Source of the DNA: Maribacter polysaccharolyticus | GTDB taxonomy: Bacteria; Bacteroidota; Bacteroidia; Flavobacteriales; Flavobacteriaceae | Assembly (NCBI RefSeq): GCF_028882255.1 | Contig: NZ_JARBUY010000003.1 | Span: forward strand, 705,018-769,017 | Direction of reading: 5' to 3' | Length of the DNA: 64,000 bases | Made by a program: the position numbers and the translations under genes | The notes under the pieces: generated by a model | Databases searched by the model: none | Told to the model about the DNA's origin: nothing | What the model saw: the letters and a program-made list of their open reading frames with translations, nothing else | Part shown: in pieces, positions 1 through 64,000 of the stretch | Numbering within the stretch: the first letter of the stretch is position 1 | Layout of the letters: each line of letters starts with the position of its first letter

Positions 1-323
1 CAGACCGGATACTTGATGGAAAGGATATTATGTCAGTATTGAGCGGTAATAGCAAAAGTCCGCACCAGGCATTTTTTTATCATAAGGGAAATACTATGGC
101 GGCGGTAAGATCGGGTACATGGAAGCTGCATGTTGAGGGAGATAAACCAGTTGCACTGTACGATTTAGAAAATGATATTTCGGAATCCATAAATGTTTTG
201 GAAGGGAATCGACCGATTGCCGATCAATTACTGGGTTGTATCACAGATTTTGAAGAAGACATTAAAAAAAATAACCGTCCGGCTGGATATCTTGAAATCC
301 CTAAGGCACTCACTAAAAATTAA
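1..323 (+). CDS. Sulfatase (S1 family), C-terminal fragment cut by window edge
   Basis: The reading frame is already open at base 3 and runs to a TAA at 321-323, so this is the 3' end of a gene that starts outside the window. The visible residues begin with DRILDGKDIMSVLSG, the 'DG.di...L.G' segment found near the C-terminal end of the S1 sulfatase catalytic domain. The short C-terminal subdomain follows, with 'AAVRSGTWKLH' and 'ALYDLENDISES', the usual strand pattern of arylsulfatases (R-x-G-x-W-K-L, then L-Y-D-L-x-x-D). The formylglycine motif lies upstream and cannot be checked. It is followed after 18 bases by the DUF608 gene, so it belongs to the same operon-like run. It is most likely a periplasmic carbohydrate sulfatase; substrate unknown. 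Confidence 0.85.
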   Translation, partial: DRILDGKDIMSVLSGNSKSPHQAFFYHKGNTMAAVRSGTWKLHVEGDKPVALYDLENDISESINVLEGNRPIADQLLGCITDFEEDIKKNNRPAGYLEIPKALTKN

Positions 324-341
324 GCTGAATAAAACAGCATC

Positions 342-2885
342 ATGAAGTTACTTCATTTTTCAATATTGCTTTTTTTAGTTACTTCTATGGTAAAGGCCCA
401 GGATTCTGCCGCTGATTGGCCTGTGCTTAAAACCTACGACCAAAACCATACCGACCGCATCGCCATGCCCGTTGGCGGTATTGGTACGGGAACCATTTCG
501 TTAACAGGAAGGGGTGCATTTGAAGACTGGGAAATTATAAGTAGGCCTGCCAAAGGGTATAACCCAAAATATACCGGCGTGGAAGTTATCAATCGGGCAC
601 CTTTTTTCTCCATCTATTTAAAAGAAGAAAATAAAGCGGCACAAGCTTTACTATTAGAGGGTCCGGTGCCTACAAAGTACGATGAAGGTTTTTATGGTTC
701 AAAGGCACCCAATCACGGACTGCCCCGTTTTGCTCAAGCTACTTTTCAAACCGCTTATCCTTTTGGGCAAGTGTTGCTACGGGATAATAGTTTGCCTGTA
801 GAAGTAACGGTTGGGGCGTTCAACCCTTTGATTCCCGGAAATACGGACGATAGTAGCCTCCCAATGGTCGTATTGAGCTATAAAGTGAAAAATACCAGCG
901 ATAAGCCAATTACGATTTCTTTGGCGGGTAACATCCCCAATTTCATTGGGTTTGATGGTAAGGAAGGTCAAGCCTATCAAAATATCAATACCTACAAAGA
1001 GGCCATTGATCTGAAAGGTATCCATTATTCCGCGAGCCAAGAAATAGAGAAAGAAAGTCCGCAGTGGGGGACGTTTAGTTTAACAACCAATAGTGACGGT
1101 GAAGTTTCATATAGAACCGCCTGGAAACCGGGAGATTGGGGAAACAGCACTTTGGAGTTTTGGGATGATTATACCGATAATGGTTTATTGGAAGAAAGAA
1201 CGTCCGAACAAAAGAACAATATGGGGTCCTTAGCGGTAAAAACCACTTTAGCCCCCAACGAAGAAAAAGATATACGATTTTTTATCACTTGGCATTTCCC
1301 CAACCGACTTGGTTTTCAATATAAAGCCAATGTGGGCAATTACTATGCTACGCAATTTAAGGATTCATGGGAGGTCGCACGGAAAAATGTTCCCAGGATT
1401 CCCGAATTGGAAAAACAGACGAAAACCTTCGTAGATGCTTTTATCGAAAGTGATATCCCGGAAATCGTAAAGGAAGCTGCCTTGTTCAATTTAGCGCATT
1501 TGCGTACGCAACTCGCTTTTAGGACCAAATCGGGTTATTATTTAGGTTGGGAAGGTATCAAGGATAACGAAGGTAGTGGTTCAGGGTCTTGCACCCATGT
1601 TTGGAATTACGAACAGACCATCCCGTTTTTATTCGGCGATGTGGCCCAAAACATGCGCGAAGTGGAGTTTGGGTATGCGACCAACGATCGAGGATTGATG
1701 AGTTACCGTATTTATTTGCCATTGGAAACTAATGCCACAAGTTTTGGTTTGGCCGCCGCCGACGGACAAATGGGGTGTATAATGAAATACTACCGTGAAT
1801 GGCAGCTTTCGGGTGATGACGCTTTTTTGAAAAAGAATTGGCCAATGGTGAAAAAAGCTTTGGAGTTCTGTTGGATCCCCAAAGGATGGGATCCCGATAA
1901 AGATGGCGTTATGGAAGGTAGTCAGCACAATACCATGGATGTTGAATATTATGGCCCCAACCCGCAAATGGGCTTTTGGTACCTCGGGGCCTTACGGGCA
2001 ACGGAAGAAATGGCAAGCTACCTTGGTGAAAAAAAGTTTGCGAAAACCTGCAGGTCTTTATATGAAAACGGTTCTAAATGGATGGATGAAAATCTCTTTA
2101 ACGGAGAATATTATGTACAGGAAATAGTGCCCCCAATGCATCTCGATAGTATTGCCAAAGGTCTTATCCGTGTAAAAAGAAGACTGGTTCCAAACGACCC
2201 ACAATACCAGTTGGGAGAAGGCGTGCTTGTAGACCAGTTGGTAGGTCAGGTTGTGGCCCATATCCTTGACTTGGGACACCTTGCCAACAAAGAAAACATT
2301 AAGAAAACCAATGCGTCTATTTTAAAATACAACTACCGCGAAAGTCTAATGAAGCACCCCAACTTTATGCGCTCGTATGCCTATGGGGATGAATCGGCTT
2401 TGTTGATGGCCGATTATCCTGGGGAAAGACCCAAGCAACCGTTCCCGTATTTTACCGAGGTGATGACCGGATTTGAGCACACGGCAGCGGTAGCCATGAT
2501 GTATGAAGATCAGGTGGAAGAAGGCTTAAAAACCATACGGGATATCCGTAATCGTTACGACGGAAAAAAAAGAAATCCGTTCAACGAAGCGGAATATGGT
2601 CACCATTATGCCAGAAGTATGATGGCTTGGGGCGGGGTGTTGGCAACAACGGGGTTTCATTATTCCGGGGTTGAAAAATCGATCCGTTTTACGTCAAAAC
2701 CGGGTACCTATTTTTGGAGTAATGGCTACAGTTGGGGTACGTGTGAGGTAAAAAAAGGGTCGGCAAAAATAAACGTGCTTTACGGGCAATTGGAGCTTAA
2801 AAGTTTAACGCTTCAAGGTCTTGGCAAAAAGAAACTAAAAGGCAAAACCATTTCAAAAGGAGAAAATATAACGGTTAATTTTTAA
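342..2885 (+). CDS. DUF608 / GH116-like secreted glycosidase (copy 1)
   Basis: An 847-residue protein with a signal peptide (MKLLHFSILLFLVTSMVKAQ). It has the two-part layout of the GBA2/GH116 group. An N-terminal beta-sandwich starts with 'MPVGGIGTGTISLTGRG' (about residues 40-60), and a C-terminal alpha/alpha barrel (DUF608) spans about 360-780. Conserved barrel stretches are 'CTHVWNYEQ' (C417-Q425) and 'GSQHNTMDVEYYGPNPQMGFW' around D533. D533 sits where GH116 enzymes carry the acid/base aspartate. The nucleophile glutamate of characterised GH116 enzymes is not obvious and the best-aligned position looks like C417, so activity and even family membership are uncertain. GH116 members cleave beta-glucosides, beta-xylosides or N-acetyl-beta-glucosaminides. 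A close paralogue lies at 14257-16839. Context points to a periplasmic exo-acting enzyme on a sulfated oligosaccharide. Confidence 0.8.
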   Translation: MKLLHFSILLFLVTSMVKAQDSAADWPVLKTYDQNHTDRIAMPVGGIGTGTISLTGRGAFEDWEIISRPAKGYNPKYTGVEVINRAPFFSIYLKEENKAAQALLLEGPVPTKYDEGFYGSKAPNHGLPRFAQATFQTAYPFGQVLLRDNSLPVEVTVGAFNPLIPGNTDDSSLPMVVLSYKVKNTSDKPITISLAGNIPNFIGFDGKEGQAYQNINTYKEAIDLKGIHYSASQEIEKESPQWGTFSLTTNSDGEVSYRTAWKPGDWGNSTLEFWDDYTDNGLLEERTSEQKNNMGSLAVKTTLAPNEEKDIRFFITWHFPNRLGFQYKANVGNYYATQFKDSWEVARKNVPRIPELEKQTKTFVDAFIESDIPEIVKEAALFNLAHLRTQLAFRTKSGYYLGWEGIKDNEGSGSGSCTHVWNYEQTIPFLFGDVAQNMREVEFGYATNDRGLMSYRIYLPLETNATSFGLAAADGQMGCIMKYYREWQLSGDDAFLKKNWPMVKKALEFCWIPKGWDPDKDGVMEGSQHNTMDVEYYGPNPQMGFWYLGALRATEEMASYLGEKKFAKTCRSLYENGSKWMDENLFNGEYYVQEIVPPMHLDSIAKGLIRVKRRLVPNDPQYQLGEGVLVDQLVGQVVAHILDLGHLANKENIKKTNASILKYNYRESLMKHPNFMRSYAYGDESALLMADYPGERPKQPFPYFTEVMTGFEHTAAVAMMYEDQVEEGLKTIRDIRNRYDGKKRNPFNEAEYGHHYARSMMAWGGVLATTGFHYSGVEKSIRFTSKPGTYFWSNGYSWGTCEVKKGSAKINVLYGQLELKSLTLQGLGKKKLKGKTISKGENITVNF

Positions 2886-2889
2886 TAGG

Positions 2890-3546
2890 ATGAAAAACAT
2901 TGGAATAGCTTTTATTTTATTCGTTTTAGTGGCTGTGGCCTCAAGTTCAAAGCAGCCAAACCCCAAAATTTTAATTATTGGCGATTCCATTTCCAACGGT
3001 TATACACCTTTCGTTAAAGAGGAGTTGAAAGACATTGCCGAGGTGCATCATAACCCTGGGAATGCAAAACATACAGAGAACGGGTTAAAGCATATTGAAT
3101 CATGGTTGGCAGCGGGGGACTGGGATATTATTCATTTTAATTGGGGTTTATGGGATTTATGTTATCGGCACCCCGATTCAAAAGTTCAAGGAAACAGGGA
3201 CAAGGTAAATGGAACCATAACATTCGGGCCAGAGGAATATGAAAAAAACCTCAATACCTTGGTTAAACTCATAAAGAAGCATTCCAATGCGGAATTAATT
3301 TTCGCCACAACCACCTTCGTCCCCGAAAAGGAAGCAGGACGGTTTCAGGAAGATGCCATAACATATAATACCATAGCCAAAAAAATAATGAAGGCTAACG
3401 GCGTAAAAATCAATGATATTTTTGAAGTTTCAAAAATTATCCATAACGAATATGGAAAAGGTATCGATGATGTACACTATACCGAAAAAGGCTATGAATT
3501 GTTAGGGGAGCATGTTTCAAATTTCATAAAACAGCTCATAAAATAG
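2890..3546 (+). CDS. SGNH/GDSL-type hydrolase, secreted esterase
   Basis: A 218-residue protein with a short signal peptide. Block I is 'ILIIGDSISNGYTP', giving nucleophile S33. The C-terminal block V is 'DDVHYTEKGYELL', which supplies the Asp and His of the triad. 'HFNWGLWDL' fits the block III region, with Asn in an Asn-Trp-Gly-Leu setting rather than the usual GxND. Length and fold order fit single-domain SGNH hydrolases, many of which are carbohydrate O-acetylesterases. It starts 4 bases after the DUF608 gene and is followed by a sulfatase. The other SGNH gene (13616) also touches a DUF608 gene, so the pair may act on the same decorated sugar. The acyl group removed is unknown. Confidence 0.8.
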   Translation: MKNIGIAFILFVLVAVASSSKQPNPKILIIGDSISNGYTPFVKEELKDIAEVHHNPGNAKHTENGLKHIESWLAAGDWDIIHFNWGLWDLCYRHPDSKVQGNRDKVNGTITFGPEEYEKNLNTLVKLIKKHSNAELIFATTTFVPEKEAGRFQEDAITYNTIAKKIMKANGVKINDIFEVSKIIHNEYGKGIDDVHYTEKGYELLGEHVSNFIKQLIK

Positions 3547-3606
3547 TCGGGTTGATAATTGATTGAAAGTAGGTCAAATAAAATTAAACAACATAAAATT
3601 AGTAAG

Positions 3607-5154
3607 ATGAAGCATTTCATATTTTTCATATTTCTTTTTCCAATATTGACGGTACAAGCGCAAAAAGCGGATAAAAACCCCAATATCATCTACATCCTAG
3701 CAGACGATATGGGTTATGGGGATGTAAAAAGCTTTAATCCGGAAGGGAAAATCCCAACACCGCATTTAGACGAAATGGCCGAAAATGGGGTGAAATTTAC
3801 CGATGCGCATACCTCATCGGCCGTTTGTACCCCAACACGTTATGGTATTTTAACGGGGCGTTACAATTGGCGTTCAACTTTAAAAAAGTCGGTACTTGGA
3901 GGGTACTCTTCATCACTTATAAAACAAGAGCGCACTACAATTGCCGAAATGCTAAAAGCACAAGGTTACACCACAGCCTTTATTGGTAAATGGCATTTAG
4001 GTTGGGATTGGGCTATTCAAGACGGTGCAGATGGAGATGCCAGAAATAAATGGGATGCCCAACTCGCGGTTGATTATACCAAGCCTATTGAAAACGGGCC
4101 ATCGACCCATGGATTTGACTATTCGTTCGGTTTCTGTGGTTCCCTCGATATGGCTCCTTATGTGTATGTGGAAAATGATATGCCTACCATGGTGCCCACC
4201 AAAACAACGGTTAGCGTAGATGGCAAGGCATTCTGGCGGAACGGGCCTACTGCCGATGATTTTGACCATGCCAACGTACTTCAGGATTTAACCGATAAAG
4301 CAGTGGATTATATCAACAACGAAGTAACAGGTAAAACACCTTTTTTCTTGTATTTTCCTTTACCGGCACCCCATACACCTATTTTGCCGGCCGAAGGGTT
4401 TTTAGGTAAGAGTAATACCAATATGTATGGCGATTTTGTGATGCAGGTAGACGATGTGGTGCGTCAAATAAGGGAAACGCTTAAAAAACGTGGTATTTCA
4501 GAAAATACGTTATTGGTTTTTACAAGTGATAACGGATGCTCTCCAAGAGCTGATTTTGAGGAGTTGGCAAAAGTCGACCATAATCCTAGTTACAAGTTCC
4601 GAGGCTCAAAAGCCGATATTTTTGAAGGCGGCCATCGTGTGCCTTTTATAGTGGAATGGCCAGCCAAAGCTCCTAAGAATACTGGTATGGATAAAACCAT
4701 TTGTACTACCGATTTTTTTGCCACTTGTGCAGAAATTTCAGGATATAACATAAAGGATTCCGAAGCTGAAGACAGTTTCAGTATGTTGCCGTTAATAACG
4801 GGAGATGGTAATAACGAAATTCGGGATTACACCGTCCACCATTCCATCAACGGTTCTTTTGCCATTAGGCAAGGTGATTGGAAACTGAATGTTTGTCCGG
4901 GTTCTGGTGGATGGAGTTATCCAAGGCCACAGGATATTAAAGATGAAAAATTGGATTTACCCGATATGCAACTGTATAATCTGAAAGCCGATATAGGTGA
5001 AACCGAAAATTTAATTGCCGAACATCCGGAAAAAGCGGCAGAATTAAAGGCAGCTTTGAAAAAAATTATCCTGGACGGAAGAAGTACACCGGGAGCGATT
5101 CAGGAAAATGAAGATATGGAAGGGTGGAAGGAAATCCAACCGATAATCAATTAA
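3607..5154 (+). CDS. S1 family sulfatase (CTPTR), secreted
   Basis: A 515-residue arylsulfatase-type enzyme. The ATG at 3607 is preferred over an upstream TTG at 3559 because it begins directly with a clean signal peptide (MKHFIFFIFLFPILTVQAQ). The metal-binding 'ILADDMGYGD' follows, and C74 in 'AVCTPTRYGILTGR' is the cysteine converted to formylglycine. 'GKWHLGW', 'FTSDNGC' and 'FEGGHRVPFIVEWP' are the remaining conserved stretches of the alkaline-phosphatase-like core. Small C-terminal subdomain: 'AIRQGDWKLNVCPGSGGWSYP'. It hydrolyses a sulfate ester, probably on an oligosaccharide in the periplasm. It lies between an SGNH esterase and a GH36-type enzyme. Maturation needs a formylglycine-generating or anaerobic sulfatase-maturing enzyme, neither of which is in this window. 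Confidence 0.93.
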   Translation: MKHFIFFIFLFPILTVQAQKADKNPNIIYILADDMGYGDVKSFNPEGKIPTPHLDEMAENGVKFTDAHTSSAVCTPTRYGILTGRYNWRSTLKKSVLGGYSSSLIKQERTTIAEMLKAQGYTTAFIGKWHLGWDWAIQDGADGDARNKWDAQLAVDYTKPIENGPSTHGFDYSFGFCGSLDMAPYVYVENDMPTMVPTKTTVSVDGKAFWRNGPTADDFDHANVLQDLTDKAVDYINNEVTGKTPFFLYFPLPAPHTPILPAEGFLGKSNTNMYGDFVMQVDDVVRQIRETLKKRGISENTLLVFTSDNGCSPRADFEELAKVDHNPSYKFRGSKADIFEGGHRVPFIVEWPAKAPKNTGMDKTICTTDFFATCAEISGYNIKDSEAEDSFSMLPLITGDGNNEIRDYTVHHSINGSFAIRQGDWKLNVCPGSGGWSYPRPQDIKDEKLDLPDMQLYNLKADIGETENLIAEHPEKAAELKAALKKIILDGRSTPGAIQENEDMEGWKEIQPIIN

Positions 5155-5196
5155 GTCAAAGTCATAAATAAAATCTTTCCAAAGTTAAACCATATA

Positions 5197-7299
5197 ATGT
5201 ATAAAGTATTTCTATTTATTGTTGGTATCTCCTGTATATGGTCGTGTTCAGAACCTTCCAAGGCAAAAGAACAAGATGCACCATTGGAGGTAATTCCACA
5301 AACGTTACATGTATCATCCTTTAGCGGGAGCGGGGTAGTTTCTGTTCAAAAACAAGAATTGACACCGGATTCCATCGGGATTATTTCTGAAATCAAACTG
5401 GAATTGCCCAAGTACAAAAAAGGTATTTACTATCGTCCGTTTTCACAAAAGCTGGCCGCAGGGAATCGGGTAGAGCCGCTTTGGTTTGATGATATTTCTG
5501 AATTAGACGGTTACAAGCACCAAAAACCAAGAATGGACAGCCATATCGATCTTGGGGCTTTTATGATGCTTCAAAAGGAAAATGGCGATTATTTAGCGCT
5601 TTTACCCTTGGTCTCGAATCGTTTAGGTAATACGTTTTCCATTCGCAATAAAACGGTTTATTTAACGGTTACTACGTATGGTACGGATACCGAAAATGTA
5701 GCGGCACCTTTAATGGGTTACGGGCAATCCAAGAATCCGTATGAAGCCGCTAGAATGGCTTGGGAGCAGGCGATGAACACCGATAATGTAAAAGAAAACA
5801 TCAATTGGAGGTCTGATAAAGAATATCCTGAAGCTTACAACTATTTGGGTTGGTGTTCTTGGGAGCATTACAAGCACAACATCAACGAGGAGGTGATTTT
5901 GGATGCACTTAAAGGCATGAAAGAAAGTACAATTCCGTTTCGGTGGATGCTGGTTGATGATGGTTATTTAGACCACGAAAAAGGACAATTGTTATCTTTT
6001 GGAGCAGATAAAACTAAATTCCCGAATGGTTGGGAACCCATTACAAGTCAGAAAGACGATAAAATAAAATGGATGGGTATTTGGCGAAATTTCAATGGCT
6101 ATTTTGGAGCCGTATCGCCAAAGCATAACATGCCGGGTTTGGGAGAGCATTTGGTAGCGCGCAACCCTAGTGGCCAAAAGCCGCTTTTAGTGCCAAAAAT
6201 TTCAGGGGAAGCCGCCAATGCGTTTTTCCATGAAATGACAAAAAACACCAAGGCCAATGGTTTTGATATTATTAAAGTCGATTTTCAATCGGATAATTTC
6301 CGAAACAATGCAGGAGCTAGCAATGCCATTCTAGGAGTACATTACAACAATATAGCGTTAGAGGAAAATTGCAAAGACAAGGATTTGATGCTTCTTAACT
6401 GTATTGCCCAACAAAACTTCAATGTGTTCAATCACAGGCATAGCGCCATTATCCGTGGGAGTGTGGATTATAAAACCACCAAAGACCGTTTGGATGTGAC
6501 TTTGGTTCAAAATTTCGCCAATGCCTTTTGGTTGGGGCACACGCATTGGCTGGACCAAGATATGTTCTTTGCCAATTTTGAAGAAACTGCTCAGTTAATG
6601 GCCGTTGCAAGGGCCATGTCTGGAGGCCCTATTTACTTATCGGATGTGCCAGAGCATATAGATGATACCGTTTTAAAACCATTGACTTATGCCGACGGAC
6701 GTATTTTAGGAACTTTGGCTCCTGCCGTGCCACTGCCCGAAAGTCTGATGCAAGATCCTTATTTTGACGGGAAGGCATTTCGGGTCATAGCACCATTAAA
6801 GAACAAAACCGCAGCTATAATGGCGGTGAACCTAAATCAAGATGATAAAGAGCTGATTACTCAAGTTTCCTTAAAGGATTATCCGTTTGCTGGAGGCATG
6901 ATACAACCTTATGACGGTCTTTGGGAAATACCGAAAGAAGGTATATTACTTTATGATTATTATACAGGTTCAGCACAAATTCTAAAAGAAGATTACCAGT
7001 TCACATTGGGCTCTGGAAAAGAACGTTTGTTATTGTTAAACCCAATACAACATGGTTGGTCTATCATCGGACGACCCGACAAATACCTTTCGGGGTCAAC
7101 CTTCGAAGTATTGGAAATCGATGAAAATTCCGTGAAAATCCAAATGGTGGAAGACGGGCCGTTATTATTGTGGTCCGATAACAAAATTCCACATTCGGAA
7201 AACTTTGAATTCACAAAATTGGAAAATGGTTTATGGAAAGGTGAATTAATTAAGCCAGATAGTGATAGAAAGTACAACATTATTGGAAAAGTCCAATAG
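5197..7299 (+). CDS. Raffinose-synthase/Sip1-type GH36 alpha-galactosidase-like lipoprotein
   Basis: A 700-residue protein. The N-terminus has a hydrophobic stretch ending in 'CIWSCSEPSK', a plausible lipobox with acylated C17. Residues about 200-530 form the TIM barrel of the raffinose synthase/Sip1 branch of GH36. 'LGWCSWEHYK' and 'MLVDDGYLDHEKGQLLSF' match the conserved 'GWCTWDa.y' and 'iiDDGWQ' positions. 'FDIIKVDFQS' carries the expected nucleophile D362, and 'IRGSVDYKTTKDR' is the likely acid/base region. Plant members synthesise raffinose; bacterial PUL members are generally hydrolases of alpha-galactosides or related sugars. Here it follows a sulfatase and precedes GH95 by 10 bases. 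Alpha-galactosidase on a desulfated oligosaccharide is the natural guess, but alternative substrates such as anhydrogalactose are possible. Confidence 0.82.
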   Translation: MYKVFLFIVGISCIWSCSEPSKAKEQDAPLEVIPQTLHVSSFSGSGVVSVQKQELTPDSIGIISEIKLELPKYKKGIYYRPFSQKLAAGNRVEPLWFDDISELDGYKHQKPRMDSHIDLGAFMMLQKENGDYLALLPLVSNRLGNTFSIRNKTVYLTVTTYGTDTENVAAPLMGYGQSKNPYEAARMAWEQAMNTDNVKENINWRSDKEYPEAYNYLGWCSWEHYKHNINEEVILDALKGMKESTIPFRWMLVDDGYLDHEKGQLLSFGADKTKFPNGWEPITSQKDDKIKWMGIWRNFNGYFGAVSPKHNMPGLGEHLVARNPSGQKPLLVPKISGEAANAFFHEMTKNTKANGFDIIKVDFQSDNFRNNAGASNAILGVHYNNIALEENCKDKDLMLLNCIAQQNFNVFNHRHSAIIRGSVDYKTTKDRLDVTLVQNFANAFWLGHTHWLDQDMFFANFEETAQLMAVARAMSGGPIYLSDVPEHIDDTVLKPLTYADGRILGTLAPAVPLPESLMQDPYFDGKAFRVIAPLKNKTAAIMAVNLNQDDKELITQVSLKDYPFAGGMIQPYDGLWEIPKEGILLYDYYTGSAQILKEDYQFTLGSGKERLLLLNPIQHGWSIIGRPDKYLSGSTFEVLEIDENSVKIQMVEDGPLLLWSDNKIPHSENFEFTKLENGLWKGELIKPDSDRKYNIIGKVQ

Positions 7300-7309
7300 A
7301 TAAAAAAAC

Positions 7310-9787
7310 ATGATAAAACCTATTGTAACCCTCTTATTGATTATTGTAACCTCCGCGAAAATCGATGCACAGTTTTTGCTGACTTATGATGAGCCTGCCA
7401 GCAAGTTCACTACTGGGCAAAGGCAGGATTACAGTAAGCCAGGTTACATGCAAGAAGCATTGCCTTTGGGCAATGGCCGCTTGGGAGCCATGTTTTCAGG
7501 GGATATGGAGGAAGAGCACATCATGCTGAATGATATCACCTTGTGGATGAACAGTAAAAGGGGTTTAAGCGAAGTAGAACAGTCCGGAACCCGAATAGGG
7601 GCATATAAAAACTTTGAAAAAGTACGGGAAGCCTATCGTAACGAAAACTATGGCACTTCGGAAAATAGTATGGAAAGCATGTCTACCAAATACCTCAGTA
7701 GTCATCAACCTTTGGGGAATTATGCCCCTTTTACCGACGTATATATTGCAACGGGGCATCAAAGTGAAGCCGTCACGAATTACACCCGTTCCTTGGATGT
7801 ATTTTCTGGCGTTGGGCATGTCAACTATAGTATCGGTAAGGCAAACTTCACCAGGGAATATTTTTGCAGCTACCCCAATGATGTGGTCGCAATGCGCTAT
7901 ACCGCTGAAAATGCGGAAATGAACCTCACTATCAAAGCAAGTAGTTTGCATAAAATAACCAACCTCATTTCCGAAGGAAATGTGCTGGTTTTAAATGGTG
8001 AAGCCGCCATGGTAAAAGACCCCGTCAAATTTCAACAAAGGGTGTTCATAGATGCGGGTAACGCAAAAATAACCGCCCAAGACGATGGGACATTAAAGGT
8101 TGAAAACGCCAAGGATGTAAAAATTTATGTGTCGGCCTACACCGATTATCTTCCCGTTTATCCATCGTTTAAAGGTCGTGATTTTGAAACTGATACGAAG
8201 ACAACGCTAGAAAATGCCATAAAATTAGACTACGATGAGCTCAAAAGTATCCATCGAAAAGATGTTTCAGACTTGATGGATAATTGCCAGTTAAACTTGG
8301 ATTACGAACCTTCCCATGTAACCACGGATGATTTGATTGAAAACGGCCCAAGCTTGGAATTGGAGAACCTTTATTTCAATTACTCCCGTTATTTACAATT
8401 GAGTTGTTCGCGTTCTGCCCCTGTACCTTCCAATCTACAAGGGTTGTGGAACGGTCATTTAAAGCCTGCATGGAACGGCGATTATCACAACGATATTAAT
8501 GTGGCCATGAATTACTGGATGGTGGAAACGGCAAATCTTCCAGGGTCTTTTACGCCTTATGTGGAATGGATGAAAATATTGGCAGAATCAGGAAAGCATG
8601 TTGCCCAAGAAACGTATGGGGTCGAAAAAGGTTGGAGTACCGGATTGAACGGTAATGTTTTCGGTTTTACGGCACCTAACGAACACGGTAGGCGTATGCA
8701 ACAATCTGGAGCATGGTTATGCCAGAATTTGTTTGAGCATTATGCTTTTGGTAAGGATGTAAATTATCTTAAGGAAATCTATCCGATTTTAAAAGGAGCT
8801 GCGGAGTTTTACCTGGAATTTTTAGCCCCATGGAAAGATGGTTCGTTGTTGGTTTATCCCACTTGGTCTCCAGAGAATGCTTATCTGGTGGAGCAATTTG
8901 GCAAATTGAATAAGCAAGCTTATGGCGCTTCGTTTGAGCAGCAATTGGTATTGAATCTATTCACCGATTGCATTGAAGCATCCACCGTTTTAAATAGGGA
9001 TACAGCCTTTAGGGAAACACTACAGCATATCATTCCAAAACTCTGTCCACAAAAAATAGGTCAATACGGACAGGTACAGGAATGGCCTGAAGATTGGGAC
9101 AGTCCCACAGACCAACATCGCCATATTTCACATTTAATAGCCTTGCATCCCGGGCGTGATTTTTCACCATTGACCACTCTGGAATTAACCAATGCGGCTT
9201 TGGTAACCATGAAACACCGTGGCGACGTTTCAACCGGTTGGAGTACGGCGTGGAAAACAAATTTTTGGGCAAGATTGCACCATGGCGATAAGGCACATCG
9301 GTTTTACAAGTTTTTAACTTCAGAACGTGCTTATCCTAATTTGTTCGATTTTCACCCACCATTCCAAATCGATGGGAATTTTGGTGGAGTGGCAGGTGTG
9401 TGTGAAATGTTGTTGCAAAGTCATTTAAGAAGTATTGATAGTAAAGCGGAAACCATTGAAGAGGCTGCTTTTGTAGCCTACCACAAAGATATGGGCCAAC
9501 CCAATCATTTTGTGCCAGTAGTTCCCGATGAAAGTTTAGCGGAAGCTCCCTATATTTTTCATCTATTGCCAGCTTTACCTTCATCATGGCCTGACGGAAA
9601 TGTTAAAGGTTTAAGAGCCCGTGGGGGCTTTGAAGTGGATATTGTTTGGGAAAGCGGAAAATTGAAACAAGCTAAAATTCATGCGGTAAAAGAAGGGAAG
9701 TTCCGGGTTTATTCAAATGACCAGTTGAGTGAAACCTTGAGTTTGAAACAAGGTGAAACGATGGTTTGGAAAAATAACCAGGATTAA
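7310..9787 (+). CDS. GH95 family alpha-L-fucosidase/galactosidase, copy 1 (Asn-to-Asp variant)
   Basis: An 825-residue secreted protein with a type I signal peptide. The N-terminal beta-sandwich begins with '[15 protein letters not shown]', typical of GH95. The alpha/alpha barrel holds '[21 protein letters not shown]' (about 372-395), 'TWSPENAYL' with candidate general acid E522, and '[15 protein letters not shown]' with the water-assisting aspartate. In Bifidobacterium AfcA the active site reads H-x-N-I-N (H419, N421, N423, from memory). Here it reads H393-N-D395-I-N397, so the first catalytic Asn is Asp; the second paralogue (11266) keeps Asn. GH95 enzymes invert alpha-L-fucosides or alpha-L-galactosides. 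The change suggests a different specificity or rate. It sits 10 bases after the GH36-type gene and 12 before a sulfatase. Confidence 0.9.
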
Positions 9788-9799
9788 AACTTATGGATA

Positions 9800-11230
9800 A
9801 TGAAAAGTAAAAAAATTTCTTACATACTACTGACTTTGGTGTTCATAGCTATGACAGCTTGTAACACGAAACCGGAAAAAGTCAAAAAGCCTAACATTGT
9901 TTATATTATGATGGATGAGTGGGGCTATTTTGAATCTTCTGGTATGGGGCACCCAATTTTTGAAACGCCAACTATAGACAGATTAGCCTCCAACGGCATG
10001 CGTTTCACTCAATTTTTGGCGGGCGGAAACGTTTGTGCGCCCACCAGGAGTACTTTTATTACTGGCCAGCATACGGGGCATACAACTGTTCGCTCCAACA
10101 GTGGTGGATTGAGTTTAGCGGCAGAGGATATTACCATTGCTAATGTACTTAAAGATGCCGGATACGCCACGGGAGGATTTGGTAAATGGGGTCTTGGGGA
10201 TGTCGGAACCACAGGCGTTCCTGAAAACCATGGCTTCGATACGTTTTTTGGGTACTATCACCAAGTGCATGCGCATACGTACTATCCGAGATACTTGGTT
10301 CATAATAGTGAAAAAGTGCCCCTAGAAGGGAATACAGGTGATTTTTTAAGTGGGGAAACATTCTCTCATCACCTTATTCACGAAAAGGGATTGGAATTTA
10401 TCCGTTCTAAAAAGGAGGAACCGTTTTTTGCCTATATGGCTTGGACACCACCTCATGGGTATTGGGCGATGCCCGAAGATGAACCCACTTGGCAAAAATA
10501 TAAAAACAAAGAATGGGACGCTACCAACCAAAAAGGAAAATACGATGCGCAAATGTATGCCGCCATGGTTGAAATGGTAGATAGACAGGTAGGGGAGATT
10601 GTAACCTTACTCGAAGAGTTGGGTATTGCCGATAACACCATAATTTTTGTGTCTGGGGATAATGGTGGTCAGCCTTATTTTAAGAATGAAAATCATCCTC
10701 ACGGTTTTTTTGCTCCAAATCTAAATCCCGAAACCGGTAAGCGTTTTAGAGGGGGGAAAGGCAATTTTTATGAAGGCGGCCTTAGAATTCCGTTTATAGC
10801 CTACTGGCCAGAACAGATAGCGCCGGGTAGTGTATCAAACCATTTAGGCTATTTTCCTGATATCATGCCTACCCTTGCCGATATTGCAGGAACCAAAGCA
10901 CCAGCTTCGACCGATGGTGTTTCCATTGCTCCGACATTATTTGGCGAAACATTAGAATTCTCTCAAAAACAACATGATTATCTGTACTGGGAAGATCTCA
11001 AAGGTCGTGCTATTAGAATGGGGGACTGGAAAGCCATTAAACCCAATAAACAAGCAGATTATGAATTGTATGATTTGAGTTCTGATATTGAAGAACAGCA
11101 TAATCTGGCTACTGAACACCCCGAAATTTTGGAAAAAATGCTGCGCTATGCCCAACAGGCACATACACCGCCTAAACAAGGAAAGGTTTTAGATGCTTCT
11201 GTTGGCTTTAAAGGACATAAAAAGGATTGA
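9800..11230 (+). CDS. S1 family sulfatase (CAPTR), lipoprotein
   Basis: A 476-residue protein whose N-terminus 'YILLTLVFIAMTACNTKPEK' is a lipoprotein signal, so it is probably membrane-anchored, unlike most of the sulfatases here. Core motifs: 'VYIMMDEWGYFE', where the usual second Asp of the metal pair is Glu (D-E rather than D-D), C79 in 'NVCAPTRSTFITG', 'GKWGLGD' in place of the usual GKWHLG, 'VSGDNGGQ' and 'FYEGGLRIPFIAYWP'. The D-to-E and H-to-G differences in otherwise invariant stretches mark it as a separate subfamily. The C-terminal part 'AIRMGDWKAIKPNKQADYELYDL' is intact and short. It lies between the two GH95 genes. Confidence 0.92.
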   Translation: MKSKKISYILLTLVFIAMTACNTKPEKVKKPNIVYIMMDEWGYFESSGMGHPIFETPTIDRLASNGMRFTQFLAGGNVCAPTRSTFITGQHTGHTTVRSNSGGLSLAAEDITIANVLKDAGYATGGFGKWGLGDVGTTGVPENHGFDTFFGYYHQVHAHTYYPRYLVHNSEKVPLEGNTGDFLSGETFSHHLIHEKGLEFIRSKKEEPFFAYMAWTPPHGYWAMPEDEPTWQKYKNKEWDATNQKGKYDAQMYAAMVEMVDRQVGEIVTLLEELGIADNTIIFVSGDNGGQPYFKNENHPHGFFAPNLNPETGKRFRGGKGNFYEGGLRIPFIAYWPEQIAPGSVSNHLGYFPDIMPTLADIAGTKAPASTDGVSIAPTLFGETLEFSQKQHDYLYWEDLKGRAIRMGDWKAIKPNKQADYELYDLSSDIEEQHNLATEHPEILEKMLRYAQQAHTPPKQGKVLDASVGFKGHKKD

Positions 11231-11265
11231 AAGATCGGGAAACCAGGTAATAAAATAAAAGTAAT

Positions 11266-13605
11266 ATGTCAATTCACAAGAATATTTTAACGGCTTTTGT
11301 CTTTGTTTTTTGTGCGGCATGTTCAGATTCTGAACATAAGAACAAAGACCAACAAGGTAAAGAACAAGCTTTGAAAATTTGGTTTGAGCAGCCTGCCAAA
11401 AAATGGAACGAAGGCCTTCCCATAGGAAACGGAAGTTTGGGGGCCATGCTGTATGGCACTCCTTCTAAAGAAACCATCTGTTTAAATGAAGAAACCATCT
11501 GGACCGGTGAAAAACTTTATAATCGGGATAAAAAAGCAGGGCCTGAAATTCTTAAAAAGATCCAGCAATTAATTTTTGATGGGAAATACGTTGAGGCTGA
11601 AACCTATCTTACTGAAAACCTTTTGACCGAACGTTTTCCTACCGGTACCATGACCAACCAAATGCTCGCTAATTTGATTGTTGAGCGATCTGGCTTTGAC
11701 AGCATAACCAATTTTAGACGTGAATTGGATCTTAATACTGCTTTGCAAACCACCCTTTTCGAAAAAGATGGGGTTACATTCAAAAGAGAAAGTTTTTCAA
11801 GCTTTCCGGATAAAGCGATGCTTATTAAGTATTCAGCAGACCAAAACAAATCCATTAACTTGTCTGCTTATGTAAGGCGTACTGATAATACACAGATACG
11901 GCTTAGCAAAAACAGCATTCATTTTTCTGAGCATATAGGTGATGGTTTAGGTGTGAAGTTTTACGCCACTATCCATTTTGAAATTAAAGGAGGCACTTCT
12001 GAAGTTAAGGAGGGTAGAATAGTGATTTCGGATGCAGATCAGTTGATCATACGTATTGTAGCTGCCAGTGATTATCGAGGCGAAGATCCAAGAAAGCTTA
12101 CAGAAGCGAATCTCGAAAAAATCCTGAATAAGGACTATGAAAGCTTGTACAAGGCGCATACCAACGACTACCGATCCCTCTTTAAGCGACTGGATTTTAA
12201 AATTTCTGAAGGCCATGGAGAAGACCTTCCGACCGATAAACGTTTACAGCGGGTAAAAGATGGTACTGTTGATAACTACCTTACCCAACTGCATTACCAA
12301 TACGGCAGGTATTTGCTTATAAGCAGTTCACGACCGGGAACCTTGCCTGCCAATTTACAGGGTATTTGGGTAAACGGGTTTAAACCGCCGTGGAATGCCG
12401 ATTACCACATCAATATTAATATTCAGATGAATTATTGGATGGCTGAAATGACTAATCTTGCCGAATGCCACGAACCCTTTTTAAAGTTTATTGGGGATTT
12501 GAGGGAGATGGGTAGAATCACTGCTCGAGAAACTTACGGAAGTCGTGGATTCGTAGCACACCACACCAGTGATGCTTGGAATATGACTGCAGCTTTTGGA
12601 AGGGCACGATATGGTATGTGGCCTATGGGAGCCGCTTGGAGTTGTCAGCATCTCTTCACACATTATGAATACACCAAGGACAAAAAATATCTAGCGGAAC
12701 ACGCTTATCCTATTATGAAGGAAGCTGCGGAGTTTTTTGTAGACTTTATGATTACCGATCCCAAAACGGGGTATCTGGTTACTTCACCTTCAATATCTCC
12801 AGAAAATGATTTTATAACTGAAGACGGCGAAGTTGCAACAGTATCCATGGGGTCCACCATGGACCGCTCGATTATTCTGGAACTATACCGCAACTGCATA
12901 ATATCCGCTGAAATTTTGGGTATCGATGAAGATTTCCGAAATACATTAAAAAGTCAGCTTGCAAAAATTCAACCTTTACAAATAGGAAGCGATGGCCGTT
13001 TGATGGAGTGGATGGAGGAGTTTGGGGAAAGAGACCCAGGGCACCGCCACATTTCACATTTATATGCGTTGCATCCTTCCAATCAAATTTCAAAAGAAAA
13101 TACGCCAGAGTTATTTGAAGCAGCTAAAAAAACCATCGAGCATCGTTTGGCTAATGGTGGCGGACATACAGGATGGAGTCGTGCTTGGATTATCAATTTC
13201 TGGGCGCGCTTGTTGGAAGCTGAAAAAGCACATGAAAACATTATGGCACTACAGCAAAAATCCACCCTGCCAAACCTCTTGGATGTTCATCCACCTTTTC
13301 AGATCGACGGTAATTTTGGGTTGGTTTCAGGTATTACGGAGATGCTGATGCAAAGTCACGATGGCAAAATCAATTTACTACCTGCACTACCCACTGCATG
13401 GCCAAATGGAAGTATTACAGGACTCCGGGCCCGTGGTGGTTTTGAAGTGGATATCACTTGGGAAAACGGGAAATTGGTTGAAGCAAAAATACGCGCCACC
13501 ACCAATGGAAGCTTTAGGGTTTTTTCTGATGGAAGATTGAGTAAAGTCATCTCTTTGAAAGAAGGGGAAATCAAGGTTTGGAAACCTGAATGGAAAAAGT
13601 ATTAA
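11266..13605 (+). CDS. GH95 family alpha-L-fucosidase, copy 2, lipoprotein
   Basis: A 779-residue protein. The N-terminus ends in 'VFCAACSDSEHKNKDQ', a lipobox followed directly by Ser-Asp-x-Glu; an acidic patch just after the lipid cysteine is what the Bacteroidota lipoprotein export signal looks like, so surface exposure is possible. The GH95 N-domain starts at 'GLPIGNGSLGAMLYG'. The active-site segment reads H381-I-N383-I-N385-I-Q-M-N-Y-W, the canonical arrangement. 'SISPENDF' carries the general acid, 'DPGHRHISHLYALHPS' and '[13 protein letters not shown]' complete the barrel. Predicted to release terminal alpha-L-fucose, or L-galactose, by inversion. It is clearly divergent from the GH95 at 7310, so the two probably act on different linkages. 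An SGNH esterase gene follows after 10 bases. Confidence 0.92.
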   Translation: MSIHKNILTAFVFVFCAACSDSEHKNKDQQGKEQALKIWFEQPAKKWNEGLPIGNGSLGAMLYGTPSKETICLNEETIWTGEKLYNRDKKAGPEILKKIQQLIFDGKYVEAETYLTENLLTERFPTGTMTNQMLANLIVERSGFDSITNFRRELDLNTALQTTLFEKDGVTFKRESFSSFPDKAMLIKYSADQNKSINLSAYVRRTDNTQIRLSKNSIHFSEHIGDGLGVKFYATIHFEIKGGTSEVKEGRIVISDADQLIIRIVAASDYRGEDPRKLTEANLEKILNKDYESLYKAHTNDYRSLFKRLDFKISEGHGEDLPTDKRLQRVKDGTVDNYLTQLHYQYGRYLLISSSRPGTLPANLQGIWVNGFKPPWNADYHININIQMNYWMAEMTNLAECHEPFLKFIGDLREMGRITARETYGSRGFVAHHTSDAWNMTAAFGRARYGMWPMGAAWSCQHLFTHYEYTKDKKYLAEHAYPIMKEAAEFFVDFMITDPKTGYLVTSPSISPENDFITEDGEVATVSMGSTMDRSIILELYRNCIISAEILGIDEDFRNTLKSQLAKIQPLQIGSDGRLMEWMEEFGERDPGHRHISHLYALHPSNQISKENTPELFEAAKKTIEHRLANGGGHTGWSRAWIINFWARLLEAEKAHENIMALQQKSTLPNLLDVHPPFQIDGNFGLVSGITEMLMQSHDGKINLLPALPTAWPNGSITGLRARGGFEVDITWENGKLVEAKIRATTNGSFRVFSDGRLSKVISLKEGEIKVWKPEWKKY

Positions 13606-13615
13606 AATTGAGTTT

Positions 13616-14254
13616 ATGAAAAAAATAGGGTTCTTGAATATTTTGGCACTAGTAGTTTTGGTGTCTTGTAGTACTAAGCCAAAAACCATAGCATGTGTTG
13701 GTGACAGCATTACTGCTGGTTCAAGGCATAAAAAAGAAAGTGTAACGGCATATCCCAAGGTTTTAAACGATTTGTTGGGAAATGCATATTCCGTTGTTAA
13801 TTTAGGGCGAAGTGGTGCAACAGCATTAAAAAACGGTAATTTACCTTATTGGAATTGTAAGGAGTTTTCAAATGTTTTTGCGGTTCATCCAGACATTATA
13901 ACAATTAAATTAGGGACTAACGATTCCAAACCGCAAAATTGGAATGCCCAAGATTTTAAAGAAAGTTATCAAAGTTTGATCGATACCTTTCAAACCATTT
14001 TGCCAACCCCAAAATTATATTTGTGTTTGCCGGTTCCTGTTTATGATCACAGTAAATTTTCAATTAATGGTGAAATCGTAAAGCAAGAAGTTATACCAAT
14101 TATAAAAACGTTGGCTAAAGAAAATAATTTACCAATTATTGATTTATATGAGCCTTTAATTGATAAGGGAAACCTCGTTCCGGACGGTGTGCATCCAGAG
14201 GAGGATGGAGCAAAAATATTAGCTGGGATTATAGCTGAACAAATGCCGAAATAA
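13616..14254 (+). CDS. SGNH/GDSL hydrolase lipoprotein, carbohydrate esterase candidate
   Basis: A 212-residue protein with a lipobox in 'LVVLVSCSTKPK'. All four SGNH blocks are readable: 'IACVGDSITAGS' (S31), 'VNLGRSGATA' (oxyanion Gly), 'IIIKLGTND'-like block III written here as 'TIKLGTNDSKP', and 'PDGVHPEEDG' with the catalytic Asp and His. This is the classical sialate/xylan O-acetylesterase-like type, better conserved than the SGNH protein at 2890. It is separated from GH95 copy 2 by 10 bases and from DUF608 copy 2 by 2 bases, so it is almost surely co-transcribed. Likely role: removal of O-acetyl groups that would block the neighbouring exo-enzymes. Confidence 0.85.
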   Translation: MKKIGFLNILALVVLVSCSTKPKTIACVGDSITAGSRHKKESVTAYPKVLNDLLGNAYSVVNLGRSGATALKNGNLPYWNCKEFSNVFAVHPDIITIKLGTNDSKPQNWNAQDFKESYQSLIDTFQTILPTPKLYLCLPVPVYDHSKFSINGEIVKQEVIPIIKTLAKENNLPIIDLYEPLIDKGNLVPDGVHPEEDGAKILAGIIAEQMPK

Positions 14255-14256
14255 TC

Positions 14257-16839
14257 ATGAAAAAAATCCAAATAAGTTTACTGTTTTTGATGATGATGAT
14301 GGGTTGCCTTACCGCACAAGATGAATCATTAAATTGGCCCGTATTAAAAACTTATGACCAAGACCATATTCAAAAAATAAAAATGCCTGTTGGCGGTATT
14401 GGTACAGGAACCATTTCACTTACGGGACGAGGTTCTTTGGAAGATTGGGAAATCATGAACCGTCCTGCAAAAGGCTTCAATCCTACTTTGGAAAATTGGG
14501 GTCCGGCAAAACAAAAAGGTCCTTTTTTTGCCATTTTTGTTGAAGATGGTCAAGGGAAAAAACAAACCCGTTTGTTAGAAGGTCCGCCCGATGAATCCTA
14601 TTACGAGGGTGCATGGGGAGCAACATCAAACCACCACGGTCTACCACGCTTTAGCAATGCTTCTTTTAAAACCGCTTATCCGTTTGGGCAAGTATTTTTA
14701 AGTGATGAAAACCTTCCTGTTGAGGTGGTTGTCGGGGCCTATAATCCACTTATTCCCGGTAATATAGACGATAGTAGTATTCCTATGGCAATTCTGGATT
14801 ATACGGTAAAGAATTCCAGTGATAGGGATATTGCCATTTCATTGGCAGGGACTATTCAAAACTTTATTGGTTTTGATGGCACACGGGGGAAAGCCATAAA
14901 AAATGTCAATACCATTCGCGAAGAAAACGGTGTTAACGGCATCCACTATACAAGTAATGGTGTAGACCCCGAAAGTGAACAATGGGGGACCATGAGTTTT
15001 GTATCCTTAAACGAAGGTACCACCACGTACCGAACCGCGTGGCAACCAAAAACGAGTAGATGGGATAAGAAACGTCTCGATTTTTGGGATGATTTTAGTG
15101 CGGATGGATTATTGGAAAAAAGAGAAAATGAAGGTGCCAATGCCCCTATGGGAACTTTGGCGGTAAAGACGACTTTAAAAGCAGGTGAAGAAAAAACTTT
15201 TCGTTTTTTGATCAGTTGGCATTTTCCCAACAGACAAACTTGGGACAAACCGGGGTTTCAAAAGTTAATAAAAGCTACAGTCGGAAATTATTACACAACA
15301 AAGTATAGTGATTCATGGGATGTGATTTCCAAAACCTTACCACGTTTAAATGCCTTGGAAAACAGCACCAAAACGTTCGTCAATGCACTTCTTAATAGTG
15401 ATATTCCTGAAGTAATTAAAGAATCGGCACTTTTCAATTTGGCACATCTACGAACGCAATTGGCTTTCCGAATTAAAAGCGGTCAATTACTGGGTTGGGA
15501 AGGACTTTTTGATACCTATGGTTCGTGTTTTGGCTCTTGTACCCACGTTTGGAATTACGAACAAACCACCGCTTTTTTATTTGGGGAGTTGGCTAAAACC
15601 ATGCGTGAGGTGGAGTATAAGTATGCAACCGACGATACAGGATTGATGAGCTTTAGGGTCTATCTTCCGCTTGAAGAAGGCCAGCTTTGGGGCAAGGCAG
15701 CAGCCGATGGACAAATGGGAAGCATCATGAAATTTTACCGCGATTGGCAATTATCTGGCGACGATGCCTTTTTAAAACAACATTGGCCAAAGGTAAAAAA
15801 GTCATTGGAATTTTGTTGGATTCCCGGAGGTTGGGATGCCGATAAAAATGGTGTGATGGAAGGATCCCAACACAACACCATGGATGTGGAGTATTTTGGG
15901 CCCAATCCTCAAATGGGCTTTTGGTATTTGGGCGCTCTAAAAGCTTCAGAAGAAATGGCAACTTATTTAGGCGAAAAGGCATTTGCGAAAACCTGTCATG
16001 ATTTATATGGGAAAGGGTCTAAATGGATGGACGAAAATCTATTCAATGGCGAATATTATGAACAGCATATTCAACCACCCATGTCCGCCGATAACGTAGC
16101 CGAATCCCTTATTGGTGCAGCAGACGTTAAAAATGCGATTGATTTTACGTCGCCCGATTTTCAGTTGGGAAAAGGGGTTTTGGTGGATCAGTTGGTAGGA
16201 CAGGTGTTTTCGCATATTGTTGGCTTAGGATATTTGGCTAAAGAAGAAAACATCAAAAAAACGCTTGAGTCCATCATGAAATACAATTATGTTGAGAATA
16301 TGACCTCCCATGCCAATTTTCATCGCTCATATGCTTTGGGCGACGAGTCTGCTTTATTGATGGCAGCGTACCCTAAGGAACGTCCCGAAAAACCATTCCC
16401 ATATTATACCGAAGTAATGACGGGGTTTGAATACACCGCTGCCGTTGGTATGCTACAAGAAGGCTTATTGGAAGACGGATTATTGTGCATTAATAATATT
16501 AGAGACCGTTACGATGGCAAAAAAAGGAGTCCGTTTAACGAAGCCGAAGCAGGTCACCACTATGCCAGAAGCATGATGGCTTGGGCCGGTATTTTGGCTA
16601 TCACGAAGTTTCAATATTCGGCAGTGGATAAGTCGATGACCTTCACCTCAAAACCCGGAACTTATTTTTGGAGTAATGGGTATGGTTATGGTACAGTTCA
16701 AGTGAAAAATAAAGAAGCCGATATTGCGGTACTTTCAGGAAAATTGGAACTGGATCGCTTTATTTTGGATGGTGTGGGTACAAAAAAGTTGAAAATGAAG
16801 ACGATAAATGCATCTGAAACACTAAACATCAAATGGTAA
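14257..16839 (+). CDS. DUF608 / GH116-like secreted glycosidase (copy 2)
   Basis: An 860-residue paralogue of the protein at 342, co-linear along its whole length with long identical stretches. It has a signal peptide ('LLFLMMMMGCLTAQ'; a lipobox reading at MGC is also possible). Shared hallmarks are 'MPVGGIGTGTISLTGRGSLEDW', 'CTHVWNYEQT' at C428, 'GSQHNTMDVEYFGPNPQMGFW' with D543 as the candidate acid/base, and 'TSKPGTYFWSNGYG' near the C-terminus. It differs in a few loops, for example an insertion 'PKTSRWDKKRLDFW' around residue 265 and 'RQTWDKPGFQK' around 327, close to the domain junction. That suggests related but not identical substrates. The last 7 bases overlap the start of the next sulfatase gene. 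Confidence 0.82.
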   Translation: MKKIQISLLFLMMMMGCLTAQDESLNWPVLKTYDQDHIQKIKMPVGGIGTGTISLTGRGSLEDWEIMNRPAKGFNPTLENWGPAKQKGPFFAIFVEDGQGKKQTRLLEGPPDESYYEGAWGATSNHHGLPRFSNASFKTAYPFGQVFLSDENLPVEVVVGAYNPLIPGNIDDSSIPMAILDYTVKNSSDRDIAISLAGTIQNFIGFDGTRGKAIKNVNTIREENGVNGIHYTSNGVDPESEQWGTMSFVSLNEGTTTYRTAWQPKTSRWDKKRLDFWDDFSADGLLEKRENEGANAPMGTLAVKTTLKAGEEKTFRFLISWHFPNRQTWDKPGFQKLIKATVGNYYTTKYSDSWDVISKTLPRLNALENSTKTFVNALLNSDIPEVIKESALFNLAHLRTQLAFRIKSGQLLGWEGLFDTYGSCFGSCTHVWNYEQTTAFLFGELAKTMREVEYKYATDDTGLMSFRVYLPLEEGQLWGKAAADGQMGSIMKFYRDWQLSGDDAFLKQHWPKVKKSLEFCWIPGGWDADKNGVMEGSQHNTMDVEYFGPNPQMGFWYLGALKASEEMATYLGEKAFAKTCHDLYGKGSKWMDENLFNGEYYEQHIQPPMSADNVAESLIGAADVKNAIDFTSPDFQLGKGVLVDQLVGQVFSHIVGLGYLAKEENIKKTLESIMKYNYVENMTSHANFHRSYALGDESALLMAAYPKERPEKPFPYYTEVMTGFEYTAAVGMLQEGLLEDGLLCINNIRDRYDGKKRSPFNEAEAGHHYARSMMAWAGILAITKFQYSAVDKSMTFTSKPGTYFWSNGYGYGTVQVKNKEADIAVLSGKLELDRFILDGVGTKKLKMKTINASETLNIKW

Positions 16840-18266
16840 GTGCTATGGGAAAAATTGTTTTTTTGGGCTGCTTTCTTTTTTGGAGTGTATTTAACCAAAA
16901 CATTCAAGCCCAAGAAAGAAAACCTAATTTCATCATCATTTTTACCGATGATCAAGGGTATCAAGATTTGGGTTGTTTTGGTTCTCCAAACATTAAAACA
17001 CCCCATATTGATAAAATGGCATCCGAGGGGATGAAATTTACGAATTTTTACGCCCAAACGGTTTGTGGGCCTTCAAGAGCCGCTTTAATGACCGGTTCTT
17101 ATCCTATGCGAAATGCACGTAATGATAATGGAGATAATCCACATCCTAAATTAGCATTGAGTGAAGTTACCATTGCAGAGGTTTTAAAACCTGTAGGTTA
17201 TAGAACAGGGATGATTGGTAAATGGGATTTAGCTGGGCATAATCCAGAGCAGTTCAATCCGGATTTATTGCCGATGCATCAGGGTTTCGATGAGTCTTTC
17301 TTTACGCCAGGAAGTAATGATGCGAGGGTGCATCTAATAAGAAACAATAAGTTGATTGAAAGAAATGCTGATATGTCAACACTTACCGAAAGATATACCA
17401 ATGAGGCCATTGATTTTATTGAAAAGAGCCGGGAACAGCCCTTTTTTCTATATCTAGCGCATACCATGCCACATACCAAATTAGCGGTTTCTGATGCCTT
17501 TAGAGGAAAGTCAGAAGGAGGTTTATACGGTGATGTCATTGAAGAGATTGATTATAATGTGGGCAGGATTTTAAATCATTTAAAAGAAATTGGTTTAGAT
17601 GAAAATACTTATGTGATTTTTACAAGTGATAACGGACCTTGGTGGATTAAAAAGGACCATGGAGGACATGCAGAACCTTTAAGAGGAGCAAAAACCTCTG
17701 CTTGGGAAGGTGGTTTTAGAGTTCCTGCAATAATAAGGGCACCGGGAAAAGTGCCAGTCGGAAAAACTTCGGAACATATGGTAGCTACCATAGATGTATT
17801 ACCGACCATTGCAAAAATAGCTGGGGCAGAAGTTCCAAAGGATCGGGTTATTGATGGCGTGGATATTTCAGGGATTATTCATGGAAACCCATCAGAAGCA
17901 TCAGATCGTCCATTTTTCTATTACCAACATCATATTCTACGTGCTGTTAGAAAGGGGAAATGGAAGTTGCATTTGCCACATGAGACCAATTCAACATCAA
18001 TAGTTTATAGAAAATGGCCCATTCACAGTGCTCCAAAAGACAGGGTATTGTTTACCAAACCCGTACTGTACAATTTAGAAACGGATATTGCCGAAACTAC
18101 CGATGTAGCTGATGCGAATCCGCAAGTGGTTGCGGAATTGCTTAAACTTTTGGACTGGGCAAAAAAAGATATTGGAGATATAAGCAAACGTGGGGAAAAT
18201 GCAAGGCCGCTCGGAAATGAACCTTATCAAACACCAAATAAGTTAATCCCTATTGATGAAAAATAA
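16833..18266 (+). CDS. S1 family sulfatase (CGPSR), secreted
   Basis: A 477-residue protein. The ATG at 16833 overlaps the DUF608 stop region by 7 bases, giving translational coupling; a start at 16845 (MGKIVFLGC) is also possible and would still give a complete signal peptide ending at 'IQAQ'. Core motifs are 'IIIFTDDQGYQDLGCFG', C78 in 'TVCGPSRAALMTG', 'GKWDLAGHN', where Asp replaces the usual His of GKWHLG, 'FTSDNGPW' and 'AWEGGFRVPAIIR'. The C-terminus includes a long 'AVRKGKWKLHLPHETN...VYRKWP' segment, a form shared with the sulfatase at 21624 and typical of the arylsulfatase A-like subgroup. It probably removes a sulfate ester in the periplasm. A SASA-type esterase gene follows 3 bases later. 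Confidence 0.93.
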   Translation: MVSAMGKIVFLGCFLFWSVFNQNIQAQERKPNFIIIFTDDQGYQDLGCFGSPNIKTPHIDKMASEGMKFTNFYAQTVCGPSRAALMTGSYPMRNARNDNGDNPHPKLALSEVTIAEVLKPVGYRTGMIGKWDLAGHNPEQFNPDLLPMHQGFDESFFTPGSNDARVHLIRNNKLIERNADMSTLTERYTNEAIDFIEKSREQPFFLYLAHTMPHTKLAVSDAFRGKSEGGLYGDVIEEIDYNVGRILNHLKEIGLDENTYVIFTSDNGPWWIKKDHGGHAEPLRGAKTSAWEGGFRVPAIIRAPGKVPVGKTSEHMVATIDVLPTIAKIAGAEVPKDRVIDGVDISGIIHGNPSEASDRPFFYYQHHILRAVRKGKWKLHLPHETNSTSIVYRKWPIHSAPKDRVLFTKPVLYNLETDIAETTDVADANPQVVAELLKLLDWAKKDIGDISKRGENARPLGNEPYQTPNKLIPIDEK

Positions 18267-18269
18267 TTA

Positions 18270-19805
18270 ATGATGAATAAAAACTTGAATATGGCGAGGA
18301 CAATGATTGTTTTGCTTTTAAGCATCATCAGTGTTGAAACGAATGCACAATCCCTAAAAGTAGCCAGTGTTTTTGGTGATCATATGGTATTACAACGGGA
18401 AAAGGTCGTGCCCGTTTGGGGTCATAGTGCACCCAAAGCGGAAATAACCGTGAAGTTCGCCGGACAGTCAAAAACAACGCGAGCCGGTGCCGATGGTAAG
18501 TGGAGGGTTAAGTTGGATCCCATGGCGGCATCAATTAAGGAGCAGGATATGGTCATTTTCGGGGAGAACGAAGTGATCATAAAAGATATTTTGGTCGGTG
18601 AAGTATGGATTTGTTCCGGGCAATCCAATATGCAAATGGGAGTGTCTTCGTCTGTAGAAGTAAGGGGGTTGGTGCCTTTGGCCAAAAACATTAGAACTTT
18701 TCAAGTGGAGGAAAAAGTGGGCTTGGTAGAACAAGATGAGGCAGTTGGGCAATGGAAAACAACGCATCCACCCAGTGCAGTAGCCTTTTCTTTTGCTTAT
18801 TTTCTTAATAATGTAAGCCAAGTTCCAGTGGGAATCATACAAACCTCTTGGGGAAGTTCGTCCATAGAAGCTTGGATGCCTAGATCTATGGCCCAAGACC
18901 TGCCTATTTTTGATACCATCATGAAGGAGTTTGATGCCAATAAAGAAAGATTGGCAAAAATTAGGGGACTGATGGAAAAACCCAACTGGACAAACCAAGA
19001 AAATATTTTTTTAAGACGCAATTCCAATATTCTTTACAATGCCATGATGCATCCATTGATTCCTTTTGCCTGTAGGGGATTGGTTTGGTATCAAGGAGAA
19101 AGAAATACACGTTACATGGCTGGGTTGCCTAAGGTTGATGAAAAGAATTGGTTCCATAGGGTTAGTGGTATGAAAGATTATGATGAGGTATTGAAAAAAT
19201 GGATACAGACTTATCGTAAGCGTTGGGATGATGATGAAATGCATTTTATGGTCATAATGCTACCGGGCTATGGAAAAGGCACACATAATAACCAAACCAT
19301 AGATGTTGAAAGTCCTACTGAAGAATCTTGGGCTTGGATGCGTGAATCCCAATTGGGGGCTCTTGATCTTCCAGATGTATCCGTGGTCAACACGATTGAT
19401 TTAGGGGATGTGCAAAATATCCATCCAACGGATAAACTTCCCATAGGACAGCGTGCGGCTTTATTGGCAGCAAAGAATACATTGGATCTCGATGTGATTG
19501 CAATGGGGCCAATATGTAATAATGTGAATGTTTTAGACGATAAAATCATTGTGGATTTCAATCATGCAGAAGGATTGAAAACCACCAATGGAAAAGCGCC
19601 TTCAGGATTTTGGATATCAGACGATTCAAAAAAATGGGTAAAAGCAATAGCCATGATCAATGGTGAGTCTGTTGTTTTGAGTTCTCCAGAAGTAAAACGT
19701 CCTAAATACATCCGTTATGCTTTTGCTGGAAAACCTACGGTTAACTTAGTAAATAAAAATGAGTTGCCAGCTTATCCTTTTCGTACAGATAATTGGGAAG
19801 AATAA
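18270..19805 (+). CDS. Sialate O-acetylesterase-like carbohydrate esterase (SASA domain)
   Basis: A 511-residue protein with a signal peptide (cleavage near 'ETNAQ'). The start 'LKVASVFGDHMVLQRE' followed by a small beta-sandwich ('VPVWGHSAPKAEITVKFAG') is the standard N-terminus of bacterial sialate 9-O-acetylesterases. The SGNH-like catalytic domain has 'WICSGQSNMQM' with nucleophile S119, 'GIIQTSWGSSSIEAWMP', 'LVWYQGERNT' and 'GDVQNIHPTDKLPIGQRAALLA', which brings the catalytic His. Full length for the family. In PULs such enzymes remove acetyl groups from many different sugars, not only sialic acid; nothing here points to sialic acid. It sits among sulfatases, so it is best read as a de-O-acetylating accessory enzyme. 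Confidence 0.88.
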   Translation: MMNKNLNMARTMIVLLLSIISVETNAQSLKVASVFGDHMVLQREKVVPVWGHSAPKAEITVKFAGQSKTTRAGADGKWRVKLDPMAASIKEQDMVIFGENEVIIKDILVGEVWICSGQSNMQMGVSSSVEVRGLVPLAKNIRTFQVEEKVGLVEQDEAVGQWKTTHPPSAVAFSFAYFLNNVSQVPVGIIQTSWGSSSIEAWMPRSMAQDLPIFDTIMKEFDANKERLAKIRGLMEKPNWTNQENIFLRRNSNILYNAMMHPLIPFACRGLVWYQGERNTRYMAGLPKVDEKNWFHRVSGMKDYDEVLKKWIQTYRKRWDDDEMHFMVIMLPGYGKGTHNNQTIDVESPTEESWAWMRESQLGALDLPDVSVVNTIDLGDVQNIHPTDKLPIGQRAALLAAKNTLDLDVIAMGPICNNVNVLDDKIIVDFNHAEGLKTTNGKAPSGFWISDDSKKWVKAIAMINGESVVLSSPEVKRPKYIRYAFAGKPTVNLVNKNELPAYPFRTDNWEE

Positions 19806-19824
19806 TTACGATAAAAAAGAGACA

Positions 19825-21594
19825 ATGGAATCTTTTGGGAAATTAAATAGAGGATTGGCATTATCCTTAAAATTAGGCATGATGGTTATGTTTTTATGCC
19901 TTGGGAATATTGTTAAACTACAAGCCCAAGAAAAGCCGAATGTTATCCTAATAATGACAGATGATCAAGGGTATGGCGATTTAAGTTGTCATGGCAATCC
20001 TATTATAGAAACGCCAAATTTAGATCGTTTGCAAAGTGAATCTATTCGATTAACAGACTTTCATGTTAGTCCGTTTTGCACACCTACGCGAGCCGCTTTG
20101 ATGACGGGGCATTATCCGGGAAGAACAGGAGCCTACCGTACCAGTAGTGGGAGAACTTTGATGCATACAGATGAACAGACCATAGCTAATGTATTCGCTT
20201 CAAATGGTTATGTAACGGGAATGGTCGGGAAGTGGCATTTAGGGGATAATGCTCCCCATCGTCCTCAAGATCGTGGATTTCAGGATGTAGTTTGGCATAA
20301 ATGTGGAGGCGTAGGGCAGGCATCCGATTATTGGGGTAATGATTATTTTGATGATGTTTATGAGCGAAATGGGAAATATGAAAAATTTGAAGGCTACTGT
20401 ACCGATGTATGGTTTAGTGAATCTATTCGATTTATTGAAAAAAATAAGGAAAAGCCCTTCATGCTGTATTTGGCAACCAATGCACCTCATGGTCCCTATC
20501 GTGTTGCAGACAAATGGAGTGATCCCTATAAAGAAACGGTAACTTGGAAGAACGGGGCTAATTTTTATGGCATGATTGCCAATTTTGATTATAACCTTGG
20601 AATATTACGTAAGCGATTAGTGGAACTTGGTATAGCAGAGAATACGATACTTGTTTTTATGACAGACAATGGGACCTCAGCTGGAGCAAGTTTCAAAGGA
20701 CTTGATTCGGAACCCCTACAAGGATACAATGCTGGAATGCGAGGAAAAAAATCATCGATATACGATGGAGGTCATAGAGTGCCATTTTTTATATACTGGC
20801 CAAAAGGTAAGCTTACAGGAGGTAAAGACATCAATAGTTTAGCAGCTCATATAGATGTACTACCAACCTTGGCAGAACTTTGTGAGGTAACAGTACCAGA
20901 TACACACCAGCCCGATGGTATTTCATTTGCACCGTTGTTAACAGGAAAGCAGACCGATAAAGTACGCGATAGTTATATTGTTCAGTATCACGCAGGGGCA
21001 TATGCCAAAGATTCTATTGAACCATGGTTAAATTCAGCAGTCTTAACCAGTGATTGGCGTTTAATGAATGGTAAGGTGCTTTATAATATTAAGAATGACC
21101 CTGAACAAAAAAATGACGTTTCCAAAAAATACCCAAAAGTTGTTGAGAACCTAAGAACATACTACATGCCGTATTGGGAATCGGTATCTCCACGTTTAAA
21201 GCCAGTACGTATCGATATTGGTTCTTCATTGGAAAACCCAACGGTTTTATGCTCTCAAGATTGGTATATGGAATCAGGGAATCCACCATGGAATTTTAAT
21301 GCTATCCAAAAATATCCACGTGTAACTGGTCCCTGGATGATTAATATTGAAAAATCGGGACGTTATAGATTCACTTTAAGACAACTTCCAAAAGAAGCTC
21401 ATGCCATTGTTAAAGCTAAAAGAGCAAAAATAAAAATCGCCGGGAAAACTCTGGAAAAACGCATTGAACCTGATAGCAAAGGAGTCATTTTTGAAATAGA
21501 ACTTCAGAAAGGACAAGCCGAATTACTGACTTATTTCTTCTATGAGGATGGAACATCAGGCGGGGCTTATTTTACTGAAGTTAATGCCTTATAA
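19825..21594 (+). CDS. S1 family sulfatase (CTPTR) with C-terminal beta-domain
   Basis: A 589-residue protein starting at the ATG at 19825; an upstream TTG-type extension from 19759 would overlap the previous gene and lacks a signal peptide at its tip. The signal region ends near 'NIVKLQAQ'. Core: 'LIMTDDQGYGDLSCHG', C85 in 'PFCTPTRAALMTGHYPG', 'GKWHLGDNAPHRP', 'FMTDNGTS' and 'IYDGGHRVPFFIYWP'. Unlike the other sulfatases it carries about 130 extra residues after the catalytic fold, from roughly residue 450 on ('RPVRIDIGSSLENP'-like start, then 'GRYRFTLRQLPKEAHA'). This segment is rich in predicted beta-strands and resembles a carbohydrate-binding or dimerisation module. A related core is encoded at 27557. 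Confidence 0.92.
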   Translation: MESFGKLNRGLALSLKLGMMVMFLCLGNIVKLQAQEKPNVILIMTDDQGYGDLSCHGNPIIETPNLDRLQSESIRLTDFHVSPFCTPTRAALMTGHYPGRTGAYRTSSGRTLMHTDEQTIANVFASNGYVTGMVGKWHLGDNAPHRPQDRGFQDVVWHKCGGVGQASDYWGNDYFDDVYERNGKYEKFEGYCTDVWFSESIRFIEKNKEKPFMLYLATNAPHGPYRVADKWSDPYKETVTWKNGANFYGMIANFDYNLGILRKRLVELGIAENTILVFMTDNGTSAGASFKGLDSEPLQGYNAGMRGKKSSIYDGGHRVPFFIYWPKGKLTGGKDINSLAAHIDVLPTLAELCEVTVPDTHQPDGISFAPLLTGKQTDKVRDSYIVQYHAGAYAKDSIEPWLNSAVLTSDWRLMNGKVLYNIKNDPEQKNDVSKKYPKVVENLRTYYMPYWESVSPRLKPVRIDIGSSLENPTVLCSQDWYMESGNPPWNFNAIQKYPRVTGPWMINIEKSGRYRFTLRQLPKEAHAIVKAKRAKIKIAGKTLEKRIEPDSKGVIFEIELQKGQAELLTYFFYEDGTSGGAYFTEVNAL

Positions 21595-21623
21595 ATGAAT
21601 TAATATTAAAAACACAAAAAATA

Positions 21624-23051
21624 ATGAAAATGAATTTCAGAAGTATAAGTGCTTTATTAATACTATTGATTTGTTTAGTATCTTCTGTCAATTCACAAAA
21701 TAAACCCAATATCATCATCCTATTCGCCGATGATTTGGGCTATGGCGATTTAAGTTGTTATGGTGCACAAGATGTACAGACACCTAATATTGATGTACTG
21801 GCCAAGGAAGGGTTGCGGTTTACAGATTTTCAGGTGGCTTCATCGGTATGTAGTCCGTCTAGGGCAGCATTGTTAACAGGGCGTTATCCCATGCGAAACG
21901 GATTTCCTGTGGCTCAAGGCAAAATAGGGAAACATAAAGATTATGGTCTGCACCCCGATGAAATTACGATGGCCGATGTACTCCTACAACACGGATATGC
22001 TACCTTGGCCATTGGGAAGTGGCATTTAGGTTTTAACAAGGGGGCACAACCCATTGACCACGGATTTCAACACTTCTATGGTCTGCAATCCAATTGGCAT
22101 ACAAGTCATCCCGATTTGGATGATGTGTATAGCGACAATCAAGTTGTAAAAGAAAATGTCGCTTTTGAAACCTTAATTGGTGATTATACCCAAAAAGCCA
22201 TTGAATATATTGAAGAAAACAAAAAGAATCCCTTTTTTCTCTATCTAGCCTATCATTCGGTACATTCTCCCATTAAACCAAGTAAGGAATTCATAGGAAC
22301 GTCTAAAGGAAGTCTATATGGCGATTATGTACAGGAATTGGATCACTATGTAGGGCAATTAACTAAAGCACTTACCAAGCATAAATTGGATAAAAATACC
22401 ATTGTTGTTTTTCTATCGGATAACGGGCCCGCTATTTGTCACTTTGGAGGTTCTGCAGGTCCATTAAACGGAGGGAAATATACCACTATGGAAGGTGGTT
22501 TCCGCATTCCGGCCATCATCAAATGGGAAGGTAAATTTGCCACAGGGGTGAATGATACTTTTTTATCCTCTATGGATTTATTGCCAACTTTAACTTCTTT
22601 GGCTGGAGCAGAAATTCCGAAAGACAGGGTAATCGATGGTAAAAACATCACGTCCATTTTAAAAACGGGAAAAGGAGTATCTCCGCATAAATTCGTGTAC
22701 TATTACAATGGAATCAATTTACAGGCCATTAGAAAAGGACAATGGAAATTGCATCTGCCTAGAACTTCGGACGACCAACCCTTTTGGTCTAAAAACAAGA
22801 ATGAAAAACCTTTTAATGGAAGTAACTTAAAGAATATTTCTTGCCGAGGATTGATTGCCTTAGGTCGCCCATTGTTGTTTGATTTGGACCACGACATGGG
22901 AGAGTTAACCGATATTTCTCATAACCACCCAGAAATAGTAGAGGAGCTGTTAAAAGAAGCAGAAAGGATTAGAAAAGAATTGGGAGATATAGATGTCATA
23001 GGAACAGACCAACGTATACCTCCGTTTGAAAATATTCAAGAGAAAATTTAA
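21624..23051 (+). CDS. S1 family sulfatase (CSPSR), secreted
   Basis: A 475-residue protein with a signal peptide ending near 'SSVNSQN'. Core motifs: 'ILFADDLGYGDLSCYGA', C76 in 'SVCSPSRAALLTGRYPMRNG', 'AIGKWHLGFNKG', 'FLSDNGPA' and 'TMEGGFRIPAIIKW'. The C-terminal region keeps 'AIRKGQWKLHLPR' and a long loop with 'NISCRGLIALGRPLLFDLDHD'. It resembles the sulfatase at 16833 most closely among the set, as judged by the shared 'GAE.PKDRVIDG' and 'ELGDID' stretches. It probably removes a sulfate ester from an oligosaccharide in the periplasm. The gap to the next sulfatase gene is 10 bases. Confidence 0.93.
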   Translation: MKMNFRSISALLILLICLVSSVNSQNKPNIIILFADDLGYGDLSCYGAQDVQTPNIDVLAKEGLRFTDFQVASSVCSPSRAALLTGRYPMRNGFPVAQGKIGKHKDYGLHPDEITMADVLLQHGYATLAIGKWHLGFNKGAQPIDHGFQHFYGLQSNWHTSHPDLDDVYSDNQVVKENVAFETLIGDYTQKAIEYIEENKKNPFFLYLAYHSVHSPIKPSKEFIGTSKGSLYGDYVQELDHYVGQLTKALTKHKLDKNTIVVFLSDNGPAICHFGGSAGPLNGGKYTTMEGGFRIPAIIKWEGKFATGVNDTFLSSMDLLPTLTSLAGAEIPKDRVIDGKNITSILKTGKGVSPHKFVYYYNGINLQAIRKGQWKLHLPRTSDDQPFWSKNKNEKPFNGSNLKNISCRGLIALGRPLLFDLDHDMGELTDISHNHPEIVEELLKEAERIRKELGDIDVIGTDQRIPPFENIQEKI

Positions 23052-23061
23052 ATCGAAAAGT

Positions 23062-24648
23062 ATGAAATTAAAACTGGGAGTATCCCTAACAGTAAAATTA
23101 ATCGTTTGCTTATTTTTCATAAGCAGTACATTAAAAATCCAGGCTCAGGATAAACCCAACGTCGTTTATATTTTAGTGGACGATTTGGGTTATGGTGATA
23201 TAGGGGCTTATGGGGCCACAAAGGTAAAAACACCGAATATTGACAAATTGGCCAGTGAAGGTAAAATTTTTACCGATGCGCATTCGGCTTCAGCGGTTTG
23301 TACACCTTCTCGTTATGCATTATTAACGGGGCAATACCCAATAAGAGGAAACCAAGGGCAAGGCATTTGGGGGCCTGCACCCGTTACTTCCGAATTATTG
23401 ATAAACCCGGAACAATTGACCCTTGCCGATGTGTTTAAGAACAGTGGTTATGCCACGGCAGCCTTGGGAAAATGGCATTTGGGGTTTGGCGTGGGTGAAA
23501 ATCTATGGAAAGAGCCTTTGCGTCCTGGCCCCAATGATTTAGGTTTCGATTATTATTTTGGCGTACCTGTTGTAAATAGTGCACCGCCCTATGTATATGT
23601 CGAGAATGATCGTATAGTGGGAGCGGATATAAACGATCCTTTAGTATATGTAGGAAGAGGTAAAGAGCGTGAGGTTACACCAATAACGCCCATTCCTCCA
23701 GAAGCATCACAAAGAACACAAAATATGTTTAAAGGAGCTGTTGAAGCCCATAAATTATACAACGATTATACGGTAGGTGAAGTACTGGCTGGTAAAGCAG
23801 TGGAATGGATTACTGAAAAAACAACAGCCAATAAACAAGAACCCTTCTTTTTATACTTTGCTACTACACATATTCATCATCCTTTTACACCAGGGACTAA
23901 TTTTCAAGGAAAAAGTGATGCCGAACTTTATGGGGATTTTATTCAAGAGTTGGATTGGATGGTCGGCCAAGTAACAACTACGTTAGAGAAACAAGGCGTT
24001 GCAGATAACACGTTAATTGTTTTTACGAGTGACAACGGTGCGATGTTGAATTTAGGAGGACGTAATGCCGTAAAAGCGGGACATAAGATCAATGGCGATT
24101 TATTGGGATTTAAATTTGGCGTTTGGGAAGGTGGACACCGTGTGCCGTTCATCGCCAAATGGCCTGGGAAAATTGAGGCAGGAAGTGTGTCGGACCAATT
24201 GATCTGTAATGTGGATATGTTGGCAACCTTTATGGCAATTACAGGACTAAACCCCAATAGTCATAACGGTTCGGACGGCATGAATATATTGCCTGCTATT
24301 TTGGGCAATCCAAAAGAAAACATAAGAGAAGAACTGTTATTGGCGCCAAAGAGCCAGAAGCATTTGTCTTTAAGAAAAGGAAAGTGGATGTACATTCCGG
24401 CACAAGGCAGTGGTGGCTTTAAAGGTTCCAAACCACACCAACATGCTTGGGGAGGAGCCCCTGCCGTAGCTTTTGTGGGAGGGAAAAACAGCGATATGGA
24501 GAACGGAAAACTAAAGGAAGATGCCCCGCCGGCACAATTGTATGATTTGGAAAAGGATAAATATCAAACCACCAATGTGTACAATCAGTATCCGGAAATC
24601 GTGAAGGAAATGGAAGCTACTTTAAATACGTACAGGCCAAAAAATTAA
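23062..24648 (+). CDS. S1 family sulfatase (CTPSR), secreted
   Basis: A 528-residue protein. The ATG at 23062 is chosen because an upstream start at 23026 would overlap the preceding gene and add a highly basic stretch before the signal peptide; from 23062 the signal peptide reads cleanly to 'LKIQAQ'. Core: 'ILVDDLGYGDIGAYGA', C80 in 'AVCTPSRYALLTGQYPIRG', 'LGKWHLGFGVG', 'FTSDNGAM' and 'VWEGGHRVPFIAKWPG'. It shares 'PYVYVEND' and the general loop plan with the sulfatase at 3607, so the two are probably of one subfamily. The long C-terminal loop 'GSKPHQHAWGGAPAVAF' is specific to this protein. It is the third of three consecutive sulfatase genes. Confidence 0.93.
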   Translation: MKLKLGVSLTVKLIVCLFFISSTLKIQAQDKPNVVYILVDDLGYGDIGAYGATKVKTPNIDKLASEGKIFTDAHSASAVCTPSRYALLTGQYPIRGNQGQGIWGPAPVTSELLINPEQLTLADVFKNSGYATAALGKWHLGFGVGENLWKEPLRPGPNDLGFDYYFGVPVVNSAPPYVYVENDRIVGADINDPLVYVGRGKEREVTPITPIPPEASQRTQNMFKGAVEAHKLYNDYTVGEVLAGKAVEWITEKTTANKQEPFFLYFATTHIHHPFTPGTNFQGKSDAELYGDFIQELDWMVGQVTTTLEKQGVADNTLIVFTSDNGAMLNLGGRNAVKAGHKINGDLLGFKFGVWEGGHRVPFIAKWPGKIEAGSVSDQLICNVDMLATFMAITGLNPNSHNGSDGMNILPAILGNPKENIREELLLAPKSQKHLSLRKGKWMYIPAQGSGGFKGSKPHQHAWGGAPAVAFVGGKNSDMENGKLKEDAPPAQLYDLEKDKYQTTNVYNQYPEIVKEMEATLNTYRPKN

Positions 24649-24657
24649 TTACCGAAC

Positions 24658-25959
24658 ATGGATAATACGCATTATATGGATCTTCGAAAAATTGGAATGG
24701 TGATGTTATCGTTTACATTGATAACCTCTTGTAATAATAAAAAGAAAAGCGAAATGAAAAAAGAAACCAGTACAACGGATGCACTACATGTCCCCCAAGC
24801 GAATGGAAAAAGGGCCACCTATGCCGATGAAGTTGCTTTTATGGAAGAATATATCGACCTGATCCAACTTACCGACGCATCAAACCAGTCAAAAGTGGCT
24901 ATTTCGGCAGCCTTGCAAGGTCGAGTAATGACCAGCAGTGCTTTTGGAACTGAAGGTAGAAGTTATGGATGGATCAATCGTGAGTTGTTCAAATCAAAAG
25001 ATACCTTGGAACATATCAATGTTTTTGGAGGTGAAGAACGATTCTGGTTAGGACCGGAAGGTGGGCAATATTCCATCTTTTTTAAAAAGGGTGCGGAATT
25101 TACCTTAGACGATTGGTACACGCCAAAACTGATAGATTTGGAACCTTTTGATGTAAAGGATGTTTCGTCAACTTCGGCTACATTTACAAAAAAGGCATCA
25201 TTGAAAAATTACGCTGGTTTTCAGTTTGATATGGAGATTGAAAGAGAAGTTGCGATTCTTTCTAAAGAAGCCATTCAAAAAGAACTGGGTTTACAAACGC
25301 TTTCAGGGAATTTAAAAACGGTAGCTTACCAAACGACCAATACACTGACCAACATTGGGCAATCGGATTGGAAAAAAGAAACAGGGTTACTGTCAATTTG
25401 GATGTTGGGTATGTTCAATCATTCGCCCCATACCACTATTTTAATTCCCTATGTCCAAGGGGATACAACCGAGTTGGGACAAGTGGTCAATGATACGTAT
25501 TTCGGGAAAGTGCCTTCGGATCGATTGGTCGTGAAAGAGAACGCTATTTTCTTTAAAGGTGATGGGGAATACCGGAGTAAAATTGGGTTGACTCCTTTGC
25601 GCGCAAAAGATATTGCGGGGTCTTACGATTCAGCAAGTGGAATTTTAACCATCGTCAAATACAACAAACCTGAAAATGTAACGGATTACGTAAACTCTAT
25701 GTGGGAAATTCAAGAGGAACCTTTTAGTGGTGATGTCATTAATGCTTATAATGATGGTGCTCCAGAGCCTGGAGCTAAGCCGTTAGGACCTTTTTATGAG
25801 TTGGAAACTTCTTCTCCCGCATTGGCATTGAAATCCGGGGAAAGTGGCACACATATTCAAACCACTTATCATATAGAAGGTGATGAGGCTAGTTTAAATC
25901 CTATTGTTCAAGAACTGTTTGGAGTTACAATCAATGAAATAAAAACTGCTTTTAAATAA
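24658..25959 (+). CDS. DUF6786-like lipoprotein, probable sugar-binding/mutarotase-like fold
   Basis: A 433-residue protein with a lipobox in 'LSFTLITSCNNKKK'; starts at 24658 or 24676 are both possible, the latter giving a more typical signal length. I recognise it only as a Bacteroidota family (DUF6786, assignment from memory). The readable features are a Thr/Ser-rich linker after the lipid cysteine, then a beta-rich domain with 'VAISAALQGRVMTSSA', 'GGEERFWLGPEGGQYSIFF' and 'HSPHTTILIPY', which recalls aldose-epimerase/galactose-mutarotase-like beta-sandwiches. No catalytic residues can be named. It ends 12 bases before the GH29 gene. A decayed copy of its 3' end, joined to a GH29 tail, lies at 29108-29342, showing that the two families have travelled together at this locus. 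Confidence 0.7.
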   Translation: MDNTHYMDLRKIGMVMLSFTLITSCNNKKKSEMKKETSTTDALHVPQANGKRATYADEVAFMEEYIDLIQLTDASNQSKVAISAALQGRVMTSSAFGTEGRSYGWINRELFKSKDTLEHINVFGGEERFWLGPEGGQYSIFFKKGAEFTLDDWYTPKLIDLEPFDVKDVSSTSATFTKKASLKNYAGFQFDMEIEREVAILSKEAIQKELGLQTLSGNLKTVAYQTTNTLTNIGQSDWKKETGLLSIWMLGMFNHSPHTTILIPYVQGDTTELGQVVNDTYFGKVPSDRLVVKENAIFFKGDGEYRSKIGLTPLRAKDIAGSYDSASGILTIVKYNKPENVTDYVNSMWEIQEEPFSGDVINAYNDGAPEPGAKPLGPFYELETSSPALALKSGESGTHIQTTYHIEGDEASLNPIVQELFGVTINEIKTAFK

Positions 25960-25971
25960 ATTAAATTATAA

Positions 25972-27570
25972 ATGAATATGAACTTAAAAAATTCAATTAT
26001 AATTGCATCAACCGTTTTGACGTTGCTGTCTTGTAATTCACAATCAAAGAAAAAAGAGATAGCACAATTGCCGTATGATGGTAGCTGGGAATCCCTTCAA
26101 AAAATGCCGGTACCCGATTGGTTTAACGATGGTAAAGTAGGCATCTTTATCCATTGGGGGCCTTACAGCGTTATTGGTCACCGTAAAGGGGGTAAAGGAT
26201 ATGCAGAACACGTTCCAAAAATGATATATAAAGATTCCACTTATTATTATCCTTTTTTAAGAGAACGTTGGGGAGCGGCACCACCAGAATTTGGTTATAA
26301 AGACATCATTCCAGAGTTTAAAGCAGAAAAATGGAATCCAGAGGAATGGGCAGAATTGTTTGCTAAAGTAGGGGCAAAGTATGTAGTGTTAACTGCCGAA
26401 CATCACGATGGGTGGGCCAATTGGGATTCTGATTTGACCCCTTGGAATGCTATGGATAAAGGACCTAAACGGGATTTGGTAGGAGATTTAGGAAAAGCGG
26501 TTAGGGAGCAAGGATTAAAATATGCTCCATCGTATCATAGAGAACGTCATACCAGTTTTTTTACCAAGCAACAATATAAAGTACATGCCAAAGCCCAAGA
26601 TGATATTTTAGAAGAAATCAAAAGAAATCCTGAAGCAGAGTCGTTGTACGGACCTTTTGGGTTTAGTAAAGAAGCTGTTGATGAATATGTAGCACGATGG
26701 AAAGAAATTCAAGAGAAATATCAACCTGATTTTTTATGGATTGATGACATTCCTATTTTTACTAGAGATGGAAATAATACACAAGTTGAACCCAAAGTTT
26801 TTAAGCCAGAAATTCAATACTACTACGACCAATGTAGATTGATGATTACGGATTTCATGAACAATGGCGCTCAAAACAATCAAGAGGTTTATGTAAATAA
26901 CAAAGGAAAAAACAGAAACTGGCCAGATGGTATTGGTTGTTTGGAAAAAGACAATTTAATGTTGAAGGTTATTGGTCCTAAATGGCAGAGTTGTACTACG
27001 TTTGGAACATCGTTTGGGTATTTAGAAAATGATAAATACAAATCTGCCAATGCTATTATTGATGAAATGGTAGAAGTAATTTCAAGAAATGGAAACTTTT
27101 TGGTAAACATTGGACCTAAAGCCGATGGCACCATTCCAGAGGAACAAGTAACCTTATTAAATAAAATGGGGAATTGGCTGACTATAAATGGAGCTGCTAT
27201 TTATGGAACGCGTTACTGGAAAGAAAATCATCAGGAAAAGGGACATCTTGCTTTTACTACCAAGGGAACAAAGCTCTTTGCAATTGCATTGGAAAAACCA
27301 GTGAATCCCATAGTTGTTGAAGCTACCAAAGGATGGGCAGAGAATGAGGTGAAGTCGGTTAAACTTCTGGGATCCCAGGCTGATGTTACATGGAGCATGA
27401 CGCCTGAGGGCTTGGAAATAATCCCTCCGGCAGACTTGGGAAAAAGTGACTATGCCTGGTCTTTTGAAATAGCAACAAATAGTGAGCAACATGCTCCCAA
27501 TGCCATACAATCGGATGCGAGTAAGGCGTTGAAAGGGACTAAAAAGGTAGATTTGGATGGAACACATTAA
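25972..27570 (+). CDS. GH29 alpha-L-fucosidase, lipoprotein
   Basis: A 532-residue protein with a lipobox in 'VLTLLSCNSQSK'. GH29 hallmarks occur in order: 'WFNDGKVGIFIHWGPYSV', 'YVVLTAEHHDGWANWDS', and 'PDFLWIDDIPIF' with predicted nucleophile D258. 'GNFLVNIGPKADGTIPEEQ' closes the TIM barrel, and a small C-terminal beta-sandwich ends with 'YAWSFEIATNSEQHAP'. GH29 enzymes retain configuration and release terminal alpha-L-fucose, and some accept L-galactose. The acid/base residue of GH29 is poorly conserved and I do not assign it. The 3' end overlaps the next sulfatase gene by 14 bases, suggesting coupled translation and perhaps sequential action on a sulfated fucoside. Confidence 0.92.
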   Translation: MNMNLKNSIIIASTVLTLLSCNSQSKKKEIAQLPYDGSWESLQKMPVPDWFNDGKVGIFIHWGPYSVIGHRKGGKGYAEHVPKMIYKDSTYYYPFLRERWGAAPPEFGYKDIIPEFKAEKWNPEEWAELFAKVGAKYVVLTAEHHDGWANWDSDLTPWNAMDKGPKRDLVGDLGKAVREQGLKYAPSYHRERHTSFFTKQQYKVHAKAQDDILEEIKRNPEAESLYGPFGFSKEAVDEYVARWKEIQEKYQPDFLWIDDIPIFTRDGNNTQVEPKVFKPEIQYYYDQCRLMITDFMNNGAQNNQEVYVNNKGKNRNWPDGIGCLEKDNLMLKVIGPKWQSCTTFGTSFGYLENDKYKSANAIIDEMVEVISRNGNFLVNIGPKADGTIPEEQVTLLNKMGNWLTINGAAIYGTRYWKENHQEKGHLAFTTKGTKLFAIALEKPVNPIVVEATKGWAENEVKSVKLLGSQADVTWSMTPEGLEIIPPADLGKSDYAWSFEIATNSEQHAPNAIQSDASKALKGTKKVDLDGTH

Positions 27571-29095
27571 AAAAGCTGTACAATTTATTATTTGCTGTTG
27601 GATACTAACCTCTTGTGCTCAAGAAAAAAGCCCTAACATCATTTTTATCATGACAGACGATCAAGGGTATCCGGTTGTGGGGGCACATGGACATCCTTGG
27701 ATTAAAACACCGGAATTGGATAAAATGTACGATCAGTCTGTTCGTTTTGACCGCTTTATGATGGGTTCTACCTGTGCACCAAGTCGAGCCGGTATTATGT
27801 CGGGGGTTCATTCCATTAAAAATGGCGTTACCCATACCATATTCGAAAGAGAGCGACTTAATTTAGAGGCGACAACCCTGTCGGAAGTTTTAAAACCAGC
27901 TGGTTATACATCCGGGTATTTTGGAAAATGGCATTTAGGGGATGAAGATCCATACCAGCCCGAAAACCGTGGATTTGATGAAACGTTTATTCATGGAGCT
28001 GGCGGCATTGGACAAACCTATGCAGGATCTTGTGCGGATGTTCCCGGCAACACCTACTTTGACCCGGTATTTAAGCATAATGGTACGTTTGTAAAGACCA
28101 AAGGCTATTGTACCGATGTTCTGTTCAAGTCAACTCTGGGCTGGATTCAATCGGTAAAGGATTCCAACAAGCCGTTTTTTGCATATTTATCAACCAATGC
28201 CCCACACAGTCCATTTGTGGCGCCGCCTAAATACCAGAAACATTTTGAAGATTTAGGCTTTGATAGCAAAGTAGCTGGTTTTTATGGAATGGTAGAACAT
28301 ATCGACGACTGTATGGGACAGCTGTTTGACCAGTTAGAGGATTGGGGACTGATGGAAAACACCATCATTATCTTCACATCTGACAACGGTATGACTCGAA
28401 TTGGTTGTGGATTAAGAGGTTTTGCAGGACGTCCTCAGGTGCAACTTGGCACCAATGAAGATGGAGAACCGATGATGTCGTACAATGCGGGAATGAAAGG
28501 TTTAAAAGGTACCGTAAACGAAGGTGGTGTTCGTGTTCCATTCTTTGTTCAATGGGACGGGGTGATAAAAGAAGGCCATACAGTAAGTACGGTAGCTAGC
28601 TACTTGGATATTTTGCCAACATTGGCCGATTTTGCGGGGGCTAAGTTGCCAGATACACATGCGTTTGAAGGTAGAAGTTTAAAGCCTTTAGTTTTAGGGA
28701 AAAACCCGAAATGGGAAGATCGTTTTCTTTTTCAGCATGTAACACGTTGGAAGCACGAGGCTAACCCCGATGAGTTTAAGTGGGGGGAATATTCCGTTCG
28801 CAACCAGCGCTTTCGACTTGTTCATGGGGTGCTTTATGATATGGAAAATGATCCGGAGCAGCATACGAATGTAACAGCAGAACATCCTGAACTTGTTGAA
28901 TCGATGAAGAATGCTTACGAAGAATTCTGGGATGAAGCTCGTCCGTTGATGATTAACGAAGAGGTGCCCTTAGCAGAGGAAAAACCTTTTCATGTTGATT
29001 ACAATGCACAAAAGGCAAGTATAGGTATTCCCGATTGGGAAGCGCCCAAGATTACTTGGAAGGAATCATATATAGGAGGGCCAACCGGCCTTTAG
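27557..29095 (+). CDS. S1 family sulfatase (CAPSR), lipoprotein
   Basis: A 512-residue protein starting inside the GH29 gene. The N-terminus 'IICCWILTSCAQEKSP' is a lipoprotein signal, so it shares membrane anchoring with its GH29 neighbour. Core: 'FIMTDDQGYPVVGAHGHPW', C73 in 'STCAPSRAGIMSGVHSI', 'YFGKWHLGDEDPYQPENRG', 'FTSDNGMT' and 'NEGGVRVPFFVQW'. Its 'TDVLFKSTLGWI', 'LSTNAPHSPF' and 'SYNAGMKGLKG' segments parallel those in the sulfatase at 19825, so these two are probably subfamily relatives, but this one lacks the C-terminal extension. The GH29 overlap suggests it desulfates a fucose that the fucosidase then removes, or the reverse order. Confidence 0.92.
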   Translation: MEHIKKAVQFIICCWILTSCAQEKSPNIIFIMTDDQGYPVVGAHGHPWIKTPELDKMYDQSVRFDRFMMGSTCAPSRAGIMSGVHSIKNGVTHTIFERERLNLEATTLSEVLKPAGYTSGYFGKWHLGDEDPYQPENRGFDETFIHGAGGIGQTYAGSCADVPGNTYFDPVFKHNGTFVKTKGYCTDVLFKSTLGWIQSVKDSNKPFFAYLSTNAPHSPFVAPPKYQKHFEDLGFDSKVAGFYGMVEHIDDCMGQLFDQLEDWGLMENTIIIFTSDNGMTRIGCGLRGFAGRPQVQLGTNEDGEPMMSYNAGMKGLKGTVNEGGVRVPFFVQWDGVIKEGHTVSTVASYLDILPTLADFAGAKLPDTHAFEGRSLKPLVLGKNPKWEDRFLFQHVTRWKHEANPDEFKWGEYSVRNQRFRLVHGVLYDMENDPEQHTNVTAEHPELVESMKNAYEEFWDEARPLMINEEVPLAEEKPFHVDYNAQKASIGIPDWEAPKITWKESYIGGPTGL

Positions 29096-29107
29096 AACTA
29101 AGATTTC

Positions 29108-29342
29108 AGTGTTGGAAATGAGAAAAAGGTAAATACGCTTGGTCTATTGAAAATGAAATAGATATCAATGAACATACACCAAGTGCCATACCAATTGATG
29201 ATGGCAAAGCCTTAAAACCCGGGAAAGTGGCACACATGTTCAGATTACTTTTCATATTGAGGGTGATGAGGCTAGTTTACATCCCATTGTTCAAGAACTG
29301 TTCGGAGTTTCAATCAATGAAATCAAAACAGCTTTTGACTAA
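29108..29342 (+). pseudogene. Chimeric gene scar: GH29 tail joined to DUF6786-like tail
   Basis: Two decayed 3' ends are fused here. Around 29122-29211 the frame reads 'KYAWSIENEIDINEHTPSAIP' and then 'DDGKALK', matching the GH29 C-terminus (live copy near 27451-27536: 'YAWSFEIATNSEQHAPNAIQ', then 'KALK'). From 29212 on, the bases match the 3' end of the DUF6786-like gene (live copy near 25824-25959), including 'GDEASL.PIVQELFG' and the stop codon at 29340-29342. One G is missing near 29221-29223 relative to the live copy, so the second part is out of frame. In-frame stop 29119-29121 precedes the first part. The join falls at an 'A-L-K' codon stretch common to both genes. This is the remnant of a second GH29/DUF6786 set removed by deletion. 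Confidence 0.85.
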
Positions 29343-29771
29343 AGTGAATTAAAGGTTTTTTGGGAAGAGACTGGTTCTTTCTTTTGCGGATTGCATGAAC
29401 ATTGGCTTGCCATAAATGAAATAAGGCAAACCAATTCTTGCTTGTATGGTGTTTATTGCGTTTGACTTGAAAGTAGCTATGAATAAAGCCAGAAAACAAT
29501 TTTAGATAATAAGGATAAACCAGTTGGGTGCAATTGGTTTTAATGATAATTTATCGTCAGTACATGATGGATTTTTTAACAGGAATAAACAAAATGTAAT
29601 AAGGATTTCTTTGTCGGGATGAGCTAGTCGAAGCCCTTTTTGATAAGAACGGCATTGATAGGGGGGGGATGGAAAATCACCTGTTTTCACTCAAGATGAC
29701 AGTAAAAGGAAAATACTGGGATAGGCTTTTTCACTAATTACACCCAACGGGTTAACAATAAATATGTCAAA
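29343..29771. other. Non-coding gap inside the PUL
   Basis: About 430 bases with no convincing gene; the short minus-strand frame at 29502-29690 has no recognisable features. There is a run of eight G at 29661-29668. The stretch 'GTCGGGATGAGCTAG' to 'CACTCAAGATGACAG' (about 29611-29701) has the flavour of short dispersed intergenic elements seen in flavobacteria, but no second copy is present in the window, so I do not call a repeat. The gap separates the scar from the GH36 gene and could hold a promoter for the last five PUL genes; I see no perfect TAnnTTTG box near 29772. Confidence 0.5.
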
Positions 29772-31949
29772 ATGATCAAAACAAAAGCTGTTTTTATAGT
29801 CATGATTGCCTGCTTTATAAATAGCAAGCTTTTGGCGCAATTCATTCATATAAAAACCCAGCACAATTCACTGATTTTTCAGGTTGATAGTAATAATAAA
29901 CTCTACCAAACGCACTACGGAAAATACATAAATCAAACTCAGGGTCTTGAAAAAATGACTGTGGTCTTTAACGAAGCTTATCCCAGTTTTGGTAACGGAT
30001 CATCCGATGAGGTGGCAGTAATGGCAACCCATTCCGACGGCACAATGGTTACGGATTTATTTTATGTTTCACACGAACAAAATAAGCAAGCCAACCTACA
30101 ATCGACAGTCATCCATTTGAAAGATGAAAAAAAGGATTTTTATGTGGATTTGCATTTTAATGCCTATACTGCAGAAGACGTCATAGAGCAATGGACGACG
30201 ATTTCACACAAGGAAAATAAAGAAGTGGTCTTATCGCAGTATGCTTCTTCTGCCGTTGGTTTTTTGGCTACCAACTATTATTTGTCCCATTTTCATGGGA
30301 GCCATTCCAAAGAGATGATGTTTGCCGAAGAACACTTGACCAATGGGGTTAAAACTATAGAAACCAAACGGGGTGTTCGAACTACTGAATACGAGAATCC
30401 TTCGTTTATGCTCTCGCTCAATGGCAAAGCAAAAGAAAATGAAGGCGAGGTGATAGCAGGAGCATTGGCATGGACGGGAAATTTTCGATTCGCATTTCAG
30501 TTAGACGACAAAAACCGATGCCAGATAATTTCAGGAATTAACCCTTTCGCATCTGATTATAAGTTGAAAGCCAAAGAAAAATTGGAAACCCCGAGAATGG
30601 TTTTGACGTATAGTGACGAAGGAAAAAACAGGGCGTCGATCAATTTACACCGATGGATTAAAAAATACAATCTAAGAGCGGGAGACCAAGCTCGATCCAT
30701 TGTGCTCAATAGTTGGGAAGGGGCTTATTTTTCTTTTGATGCTACCCGATTGAAGGCGATGATGGATGGAGCAGCTGAGATGGGCGTTGAGACTTTTGTA
30801 TTGGATGATGGCTGGTTTGGCAATAAATACCCTCGAAATAATGCCCGGGCAGGTCTAGGTGACTGGCAGGTAAATCAGAAAAAATTGCCTGCAGGAATTG
30901 AGGATTTGATTCAATATGCCGAGTCGAAAGGGATGCGCTTTGGGATTTGGTTGGAGCCGGAAATGGTAAACCTCCGGAGTGAATTAGCTGAAAAGCATCC
31001 AGAATGGATTATACAGCGTAAAAATGACAGAAGCCCGTTGTTAGAGCGCAATCAGTTGTTGCTGGACTTATCCAATCCCAAGGTTCAGGAATTTGTTTTT
31101 AATGTGATAGATGAACTTTTAACTTCTCACCCACGAATAGCCTATGTAAAATGGGATGCTAATCGTCATGTGCAGAACTTTGGTTCAACTTATTTGGAAC
31201 AAGATAAGCAATCACATCTTTTTGTGGAATATACTAAAGGACTCGAAAAGGTTTTGGAACGACTCGTGAAAAAATACTCAAGAACCATTTTCCAAGCCTG
31301 TGCTTCGGGAGGTGGACGTGTCGATTTGGCTTCGATGCGCTATACACATGAGTTTTGGGCCAGTGATAATACCGACCCTTACGAACGTTTGTTTACCCAA
31401 TGGGGAACCAATCATATTTACCCGCCGATCGCTACGGCGGCGCATGTAACCAAATCGCCTAATCATCAAACAGGACGACAAACTTCGTTAAAATTCCGTT
31501 TTGATGTGGCTATGGGCGGTCGTTTGGGAATGGAATTACGCCCTGAAGATATGGACGAGGAAGAGGTGAAATTTGCCAAAGAGGCGATTGCGACCTACAA
31601 AAGCATTCGTCCGATTATCCAGTTTGGTGATTTGTACCGTTTGTTGTCGCCTTATGATCAGAATGGTTATGCGGCTTTGAATTATGTGTCCGAAAATAAA
31701 AAAGAGGCCATTTTGATAACCTACAGTCTTAACCATCATCGCCGTTACGAACGTTGTTTTGTGAAAATGGCGGGACTAAATCCTGATGCGGTTTATGAGG
31801 TTGAAGAAATCAATAAGGAAAGCAATAAGTCGGTTATTGGTTTTGACAAACAATTGGTGTCAGGAGAAATATTGATGGATCGAGGAATATGGGTCGATTT
31901 AAGAAAACCGCTCCAAAGTGCCGTTTTTCAATTGACGGAAACAAATTAA
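29772..31949 (+). CDS. GH36 alpha-galactosidase, secreted
   Basis: A 725-residue protein with a signal peptide ending near 'SKLLAQF'. It is a full-length classical GH36 enzyme: an N-terminal beta-supersandwich (to about residue 300), then the TIM barrel with 'LDDGWFGNKYPRNNA', 'GIWLEPEMVN', 'YVKWDANRH' giving nucleophile D462, 'CASGGGRVDLASM' and 'FWASDNTDPYERL' giving acid/base D532, and a C-terminal beta-domain. Classical members retain configuration and release terminal alpha-D-galactose. This is a different branch from the raffinose-synthase-type protein at 5197. Its presence argues that the target polymer contains alpha-galactose besides fucose. The next sulfatase starts 17 bases downstream. 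Confidence 0.93.
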   Translation: MIKTKAVFIVMIACFINSKLLAQFIHIKTQHNSLIFQVDSNNKLYQTHYGKYINQTQGLEKMTVVFNEAYPSFGNGSSDEVAVMATHSDGTMVTDLFYVSHEQNKQANLQSTVIHLKDEKKDFYVDLHFNAYTAEDVIEQWTTISHKENKEVVLSQYASSAVGFLATNYYLSHFHGSHSKEMMFAEEHLTNGVKTIETKRGVRTTEYENPSFMLSLNGKAKENEGEVIAGALAWTGNFRFAFQLDDKNRCQIISGINPFASDYKLKAKEKLETPRMVLTYSDEGKNRASINLHRWIKKYNLRAGDQARSIVLNSWEGAYFSFDATRLKAMMDGAAEMGVETFVLDDGWFGNKYPRNNARAGLGDWQVNQKKLPAGIEDLIQYAESKGMRFGIWLEPEMVNLRSELAEKHPEWIIQRKNDRSPLLERNQLLLDLSNPKVQEFVFNVIDELLTSHPRIAYVKWDANRHVQNFGSTYLEQDKQSHLFVEYTKGLEKVLERLVKKYSRTIFQACASGGGRVDLASMRYTHEFWASDNTDPYERLFTQWGTNHIYPPIATAAHVTKSPNHQTGRQTSLKFRFDVAMGGRLGMELRPEDMDEEEVKFAKEAIATYKSIRPIIQFGDLYRLLSPYDQNGYAALNYVSENKKEAILITYSLNHHRRYERCFVKMAGLNPDAVYEVEEINKESNKSVIGFDKQLVSGEILMDRGIWVDLRKPLQSAVFQLTETN

Positions 31950-31966
31950 AAATATAAAATAAACGA

Positions 31967-33463
31967 ATGAGAAATCGGATTAAGATACTCTTGTATAGTG
32001 TTTTTTGTTTAGGAGTCAGTGTTTCTTTTTCCCAACAAAAAAAGCCGAATATTATTTTCATCATGGCAGATGACCTAGGTTGGCAAGATGTGGGCTTTAT
32101 GGGGAGCCAGTGGTTTGAGACGCCTAATTTAGATGCTTTGGCCCAAGAAAGTTTGGTGTTTACGGATGCCTATATGTACCCCACCTGTTCGCCTTCCAGA
32201 ACCGCTTTGCTAACAGGTAAGCAGTCGTTTAGAACGGGGGTTTACAACGTACCGGTTTTGGAAAAAGGAGATAGTGAACATAATATTTTTTCACGTTGGA
32301 CGGTGGGATTGGAGCACACCATGTATGCCCAACCTCTTAAAGAAGCCGGGTATAAATCCATTCATATAGGAAAGTGGCATGTCGTGGGGCCAAATCCTAA
32401 AGAAGAAATAAGCTATCCGTTTAAAAAGCCTTTAAAACAACCTGCCAACGGAAATTTGGATTGGTTAAAAGAACACAAATCAGCCGAAATCCAGCAATAT
32501 TATCCAACGGGAAAAGGGTTTGATGAAAATGTGGGAGGCACTTGGTGGGGCGATCCTGCCCGTGGGTATACGAAAGGATATCAGTCTGAAAGCGGTGGCT
32601 ATAAGGCCCCATTCAAGAATCCTTTCATCAAAGATAAAGAAGACGATGAATGGTTAACGGACAGACTTACCGATCAGGCAATCGATTTTATCAATAGAAA
32701 CAAGAAGGGACCCTTTTTTGTCAACCTTCATTTTTATGCACCGCATAGACCAACAGTGCCAAGGAGTAAGGGGCAATATCAAAGGTTTTTGAACAAAGCT
32801 CCGGATTCCATTACAGGACAAGGGGAAAAACGATTGGAAGAAATAGCCGGTTATGCGACCATGATCGCTTCCATTGATGAAAATGTAAAACGCATTTTCG
32901 ATTATTTGGACGAACAAGGTTTACGGGAAAATACCCTTGTGGTTTTCACATCGGACAATGGATTTAATGGGTTGCAAAGTAACACGAATACCTTACGCGG
33001 GGCTAAGGGAACTGTTTATGAAGGCGGAATACGGGTACCTGCCTTTGTGAATTGGAAAGGAAAAGTTGATGCCGGGATTTCCGGGATACCCATTTGTGGC
33101 ATGGATTATTTTCCTACTTTCCTGGATTTGGCACAAGTGAAAAATTACAAAGATGTCTTGGATGGAACCTCTATAGTCCCTGTATTGAAAAATGAATCAT
33201 TTAAAGAACGTCCACTTTTTTGGCATTTGGCGAGCACGTATAAAAATCCACCCTGTTCCATTATCAGAAAAGGTGACTGGAAGTTAATTCAGTTTTTGAA
33301 TGATGGAAAAGTGGAATTATACCATTTAAAGGAAGATTTGAACGAAAGCCATAACTTAGCGGAAGTAGCGCAGGAACTGGTCCAAGAATTAGTGGCTGAA
33401 CTTACTTTATGGCGAAAGGAAAACAACGTGCCGCTTCCACCTGTTTCAATATTGGGTCATTAA
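31967..33463 (+). CDS. S1 family sulfatase (CSPSR), secreted
   Basis: A 498-residue protein with a signal peptide ending near 'VSFSQQ'. Core: 'FIMADDLGWQDVGFMG', C74 in 'PTCSPSRTALLTGKQSFRTG', 'IGKWHVVGPNP', 'FTSDNGFNG' and 'VYEGGIRVPAFVNW'. A long insertion with 'EEISYPFKKPLKQPANG' and 'GFDENVGGTWWGDPARGY' before the second half is typical of the subgroup that also has 'HFYAPHRPTVPR'. C-terminal 'IIRKGDWKLIQFLNDGKVELY' is intact. It is less like the other sulfatases here than they are like one another, so it probably targets a different sulfate position or sugar. It follows GH36 and precedes the GH141-like gene. Confidence 0.92.
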   Translation: MRNRIKILLYSVFCLGVSVSFSQQKKPNIIFIMADDLGWQDVGFMGSQWFETPNLDALAQESLVFTDAYMYPTCSPSRTALLTGKQSFRTGVYNVPVLEKGDSEHNIFSRWTVGLEHTMYAQPLKEAGYKSIHIGKWHVVGPNPKEEISYPFKKPLKQPANGNLDWLKEHKSAEIQQYYPTGKGFDENVGGTWWGDPARGYTKGYQSESGGYKAPFKNPFIKDKEDDEWLTDRLTDQAIDFINRNKKGPFFVNLHFYAPHRPTVPRSKGQYQRFLNKAPDSITGQGEKRLEEIAGYATMIASIDENVKRIFDYLDEQGLRENTLVVFTSDNGFNGLQSNTNTLRGAKGTVYEGGIRVPAFVNWKGKVDAGISGIPICGMDYFPTFLDLAQVKNYKDVLDGTSIVPVLKNESFKERPLFWHLASTYKNPPCSIIRKGDWKLIQFLNDGKVELYHLKEDLNESHNLAEVAQELVQELVAELTLWRKENNVPLPPVSILGH

Positions 33464-33503
33464 AATGAAATAAATCAAAAAGTAAACTATCAGACCAAAA
33501 AAA

Positions 33504-36335
33504 ATGGGATTTAGCAATACGGAGATTAAATATTGGATAAATAAGCTTCAAATTTTCACAATGCTTTTGTTCGTAAGTCATTGGGGTTTTTCCAAAGAGG
33601 TATACATCGCCATAACCGGCAATGATTTAAATCCGGGGTCGAAAGAATTGCCGTTCGCCACCCTTAAAAAAGCCATGGAAGAAACACAAAAGTTCGCAGG
33701 GAAAGAAGCTGTGAACATTTGGATAGGCGAGGGTACATACTACCTTTCGGAGACACTGCTTTTCGATGCATCATTTTCCGGTACGTATGAAAACCCGTTT
33801 ACGATTTCATCCTTGCCTGGGGCAAAGGTTACAATTAAAGGTTCTATGCCTTTAGAGGGTTTAAAATGGAGGGAATACAAGAATGGAATATATAGGGCCC
33901 AAGTTCTTGATGGACTTCAATTCGATCAGCTTTTTGTGAATGACCAAAGACAAGTGCGTGCACGCTTTCCCAATTACGACTATCAAAACCCACTGCGGGG
34001 AGGAAAAGGCTACCAGCTGGTTACGGGCGGAACAGACGAACGTTATGACAAGTGGTTTACATACGACCCCAAAATCTTCACCCAAAAAGAATGGAAGCAG
34101 CCCGAAACCGGAATCGTCCATGCTTTTCAGAGTCACAATTGGGGAAATATGCAATATCGGATAAAGGGGGTTGACCGTGAAGAGGACAAGGTGATTTTAG
34201 GGGAAGGGGGTTGGCAACTGCAACGCAAATATGGTATTGGAGGCTCCGGTGAAAAGGCTTCGTGGTTTTATATTGAAAATGTTTTTGAAGAATTGGATGT
34301 TCCGGGGGAATGGTTCCTGGATATCGATAGCAATCAGTTGTATTTCTATCCTGGACCGGGAGTGGACCTTAATCGGTTGGTTTTTGAGGTGCCTGTTGTA
34401 AAAGATTTGATACAATTAAGAGGGACATCGGAAAATCCGGTGGAGCATATTTCCATAAAAGGAATCACTTTTACACAGTCAACCCTAACTTTTATGGAGG
34501 AATATGAACCGGTCGCGAGAGGCGATTGGGCCATTCATCGTGGAGGGGCTATTTTTATGGAAGGTGCAGGGAATTGTACGGTTGAAAATTGCAATTTCGA
34601 ATATGTAGGTGGGAATGGGGTGTTTATGAGTGCTTATAACCGCAACAATGCGGTAAGGAATTGTCGTTTTGTACACACCGGCGAAAGTGCTGTTTGTTTT
34701 GTGGGATCTCCATCGGCCGTCCGCTTTTACCAGACCTGGGACGACCGGGAGATTGACGGAAAGGATTGGAATGAAATGCGCGGGAATATGGATCTTGAAC
34801 CTGGTCCTAAATCACCCGACTACCCCAAAAACTGCGTCGTGGAGAACAACATTATGCACGATTTTGGAGATTTTGGAAAGCAAGTGGCAGGGATTTATAT
34901 TTCAATGAGCCATAAAATCAGGGCTTCGCACAATACCATTTATAACTGTCCGCGTGCCGGAATTTGCATAAACGATGGCACCTGGGGCGGACATATTGTT
35001 GAATACTGTGATATCTGGGAAACCGTTCGTGAAACCGGTGAACACGGTCCGTTTAATTCGTGGGGGCGCGAACGCCAATGGCTCGGTGGAGGCGGTTCGG
35101 AAAGCGATTACATCAATGAATATTCAAAGTTGGATGCTATGGACGTTACCATTCTTCGGAACAACCGCATTGCCAATTTTCGAAAATCGGTTAGCGCGGG
35201 AAACTGGACCATCGATTTGGATGACGGATCCTCGAATTATGAAGTTTACAATAACCTGAGTCTGGGCTCAACCATAAAATTACGTGATGGGATGTACCGG
35301 AAGGTACACAACAACATAACGGTAAGTGCTGTGCCTTTGGGCTGGCATGTGTGGCCAAAACAATCGTTCGACGAGGTGTACCATAACATTTTTGTGATTT
35401 CGGGTGCGGTTCCCGGGAAAGCCGAAGCGACCAAGCAATTTATCCGTCCAATCCGCTTGCCAAGTGATGTTCCGTGGAGTACCCACTACGACAATAATTT
35501 ATACTGGAATGTGAACTTTCCCGATGCTCCGAGTATCACCGGCGACCAATCATTGAAAGAATGGCAGGATGAGGGGTACGATGAACATTCCTTGATTGGG
35601 GAACCTCTGTTCGTCGATCCTAAAAATGGCGATTACAGTGTAAAGGCCGATTCACCGGCGCTAAAACTGGGGTTCGAAAATTTTCCAATGAATGAATTTG
35701 GACATACCATGACGCGGATATTTCCATTTGGAGGGGAATTTTCGGAAAATATTGAGGTGGTCTTAAAAGCCGATAAACGAATGGACTCGGAAGGTGAAGT
35801 GCATTTTACCCTAGATGGGTCGGAGCCTACGGTACATTCACCGATTTATGCAGTCCCCATAAAATTAAACCGCACAGCAACGGTGAAAGCCCGCAGTTTC
35901 GATACGGATGGAAACCCCATTGATTTTACGCAAGAAGCAATTTTTTCAAAAGTCGATCAGGTGGTGTATCCTAGTTGGTACCAGACTTTGCTCGATGGGA
36001 AGTACAGTGTTGACTCAGCTAAATCGGAAAAAAAGGCCGCTGTGGAAGAAATACTTGGTGCGGTAATGGTAGATATTGCCGATGATCCGGATTTGATCGA
36101 TGCATCGGGGGGTTATAATTTTGGTTGCTTTATTCAATCCATTGATTCGAAAAAGGGAAAGGTCTTATTGAAAGCCGGAATGACAAAAGAATGGGTTATT
36201 CAGGCTGTGAATAAAGAAAAAGTGGCACATATTTCTGGATTTAAAAAACTACTCCATAAGTACAGGGGTAAAAATGTAAACATAACGGCCGTTCGTAACT
36301 ACCAAACGAAAACTTTTAAGCTGAAGTTGCCTTGA
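33504..36335 (+). CDS. GH141-like right-handed beta-helix enzyme with CHB_HEX_C and PDZ-like domains
   Basis: A 943-residue secreted protein. 'VYIAITGNDLNPGSKELPFATL' opens a parallel beta-helix; the helix carries 'GEGTYYLSETL', an inserted beta-domain (about residues 115-290, with 'FVNDQRQVRARFPNY' and 'WFYIENVFEELDVPGEW') and the long repeat region 'CVVENNIMHDFGDF...GICINDGTWGGH'. This layout is that of GH141, whose characterised members include an alpha-L-fucosidase acting on rhamnogalacturonan II and a xylanase. After the helix comes 'HFTLDGSEPTVHSPIY' (about 770-810), the chitobiase/beta-hexosaminidase C-terminal domain. A last segment with 'GCFIQSIDSKKGKVLLKAG' looks PDZ-like. The signal region is atypically long. 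Alpha-L-fucosidase activity would suit the neighbourhood; the catalytic residues cannot be named from sequence alone. Confidence 0.8.
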   Translation: MGFSNTEIKYWINKLQIFTMLLFVSHWGFSKEVYIAITGNDLNPGSKELPFATLKKAMEETQKFAGKEAVNIWIGEGTYYLSETLLFDASFSGTYENPFTISSLPGAKVTIKGSMPLEGLKWREYKNGIYRAQVLDGLQFDQLFVNDQRQVRARFPNYDYQNPLRGGKGYQLVTGGTDERYDKWFTYDPKIFTQKEWKQPETGIVHAFQSHNWGNMQYRIKGVDREEDKVILGEGGWQLQRKYGIGGSGEKASWFYIENVFEELDVPGEWFLDIDSNQLYFYPGPGVDLNRLVFEVPVVKDLIQLRGTSENPVEHISIKGITFTQSTLTFMEEYEPVARGDWAIHRGGAIFMEGAGNCTVENCNFEYVGGNGVFMSAYNRNNAVRNCRFVHTGESAVCFVGSPSAVRFYQTWDDREIDGKDWNEMRGNMDLEPGPKSPDYPKNCVVENNIMHDFGDFGKQVAGIYISMSHKIRASHNTIYNCPRAGICINDGTWGGHIVEYCDIWETVRETGEHGPFNSWGRERQWLGGGGSESDYINEYSKLDAMDVTILRNNRIANFRKSVSAGNWTIDLDDGSSNYEVYNNLSLGSTIKLRDGMYRKVHNNITVSAVPLGWHVWPKQSFDEVYHNIFVISGAVPGKAEATKQFIRPIRLPSDVPWSTHYDNNLYWNVNFPDAPSITGDQSLKEWQDEGYDEHSLIGEPLFVDPKNGDYSVKADSPALKLGFENFPMNEFGHTMTRIFPFGGEFSENIEVVLKADKRMDSEGEVHFTLDGSEPTVHSPIYAVPIKLNRTATVKARSFDTDGNPIDFTQEAIFSKVDQVVYPSWYQTLLDGKYSVDSAKSEKKAAVEEILGAVMVDIADDPDLIDASGGYNFGCFIQSIDSKKGKVLLKAGMTKEWVIQAVNKEKVAHISGFKKLLHKYRGKNVNITAVRNYQTKTFKLKLP

Positions 36336-36386
36336 GTGCTTCATGAGTCGGAATTGAGATATAATAGAAATATAATTTTAAGGAAA

Positions 36387-37958
36387 ATGAAAATACGTTT
36401 ACCGATCATTGCGATAGTCACATTACTTATTATTACGGAATCCTGTTCCCATACGGCCCAAGAAGCTGATTGGAGAATTGCATCCCAGGAAGACTGGCAG
36501 GCTAATGTGGTCAGCAAATCAAATCTGGAAATAACCGAAGGTAAAGTAGTCCCCACGGCGACCGTAGCCTCTTTCCAAAGTGCGATTAAAAAGTTTGCCC
36601 ATAAAAGGGCGGCAAAATCCATTACCATTACGCAGTCCCCTGAATGGTTAAACTGGGAGCCTGTACCCAACATCGGCCCTGCTAATTTGGGTGATGCCCC
36701 CGTGGCATTACAGTTGGGCAATGGCAACTACTGGATGTTCGGCAGATATAATATTCACAGGAAATGGGAGTCGTTCCAAAGTAAGGACACCATTTTGGAA
36801 GGATTCGATGTCGCTCTAAAAACCACTCCAATGGAAAATCAATTCGATGCCCGGGGAGGACTCAAGCCCGACTTGGGAGGCTATCATGCCTGGCAGAGCA
36901 AGGACATGGTCAATTGGGTACATCATGGCTCCGTTTCGGAAAATTTTTCAAAATGGGTAACCACGGCTGAGTTTGTGGATGGCAAATTGTATTTGTACTA
37001 TGATTTTCCCAACGACCAAGATCCACATCTTTATATTGATGAAGACCTAACCGACGGGGTTCCGGGGAAAAATATGGGAATGGCTTTCAACGATCCCACA
37101 CATGGTTCCGATTGCGCGGTAATACGGGATCTAGAAGGTAATTTCCATCTTATTGTCGAAGATTGGTCGCCCATCGACGCTTCTACCCATGCTTGGGATT
37201 CGCCTTTGGCAGTGCATGCCGTAAGCCCGGACGGATTCAATGATTTTAAGATTTTAGCCCCACCGGTAGATGAACGGACCAAACCGACAGGGGAATTTGC
37301 GGAATATGCCCATCCACATTGGCACCAAGAAGATCCAAAAAATTACCCTGGAAGAATTGCTACGGAAGATGTGCCCCAACACAGGATTAAGGCGGGACAA
37401 ACCAAGGCTTTTGCGAAATATGAGATCCACGAGCCAGAGCAGAATGCATATGGGGATTGGGCCGCTATCTCAATCGGAGGCCAATACTATCTATTTGCCG
37501 ATTTTGATCCGGCCGGGAGCCATGGGAGACAAAATATGAGTGCCGCTTGGTTTACCTCCGCCGATATTGATGCGCCGTTTACGTTTTGCGGAAATATAGG
37601 TCAAGGGCATCCGGATCCGGAAATACTATTTGCCGAAGGTAAGTTTTATTTACTGACCCAGATGGATACCGATTATACCAGTCCCGGTCCGTGGGTCGAA
37701 AGCGTGGAAGTGCGTATGGGGGTCGATACCACCAATGATGGCGCTATAGACACATGGGGCGATTGGGGCCTTGTTACCGAGCAATACGACTATACGGAAG
37801 GCTTTGCCAAACAGATAGGGAAAACTTCGGCTAAATTGGACGTTTCAATGCTTCCGGAAGGATTTGGTTTTCAGTTTGAAGTTAAACTATTGGACACCAC
37901 CGAAAATGCATCAAAACCGATTCTCGATAAAGTCGTCGTGACTTTTGGAAAGGAATGA
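36387..37958 (+). CDS. Five-bladed beta-propeller glycoside hydrolase, GH43-like lipoprotein
   Basis: A 523-residue protein starting at the ATG at 36387, preceded by 'AAGGAAA' and directly followed by a lipoprotein signal with lipobox 'ITESCSHTA'; an in-frame start at 36336 would bury it. The middle shows repeated propeller-blade patterns: 'ALQLGNGNYWMFGRYN', 'WVTTAEFVDGKLYLYYDFP', 'DCAVIRDLEGNFHLIVEDW', 'WAAISIGGQYYLFADFD' and 'HPDPEILFAEGKFYLLTQMD'. These alternating blades with acidic residues at their ends fit the GH43/GH117 clan; D in 'NLGDAPVA' and E in 'HPDPEILF' are candidate catalytic residues, an inference. The C-terminal ~70 residues form a separate beta-domain. Its stop codon overlaps a possible start of the next propeller gene. 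Confidence 0.65.
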   Translation: MKIRLPIIAIVTLLIITESCSHTAQEADWRIASQEDWQANVVSKSNLEITEGKVVPTATVASFQSAIKKFAHKRAAKSITITQSPEWLNWEPVPNIGPANLGDAPVALQLGNGNYWMFGRYNIHRKWESFQSKDTILEGFDVALKTTPMENQFDARGGLKPDLGGYHAWQSKDMVNWVHHGSVSENFSKWVTTAEFVDGKLYLYYDFPNDQDPHLYIDEDLTDGVPGKNMGMAFNDPTHGSDCAVIRDLEGNFHLIVEDWSPIDASTHAWDSPLAVHAVSPDGFNDFKILAPPVDERTKPTGEFAEYAHPHWHQEDPKNYPGRIATEDVPQHRIKAGQTKAFAKYEIHEPEQNAYGDWAAISIGGQYYLFADFDPAGSHGRQNMSAAWFTSADIDAPFTFCGNIGQGHPDPEILFAEGKFYLLTQMDTDYTSPGPWVESVEVRMGVDTTNDGAIDTWGDWGLVTEQYDYTEGFAKQIGKTSAKLDVSMLPEGFGFQFEVKLLDTTENASKPILDKVVVTFGKE

Positions 37959-37993
37959 CTATTTATGAAATTTATATGATTATGGGCAATAAA

Positions 37994-39004
37994 ATGAATG
38001 GACAAAGGATTCCTTGGGTGGGAATATTGCTGATTTTTTCAATATTCATCAGTGCTTGCGGCCCTAAAAAAAGTGTGGATAAAACAAACAAAAGTAAGGG
38101 AGCGGATGCCGTGAAATTCACCTATTCCGAGGTGACCGGAATAGGAAAGGATAGCTTGTACAACCGTCGTGACAATAGCGATATCATCAAAGTCGGCGAC
38201 ACGTACTATGTTTGGTACTCTAGGATGGACAGCCCTGTAACCTCCGGATATTGGGCAACCATCTGGTATGCTACTTCCAAAGATGAGGGCCAATCGTGGC
38301 AAGAGCAAGGAATGGCTTTGGGAGTAGGGGAAAAGGGGCAATTCGACAGTCATTCCGTATTCACGCCGAATATCTTGGCCTATGGGGGAAAATATTATCT
38401 GTACTATACAGGGGTTAAACCTACACCGGGAAATGCGAATGGGGAGTTTGAAGGTAACCATACTACGGACTTTACAGCGATTGGGTTGGCCGTGTCGGAT
38501 AGTCCCGATGGCCCTTTTCAAAGAGTTGAAAACAATCCCGTTTTATCCATTAGTGAGGCTCCAACCGATTTTGATAGTTATAGGATCGATGATGCGAGCC
38601 TTTTGGTGAAAGAGGGAAAAATATGGTTGTATTACAAAGGCCGGTCCATTGTTCATGGTAAAAAAGGGCCTGGCTTAACGGAAATGGGTGTGGCCTTTGC
38701 CGACCATCCCGAAGGCCCTTATGTAAAACACGATGGTTCGCTTTTAGACAAAAGCCACGAAGTTTTGGTTTGGGAAAAAGACGGAGGGGTAGCTTCTTTG
38801 GCCTCAATAAGCAACACGATAAATTATGCCAAAGACGGAGTGCATTTTACGGCCCTGGTCGATAGTTTGACGGATATACCCAAAGCACCGGGATTGTATC
38901 GTCCTGTTTTGGTAGATCATAAGGCTACGGAAATCCCGGGTTGGGGATTGGCCATGAAAGTCAAAAAAGGGGAAGCCTACTTAGTGCGTTTTCAGATGGA
39001 ATAA
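37994..39004 (+). CDS. GH117-like beta-propeller hydrolase, lipoprotein
   Basis: About 336 residues. The chosen start (37994, MNGQRIPWVGILL) gives a normal lipoprotein signal with lipobox 'FISACGPKK'. An ATG at 37955 overlaps the previous stop as ATGA and would add 13 residues; that layout still suggests coupling. Propeller motifs: 'YNRRDNSDIIKVGDTYYVWYS', 'SVFTPNILAYGGKYYLYYTGV', 'AIGLAVSDSPDGPF', 'DDASLLVKEGKIWLYYKGR' and 'MGVAFADHPEGPY'. The 'RRD.SD.I' start and 'FTP' blade match GH117, whose known members are alpha-1,3-(3,6-anhydro)-L-galactosidases of agar breakdown. If that activity holds, the polymer could be agar- or porphyran-like. GH43-type activity is the alternative. This is the last gene of the + strand PUL run. 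Confidence 0.7.
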   Translation: MNGQRIPWVGILLIFSIFISACGPKKSVDKTNKSKGADAVKFTYSEVTGIGKDSLYNRRDNSDIIKVGDTYYVWYSRMDSPVTSGYWATIWYATSKDEGQSWQEQGMALGVGEKGQFDSHSVFTPNILAYGGKYYLYYTGVKPTPGNANGEFEGNHTTDFTAIGLAVSDSPDGPFQRVENNPVLSISEAPTDFDSYRIDDASLLVKEGKIWLYYKGRSIVHGKKGPGLTEMGVAFADHPEGPYVKHDGSLLDKSHEVLVWEKDGGVASLASISNTINYAKDGVHFTALVDSLTDIPKAPGLYRPVLVDHKATEIPGWGLAMKVKKGEAYLVRFQME

Positions 39005-39414
39005 AATAAGCCCATATGTGCAAGTCACTCTTTTTATAGGGGAGTTAGGTATATTATAGTGGCTAGTTTGCGGTAACTTGCATTAAATCGGGTTCTGCCT
39101 TTTTGCCACTGATACGCAAGGGGTGAGTCGTTTGTAGGTATAGGGTTTTGAAACACCTGCGGTCTCTCAAAGGAAAGCGAACGGACCTATTGGACAAGAA
39201 ATGTTCTGGGGTTTCAATATCCGATATAACCTTAATAAAAAAAGCGTATCTTGAAAAAGGTAATAACCGTGATTGGCAACAAGGTATCCTAAAAACCTTT
39301 AGCCTATACTTTAAAACCTTGGCATCGATGGTTTGGTGTAAAGGCCACAGTGGGGTCTTAACTTCGTTGAACCACATTACGGAATACCACTTGGTGAAAT
39401 CCTATATTTTTGGA
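39005..39414. other. Gap at the PUL border, no gene recognised
   Basis: About 410 bases between the last PUL gene and the oxidoreductase. The + strand frame of the downstream gene stays open back to 39148, but that stretch has no recognisable motif and the NAD-binding fold starts right after 39415, so I treat it as non-coding. A minus-strand open frame at 39063-39377 also lacks support. No hairpin terminator with a T-tract is obvious after 39004. Confidence 0.45.
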
Positions 39415-40557
39415 ATGGACAAGCACTGTAACATAATCATTGCAGGAGCCGGAGGAATAGCCGAAGCGGCCGGTCTGCTCCTTATGGAACGGAGTGCGGT
39501 ACCCCCTACCGTTTTTATTGGAAACCGAACGCTTTCTAAAGCGCAACGCGTGGCCGAATGGATAGAGGAGGGCACTACAAAACCCTGTTCGGTCAAGGCA
39601 TTTCATCTTCCCGGAAAAGGCATGACCACGGCAATGAAGGAAGTTTTGGAACAAGGCGATGTGCTCCTCGACTGTCTCCCTGGTAGTTTGGCGCCCAGAA
39701 TGGCCCAATTGGCCAAAGACTTTCATTTGCATTACGCCAATCTGACCGAGTACGTTGCGGAAACCGAAGAAATAAAGGCATTGGCAAATGATGCCACTAC
39801 GGGATTCGTTCTTCAAACAGGACTTGCACCCGGCTATATCAATATCCTCGCCAATTACCTTTTTCAACAGTTTAGCAGCGATTATGGCGTGGATAAAGTA
39901 GACAGGTTGGAGTTGAAGGTAGGTGCGTTGACCGACCATGCCGTTGCCCCACATTATTATGGATTCACCTGGAGTCCGGTTGGGGTGGCTACCGAATACC
40001 TCAATGACGCCTTGGTGGTGCGTGGTTTTAAAAAAACCAGGCTTCCTTCATTGTCCGAGAGGGCCATTATCCGTATCGATGGTAAGGCCTATGAAGAGGA
40101 CTTGACTTCCGGTGGTGCAGCCGATCTTCCGGATGCATTATCCGATAAGGTCAATATGCTCGATTACAAAACCTTGCGATATCCCGGTCATTATGCATGG
40201 GTTGCAGCATTGCTTACCGGTATGGGAAATACTCCTGCAGCCATTGAAAAATTACAACAGAAAATGGAAGCGTCGATTCCGCATATAGAGGACGACAAGG
40301 TCATTTTATATGCAGCTGTGGAAGGCAAGGACGCAGATGGTACCTTGCGTAGAAGGGAGGTTGCCAAACAGATACTTCCCCAAATAGTGGGAAAACACCG
40401 GTTGCGGGCCATACAAATAACGACGGCAGTGCCCTTGCTACAATCTGCCCAATTGTTGTTCGAATCCCAAAGCAGTGGGGTAGTCCTCCAAAGCCAAATA
40501 GATCCGAAGCGATTTTTGAACGGAAATTTCATTGTGCCGGTTTATGGTAGACCCTAA
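39415..40557 (+). CDS. Saccharopine dehydrogenase-like NAD(P)-binding oxidoreductase
   Basis: A 380-residue cytosolic protein. The ATG at 39415 is chosen because the Rossmann signature 'NIIIAGAGGIAEAAG' follows within five residues. The rest fits the saccharopine dehydrogenase/carboxynorspermidine-synthase superfamily: 'VFIGNRTLSKAQRVAEW', 'DVLLDCLPGSLAPRMAQLA', 'YANLTEYVAE', 'FVLQTGLAPGYINILANYL' and a C-terminal domain with 'YYGFTWSPVGVATEYLNDA' and 'LRYPGHYAWVAALL'. The substrate cannot be settled; flavobacterial genomes commonly carry such a gene annotated as saccharopine dehydrogenase family. It has no signal peptide and faces away from the waaA genes, so it marks the return from the PUL to general genome. 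Confidence 0.82.
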   Translation: MDKHCNIIIAGAGGIAEAAGLLLMERSAVPPTVFIGNRTLSKAQRVAEWIEEGTTKPCSVKAFHLPGKGMTTAMKEVLEQGDVLLDCLPGSLAPRMAQLAKDFHLHYANLTEYVAETEEIKALANDATTGFVLQTGLAPGYINILANYLFQQFSSDYGVDKVDRLELKVGALTDHAVAPHYYGFTWSPVGVATEYLNDALVVRGFKKTRLPSLSERAIIRIDGKAYEEDLTSGGAADLPDALSDKVNMLDYKTLRYPGHYAWVAALLTGMGNTPAAIEKLQQKMEASIPHIEDDKVILYAAVEGKDADGTLRRREVAKQILPQIVGKHRLRAIQITTAVPLLQSAQLLFESQSSGVVLQSQIDPKRFLNGNFIVPVYGRP

Positions 40558-40727
40558 GCGCCCCAAAAAAGAGTGTCCTGCGGAATAGCTGAAGAATATT
40601 GGTGGATTTTCAAATCGAGCGTTGTCTTTTTAAAGACTGTCGGGAATCCCCATTTTGATTTTCGGTGACAATAAACATATACTCCTAGGGGTAACAAGTT
40701 GGTTGTGGATCGGGAGGGGTATGGTAT

Positions 40728-40756
40728 AAAAAAGTCCATCGATTAAAATGGACTTT
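40728..40756 (-). terminator. Intrinsic terminator for the small membrane protein gene
   Basis: Read on the minus strand: a nine-base stem AAAGTCCAT / ATGGACTTT with an eight-base loop, followed by a run of T (the + strand A run at 40728-40733). It lies 56 bases beyond the stop of the 42-residue membrane protein and supports that being a real minus-strand transcript. Confidence 0.65.
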
Positions 40757-40812
40757 GTAATACTTTAAAACAATGCGTAGATAATATTTGGGGAAATCAC
40801 AACTCAATCGTA

Positions 40813-40941
40813 TCATATGATTCCGACGGCGGCCAATAAAAGTCCACCTACAACGGAAAGCAAAATCACGATTAAGACCACTACCATAATACTCAAGAAA
40901 AAGTTAAGTACTTTAGTGCCAAAAGGAATTTCCTGCTCCAT
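40813..40941 (-). CDS. 42-residue single-span membrane protein
   Basis: The minus strand reads ATG at 40941-40939 and TGA at 40815-40813. The product begins 'MEQEIPFGTKVLNFF' and continues with one long hydrophobic helix ('IMVVVLIVILLSVVGG' to 'LLLAAVGII' at the C-terminus). There is a short charged N-terminal end, no cleavage site and almost nothing after the helix, so it is a tail-anchored or N-in mini membrane protein. I do not recognise the family. Support for it being real: sharp amphipathic-to-hydrophobic composition, a good terminator downstream, no competing frame, and an A/T-rich leader typical of this genome. Function unknown; it lies downstream of the waaA/lipoprotein pair on the same strand, though 446 bases away. 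Confidence 0.6.
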   Translation of the reverse strand: MEQEIPFGTKVLNFFLSIMVVVLIVILLSVVGGLLLAAVGII

Positions 40942-41387
40942 GATTTAATTTATTTATTACAATTTAAGCATTTGTAGCCTAAATACCGCCTGTTTTCATT
41001 GATAATTCGACTAATGGGTTGTTGCTTAGTATGTTTCTCGGATGTATTGCCGAATTATTCGTTGAAAGACCCAGCCTTGGTTTTACGGGTTTATACTGCA
41101 TCCGCTCAGTTTATCGCGAGGGGCTCCCAAAGATATGCCCATGGTTTCGGGTATCTTGAAAAGTACCAACCACTGCTGTGGTACCATTATGCTTGGGAAA
41201 AGGACGCATGTGGGCCAAGGGTTGTCAAAGTGTCGATACGCAAACAACCAATAGGTTCCGGTACCTTAAGACGGGCTATAGATGCTCATTTTGTTCGGGA
41301 ATATTTTCGATAACAACACCCATATTACCCCCTCTTGCGCGATGGTATGCGAGGCGATGAAAGCCATGGCGCATGTTAGTGGCGCTG
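40942..41387. other. Intergenic region without recognisable gene
   Basis: About 445 bases. A + strand frame at 40999-41313 is open but its product has no signal, motif or sensible hydrophobicity pattern, and no + strand neighbour. The minus strand is interrupted by stops. A/T-rich sequence at 40942-40975 probably includes the promoter for the small membrane protein gene. Nothing else can be named. Confidence 0.4.
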
Positions 41388-41666
41388 CTAGCTTGCCCTA
41401 TTGTAAAAACCCATCATGGCCATCTTGGGTTTTAGGGTGTCCAGGTCTTTGGAGTGCTTTCTTCTTTTCAAGATACTGTCCTTGGGATTTTTGTCAGGAA
41501 TCCGGGAATCCTTTTCAGGGGCCGACTCCGGATTTTCGTGTTCGTCGGCTGAAGGGGTGTTTTGTTCTTTGGGGGTATCGTCTTTTCGGTTTTGTAGGTG
41601 TCTACAGGAAACATACAATCCGCAAAACAATACCATAAGTGTAATAATTTGGGGAATTCTCATCAT
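41388..41666 (-). CDS. Small charged lipoprotein downstream of waaA
   Basis: A 92-residue product starting 15 bases after the waaA stop on the same strand, so probably co-transcribed. The N-terminus 'IITLMVLFCGLYVSCRHLQNRK' is a lipoprotein signal with lipobox 'LYVSC'. The remaining ~70 residues are a hydrophilic, low-complexity chain rich in Lys, Asp, Glu, Pro and Ser, without predicted fold. I do not recognise a family. The link with Kdo transferase hints at an envelope role. Start could also be the second Met (41663). The GC-rich antisense frames across it have no support. Confidence 0.55.
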   Translation of the reverse strand: MMRIPQIITLMVLFCGLYVSCRHLQNRKDDTPKEQNTPSADEHENPESAPEKDSRIPDKNPKDSILKRRKHSKDLDTLKPKMAMMGFYNRAS

Positions 41667-41681
41667 GGTCCATTGTTCGTG

Positions 41682-42917
41682 TCATAATAATGTACGAACA
41701 TAGGCCATGATTTGGATGCTTGCCCCTATGTGGGATCCAACAAAATTCCCGTTGATCTCCCCGGTTTGTTTTGAATATTCGGGTTGCTTTAGCAATTGGG
41801 TCATGGTGTTGTTGAACTGCTGGTTGCTTTCGACCACGATAATACCTTTTTTCCGTACCAAGGTTTCAGCTTCCTTAAAGCCGGAGTAATCGGGACCAAT
41901 GATAATGGGGATGCCATAAACTGCGGGCTCCAGGGTATTGTGCAATCCGGTGCCAAATGCACCACCTACATAAGCAATGTCGGCATAGCTGTATATTTTG
42001 GTCAAAAGACCTATGGTATCGATGATGAGTACCTCGAATTGCTTTGGGTCATTTTGGTCCAATTCGGAATACAGCAGTGTTTTTTTAGCGATTGAATTCT
42101 TTAAGGAAACAATATGCTCGGGTTTTATATTGTGGGGGGCGAGTACGAATTTTATGGGGTCACGTGATTCATTGATGAACGGGAGCATAATGTCTTCATC
42201 CGCTGGCCAAGTACTTCCGGCCACGTAACATAGGGAGGCCCCTTTGAATTCTTCCATAAAGGGTAGGCTGTTGTCTTGTTCAAGGATTTCCGCAACCCGA
42301 TCAAAACGCGTATCCCCACTGATCGTGGTGTTTGTTAGCTGTATATGCTTTAATAATCCAACCGATTTTCCATCCTGCACAAAAAAATGGGTGAATGTTC
42401 GTAAGGCCTTCCGCATAAGGCCGCCGTACCATTTGAAAAACACCTGTTCCTCCCTGAAAATGGCGGAAATCAATAATGTCGGTATGCCTTTTTTTCTAAG
42501 GATATTTAAGTAATTGGGCCATATCTCATATTTAACGAATATCGCTAGCTTGGGGTCTATCCGGTCGATAAACCGTTTGGCATTTGCCAATGTATCGATC
42601 GGCAGGTATACCACGGCGTCTGCTACAGGGGTGTTTTTCTTGACCTCATAGCCCGAAGGTGAAAAAAAACTGATGACTATTTTGTAGGAAGGATATTCCG
42701 ATTTGATCTTCTCTATTACGGGAAGGCCTTGTTCAAACTCCCCCAAAGAGGCCACATGGACCCAAATAACCGAATCGCCTTTTTGAATGGAAGTGTCCAA
42801 AATCGAAAAGGTTTTCTTTCTGCCATCGACAAATAGCTTGATTTTGGGCTGAAATATAGCCGTTGTTTTTAACAGAAACCATGAGAAATATGCAATGGCA
42901 TTATAGATATAGTTCAC
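41682..42917 (-). CDS. waaA: 3-deoxy-D-manno-octulosonic acid (Kdo) transferase
   Basis: A 411-residue inner-membrane-associated GT30 glycosyltransferase that adds Kdo to lipid A precursor. It begins with GTG and an N-terminal membrane anchor ('AIAYFSWFLLKTTAIF'). 'VIWVHVASLGEFEQGLPVIE' carries the glutamate that corresponds to the catalytic base of WaaA. 'FVKYEIWPNYLNILRKKGIPTLLISAIF', 'ISGDTRFDRV', 'VAGSTWPADE' and the nucleotide-sugar segment 'VGGAFGTGLHNTLEPAVYGIPIIIGP' are all present. Length is normal. The gene is divergent from the DegT aminotransferase with 82 bases between, which must hold both promoters. Together with DegT and galE it forms an envelope-sugar neighbourhood. Confidence 0.95.
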   Translation of the reverse strand: MNYIYNAIAYFSWFLLKTTAIFQPKIKLFVDGRKKTFSILDTSIQKGDSVIWVHVASLGEFEQGLPVIEKIKSEYPSYKIVISFFSPSGYEVKKNTPVADAVVYLPIDTLANAKRFIDRIDPKLAIFVKYEIWPNYLNILRKKGIPTLLISAIFREEQVFFKWYGGLMRKALRTFTHFFVQDGKSVGLLKHIQLTNTTISGDTRFDRVAEILEQDNSLPFMEEFKGASLCYVAGSTWPADEDIMLPFINESRDPIKFVLAPHNIKPEHIVSLKNSIAKKTLLYSELDQNDPKQFEVLIIDTIGLLTKIYSYADIAYVGGAFGTGLHNTLEPAVYGIPIIIGPDYSGFKEAETLVRKKGIIVVESNQQFNNTMTQLLKQPEYSKQTGEINGNFVGSHIGASIQIMAYVRTLL

Positions 42918-42965
42918 TGGGGTATGGTTTGTGGCTAAAATACGGTTCTTTCGAGAATTGTTCCT

Positions 42966-42973
42966 TATTTTTG
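42966..42973 (+). promoter_or_regulatory. Candidate -7 box for the DegT gene
   Basis: TATTTTTG fits the Bacteroidota -7 consensus TAnnTTTG and lies 26 bases before the ATG at 43000. No clear -33 TTG at the right spacing, so confidence is low. Confidence 0.3.
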
Positions 42974-42999
42974 TACCATTACTATGCTAAAACTTGCAG

Positions 43000-44157
43000 A
43001 TGCGAAAAATACAAATGGTAGACCTTAATGGTCAATACCAATCCATCAAAGAGCAGATAAATTCATCTATTGCGAATATTTTAGAGACTTCTGCCTATGT
43101 CAACGGACCGGAAGTACATGCTTTTCAAAAAGAATTGGAAGAATATTTAGGGGTAAAACATGTAATACCATGTGCCAATGGCACGGATGCATTGCAAATT
43201 GCCATGATGGGTTTAGGTTTGCAACCCGGTGATGAGGTCATTACCGCCGATTTTACTTTTGCGGCAACCGTGGAGGTCATTGCCTTATTGCAATTGACCC
43301 CGGTCTTGGTCGATGTTGATCGGGATACCTTCAATATTGATATCGAGGCCGTTGAAAGGGCCATAACCCCAAAGACCAAAGCCATTGTGCCGGTCCACCT
43401 GTTTGGTCAGTGTGCCAATATGGATGCCATAATGGCCTTAGCCAAAAAACACGATTTATTCGTGATTGAGGATAATGCCCAGGCAATCGGAGCCTATTAC
43501 AAAGGAGGCGATGGTTCAAAACAAAAAGCGGGAACCATTGGCCATGTAGGGGCTACTTCCTTCTTTCCTTCCAAAAATTTAGGATGTTACGGTGATGGAG
43601 GGGCTATTTTCACCAATGACGATGACCTGGCACATACCATTCGAGGGATTGTGAACCACGGGATGTATGAAAGATACCATCATGATGTGGTTGGCGTCAA
43701 TTCGCGATTGGATTCCATTCAAGCCGCTGTGCTAAGGGCGAAATTACCCCTTTTGGACAGTTATTGTGAAGCCCGTAGAAAAGCTGCGAGGGCCTATTCA
43801 AAAGCGTTTGACGGACAGGAAAATATCATTGTCCCGGTAACGGTGAACAATTGTGGGGAGATTTGTGACACTTGCGATTGTCATGTCTTTCATCAGTATA
43901 CCTTACGTATTACCAATGGGAAAAGGGATACCCTTGTCGCCCATTTGGGTGAAAATCAAATTCCGTGTGGGGTGTATTACCCCATACCGTTGCATAAACA
44001 AAAGGCTTATGCCGATTCCAGGTATGATGAAGCCGATTTTCCGGTTACGAATCAACTGGTGAAGGAAGTAATATCACTTCCCATGCATACGGAGTTGGAT
44101 GAGGAACAAATAGATTTTATTACCCAAACGGTAATTCGATTTGTAAATGGCGAATAA
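43000..44157 (+). CDS. DegT/DnrJ/EryC1/StrS family PLP-dependent sugar aminotransferase
   Basis: A 385-residue cytosolic enzyme. The ATG at 43000 is preferred to the TTG two codons upstream. Family signatures: 'VKHVIPCANGTDALQIAM', 'DEVITADFTFAATVEVI', 'PVHLFGQCANMDAIM', 'VIEDNAQAIGA' (Asp binding the PLP nitrogen) and 'TSFFPSKNLGCYGDGGA' with Schiff-base lysine K192. Such enzymes transfer an amino group to a keto-sugar nucleotide for LPS or glycan synthesis. A cysteine cluster C285, C289, C292, C294 precedes 'HVFHQYTLRI' near the active-site entrance; it is unusual for the family at large, though I believe it recurs in flavobacterial homologues. The nearby galE and waaA suggest an LPS sugar. 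Confidence 0.9.
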   Translation: MRKIQMVDLNGQYQSIKEQINSSIANILETSAYVNGPEVHAFQKELEEYLGVKHVIPCANGTDALQIAMMGLGLQPGDEVITADFTFAATVEVIALLQLTPVLVDVDRDTFNIDIEAVERAITPKTKAIVPVHLFGQCANMDAIMALAKKHDLFVIEDNAQAIGAYYKGGDGSKQKAGTIGHVGATSFFPSKNLGCYGDGGAIFTNDDDLAHTIRGIVNHGMYERYHHDVVGVNSRLDSIQAAVLRAKLPLLDSYCEARRKAARAYSKAFDGQENIIVPVTVNNCGEICDTCDCHVFHQYTLRITNGKRDTLVAHLGENQIPCGVYYPIPLHKQKAYADSRYDEADFPVTNQLVKEVISLPMHTELDEEQIDFITQTVIRFVNGE

Positions 44158-44199
44158 TTACGCTTTTTTTGAATTGAAATTATAAATAGACTAGGTCAA

Positions 44200-45216
44200 A
44201 TGAAAGTATTGGTTACAGGTGGGTTGGGGTTTATAGGTTCCCATACCGTGGTAGAATTGCAAAACGAAGGGTATGAAGTCGTGATTATCGATGATTGCTC
44301 CAATTCCTCTGAAAATGTCCTGGATGGGATAAAGGCGATAACCGGAAAAAAACCAATATTCGAAAAAATCGATCTAAAGGAAAAATCAAAAGTCGAGGAT
44401 TTTTTCAAGAGACATCCCGACGTGGAAGGGGTCATACACTTTGCGGCTTCAAAGGCCGTTGGTGAAAGTGTCGAAAAACCTTTGTTGTATTATGAAAACA
44501 ACATTGGGACCCTTGTTTATATGTTGAAGGAATTGTCAAGGAAATCGGAATCCAGTTTTATTTTCAGTTCAAGTTGTACCGTATACGGCCAAGCCGATAC
44601 CATGCCCATTACCGAGAACGCGCCGGTAAAGGCAGCGGAATCGCCCTATGGCAATACCAAACAGATCGGGGAGGAGATTATCCGCGATACCTGTAAAGTA
44701 GTCCCGGGTTTAAATGCAATTGCCTTGCGTTATTTTAACCCTATGGGGGCCCATCCCAGTTCGGAGATTGGGGAATTGCCCATTGGGGTGCCACAAAACC
44801 TAGTGCCTTTCATTACCCAGACAGGGGTAGGGTTGCGAGAGCAGTTAGCTGTTTTTGGCGATGATTATCCGACTTCCGACGGTACCTGTATCCGTGATTA
44901 TATTTACGTGGTCGATTTGGCAAAAGCCCATGTGGTTGCCCTTCAGCGTTTATTGGCCAAAAAGAACAAGGCGAACTATGAGGTATTTAATGTGGGAACG
45001 GGTAAAGGCAGTACGGTACTTGAGGTAATCAAAAGTTTTGAGAAGGTATCGGGTAAGAAACTCAATTACAAAATCGTAGACCGAAGACCCGGGGATATCA
45101 CTTCTGCCTATGCCGATACTACCCTCGCCAATGACGAACTGGGATGGAAGGCACAATATACCCTCGACGATGCCATGAAGTCCGCGTGGGACTGGGAACG
45201 AAAGATCAGGGGCTGA
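44200..45216 (+). CDS. galE: UDP-glucose 4-epimerase
   Basis: A 338-residue short-chain dehydrogenase/reductase of the extended type. 'VLVTGGLGFIGSHTVVEL' is the NAD-binding GxxGxxG, 'IFSSSCTVYG' holds the catalytic Ser/Thr region, and 'SPYGNTK' gives the YxxxK pair Y150/K154. 'ALRYFNPMGAHPSSEIGE' and 'DGTCIRDYIYVVDLAKAHV' are diagnostic of GalE. It interconverts UDP-glucose and UDP-galactose, for LPS synthesis and for entry of galactose into central metabolism; galactose released by the PUL enzymes could use it. It begins 42 bases after the DegT gene and is probably co-transcribed with it. Confidence 0.95.
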   Translation: MKVLVTGGLGFIGSHTVVELQNEGYEVVIIDDCSNSSENVLDGIKAITGKKPIFEKIDLKEKSKVEDFFKRHPDVEGVIHFAASKAVGESVEKPLLYYENNIGTLVYMLKELSRKSESSFIFSSSCTVYGQADTMPITENAPVKAAESPYGNTKQIGEEIIRDTCKVVPGLNAIALRYFNPMGAHPSSEIGELPIGVPQNLVPFITQTGVGLREQLAVFGDDYPTSDGTCIRDYIYVVDLAKAHVVALQRLLAKKNKANYEVFNVGTGKGSTVLEVIKSFEKVSGKKLNYKIVDRRPGDITSAYADTTLANDELGWKAQYTLDDAMKSAWDWERKIRG

Positions 45217-45353
45217 TATCCGGTCCGTGAAGCACATGGCCCATGTCTGAAAGTGTATGGATCTGTTCTTGCTTATTGAAAGTGAAACGGAAAAACTAGG
45301 ATTAAAAAGGGGTAGGGATAAACCAAGAACGGTTTTTAAAACGTATTTAGTTT

Positions 45354-45710
45354 ATGGCACCTGACTTTGAAAATGGCTATGGGCTTCTGGCGAATGCCAA
45401 AGCGACAAACCTATATGGCAAACTGGTACTTCAGATCAAGAAGGATTTCGCGCTCTCCAATATTCCGATAGATCTTGCCAGTGATGTGACGGCCGAAAAA
45501 TTATGGACCTTCCTACATGAAAAGGTTTATTTTCTGATCATGGAAAAATTCCCCGACTATCTGAACCTGCTTTATGTGGTCGACGTTCCCGAAAAGGCGT
45601 TTAAAGGGATACAGGTCACCGATGCGGTGGAGGTTGCCGAACAGGTCTCTTTGTTGATCCTAAAAAGGGAGTACCGCAAAGTTCGGTTTAAAGAAAAATA
45701 TTCCTCTTAA
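45354..45710 (+). CDS. Conserved hypothetical protein, 118 residues
   Basis: A small, soluble, mostly helical protein without signal peptide. The central part 'WTFLHEKVYFLIMEKFPDYLNLLYVVDVPE' is what makes it look like a conserved flavobacterial family; I do not know a function. Start at the ATG at 45354, no strong ribosome binding site. Its stop overlaps that of the convergent beta-barrel gene in the bases TTAA (45707-45710). It stands 137 bases after galE, so co-transcription is possible but not certain. Confidence 0.7.
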   Translation: MAPDFENGYGLLANAKATNLYGKLVLQIKKDFALSNIPIDLASDVTAEKLWTFLHEKVYFLIMEKFPDYLNLLYVVDVPEKAFKGIQVTDAVEVAEQVSLLILKREYRKVRFKEKYSS

Positions 45711-46207
45711 AAATATACGCGGACAAAAGGCATTAACGCATTGGCATGGATGCTTTTGTCGTCATCGTATAAAACATCGTAACGAAGCCCGAAAGTTATG
45801 TTTTGATTGCTATAGCCGATGCCAAGAAAAAGTGCGGGTGACCAATAGTTTTCTTCCCGGTTGCTACCTTCAAGGGCATAGGTCCTGTTGATCCTCATTT
45901 GTTCCAATTCACCTGAAAACTGAATGTTGGGAATAGGGTTGTACAAGGACAATATACTGCCCCCGTAGGCCAATAGGGTGTCGTCATTGAATTTCGCATA
46001 GTTGAAGCCAATACCCGCTCCTGTGGCGAAGCGGTCATTGAGCCGATAAATGGCGCTGGGGGATAGGGAGCCATTAAAGCCCCCATTGGTAAAACCGATT
46101 CCCATACCGCCCCCAAAACGGACATTGCTCCAAAAATCACCGGGGGTGTTTTGGCTTAGGCAGGAAAATCCGATAAGCAAAACCAACGTCAAAATTTTAT
46201 GTTTCAT
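45707..46207 (-). CDS. Outer-membrane beta-barrel protein (porin-like)
   Basis: A 166-residue protein. The ATG at 46207 gives a signal peptide 'HKILTLVLLIGFSCLSQ'; a start at 46231 would add eight unneeded residues. The mature part alternates Gly/aromatic-rich strands: 'VRFGGGMGIGFTNGGF', 'RFATGAGIGFNYAKF', 'ALFLGIGYSNQNITFGLRYDVLY', and ends with aromatic residues 'PFVRVYF', the C-terminal Phe expected for BAM-dependent barrels. Fits the outer-membrane beta-barrel domain families of Bacteroidota. Role unknown. It is convergent with the upstream hypothetical gene. Confidence 0.78.
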   Translation of the reverse strand: MKHKILTLVLLIGFSCLSQNTPGDFWSNVRFGGGMGIGFTNGGFNGSLSPSAIYRLNDRFATGAGIGFNYAKFNDDTLLAYGGSILSLYNPIPNIQFSGELEQMRINRTYALEGSNREENYWSPALFLGIGYSNQNITFGLRYDVLYDDDKSIHANALMPFVRVYF

Positions 46208-46279
46208 ATTGTAATTATTTTTGTTGATCATTCTAACAGATCTTGATTTTAGAATAATATTACCAATGAAAAGATAGGC

Positions 46280-46306
46280 TTGGATAAGTGAAATATCGTA
46301 TTTTTG
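46280..46306 (+). promoter_or_regulatory. Candidate sucA promoter
   Basis: TTG at 46280-46282 and TATTTTTG at 46299-46306 fit the Bacteroidota TTG / TAnnTTTG pair with 16 bases between. The leader to the sucA ATG would be about 115 bases and includes the short palindrome CGTCA-AC-TGACG at 46383-46394, whose role is unknown. Confidence 0.5.
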
Positions 46307-46427
46307 ATTAGTGGTTCGGTTGGATTGCGGAATAAAGTTTACAAAATATTTTTTTCAAACAAAATTAAAAAGAGTTAATCTCGTCAACTGACGGGATTTG
46401 TTTCTTATACTAAGTTAGCTTAAATAC

Positions 46428-49232
46428 ATGGATAAATATTCCTTTTTAAATGCGGCGCATACTTCATATTTTGCTGAGGTATACGACAAATATTTGACGG
46501 ATCCGGATAGTGTTGAGCCAAGTTGGAGGGCATTTTTCCAAGGTTTCGATTTTGGGATGGAAAGTTCTTCAGAGGTTGCCTCGGTCACTTCCCAGCCGCA
46601 AACCGGGGCGTTGTCTTCGGTGGGGGATGGGCAGGTGAAAGAGCATATGCTAAAGGAATTTAAGGTGGTTCGTTTGATCAATGGGTATCGTACCCGTGGA
46701 CATCTCTTTACAAAGACCAATCCGGTACGTAAACGTAGGACCTATGTCCCGACATTGGACTTGGAGAACTTTGGCTTGAGCGATGCGGACCTGGAAACGG
46801 TTTTTACCGCAGGTGAAGTAGTGGGTTTGGGTCCCAATACCTTACGAGAGATCGTAGGACATTTGCAAAGGATCTATTGTGATTCCATAGGGGTCGAATA
46901 CATTTATATACGTAAGCCTGAATTTGTCGATTGGATCCAAGGTTGGATAAACGTTAACGATAACCATCCGGAATTCAGTGTTGAACAGAAAAAACATATC
47001 CTCAAAAAACTCAATCAAGCCGTTTCTTTTGAAAGCTTTCTCCATACCAAATACGTGGGGCAGAAAAGGTTTTCATTGGAAGGGAACGAATCCCTGATCC
47101 CGGCCTTGGACGCCATCGTGGAACGTGCGGCCGAAATGGGGGTAGAGCAGTTTGTTATGGGGATGGCCCATAGGGGAAGGCTCAATGTGTTGACCAATAT
47201 CTTCGGTAAATCTGCCAAGGACATTTTCAGTGAGTTCGATGGTAAGGATTACGAGCAAGAGATTTTTGACGGGGATGTGAAGTATCACTTGGGATGGACC
47301 TCCGATAGAAAATCCGATAACGGGAATAAGATTAAAATGAATATTGCCCCCAACCCTTCACATCTGGAAACCGTAGGTCCTGTCGTTGAAGGTATCGTAA
47401 GGGCAAAGCAAGATGGGTATTATAAAGATGATTTTTCCAAGGTCTTGCCGATAATAGTACATGGTGATGCGGCCATTGCCGGTCAGGGTGTGGTCTATGA
47501 AGTGGTGCAAATGGCAAAACTTGACGGGTATAAAACCAATGGTACCATTCATATCGTGGTCAATAACCAAATTGGTTTTACCACGAATTATCTTGATGCA
47601 AGAACGTCTACCTATTGTACCGATGTCGGTAAGGTCACATTAAGTCCGGTGATGCATGTAAACGCCGATGATCCCGAGGCAGTCTGCCATGCGGCTTTGT
47701 TCGCTTTGGAATACCGAATGCGCTTCGATTCCGATGTCTTCATCGATTTATTGGGCTATAGGAAGTACGGCCATAATGAAGGGGATGAACCAAGGTTTAC
47801 CCAGCCCAAACTATATAGGGCAATCGCCAAACATAAAAATCCCCGCGATATATATGCGGAAAAATTAATAGCTGAAGGGGTTATAGAAGAAGGGTATGTC
47901 AGGAAATTGGAAGAGCAATACAAAGCTTCCTTGGAAGAGGAACTTGAAGATTCCAGAAAAGAGGACAAGACGATCATAACCCCATTCATGGCCGATGAAT
48001 GGAAGGATTTCATATCCGTCCGGGAATGGGAAATGATGGAGGTGATCGATACCACTTATGATAAGGATAAGCTGTCCAAATTGGCCAAAGTACTTACGGA
48101 GCTGCCTAAGGATAAGAAGTTTTTGAGAAAAACCGTCAAATTGGTTGCCGACCGAAATAAAATGTTCTTTGAAACCGATAAACTCGACTGGGCCATGGGC
48201 GAATTATTGGCTTTTGGTTCCCTGTTGGAAGAAGGTTATGGGGTGCGAATGTCGGGTCAGGATGTTGAAAGGGGTACCTTCTCACATAGGCATGCGGTAA
48301 TAAAAGTAGAGGATAGTGAAGAGGAAATCCTGTTATTGAACCATATCTCTGAAAACCAAGGGGATTTTTACATCTATAATTCCCTGCTTTCCGAATATGC
48401 CGTGGTAGGTTTCGATTACGGGTATGCCATGGCAAGTCCGAATACATTGACCATCTGGGAGGCGCAGTTCGGGGATTTCAGCAATGGGGCCCAGATTATG
48501 ATCGATCAGTATATATCCGCAGCGGAAGATAAATGGAAGTTGCAGAACGGTTTGGTCATGTTATTGCCACATGGTTATGAAGGTCAAGGGGCAGAGCATT
48601 CGTCGGCGCGTATGGAGCGGTATCTGCAGTTGTGCGCACGTGATAATATGTATATTGCGGATGTGACCACCCCAGCGCAGATGTTCCATATCCTAAGACG
48701 CCAAATGAAGGCTGATTTCAGAAAACCTTTGATCATCTTTACGCCCAAGAGTTTGTTGCGGCACCCTAAGGCCGTATCCTCGGTAGATGAATTTACCTCA
48801 GGAAGGTTTATGGAGGTTTTGGATGATGACTCGGCAAACGTCGAAAAAGTCAAGTCATTGGTATTCTGTACCGGAAAATTCTATTATGATCTCTTGGCAG
48901 AAAGGGATAAATTGAAACGTGATGATGTGGCCTTGGTAAGGATCGAACAGTTATTTCCGTTACCGGTTGATCAAATAGACGCTATCTTAGCGAAATACAG
49001 TAATGCGGAAGATGTGGTTTGGGCACAGGAAGAACCACGGAATATGGGGGCATGGAGCCACTTGATGATGCATTATGACAAGGCAGGCGATTTTAGGGTG
49101 GCATCCCGAAGATTTTATGCCTCACCCGCAGCAGGAAGCGCGGTACGTTCCAAAAACAGGCACCAACAGGTACTTGATTTTGTTTTTGATAAGAGCAAGG
49201 ATAATATGACAAGATCTAAATTAAAGAAATAA
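46428..49232 (+). CDS. sucA: 2-oxoglutarate dehydrogenase E1 component
   Basis: A 934-residue thiamine-diphosphate enzyme that decarboxylates 2-oxoglutarate in the TCA cycle. The N-terminus 'FAEVYDKYLTDPDSVEPSWRAFF' is the E2-interaction segment of OGDH. Then 'INGYRTRGHLFTKTNPV', 'MGMAHRGRLNVLTNI', 'VHGDAAIAGQGVVYEVVQM', 'IHIVVNNQIGFTT', the ThDP-metal region 'DDPEAVCHAALFALEYR' and 'GYRKYGHNEGDEPRFTQP', and in the second half 'SGQDVERGTFSHRHAV', 'LPHGYEGQGAEHSSAR' and 'HPKAVSS'. Full length for the OdhA/SucA family. It is followed by sucB after 20 bases; dihydrolipoamide dehydrogenase is not in the window. Confidence 0.97.
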   Translation: MDKYSFLNAAHTSYFAEVYDKYLTDPDSVEPSWRAFFQGFDFGMESSSEVASVTSQPQTGALSSVGDGQVKEHMLKEFKVVRLINGYRTRGHLFTKTNPVRKRRTYVPTLDLENFGLSDADLETVFTAGEVVGLGPNTLREIVGHLQRIYCDSIGVEYIYIRKPEFVDWIQGWINVNDNHPEFSVEQKKHILKKLNQAVSFESFLHTKYVGQKRFSLEGNESLIPALDAIVERAAEMGVEQFVMGMAHRGRLNVLTNIFGKSAKDIFSEFDGKDYEQEIFDGDVKYHLGWTSDRKSDNGNKIKMNIAPNPSHLETVGPVVEGIVRAKQDGYYKDDFSKVLPIIVHGDAAIAGQGVVYEVVQMAKLDGYKTNGTIHIVVNNQIGFTTNYLDARTSTYCTDVGKVTLSPVMHVNADDPEAVCHAALFALEYRMRFDSDVFIDLLGYRKYGHNEGDEPRFTQPKLYRAIAKHKNPRDIYAEKLIAEGVIEEGYVRKLEEQYKASLEEELEDSRKEDKTIITPFMADEWKDFISVREWEMMEVIDTTYDKDKLSKLAKVLTELPKDKKFLRKTVKLVADRNKMFFETDKLDWAMGELLAFGSLLEEGYGVRMSGQDVERGTFSHRHAVIKVEDSEEEILLLNHISENQGDFYIYNSLLSEYAVVGFDYGYAMASPNTLTIWEAQFGDFSNGAQIMIDQYISAAEDKWKLQNGLVMLLPHGYEGQGAEHSSARMERYLQLCARDNMYIADVTTPAQMFHILRRQMKADFRKPLIIFTPKSLLRHPKAVSSVDEFTSGRFMEVLDDDSANVEKVKSLVFCTGKFYYDLLAERDKLKRDDVALVRIEQLFPLPVDQIDAILAKYSNAEDVVWAQEEPRNMGAWSHLMMHYDKAGDFRVASRRFYASPAAGSAVRSKNRHQQVLDFVFDKSKDNMTRSKLKK

Positions 49233-49252
49233 AACATCTAATTATTTAAATA

Positions 49253-50473
49253 ATGATTTTAGAAATGAAAGTCCCCTCCCCGGGAGAATCGATTACCGAG
49301 GTTGAGATTGCGGAATGGTTGGTTGAGGATGGCGATTATGTTGAAAAAGACCAAGCCATTGCGGAAGTCGATTCCGATAAAGCGACATTGGAACTCCCCG
49401 CTGAACAAAGTGGTATTATCACGTTGAAAGCGGAAGTTGGTGATGCGGTTGCGGTTGGAGCCGTGGTTTGTTTGATCGATACTTCGGCAGCGAAGCCCGA
49501 AGGGTCGGATTCAAAAAGTGACGAACCCGAAGCTGCCAAACCCGAAACGGCGGCCCCTGCACCCAAAAAGGAGGAGAAAAAGGCGGAAACTTATGCTACG
49601 GGAACGGCTTCCCCAGCGGCCAAAAAGATATTGGCGGAAAAGAACATCGATGTTGCCGATGTCAAAGGTACTGGGAAAGACGGTAGGATTACCAAAGAAG
49701 ATGCTGTAAAAGCAGTACCTTCCATGGGTACGGTACCCAATTGGGGGAGTCGTGGTGAAACACGTTCGAAACTTTCGATGCTAAGAAGAAAAGTTGCCGA
49801 GCGATTGGTTTCGGCCAAGAATGAAACGGCGATGCTGACCACTTTCAATGAAGTGGATATGTCACCTATTTTTGAGCTGCGAAATAAATATAAGGAGGAT
49901 TTTAAGGCGAAACATGGGGTCGGACTCGGTTTTATGTCCTTCTTTACGAAGGCTGTGGTCAGGGCACTCGATTTGTTTCCTGCGGTAAATTCCATGATCG
50001 ATGGCAAAGAGATGATTTCCTATGATTTCGCCGATATAAGTATTGCGGTTTCCGGTCCTAAAGGATTAATGGTTCCAGTGATACGCAATGCGGAAAAACT
50101 CACCTTTAGGGGGGTTGAGGCAGAGGTGAAACGCTTGGCCATCCGGGCACGGGAAGGAGAGATCACCGTAGATGAAATGACCGGAGGTACCTTCACCATT
50201 ACCAATGGGGGGGTGTTTGGGTCCATGTTGTCGACTCCGATCATCAATCCACCTCAAAGTGCGATTTTAGGAATGCATAATATTGTGGAAAGGCCTATCG
50301 TAAGAAATGGGGAGATCGTGGTCGCGCCTATTATGTATGTGGCCCTTTCCTATGACCATAGGATCATTGATGGCAAAGAATCCGTTGGTTTTTTAGTGGC
50401 CGTAAAAGAGGCTTTGGAAAACCCGGAAGAACTTTTAATGCACAATAATGTGACAAAGGCCTTGGAGATGTAA
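49253..50473 (+). CDS. sucB: Dihydrolipoyllysine-residue succinyltransferase (2-oxoglutarate dehydrogenase E2)
   Basis: A 406-residue protein with three domains. The lipoyl domain (1-75) has '[15 protein letters not shown]', lipoylated K43. An Ala/Pro/Lys/Glu-rich linker (about 82-115) follows, then the E3-binding domain (about 117-160, '[18 protein letters not shown]'). The catalytic acyltransferase domain (about 175-406) ends with '[18 protein letters not shown]', where H369 and D373 are the catalytic pair. It passes the succinyl group to CoA. Same operon as sucA, closed by a strong hairpin terminator. Confidence 0.97.
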
Positions 50474-50501
50474 TTCAAGGTTCATTGCAACGCAAAAAAA
50501 A

Positions 50502-50526
50502 GGCCCGGATCAATCCGGGTCTTTTT
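50502..50526. terminator. Bidirectional terminator after sucB
   Basis: Stem GGCCCGGAT / ATCCGGGTC-type hairpin (CCCGGAT-CA-ATCCGGG) with an A run before and a T run after it, so it can act on both strands. It overlaps the last codons of the minus-strand protease gene, ending both transcripts. Confidence 0.75.
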
Positions 50527-50962
50527 GTTTTAGGTATACCCGGGATTTTTGGTAGTCGATTATCGCTTTTCCCTTTTTGAGGACATCGGCACCAATGATA
50601 CCATCAACGGGCAATGCCTTGTGGGTGGTCAACGCTTCGTTGACATGGGTAAGGTCGAATAGGACGATTTTCTGTTTTTTTCGGTTCCATTTTCCGATTC
50701 GAATATGGTTTTTTGTCGATATCATCGTTTCCATATTCGTGGCTCCGGCCCCAGCGGCCCTTATTTTCGATTCTTTGGTGGTTAAATTGAAAAAATCGAT
50801 CTTATCCAGGCCGATACAGGTATTCGACGCCCCGGTATCGAGTATGAAATGTCCCTTGATTCCGTTGATTTTGGCGACCACCTCAAAATGATTGGTGGCG
50901 GTATAGACCAAGGGAACTTGTATATAGTTTTTCTTCCGTAAAAACTTTTTGAGGCTCGACAT
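50510..50962 (-). CDS. Retropepsin-like aspartic protease
   Basis: A 150-residue protein. The ATG at 50962 gives 'MSSLKKFLRKKNYIQVPLV'; an in-frame start at 51040 would run across the divergent promoter region. 'GHFILDTGASNTCIGLD' holds the single active-site D42 in D-T-G-A-S, and 'PVDGIIGADVLKKGKAIIDY' is the second conserved half (hydrophobic-hydrophobic-Gly) of the retropepsin fold. Such one-domain proteases act as dimers. No signal peptide, so cytosolic unless the basic N-terminus anchors it. Substrate unknown. Divergent from tatD. Confidence 0.85.
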   Translation of the reverse strand: MSSLKKFLRKKNYIQVPLVYTATNHFEVVAKINGIKGHFILDTGASNTCIGLDKIDFFNLTTKESKIRAAGAGATNMETMISTKNHIRIGKWNRKKQKIVLFDLTHVNEALTTHKALPVDGIIGADVLKKGKAIIDYQKSRVYLKQKDPD

Positions 50963-50986
50963 GTATTTTTTTGATAAAGATAGGGC

Positions 50987-50994
50987 TATTTTTG
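50987..50994 (+). promoter_or_regulatory. Candidate -7 box for tatD-ansA
   Basis: TATTTTTG matches TAnnTTTG and sits 63 bases before the tatD ATG at 51058. No TTG at ideal spacing upstream. Confidence 0.3.
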
Positions 50995-51057
50995 TTCCAT
51001 GGACCTGGTCTGGATATGTCCGATGGAAAGGAAAGGCCAAAAGAAAAAATACACCAA

Positions 51058-51825
51058 ATGATATTTACCGATACACATACGCACCTTTATAGCGAGGCTT
51101 TTGATGGGGATAGGGATGAGGTCATCCAAAATGCCCTTCAGAAAGGGATAAAGCGTTTTTTTATCCCGGCAATAGACTCGACATATACCGAGGCAATGTT
51201 CGCTTTGGAAGCGGCTTATCCCGGGCATATGTTCTTAATGGCCGGACTTCATCCAACCCATGTTAAGGAAAATTATAAGGAAGAGTTGGGGCATGTGGAA
51301 AAGCTTTTGGCGCAACGGAAGTTTTATGCGGTAGGGGAAATAGGCATCGATTTGTATTGGGATAAAAGTTTTTTAAAAGAGCAACAGGAAGCTTTTCGCC
51401 ATCAAATCCGATTGGCCAAGAAATATCACCTCCCTATAGTGATCCATTGTCGGGATGCTTTTGATGAAATCTTCGAGATTCTTGAAGAGGAAAAAGGCAA
51501 CGGTCTATATGGTATTTTCCATTGTTTTACCGGCAGCTTGGAACAAGCCGAAAAGGCAATCTCCTATAATATGAAATTGGGGATAGGTGGGGTAGTGACA
51601 TTTAAAAATGGTAAGATAGATACCTTTTTGGGGCAGGTGGATATAAAGCATATCGTACTCGAAACCGATGCGCCCTATTTGGCGCCCGTACCGTATCGGG
51701 GAAAGCGGAATGAAAGCGCTTATTTGATCGATGTTGCAGATAAACTGGCCGATATTTATGGCGTGGATACCCAAGAGTTGTCAAGGGTAACCACAAAAAA
51801 TTCAATCGATGTATTCGGAATTTAA
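51058..51825 (+). CDS. tatD: TatD family metal-dependent deoxyribonuclease
   Basis: A 255-residue TIM-barrel hydrolase. The ATG at 51058 puts 'MIFTDTHTHLYSEAF' at the N-terminus, with the HxH metal ligands; an upstream start at 50971 has no support. 'AVGEIGIDLYWDKSF' (metal-binding Glu), 'LPIVIHCRDAFDEI', 'GIFHCFTGSLEQAEKAI' and 'IVLETDAPYLAPVPYRGKRNE' complete the TatD set. The family is 3'-5' exonuclease/AP-type DNase or D-aminoacyl hydrolase-like; exact role in this organism is not shown. It ends close to ansA (4 bases apart with the start chosen there). Confidence 0.93.
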   Translation: MIFTDTHTHLYSEAFDGDRDEVIQNALQKGIKRFFIPAIDSTYTEAMFALEAAYPGHMFLMAGLHPTHVKENYKEELGHVEKLLAQRKFYAVGEIGIDLYWDKSFLKEQQEAFRHQIRLAKKYHLPIVIHCRDAFDEIFEILEEEKGNGLYGIFHCFTGSLEQAEKAISYNMKLGIGGVVTFKNGKIDTFLGQVDIKHIVLETDAPYLAPVPYRGKRNESAYLIDVADKLADIYGVDTQELSRVTTKNSIDVFGI

Positions 51826-51829
51826 GGCG

Positions 51830-52858
51830 ATGGGTCACAAACAACGTATTTTACTTATATATACCGGGGGTACCATCGGTATGGTCAAGGATTACGACTC
51901 CGGTTCGCTCAAGGCTTTTGATTTTAAGACCTTAAAGAGCAATATCCCCGAATTGAACCAATTGGATTGCGTCATCGAAAGCGTTTCGTTCGAAAACCCT
52001 ATAGACTCCTCGAATATGAACCCGGTCCATTGGGTGGCCATCGCCGGGTTGATCGAGGAAAACTATCCGGATTTTGATGGGTTCGTGGTTTTGCACGGTA
52101 GTGATACGATGAGCTATACGGCCTCGGCCTTAAGTTTTATGTTGGAAAACTTGGGTAAACCGGTGATATTTACGGGTTCCCAATTGCCGATCGGGGATTT
52201 GAGGACCGATGCAAAGGAAAACCTGATTACCTCGATCCAGATAGCGGCATTGCAAGGCAAGGCAGGACCGGTAATTCAAGAAGTCGGGCTCTATTTTGAG
52301 TACAAATTATATCGGGCCAATAGGACCACAAAAATAAATGCCGAGCATTTTCAGGCCTTCAGTTCGCCAAATTATCCGCCTTTGGCGGAATCCGGTGTGC
52401 ACCTCAAGGTGTATGACGAGTATCTTTTAAAGCCAAGGAAATCCAAAAAATTGAAGGTGCATAAAGTGCTGAATACCGATGTCGCCATTTTGAAAATGTT
52501 CCCGGGATTGAACGAATCGGTGGTAAAAAGTATACTCAGTACCCCAAATTTGAAAGCGTTGATTTTGGAAACTTATGGTGCCGGCAATGCCCCGACCGAG
52601 GAATGGTTGTTAAAATGTTTAAAAAATGCGATCGATCGCAATATCCATATTGTAAATGTCACGCAATGCCCTGGCGGCAGTGTCATCATGGGACGCTATG
52701 AAACCAGTAGGGCACTGGTTCGAATGCAAGTTATTAGTGGTAAGGATATTACAACAGAGGCCGCTATAACGAAGCTCATGTACATGTTGGGGGACAATGT
52801 TTCCCCGAAGTTGTTCAAAACTATTTTCGAAACATCTTTGCGTGGGGAATTGCAATAA
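51830..52858 (+). CDS. ansA: L-asparaginase, type I (cytoplasmic)
   Basis: About 342 residues from the ATG at 51830; an earlier ATG at 51809 would overlap tatD by 17 bases and is also possible. 'ILLIYTGGTIGMVKD' carries the first catalytic threonine, 'VVLHGSDTMSYTASALSFML' the second (T-D pair), and 'DLRTDAKENL' the catalytic lysine. 'ETYGAGNAP' and 'VTQCPGGSV' are family stretches. No signal peptide, consistent with the type I enzyme that hydrolyses asparagine to aspartate and ammonia. It forms a pair with tatD, an arrangement seen in other Bacteroidota. Confidence 0.94.
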   Translation: MGHKQRILLIYTGGTIGMVKDYDSGSLKAFDFKTLKSNIPELNQLDCVIESVSFENPIDSSNMNPVHWVAIAGLIEENYPDFDGFVVLHGSDTMSYTASALSFMLENLGKPVIFTGSQLPIGDLRTDAKENLITSIQIAALQGKAGPVIQEVGLYFEYKLYRANRTTKINAEHFQAFSSPNYPPLAESGVHLKVYDEYLLKPRKSKKLKVHKVLNTDVAILKMFPGLNESVVKSILSTPNLKALILETYGAGNAPTEEWLLKCLKNAIDRNIHIVNVTQCPGGSVIMGRYETSRALVRMQVISGKDITTEAAITKLMYMLGDNVSPKLFKTIFETSLRGELQ

Positions 52859-52925
52859 AAATAACATTTTAAATTTCTTTACTTGATTATTTTTTCGTTA
52901 ATTGGCCCACCTTTTAGGCTAGTAT

Positions 52926-53013
52926 AGAGAGGTGGCCGAGTGGTCGAAGGCGCACGCCTGGAAAGTGTGTATACACCAAAAGTGTATCGAGGGTTCGAAT
53001 CCCTTCCTCTCTG
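52926..53013 (+). tRNA. tRNA-Ser (anticodon GGA)
   Basis: An 88-base cloverleaf. The acceptor AGAGAGG pairs with CCTCTCT, followed by discriminator G (53013). The D-arm is 'GCCGAGTGGTCGAAGGC', the anticodon stem CACGC / GTGTG encloses CTGGAAA with anticodon GGA. A long variable arm (TACAC...GTGTA type) and T-arm GAGGG-TTCGAAT-CCCTT follow, as expected for a class II serine tRNA. CCA is not encoded. Confidence 0.96.
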
Positions 53014-53172
53014 CTAAAAGCATTTGCACTTCATCACAAGTGGGGAAGATGACTTCAACACTTGTTGAATGTGCGATTTGGCCCTAATCCGGCTAAAAAA
53101 CATGCTTGTTTTTATTTAATCGGAGAGATGGAAACAACGTGGGTTTTCCCTTTCTCATTGCAAAATTTTTAG

Positions 53173-53180
53173 TATTTTTG
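53173..53180 (+). promoter_or_regulatory. Candidate -7 box of the exbB operon
   Basis: TATTTTTG matches TAnnTTTG and lies 56 bases before the exbB ATG. The nearest TTG (53158-53160) is only 12 bases upstream, shorter than usual. Confidence 0.4.
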
Positions 53181-53236
53181 TCATGTTTTTATTTATCTTT
53201 AACCCTATTAACTAACTAAATTTAAGTTTGAAAGAA

Positions 53237-53986
53237 ATGAAAAGATTATTCTCTACCCTAGCCGTTGCTGGGTTATTTGTAGCAGGTACAAATACAGTAA
53301 GTGCAAACGTTGCTTCTGCAATGGTTGCTTATCAGGATGCAGCTCCGGAAGCATCTAAAGGTTTTACGCAGGTATTAAAGGAAATGTTCATCACAGGGGG
53401 TGCCGGTTTCATGGGTATCGTACTATTGTGTTTGATACTTGGTTTGGCTGTTGCCATTGAAAGGATCATATACTTGAACATGGCTACGACCAATACTACA
53501 AAATTAAAGCAACAAGTGGAAGATGCATTGGCCTCCGGTGGTGTTGAAGCTGCTAAAGAAGTTTGTAGAAATACAAAAGGACCTGTTGCTTCCATTTACT
53601 ACCAAGGTTTGGATAGGGCCGATGAGAGTATTGATTCTGCTGAAAAATCAGTCGTTGCATACGGTGGTGTTCAGATGGGTCAATTGGAAAAGAATGTTTC
53701 TTGGTTGTCTTTGTTTATCGCTATTGCACCAATGCTTGGTTTCATGGGTACGGTAATCGGTATGATTCAGGCCTTCCAGAAAATTAGTGCTGTTGGTAAC
53801 TTGAGTGCATCATTGATCGCAGGTGATATCCAGGTGGCATTATTAACAACGGTATTCGGTCTTATTACGGCTATCATACTTCAAATCTTTTATAACTACA
53901 TCATTGCAAAAATCGATAGTATTGTAAATGATATGGAAGATTCATCAATCACTTTGATTGATATGTTGGTAGACCACAAGAAATAA
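53237..53986 (+). CDS. exbB: ExbB/TolQ/MotA family proton channel protein
   Basis: A 249-residue inner-membrane protein starting at the ATG at 53237, not at the TTG three codons upstream. It has an extra N-terminal hydrophobic segment ('LFSTLAVAGLFVAGTNTVSA'), then 'GGAGFMGIVLLCLILGLAVAIERIIYL' (TM1). A cytoplasmic loop follows, and then the paired helices with 'LSLFIAIAPMLGFMGTVIGMIQAF' and 'IQVALLTTVFGLITAIILQIFYNYI', the signature of the ExbB core. With ExbD it converts proton-motive force into work, usually through TonB for outer-membrane uptake. First gene of a four-gene operon. Confidence 0.93.
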   Translation: MKRLFSTLAVAGLFVAGTNTVSANVASAMVAYQDAAPEASKGFTQVLKEMFITGGAGFMGIVLLCLILGLAVAIERIIYLNMATTNTTKLKQQVEDALASGGVEAAKEVCRNTKGPVASIYYQGLDRADESIDSAEKSVVAYGGVQMGQLEKNVSWLSLFIAIAPMLGFMGTVIGMIQAFQKISAVGNLSASLIAGDIQVALLTTVFGLITAIILQIFYNYIIAKIDSIVNDMEDSSITLIDMLVDHKK

Positions 53987-54010
53987 GTAAGACTTAATAC
54001 AGATAGTATC

Positions 54011-54442
54011 ATGCATAAATTTTTAAAAATATTTTTGTTAATAATCGGTGTTTTATCCGCTGTGCTCTGGTATATGTTGCCAGAGAAGGATATGCCGGTT
54101 GGGGAAGCGGTCCAAAGTGGAGCGATGAACACTATGTTCATGATTACGTACCTTTTGTTGGGTATTGCTGTAGTCGCTAGTTTAGTGTTCACGTTGAAAA
54201 ACCTTTTCGCGAATCCAGCAGGTCTTAAAAAGACCTTGTTCGTAGTGGGAGGTTTTCTTCTAGTGGTCGTCGTTTCCTATGTTTTGGCAAGTGGAACCGA
54301 TGTAGCCGATGATTATATGGCGATGTCGGATGAAAGTACAGTGAAGAAAATAGGAATGGGACTTAATGTCTTTTTCATTCTTACCGGAATAGCTGTTGTG
54401 GCAATCGTTTTGCCAGGGATTAAAAAAATGTTCAGTAAATAA
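54011..54442 (+). CDS. Four-helix membrane protein of the exb operon
   Basis: A 143-residue protein with four hydrophobic segments: 'FLLIIGVLSAVLWYML', 'MFMITYLLLGIAVVASLVF', 'LFVVGGFLLVVVVSYVLA' and 'VFFILTGIAVVAIVLPGI'. The long loop 'GTDVADDYMAMSDEST' between helices 3 and 4 is acidic. I recognise no domain, but a protein of this type lies between exbB and exbD in other flavobacteria, as far as I recall. It probably belongs to the same energy-transduction complex or its assembly. 24 bases after exbB and 14 before exbD. Confidence 0.8.
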   Translation: MHKFLKIFLLIIGVLSAVLWYMLPEKDMPVGEAVQSGAMNTMFMITYLLLGIAVVASLVFTLKNLFANPAGLKKTLFVVGGFLLVVVVSYVLASGTDVADDYMAMSDESTVKKIGMGLNVFFILTGIAVVAIVLPGIKKMFSK

Positions 54443-54456
54443 AAAAATAAAAGACT

Positions 54457-55065
54457 ATGGCTAGACGAGCAGGAGCACCTGAGGTGAACGCTGGTTCTAT
54501 GGCGGACATAGCTTTCTTACTATTGATCTTTTTCTTGGTTACTACGACCATTGAAACGGATGCTGGTTTGGATCGTATGTTACCTCCGATTGAACCACCT
54601 GAAACTGATGTTGTCATTAAACAGAAGAATATATTTCAGGTCGCCATCAATAAGAATGGTCAGTTATTGGCTGATGAGGAATTGACGAACCTAAAGGATT
54701 TAAGAGCTAAGGCTATGGCCTTTTTGGATAATGGAGGTGATGGAACCTGCACTTATTGTAAAGGGAAAAAGAATCCTGAGTCTTCCGATAATCCAACCAA
54801 GGCGATTATATCCTTGAAAAACGATAGGGAAACGAAATACGGAACCTATATCACCGTTCAAAATGAATTGGTCGGGGCATATAACGATTTGCGTAATAGG
54901 GAAGCACAGCGTTTATTCGGTAGAAAGTTTACCGATATGGAAGCTGAGTATTTGAATCCTGAAACTGCCCAAAGCGTTAAGGATGACCTTAAGGAAAAAG
55001 TGAAGAAGATACAAGATCTGTTTCCACAGAAATTGTCTGAAGCCGAAACTTCTACCTCTAATTAA
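54457..55065 (+). CDS. exbD: ExbD/TolR family protein, long form with Cys-x-x-Cys
   Basis: A 202-residue protein, longer than the usual ~140. The N-terminal part 'AGAPEVNAGSMADIAFLLLIFFLVTT' has the conserved cytoplasmic motif and the TM helix with the proton-carrying Asp. The periplasmic domain starts with 'FQVAINKNGQLLADEE' and contains an insert with C98-T-Y-C101 and many charged residues, then a helical tail ('DDLKEKVKKIQDLF'). The two cysteines could form a disulfide or bind metal in the periplasm. Pairs with the second ExbD encoded 19 bases downstream, giving two different ExbD proteins for one ExbB. Confidence 0.9.
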   Translation: MARRAGAPEVNAGSMADIAFLLLIFFLVTTTIETDAGLDRMLPPIEPPETDVVIKQKNIFQVAINKNGQLLADEELTNLKDLRAKAMAFLDNGGDGTCTYCKGKKNPESSDNPTKAIISLKNDRETKYGTYITVQNELVGAYNDLRNREAQRLFGRKFTDMEAEYLNPETAQSVKDDLKEKVKKIQDLFPQKLSEAETSTSN

Positions 55066-55084
55066 TAATATCTAAAGAGAAGCT

Positions 55085-55567
55085 ATGTCTAAATTTAGTA
55101 AGAAAAAGAGTGGAGAATTACCACCAGTATCTACGGCATCTTTACCCGATATCGTATTCATGCTGTTGTTCTTCTTCATGACCGTTACGGTAATGAAAGA
55201 TAGTTCCCTAAAGGTAGAGAACGTTCTTCCAAACGCAAGTGAGGTAAAGAAATTGGAAAAGAAAGATCGTGTTATTTATATTTATGTCGGTAAACCGACC
55301 CAAGAATTTCAAAAGGTATTTGGTACGGAACCAAAAATCCAATTGAATGATAAATTTGCGAGTCCTTCAGAAGTTGGGGATTATATTTTGGCCGAAAGGG
55401 CAAAGAAATCACAAGAGTTACAAAACGTTTTGACAACTGCCTTGAAAGTCGATAAAAATGCCAATATGGGATTGATATCGGATATCAAGTTGGAGTTACG
55501 TAAAGTAAATGCGTTAAAGGTAAATTATACGACCTATGAGGGCGATGCCTTCAGGAATTTGCAATAA
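55085..55567 (+). CDS. exbD: ExbD/TolR family protein, second copy
   Basis: A 160-residue protein with 'PPVSTASLPDIVFMLLFFFMTVT' as the N-terminal motif and single TM helix; the Asp in 'LPDIVF' matches the essential aspartate. The periplasmic domain has 'RVIYIYVGKPTQEF', 'IQLNDKFASPSEVGDYI' and 'LRKVNALKVNYTT', an ordinary ExbD length without the cysteine insert of the first copy. Last gene of the operon, followed directly by a strong terminator. Two unlike ExbD copies in one operon are typical of flavobacteria. Confidence 0.9.
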   Translation: MSKFSKKKSGELPPVSTASLPDIVFMLLFFFMTVTVMKDSSLKVENVLPNASEVKKLEKKDRVIYIYVGKPTQEFQKVFGTEPKIQLNDKFASPSEVGDYILAERAKKSQELQNVLTTALKVDKNANMGLISDIKLELRKVNALKVNYTTYEGDAFRNLQ

Positions 55568-55588
55568 ATTATATCTTTTCAAACTTGA

Positions 55589-55622
55589 AAAACGTCCTGA
55601 CGATATCGTCAGGACGTTTTTT
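55589..55622 (+). terminator. Strong intrinsic terminator of the exb operon
   Basis: A perfect palindrome AACGTCCTGACGAT / ATCGTCAGGACGTT (55591-55618), flanked by A and T runs. It starts 22 bases after the second exbD stop. Confidence 0.9.
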
Positions 55623-55759
55623 ATTTACTTAAATTTACTTTTTGGGTAATTGCATGCCGGTAGGGGAGTAGTCCAAGGGACATATGCCTACCTATCTAAA
55701 CAGGGAACGATGTAACCCGAATTAGGGAAGTATAACCAATGCGTCAATATAATCGTAAA

Positions 55760-56470
55760 ATGAAAAAGTTAATCCTGGGGTTTATCGCTTTATGTAATTT
55801 GGGCTTAAATGCACAGGTAAAAGACGAACCGGAAACCGTGGATTTAAATTATCTGGAAGATCAATTTTATTTGGGGATTACCTATAATTCATTGCTCTAT
55901 AAGCCGGATGATTTTACACAAAGGAATCTTTCGTATGGTTTCCAGGGCGGATTTATTAAGGATATACCCGTCAATACGGATAGGACGTTCGCAATAGGAC
56001 TTGGCTTGGGGTATGCGGTCAACTCCTATTATTCGAATTTATGGGCATCGGAATCTTCGGGTGGGGTCACTTACAGTATCATTGAAGAAGATGTCATTAC
56101 GGTCGATGACGTGGAGCTAACGGTAAAAAGAAATAAGGTCGAAACCCATTTGGTTGAAGTTCCATTGGAATTGCGATGGAGGAATTCCACTCCCAAGGAA
56201 TATAAATTCACAAGGATCTATGGAGGTATGAAATTCGGATATATTTTTTCCGGTCGGTCTAAATTGGTAACTTCTTCCGGAGCCACTTCCTTTGCTAATC
56301 CCGATATCAAAAGATTTCAGTATGGCCTCATGCTGAATGTTGGTTACAATACATTTAATGTGCATGTTTATTATGCGCTTAGTAAGCTTCTTGAAGACGG
56401 TGCTACGGTTGATGCTGAAAGTCTTGATCTAAAGCCCCTTCGTATAGGGTTGATTTTTTACATATTGTAA
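55760..56470 (+). CDS. PorT-like outer-membrane beta-barrel protein
   Basis: A 236-residue protein with the ATG at 55760 and signal peptide 'KKLILGFIALCNLGLNAQ'. The mature part is beta-barrel-like: 'DQFYLGITYNSLLYKP', 'TFAIGLGLGYAVNSYYS', 'VPLELRWRNSTPKEYKF', 'RIYGGMKFGYIFSG' and the C-terminal 'LKPLRIGLIFYIL'. This is the PorT/outer-membrane beta-barrel (PF13568-type) pattern. PorT itself is a type IX secretion component; whether this is that ortholog or a related barrel cannot be decided here. The gene follows the exb terminator, so it has its own promoter. Confidence 0.75.
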   Translation: MKKLILGFIALCNLGLNAQVKDEPETVDLNYLEDQFYLGITYNSLLYKPDDFTQRNLSYGFQGGFIKDIPVNTDRTFAIGLGLGYAVNSYYSNLWASESSGGVTYSIIEEDVITVDDVELTVKRNKVETHLVEVPLELRWRNSTPKEYKFTRIYGGMKFGYIFSGRSKLVTSSGATSFANPDIKRFQYGLMLNVGYNTFNVHVYYALSKLLEDGATVDAESLDLKPLRIGLIFYIL

Positions 56471-56860
56471 TAGCCTGTGTTCGGTCCCATATGATGCGCT
56501 GTAATAGCCTTGTTCCTTTGGTGGGGCTTTAGAAGTATTTTAGGGCCGTATATAAGGCTTTTTGTTCCCTTCACATACATGATTGTCCCAACCCCCTAAA
56601 AAGGGGATACAGGAGTAGGATTTTGCCTTACTTCAGTGAAGTGATCAGAGGGCAGTGTTTTATAACGGTATTAATGCCATTTCCAAGGCTTCTGTCAATA
56701 CTTCGAATACATCACTCGGAATTCATTGCCTTTGTGTCTGGTGTCCTCTCTTGTGGTTAAAAAGGGAAGATGGTAGGTGGTCATCGCACCTGGGTATTAT
56801 ATGTGCCAAAATGGAAATGACTGTGGAATGGGAGCCAGAAGCACTCCTGGGATTCCGGTT
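56471..56860. other. Intergenic region, no gene recognised
   Basis: About 390 bases between convergent genes. A + strand frame at 56655-56864 runs into the minus-strand gene and has no recognisable features. A small CCCCCT-AAAA-AGGGG hairpin lies near 56591-56606. Probably the shared 3' region of two transcripts. Confidence 0.4.
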
Positions 56861-57466
56861 TTAAAGCCAATATTTTACCGTCAATAATTGTGAAAGTATA
56901 CCGATACTGAGACCTATGAACAGTTCCAATTTGCTATGGGCATGAAAATACAACCTGGAAGTGGCAACAAGGCCGATAATAAGTATGAATACACTCAGGG
57001 CCATGGTAATATTGATTTCGAAATGGATACTCAGGTTTACTAGAAACATGAATAAACTGCCCAGCCCCATTAGATGCAAACTACTCTTGATTTTAAAGAA
57101 TAACAGTATGAGGGTCGCTAGGGTTGCACAGATCAGCGCTACGAAATAGAAATAGAGTTCAATCACATAGTTGTTGGGAATTACCTTGAAAACGATCATG
57201 GACAATAGAACAAGATGAATGATCAACGGGTATTTTCGTTCTTTAATGGTCGGTAGTTCCACGGCGTGTACATAACCTACGTTCTTTAAAATAAGAAAGG
57301 TAATTATGGGTATGATCACCGTAAGAATGAAGATGGGTAGAATATTGCCGCTTTGTAGCTCTAACGGACTGTACTTTGGGGTTATGATAAAATAGGCGAA
57401 AGTCCCTGAAATAGGAACAAAAATGGGATGAAAAATATTGGATATGGCCCTTTGGAAAACTTTCAT
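56861..57466 (-). CDS. Conserved integral membrane protein downstream of rpoN
   Basis: A 201-residue protein with about six hydrophobic helices, for example 'ILPIFILTVIIPIITFLIL', 'PLIIHLVLLSMIVFKVI' and 'FVALICATLATLILLFF'. The C-terminal stretch 'ATSRLYFHAHSKLELFIGLSIG' recalls the last motif of PAP2-type phosphatases (S-R-x-x-x-x-H...), but the other PAP2 motifs are not evident, so I do not assign a function. Its start codon shares one base with the rpoN stop (TAATG on the minus strand), so it is translated together with rpoN. Confidence 0.78.
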   Translation of the reverse strand: MKVFQRAISNIFHPIFVPISGTFAYFIITPKYSPLELQSGNILPIFILTVIIPIITFLILKNVGYVHAVELPTIKERKYPLIIHLVLLSMIVFKVIPNNYVIELYFYFVALICATLATLILLFFKIKSSLHLMGLGSLFMFLVNLSIHFEINITMALSVFILIIGLVATSRLYFHAHSKLELFIGLSIGILSQLLTVKYWL

Positions 57467-58923
57467 TAAATCTGTTTACGCAATCTTGCTACGGGAATGC
57501 CCAATTGTTCCCTGTATTTGGCTACCGTTCTTCGGGCTATAGGGTAGCCTTTTTCTTTTAAAATGGCAGCAAGTCTGTCATCTGTAAGGGGCTTTTTTTT
57601 GGCCTCGTTGGTTATGACCGTCTCAAGGATCTTTTTGATTTCCTTGGTAGATACATCTTCGCCCTGTACATTCTTCATTGATTCGGAAAAATACTCCTTG
57701 ATCAATTTAGTGCCATAAGGGGTATCTACATATTTACTATTGGCGACCCTGGATACGGTAGAGACATCCATTTGTATTTCATCAGCGATATCCTTGAGGA
57801 TCATGGGCCTAAGGTTGCGTTCGTCCCCGGTCAGGAAATATTCCTTTTGATATTCCATGATGGCGCTCATGGTAATGAATAGGGTCTGTTGCCTTTGTTT
57901 TATCGCATCGATGAACCATTTGGCCGCATCCAACTTTTGTTTGATGAACATGACCGTATCTTTTTGGGATTTTGATTTTTCCTTTGAATCCTTAAAGCCC
58001 TTGAGCATGTTGCTGTATTCCTTGGATACGTGCAATTCCGGTGCATTTCTTCCATTGAGGGTGAGTTCCAGTTCCCCATCAATGATTTTGATCGAGAAGT
58101 CGGGCACTACATGTTCGACAATTCGGTTATTGCCTGCATATGACCCACCTGGCTTAGGGTTCAGCTTTTCAATTTCGGCAATGGCTCCTTTCAATTCTTC
58201 TTCGGTTACATTGTGTTTTTGAAGTAGCTTTTTGTAATGCTTTTTAGTGAACTGCTCAAAGGATTTTTCCAAAATGGCAATGGCCAGTTCAATATTGGCA
58301 TTGATTTCCTTGCGTTTTAATTGGATCATAAGGCATTCCTCCAAGGAACGCGCAGCCACTCCGGGGGGGTCTAAGGATTGGACGATCTTTAATACCGATT
58401 CCAAGGTCTTTTCATCGGTATATATGTTTTGGGTAAATGCCAAATCATCCATGATATCGGTCAATGGCCTCCTTATGTACCCACTTTCGTCTACACTTCC
58501 TACCAAGAATTCGGCTATGGCCCATTCATCATCACTTAGATAAACGGTGTTCAATTGGCTCAATAAATATTGGTTGAAGGAGGTGCCGGCAGCATAGGGG
58601 ACACTCTTTTCATCGTCATCGGCACTATAGTTGTTGGCCTTGGTGCGATAATCGGGTATTTCATCATCACTGAGGTATTCATCGATATTAATGTCATCGG
58701 CTTTGATGTTCTCACTGTCCAATTCATCGTCATAAAGATCTTCGTAGGCATCCTCGACACTGTCCCTTTCCTCTTTACCGCTCTCCAATGCGGGATTTTC
58801 CTCCAATTCTTGTTTCAATCGTTGTTCAAAAGCCTGTGTAGGCAATTGTATCAACTTCATCAACTGAATCTGTTGGGGTGAAAGTTTTTGAGATAGTTTG
58901 AACTGTAAGTGCTGTTTAAGCAT
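57466..58923 (-). CDS. rpoN: RNA polymerase sigma-54 factor
   Basis: A 485-residue sigma factor with all three regions. Region I is 'LKQHLQFKLSQKLSPQQIQLM' continuing to 'EQRLKQELEENPALE', the activator-interaction segment. Region II is an acidic linker ('DAYEDLYDDELDSE', 'DINIDEYLSDDEI'). Region III contains the core-binding part, the HTH and the RpoN box 'RRTVAKYREQLGIPVAR' near the C-terminus. It directs RNA polymerase to -24/-12 promoters together with enhancer-binding activators, none of which is in the window. It lies between asnS (40 bases upstream) and the membrane protein, in what looks like one transcript. Confidence 0.97.
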   Translation of the reverse strand: MLKQHLQFKLSQKLSPQQIQLMKLIQLPTQAFEQRLKQELEENPALESGKEERDSVEDAYEDLYDDELDSENIKADDINIDEYLSDDEIPDYRTKANNYSADDDEKSVPYAAGTSFNQYLLSQLNTVYLSDDEWAIAEFLVGSVDESGYIRRPLTDIMDDLAFTQNIYTDEKTLESVLKIVQSLDPPGVAARSLEECLMIQLKRKEINANIELAIAILEKSFEQFTKKHYKKLLQKHNVTEEELKGAIAEIEKLNPKPGGSYAGNNRIVEHVVPDFSIKIIDGELELTLNGRNAPELHVSKEYSNMLKGFKDSKEKSKSQKDTVMFIKQKLDAAKWFIDAIKQRQQTLFITMSAIMEYQKEYFLTGDERNLRPMILKDIADEIQMDVSTVSRVANSKYVDTPYGTKLIKEYFSESMKNVQGEDVSTKEIKKILETVITNEAKKKPLTDDRLAAILKEKGYPIARRTVAKYREQLGIPVARLRKQI

Positions 58924-58963
58924 AAAGATTGTTTGTAAACCTCATAAAGTTAACAAATTCAAT

Positions 58964-60397
58964 TTAGAACTCCGCATTTTGGGGAGTTCTTGGGAATGGG
59001 ATGACGTCCCGGATATTACCCATGCCGGTAGCGAACAGTACCAAGCGCTCAAAGCCTAATCCAAATCCGCTATGTACGGCAGACCCGAACTTTCTTAGGT
59101 CTAAGTACCACCAAAGCTCCTTTTCGTCTATTCCTAGGGTCTTTATTTTTTCCTTGAGTACATCAAGGCGTTCTTCACGTTGGGATCCTCCCACGATTTC
59201 ACCGATGCCGGGAAACAGGATGTCCATGGCCCTAACGGTTTTTCCATCTTCGTTCAATCGCATGTAAAATGCCTTTATCTTCGCAGGGTAATCAAAGAGT
59301 ATCACCGGACATTTGAAATGTTTTTCAACAAGATAGCGTTCGTGTTCACTCTGTAGGTCGGCGCCCCATTCATCAATGATGTACTGGAACTTTTTCTTTT
59401 TATTCGGCTTACAGTTCCTTAAGATATCGATCGCCTCGGTATAGGTAACCCTCCTGAAATTATTTTCACAAATGAATTTCAGTTTTTCGATCAATGGCAT
59501 ATCGCTACGTTCCGCTTGGGGTTTTGATTTTTCTTCATCCAACAACCTTTTTTCCAAGAACTGCAGGTCGTCTTGGCAATGTTCCAAAACATAGTTTATA
59601 ACGTATTTGATAAAGTCCTCGGCCAAATCCATATTGGCATCGAGGTCGTAAAAAGCCATTTCAGGTTCGATCATCCAGAATTCCGCCAAGTGTCTTGAAG
59701 TATTCGAATTCTCGGCCCTGAACGTAGGCCCAAAGGTATACACCTTGCCCAATGCCATGGCATAGGTCTCGGCCTCCAATTGTCCGGATACGGTTAGATT
59801 GGTTTCCTTGCCGAAAAAATCTTCTTTGTAATTTACTTCCCCATCTTCAGTCAAGGGTGGGTTTTTGCTGTCCAGGGTGGTTACTTTGAACATTTCACCG
59901 GCACCCTCTGCGTCGGAACCTGTGATTATAGGGGCATGGAAATTGTAGAAATCGTTTTGGGTGAAATATTGGTGTATGGCGAATGACAAGGCCGAACGTA
60001 CGCGCATGACCGCAGAAAACGTATTGGTGCGTATGCGTAAATGGGCCTTTTCCCTTAAGAATTCCAAGCTGTGTTTCTTAGGTTGGATCGGATAAGTTTC
60101 AGGATCGGCATTTCCATGGATATAAATAGCATTGACCTGAATTTCGACGTTCTGGCCCCTACCTTGACTTTCTACCAATATACCGCTGATTTTCAACGCG
60201 GAACCGGTGTTTATTTGCTTTAAAATGTCTTCCCCGAAATTCTCAAAGTCCACGACGCATTGTATGTTGTTTATGGTAGACCCATCATTCAGGGCTATGA
60301 ACCTATTGCTTCTGAAGGTTCTTACCCAGCCATTAACCGTTACTTCCTGCAGCTTGGGAGCCGTGGCAAGTAGTTCTTTTACACTTGAAGATTTCAT
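58964..60397 (-). CDS. asnS: Asparaginyl-tRNA synthetase
   Basis: A 477-residue class IIb synthetase. The N-terminal OB fold has '[21 protein letters not shown]'. The catalytic core has '[21 protein letters not shown]' (class II motif region), '[46 protein letters not shown]' pattern read in parts as motif 2, and '[28 protein letters not shown]' in parts as motif 3. '[12 protein letters not shown]' and the final 'TPQNAEF' fit AsnRS rather than AspRS. It charges tRNA-Asn with asparagine. Normal length. Strong -7 box upstream. Confidence 0.97.
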
Positions 60398-60423
60398 TTT
60401 AAATCAAATAAAAATTAAAAGGG

Positions 60424-60431
60424 CAAAGATA
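60424..60431 (-). promoter_or_regulatory. -7 box of the asnS-rpoN transcript
   Basis: On the minus strand TATCTTTG, a perfect TAnnTTTG match, 26 bases before the asnS ATG. No clear TTG at the -33 position. Confidence 0.5.
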
Positions 60432-60556
60432 GCCTTTTGCCTAAAAAGATTCGAGTTCTGAAATGTATAAATAAAAATTCAGCCGTATTGTTTAAAACAG
60501 GGCATTTTTTAAACCGGAAATAGATGGTTTCGAAAAGGGCAATGGTTGTATCCCGG

Positions 60557-60580
60557 AAAAATCACCGCTATTACCGGTGG
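60557..60580 (-). terminator. Possible terminator after the RND exporter gene
   Basis: On the minus strand a short stem CACCG / CGGTG with a seven-base loop followed by ATTTTT. It lies about 38 bases after the exporter stop. The stem is short, so moderate support. Confidence 0.4.
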
Positions 60581-60617
60581 TCTGGACCCATTTGCGACCA
60601 TAGCTTGGAATGCCTTC

Positions 60618-63017
60618 CTATTCCAAATCCTTTGGGTTGTCTTCCTCAATCGGGAGAATGTCTATCTGTGGTTTACGCAAAACCTCTTTATTGGCAATAT
60701 TACGCTCCAAGGACAATAGTAATGACGGCAATAGGATAAGGTTGGCGAGCATCGCAAAGAGCAGTGTTGCCGATACCAAAGCCCCTAAGGCCACGGTGCC
60801 TCCGAAATTGGAGATTATGAATACCGAAAATCCGAAAAATAGGACGATAGAGGTGTAGAACATACTGACTCCGGTTTCCCTTAAAGCAGCATATACCGAT
60901 TTTTTTATTTGCCAACGGTGTGTCGCCAGCTCTTGGCGGTATTTGGCCAAAAAGTGGATGGTGTCGTCGACCGATATACCAAAGGCAATACTGAATACCA
61001 AAATCGTTGAAGGTTTAATGGGTACCCCTACGAATCCCATAACACCGGCTGTAATGACAAGAGGCAATAGGTTGGGGATCAATGAGATAACGATCATCTT
61101 GAAAGAGCGGAAAAGAAAGGCCATAAACAGGGCAATTAGGAAAATTGCAAAAGCCAAGGAAAGTACTAGGTTTTTTACCAAGTATTTCGTGCCTTTCAAA
61201 AATAGGAGGGCACTACCTGTCAAGTAGGTGTTGTACCGATCGGAAGGGAAAATCTTTGCCATATTTTCCAATAAACGGGCATCGATATCCTCCATGCGTT
61301 CGGTCTTCACATCTTTCATGTAGGTCGTTATCCTCGCAGTTTGCCCGGTGCTATCGACGAAACTTTTCAAAAGGTTGCCTTCGCTTGATGATTTACGGGC
61401 CATATCCATGATAAAGCTGTATTCCTGTGTGGTCGGCAGCTGATAGTATTTAGGGATGCCGTTATAAAAGGCTTGTTTCGAATATTTGATCAAGTTTACG
61501 ACCGAGATTGGCTTTGAAAGTTCAGGGATTTCTTCGATGACGGTACTTAAATCGTCCATTCTTTTCAAGGTGGCCGACTTTAATACGCCCTTGGGCTTTT
61601 TGGTGTCGATCACGATTTCCACGGGCATAATGCCATCGAATTCCTGTTCAAAAAACCGAATATCCTTGAAGAACTGTTCTCCCTTGGGCATATCTTCAAT
61701 GGGGCTGCCCGAAATCTTGATTTGGTAGATACCGATAATGCTTAGCACCAAAAGCATAATGGAGGTGACATACACCGTTATCCGCTTTTCCCTAACGATG
61801 TGTTCCATCCAATTCACAAAAGCATCTATCCATTTTTTGTTCAGATGTTTCAAGTGTTTGGTTTTGGGTAATGACATGAAACTATACACGATAGGAATGA
61901 TCAAGAGCGATAAAATAAAGATGCCCAGGATGTTTATCGAAGCTACGATACCGAATTCCTTTAGTAATTTACTATCGGTAATTATAAAGGTGGCAAAACC
62001 GGAAGCTGTGGTAATGTTCGTCATCAAAGTGGCGTTTCCGACTTTTGATATTACCCGTTGTAAGGATAGGGCTTGGTTCCCGTGTTTTTTTACTTCTTGT
62101 TGGTATTTGTTGATCAGGAAGATGCAGTTGGGGATTCCGATCACAATGATCAGTGGTGGGATCAATGCGGTAAGTACGGTTATTTCGTATTGCAATAGCC
62201 CTAGGGTCCCAAAAGCCCACATCACCCCGATGATGACCACGCACATTGAAATGAAAGTGGCACGGAAACTCCGAAAAAATAAAAAGAAAATCAAAGAGGT
62301 TACCCCCAATGCCGCCAGTATGAATTTTCCGATTTCATCAATGATGTTCTGTGAATTCAAGGTGCGGATATAGGGCATTCCCGATATTCTGACATCAAGG
62401 CCTGTTTCTTCCTCGAAATTGTCGATCAAATGGGTAAGGTCTTCCAAGATGAAATCTTTACGCACAGAGGTGTTCACGATATCCTTGTCCAGATACATTA
62501 CCGTTCTTATGGTTCTGCTTTCCCCATTGTATAGCAGGTTGTCATAGAATGGTAGGTCGTTGAATAAATGATTGATTATGGTATCTACATCTTTTTGGGT
62601 TTTGATCTCTTTTTGGATCAGGGGTTTAAAGATGAAGTTTTTGTTTTCTTTGTCCTTTACCAATTCCTGAAGATTATCGGTCGATATGACAAAATCGACT
62701 TCAGGAAAGGCACCGAGTTGTTTGCTGAGTTTATTCCATCTATTGAAGTTGGTGGGGGAGTAGAGGGTGCTATCACTAACGGCGAAGACAATGGCATTGC
62801 CTTCCTCGCCGAATTGTTTCAGGAAATTTTGATATTCGATATTTACGGGATGATCATCCGGTAATAAATTGGCTTGGGAATTGCTGAAGCGCATTTTGTC
62901 CCACTGCATGGACATTAAGAAAGTCAGGGAGGCGATCAAAATAAGGATCAATATCCTGTTCCTTAAGATTATTCGGGCAACCCTGGCCCAAAAGCCTTGT
63001 GTAAGTTTAGCAACCAT
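60618..63017 (-). CDS. RND/MMPL-type transporter (predicted exporter)
   Basis: A 799-residue inner-membrane protein with two homologous halves, each with a first TM helix, a large periplasmic domain and five further helices ('ILILILIASLTFLMSM' opens half 1). Half 1 contains 'LTALIPPLIIVIGIPNCIFLINKYQQE'-type TM4, read in parts, and half 2 'FGISVDDTIHFLAKYRQEL', where the paired Asp would relay protons. In half 1 the equivalent position is Asn-Cys, so only half 2 keeps the DD pair. This is the sterol-sensing/MMPL-like branch of the RND superfamily, often linked to export of lipids or hopanoids. Substrate unknown. A single-gene transcript with its own promoter and terminator signals. Confidence 0.88.
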   Translation of the reverse strand: MVAKLTQGFWARVARIILRNRILILILIASLTFLMSMQWDKMRFSNSQANLLPDDHPVNIEYQNFLKQFGEEGNAIVFAVSDSTLYSPTNFNRWNKLSKQLGAFPEVDFVISTDNLQELVKDKENKNFIFKPLIQKEIKTQKDVDTIINHLFNDLPFYDNLLYNGESRTIRTVMYLDKDIVNTSVRKDFILEDLTHLIDNFEEETGLDVRISGMPYIRTLNSQNIIDEIGKFILAALGVTSLIFFLFFRSFRATFISMCVVIIGVMWAFGTLGLLQYEITVLTALIPPLIIVIGIPNCIFLINKYQQEVKKHGNQALSLQRVISKVGNATLMTNITTASGFATFIITDSKLLKEFGIVASINILGIFILSLLIIPIVYSFMSLPKTKHLKHLNKKWIDAFVNWMEHIVREKRITVYVTSIMLLVLSIIGIYQIKISGSPIEDMPKGEQFFKDIRFFEQEFDGIMPVEIVIDTKKPKGVLKSATLKRMDDLSTVIEEIPELSKPISVVNLIKYSKQAFYNGIPKYYQLPTTQEYSFIMDMARKSSSEGNLLKSFVDSTGQTARITTYMKDVKTERMEDIDARLLENMAKIFPSDRYNTYLTGSALLFLKGTKYLVKNLVLSLAFAIFLIALFMAFLFRSFKMIVISLIPNLLPLVITAGVMGFVGVPIKPSTILVFSIAFGISVDDTIHFLAKYRQELATHRWQIKKSVYAALRETGVSMFYTSIVLFFGFSVFIISNFGGTVALGALVSATLLFAMLANLILLPSLLLSLERNIANKEVLRKPQIDILPIEEDNPKDLE

Positions 63018-63035
63018 CGGGAATTTTTACGAGCG

Positions 63036-63043
63036 CAAAGGTA
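63036..63043 (-). promoter_or_regulatory. -7 box of the RND exporter gene
   Basis: Minus-strand TACCTTTG, a perfect TAnnTTTG match, 18 bases before the ATG at 63017, giving a very short leader. Confidence 0.5.
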
Positions 63044-63105
63044 AAGAATGCTACGTTGTCTTCCTAAATTGGATGGGTTAAATGAGTCATTGGGGGCAAT
63101 GAATG

Positions 63106-63133
63106 AAAAAGTGCCCACTTGGGGCACCTTTTT
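63106..63133 (-). terminator. Intrinsic terminator of pyrH-frr
   Basis: Minus-strand hairpin GTGCCC / GGGCAC with a short loop, preceded by A and followed by T runs. It starts 25 bases after the frr stop. Confidence 0.8.
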
Positions 63134-63158
63134 ATTGATTTTCAAGAGGGTGTGAAAT

Positions 63159-63716
63159 TTATACTTTCATGATCTCTTCTTCTTTTGCGGCTAAGAAAGT
63201 ATCTATCTTTTTGGTGTACTTGTCTGTTAAGGTCTGTACGTCCGCTTCTGCGTTTTTCTTTAAATCCTCAGAGGCATCTTCAAGGTCACGGATTTCTTTA
63301 TTGGCCTCTTGTCGCGCATTTCGCACCCCTACTTTGGCATGCTCGGCTGCGGCTTTGGCTTGTTTGGCCAACTGGATCCTACGCTCTTCGGTCAAAGGAG
63401 GTACGTTTATAATGACCAAATCCCCATTGTTCATGGGGTTGAAGCCAAGATTGGCATTCATGATGGCTTTTTCGATTTCTTGAAGCATGTTTTTTTCCCA
63501 TGGTTGTACCGAAAGGGTCCTTCCGTCGGGGGTATTGATATTGGCTACTTGGGATAAAGGAGTCGATGATCCATAGTAATCGACCTTTACCGAAGATAAC
63601 ATGGAAGGGTTTGCTTTACCGGCACGAATCTTAATGAATTCCTTTTCAAGATGCACAATAGCTGCGTCCATACTTTCTTTAGCAGCATCTAAAATGAATG
63701 TAATTTCTTCGTTCAT
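63159..63716 (-). CDS. frr: Ribosome recycling factor
   Basis: A 185-residue protein of normal length. 'LEKEFIKIRAGKANPSMLSSVKVDYYGSSTPLSQVANI' (read in parts) is the RRF N-terminal helix and conserved strand region. 'PWEKNMLQEIEKAIMNANLGFNP' and 'PPLTEERRIQLAKQAK' follow, and then the helical C-terminal arm 'EDASEDLKKNAEADVQTLTDKYTKKID'. It releases ribosomes from mRNA after termination together with EF-G. It follows pyrH by 42 bases, the standard arrangement in bacteria. Confidence 0.97.
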   Translation of the reverse strand: MNEEITFILDAAKESMDAAIVHLEKEFIKIRAGKANPSMLSSVKVDYYGSSTPLSQVANINTPDGRTLSVQPWEKNMLQEIEKAIMNANLGFNPMNNGDLVIINVPPLTEERRIQLAKQAKAAAEHAKVGVRNARQEANKEIRDLEDASEDLKKNAEADVQTLTDKYTKKIDTFLAAKEEEIMKV

Positions 63717-63758
63717 ACTTTAATCTTTAAAAATCAAATTAGCACAAAGTGTAGCGAT

Positions 63759-64000
63759 TTATAGATCTACTTTTGTGCCTATATTTTCCCCATCCAAAAC
63801 CTTTAGGAGGTTGCCTTTTTTATTCATGTCGAAAACAATGATGGGAAGTTCGTTTTCTTGACTCAAAGTAAAGGCCGTGGTATCCATGACCTTTAATCCT
63901 TTGCGCAGTACGTCATTGAATGATATGGTGTCGAATTTCGTGGCATCCTTGTTTTTCTCCGGATCGGAGGTGTAAATACCATCGACCCTGGTTCCTTTTA
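63759..64000 (-). CDS. pyrH: UMP kinase, C-terminal part (cut by window edge)
   Basis: The minus-strand frame is open from base 64000 to a TAA at 63761-63759 and gives about 80 residues. 'GTRVDGIYTSDPEKNKDATKFD' is the 'VDGVYdaDPk' segment of bacterial UMP kinases, followed by 'VMDTTAFTLSQENELPIIVFDMN' and the C-terminal 'GNLLKVLDGENIGTKV'. This fits the end of PyrH, which phosphorylates UMP to UDP. The N-terminal ATP-binding part lies beyond the window. It is co-transcribed with frr. Confidence 0.95.
   Translation of the reverse strand, partial: KGTRVDGIYTSDPEKNKDATKFDTISFNDVLRKGLKVMDTTAFTLSQENELPIIVFDMNKKGNLLKVLDGENIGTKVDL

Follow-up and report, generated by a model that had tools for sequence, protein, structure and literature searches.

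A remnant joining the 3' tails of a GH29 and a DUF6786 gene in a fucoidan-type PUL of Maribacter polysaccharolyticus

Between a sulfatase gene and a GH36 gene in a PUL of Maribacter polysaccharolyticus, the 3' tail of a GH29 gene is joined directly to the 3' tail of a DUF6786 gene. This chimera, proposed in a first-pass annotation, is real, each of its halves resembling a live gene end well above chance, and it documents gene turnover within the PUL. Compared with related loci, the remnant is most simply read as two scars differing in age: a GH29 tail that probably arose as a separate, older scar common to another genus, and a DUF6786 tail that is probably a copy of the locus's own DUF6786 gene, attached later than the GH29 half. 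It is an ordinary kind of genomic scar and not a new type of element, with an unusually clear two-step history, and would allow two successive steps of gene insertion into a fucoidan-type PUL to be read, the first of which is preserved in the other genus.

The remnant and its locus

The window, i.e., the whole 64,000-nucleotide stretch of DNA that was analyzed, carries at 342-39004 a PUL that its Pfam content marks as fucoidan-type, with many sulfatases alongside GH29, GH95 and GH141-type genes. Its glycosidases comprise two GH95, two GH116-like, GH29, GH36 and a GH141-like beta-helix gene, and a raffinose-synthase-like gene is also encoded. The live GH29 gene overlaps with its 3' end the start of the sulfatase gene sulf27557 (ORF coordinates), orthologs of which are found in G237 (89%), G146 (87%) and the locus L006 (87%). 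Between sulf27557 and the GH36 gene lies a gap of 676 bases with no ORF of at least 100 aa between 29095 and 29772, and it is here that the remnant is located (Table 1). In the genome as a whole there is one GH29 gene of this kind, and DUF6786 is represented only by the live copy and the relic tail.

Table 1. Coordinates of the remnant and of the neighboring features in the window
Feature	Position	Strand	Evidence and remarks
Live DUF6786 gene (PF20583)	24658..25959	+	Pfam E 1.8e-165; putative parent of relic 2
Live GH29 gene (PF01120)	25972..27570	+	Pfam E 4e-90; ORF coordinates
Sulfatase gene sulf27557	27557..29095	+	Pfam PF00884 E 1e-54; GH29 tail on either side
3' flank of sulf27557	29096..29118	+	Collinear with G237 (blastn, pair alignment)
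Relic 1, GH29 3' tail	29119..29213 (end approximate)	+	About 32 codons; no start, no surrounding gene
Join of both tails	29205..29219	+	Relic GCCTTAAAA; live genes share GGCrTTGAAA; sequence comparison
Relic 2, DUF6786 3' tail	29214..29351	+	Stop at 29340-29342, plus 9 bp of 3' flank
Spacer before GH36	29352..29771	.	420 bp; no recognizable relatives
GH36 gene	29772..31949	+	Pfam PF02065; missing at this place in all relatives examined
Sulfatase gene sulf31967	31967..33463	+	Next gene in the shared order; gene order and N-termini

Over 73 bp, positions 29119-29191 are 71% identical to the terminal part of the live GH29 gene at 27437-27508 (within-window E 0.001), and the local score of 40 was reached by 0/2000 dinucleotide shuffles, whose maximum was 30. 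Free of stops, this half translates as KYAWSIENEIDINEHTPSAIPIDDGKALK, which also resembles the GH29 C-termini in L005 and L006 (55% over 29 aa, E 1e-6). The second half is the clearer match: all 138 bp of relic 2 align ungapped with 25831-25968 at 86.2% (E 1e-42, within-window comparison), the match extends 9 bp beyond the stop codon, and a protein search of the own genome recovers it at 73% over 49 residues. Read-through across the join contains two TGA. Similar to parts of intact homologs and lacking a complete family reading frame, 29119-29351 is, judged by these comparisons, a gene remnant. Its start had been set at 29108, about 10 bp too far to the left, given that 29096-29118 belong to the sulfatase 3' flank; the relic itself stands.

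The sequence at the join is AAAGCCTTAAAACCCGGGAAAG in the relic, AAGGCGTTGAAAGGG in the live GH29 gene and TTGGCATTGAAATCCGGGG in the live DUF6786 gene. The two live genes agree in 9/10 bp (GGCrTTGAAA), in line with the short homology reported earlier at an A-L-K codon stretch, and the breakpoint, as far as the alignment of the three sequences places it, falls somewhere inside this stretch. The earlier reading also had one G missing relative to the live copy, which holds only if the DUF6786 homology begins to the left of the G run; with a breakpoint within the shared stretch or to its right, the relic may have lost no base at all, so that this detail is insecure. As to polarity, a downstream sequence (the GH29 tail) is joined onto an upstream sequence (the DUF6786 tail) with a short shared stretch at the joint, and the A-L-K join may represent a novel joint created by duplication or unequal exchange instead of a deletion scar.

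A GH29 tail at the same place in another genus

G237, a genome from another genus of the same family, has at locus L122 the order sulf23026 - GH29 - sulf27557 - GH29 tail - sulf31967. Its GH29 tail comprises 42 codons directly behind the orthologous sulfatase (L122 11975-12100, 69-71%) and spans GH29 residues ~490 to the end; sulf31967 starts in the last codons of this copied tail, just as sulf27557 does in those of the intact GH29 gene. An unbroken blastn alignment at 83% connects window 25940-29152 with L122 8790-12002, and the collinear region covers GH29, sulf27557, its stop, the 23-bp spacer and the first part of the relic. For the sulfatase flank together with the relic start, the comparison between window and G237 gives a score of 35, where shuffles reached at most 29. 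The two relics also begin alike with GAGAAAA(A)GGTAAATA, where the intact GH29 genes differ. Over their GH29 part the window and G237 relics are only 58% identical, so the two GH29 tails may have originated in independent insertions at one spot. The tail at the same spot and the collinearity argue that the GH29 half is probably the older scar. G237 has no DUF6786 ortholog at the locus, its sole paralog (48%) lying ~85 kb off; since no DUF6786 adjoins the tail there, the GH29 half of the remnant needs no separate reversed gene set.

A third form of the same place is seen in L006, where sulf31967 is preceded by the final 17 bases of GH29 and by a sulf27557-like signal peptide. In both G237 and L006, the sulf31967 start codon lies within the copied GH29 tail and the signal peptide is sulf27557-like (76% over 229 bp and 78% over 118 bp). 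We read L006, from this resemblance, as a further-decayed form of a G237-like state; beyond the last 27 bp, a search of the L006 spacer for GH29 tail remains gave only a chance-level score (594/2000 shuffles).

Two other features of the G237 comparison are recorded. Window 27427-27680 and L122 10281-10530, which hold the end of the intact GH29 gene and the sulfatase start, are 95% identical, including 95/95 identical bp in the aligned GH29 tail, in a block that is ~83% identical overall in DNA; recent conversion or strong constraint are possible causes. At L122 8754-8827, between sulf23026 and GH29, a stop-terminated open stretch of 23 codons, NFDAWFKGGISKFKNEFEAELNR, occupies the place of the window's DUF6786 gene and resembles another orphan gene tail; a search for its parent gene found none.

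The DUF6786 tail is closest to the live gene of the same locus

The DUF6786 relic shares 87% identity with the live copy, whereas its identity to the relatives' sequences does not exceed 78%, and in a tree of DUF6786 3' ends it is sister to the window's live copy with a support of 99/99. The live branch has a length of 0 and the relic branch one of 0.17 (approximate values, the alignment being short), i.e., all change lies on the relic side and the relic changes faster than the working copy. This sister relation and the unequal branches suggest that the DUF6786 tail was copied inside this lineage and decayed afterwards. It follows that an extra copy of at least the 3' end of that gene existed, likely as a tandem or recombined second copy of DUF6786. 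In this respect the extra gene set proposed by the first-pass annotation survives in part: an additional copy of the DUF6786 3' end is retained, the GH29'-X-DUF6786' order is not. The relic changes fall on 6 first, 2 second and 9 third codon positions, a spread compatible with constant neutral decay or with a phase of use. Eleven other genomes of the genus were searched and gave no match to the relic or to the live DUF6786 tail.

Gene order in relatives

A DUF6786 protein scan of species genomes yielded 47 loci, the gene order of which was compared by tblastn, and a GH29 search of 397 family genomes added loci from G407, G237, G146, G261 and G228. Among close relatives, sulf23026 - DUF6786 - sulf31967 is the order found most often (L004, L007, L009, L010 and L046). 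GH29 follows DUF6786 in L005, L006, L012 and L014, of which L006 additionally carries sulf27557; searches of plasmids and of the genera to which G237 and G146 belong turned up no more sulf27557 carriers. An intact GH29'-X-DUF6786' segment, which the first-pass annotation proposed to look for at this point in related genomes, was found neither in the own genome nor in 40 close relatives, the 397 family genomes or the 47 DUF6786 loci. L019 alone has a GH29 gene upstream of DUF6786, and that GH29 is distant (28%). The GH36 gene is absent from this place in every relative examined. A donor with DUF6786 beside GH36 was considered and rejected, the sole close GH36 (75%, G232) having other neighbors. 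For the 420-bp spacer no relatives were detected in the own genome, the relatives' loci, Pfam or Rfam, and candidate further relics within it amounted to short weak matches on par with a reversed control. About eight consecutive G occur in the spacer at 29660-29670, ~100 bp ahead of the GH36 start, and the length of this run is possibly unstable.

A separate observation concerns G146, where a second, decayed GH29 gene lies at ~2301668-2303079 on the minus strand of the contig (L120, G146:C1:2297000-2316500). It has 61% identity with several stops and frame breaks, shares its PUL with an intact GH29 and sulf27557, and lies 7.8 kb downstream of the intact GH29.

A two-layer history and its alternatives

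With moderate confidence, we favor a two-layer recombination scar that is itself functionless: an older GH29 tail, a later join to DUF6786, and then loss of the remaining second copy and acquisition of GH36. In the first layer, which is well supported by the comparison with G237, though not proven to be one single event, an ancestor common with G237 would have gained the sulfatase behind GH29 along with a second GH29 3' tail, so that the order became GH29 - sulfatase - GH29 tail - next sulfatase. Such a product would be expected after a tandem duplication, or if the GH29 tail had been the site of a single-crossover (Campbell-type) insertion, and does not need DUF6786, as the DUF6786-free locus of G237 indicates. 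The second layer we infer for the window's lineage only: the decaying GH29 tail would have joined a copy of the lineage's own DUF6786 3' end at the ~9 bp shared stretch. Most simply, the 3.38-kb block 25831-29213 would have been duplicated in tandem through short homology, as supported by the downstream-to-upstream join that such a duplication produces; unequal exchange with a sister chromosome could have the same outcome. Afterwards the remainder of the second copy would have been lost, the GH36 gene and the 420 bp of spacer DNA gained, and both tails would have decayed. No trace was found after 29351 of the second GH29 5' part expected from a tandem duplication, nor was an intermediate genome for this layer; as similarity stops 9 bp past the DUF6786 stop, the duplication is deduced and is not a classification of the scar.

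The sister relation of the relic to its own live DUF6786 is the reason why tandem duplication is weighted above exchange with a near relative, which we regard as a possible but considerably less probable origin. Here, two versions of the same PUL would have been joined once at the short shared stretch, one a G237-like version ending in sulfatase - GH29 tail, the other a near relative's version with DUF6786 directly before sulf31967 or before GH36 - sulf31967, so that the scar would be the tail of the second version's DUF6786. A single event would suffice, no lost second GH29 copy would be required, and close relatives most often have DUF6786 immediately before sulf31967. However, the relic is not sister to the copies that have this order, so the partner must be a very near relative outside the collections, and GH36 is missing there in all genomes with the DUF6786 - sulf31967 order.

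Less probable again is the history first suggested for the remnant, i.e., an intact GH29' upstream of a DUF6786' in an additional set, collapsed by one short-homology deletion at A-L-K. The 9/10-bp shared stretch is as expected for such a collapse, and G146 shows that one PUL can harbor a decayed GH29 besides the live gene; however, that pseudogene sits elsewhere in the PUL, the required order of these subfamilies occurs in 0/397 family genomes and 0/47 DUF6786 loci, and in G237 the GH29 tail is present at this place without any DUF6786. A lost GH29'-DUF6786' set is unneeded as an explanation, and the earlier reading is partly contradicted by G237.

It is highly unlikely that the stretch has been kept for a function as a leader, promoter or small RNA ahead of GH36. 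The start codons of the next gene inside the copied GH29 tails of G237 and L006 indicate that tails can act as leaders, but in the window the tails and GH36 are 420 bp apart, no Rfam match or terminator-like site is present, and the relic is the fast-changing copy. A promoter scan, which does not cover Bacteroidota promoters, gave one weak match against 3.1 expected. An assembly artefact is barely credible, because misassembly would yield near-identical repeats, whereas the relic parts are ~14% and ~30% different from every intact copy, and the 775-kb contig runs on at both sides.

Like the truncated pseudogenes that remain in bacterial operons, the remnant is homologous to intact gene ends, has no start and is decaying; what sets it apart is the fusion, within a short shared stretch, of two different gene tails that are probably not equally old. 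With the novel joints of short-homology tandem duplication or single-crossover insertion it shares the downstream-to-upstream join and the short shared stretch, except that its second copy is gone beyond 29351, which makes the duplication a putative one. Mosaic operons, in which genes are displaced in situ, vary in gene content around a fixed order among related operons. The PUL likewise changes its content around a fixed gene order, but here the scars of change are still readable, and they are mostly 3' ends. In the literature collection that was searched, nothing on DUF6786 or on gene remnants in PULs was found.

Gene remnants in related loci are mostly 3' tails

When 172 same-strand gaps from 79 loci were scanned for gene fragments, nine isolated same-strand fragments emerged, of which 6/9 are C-terminal, a small count tallied post hoc, with 2/9 internal and at most one N-terminal. 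Randomly placed fragments would be mostly internal. The C-terminal ones occur in the window, G237, L004 (an 85-aa tail of an 18270-type gene ahead of sulf21624), L017 (a 49-aa tail of a 37955-type gene), L046 (a second, degenerate sulf23026-like tail ahead of DUF6786; weak match, E 3e-5) and L123 (a sulf23026 tail ahead of DUF6786; weak match, E 2e-4). The internal pieces lie at L122 1864-2156 and L123 8543-8809. Most N-terminal matches run on into the next gene and represent start-calling errors, L043 being ambiguous.

Tentatively, and with more doubt than confidence, we propose that 3' gene tails are regular scars of gene replacement in dense PUL operons, since a gene's start signal is located in the tail of the gene ahead of it. 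Examples of such starts are GH29/sulf27557 in the window and the copied tail/sulf31967 in G237 and L006, and this arrangement is a likely reason for the C-terminal excess. The remnant thereby suggests a testable rule, namely that a 3' tail survives because the following gene starts within it; were this to hold generally, earlier gene orders of an operon could be reconstructed from such tails.

The signal peptide of sulf31967 (window 31967-32060; orthologs in L004-L016 and L120-L128) varies with the upstream gene, and beyond it the orthologs are ~80% identical. It reads MILKRL..KITxLLC where DUF6786 lies upstream (L004, L046), M..ACAQEKKPN behind another gene of 476-478 aa (L005, L016, L121) and MxxIKK..SC behind the GH29 tail (G237, L006). 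Such upstream-dependent signal peptides are consistent with a next-gene start inside the tail of the preceding gene. In the window, where sulf31967 stands behind GH36, it carries yet another signal peptide.
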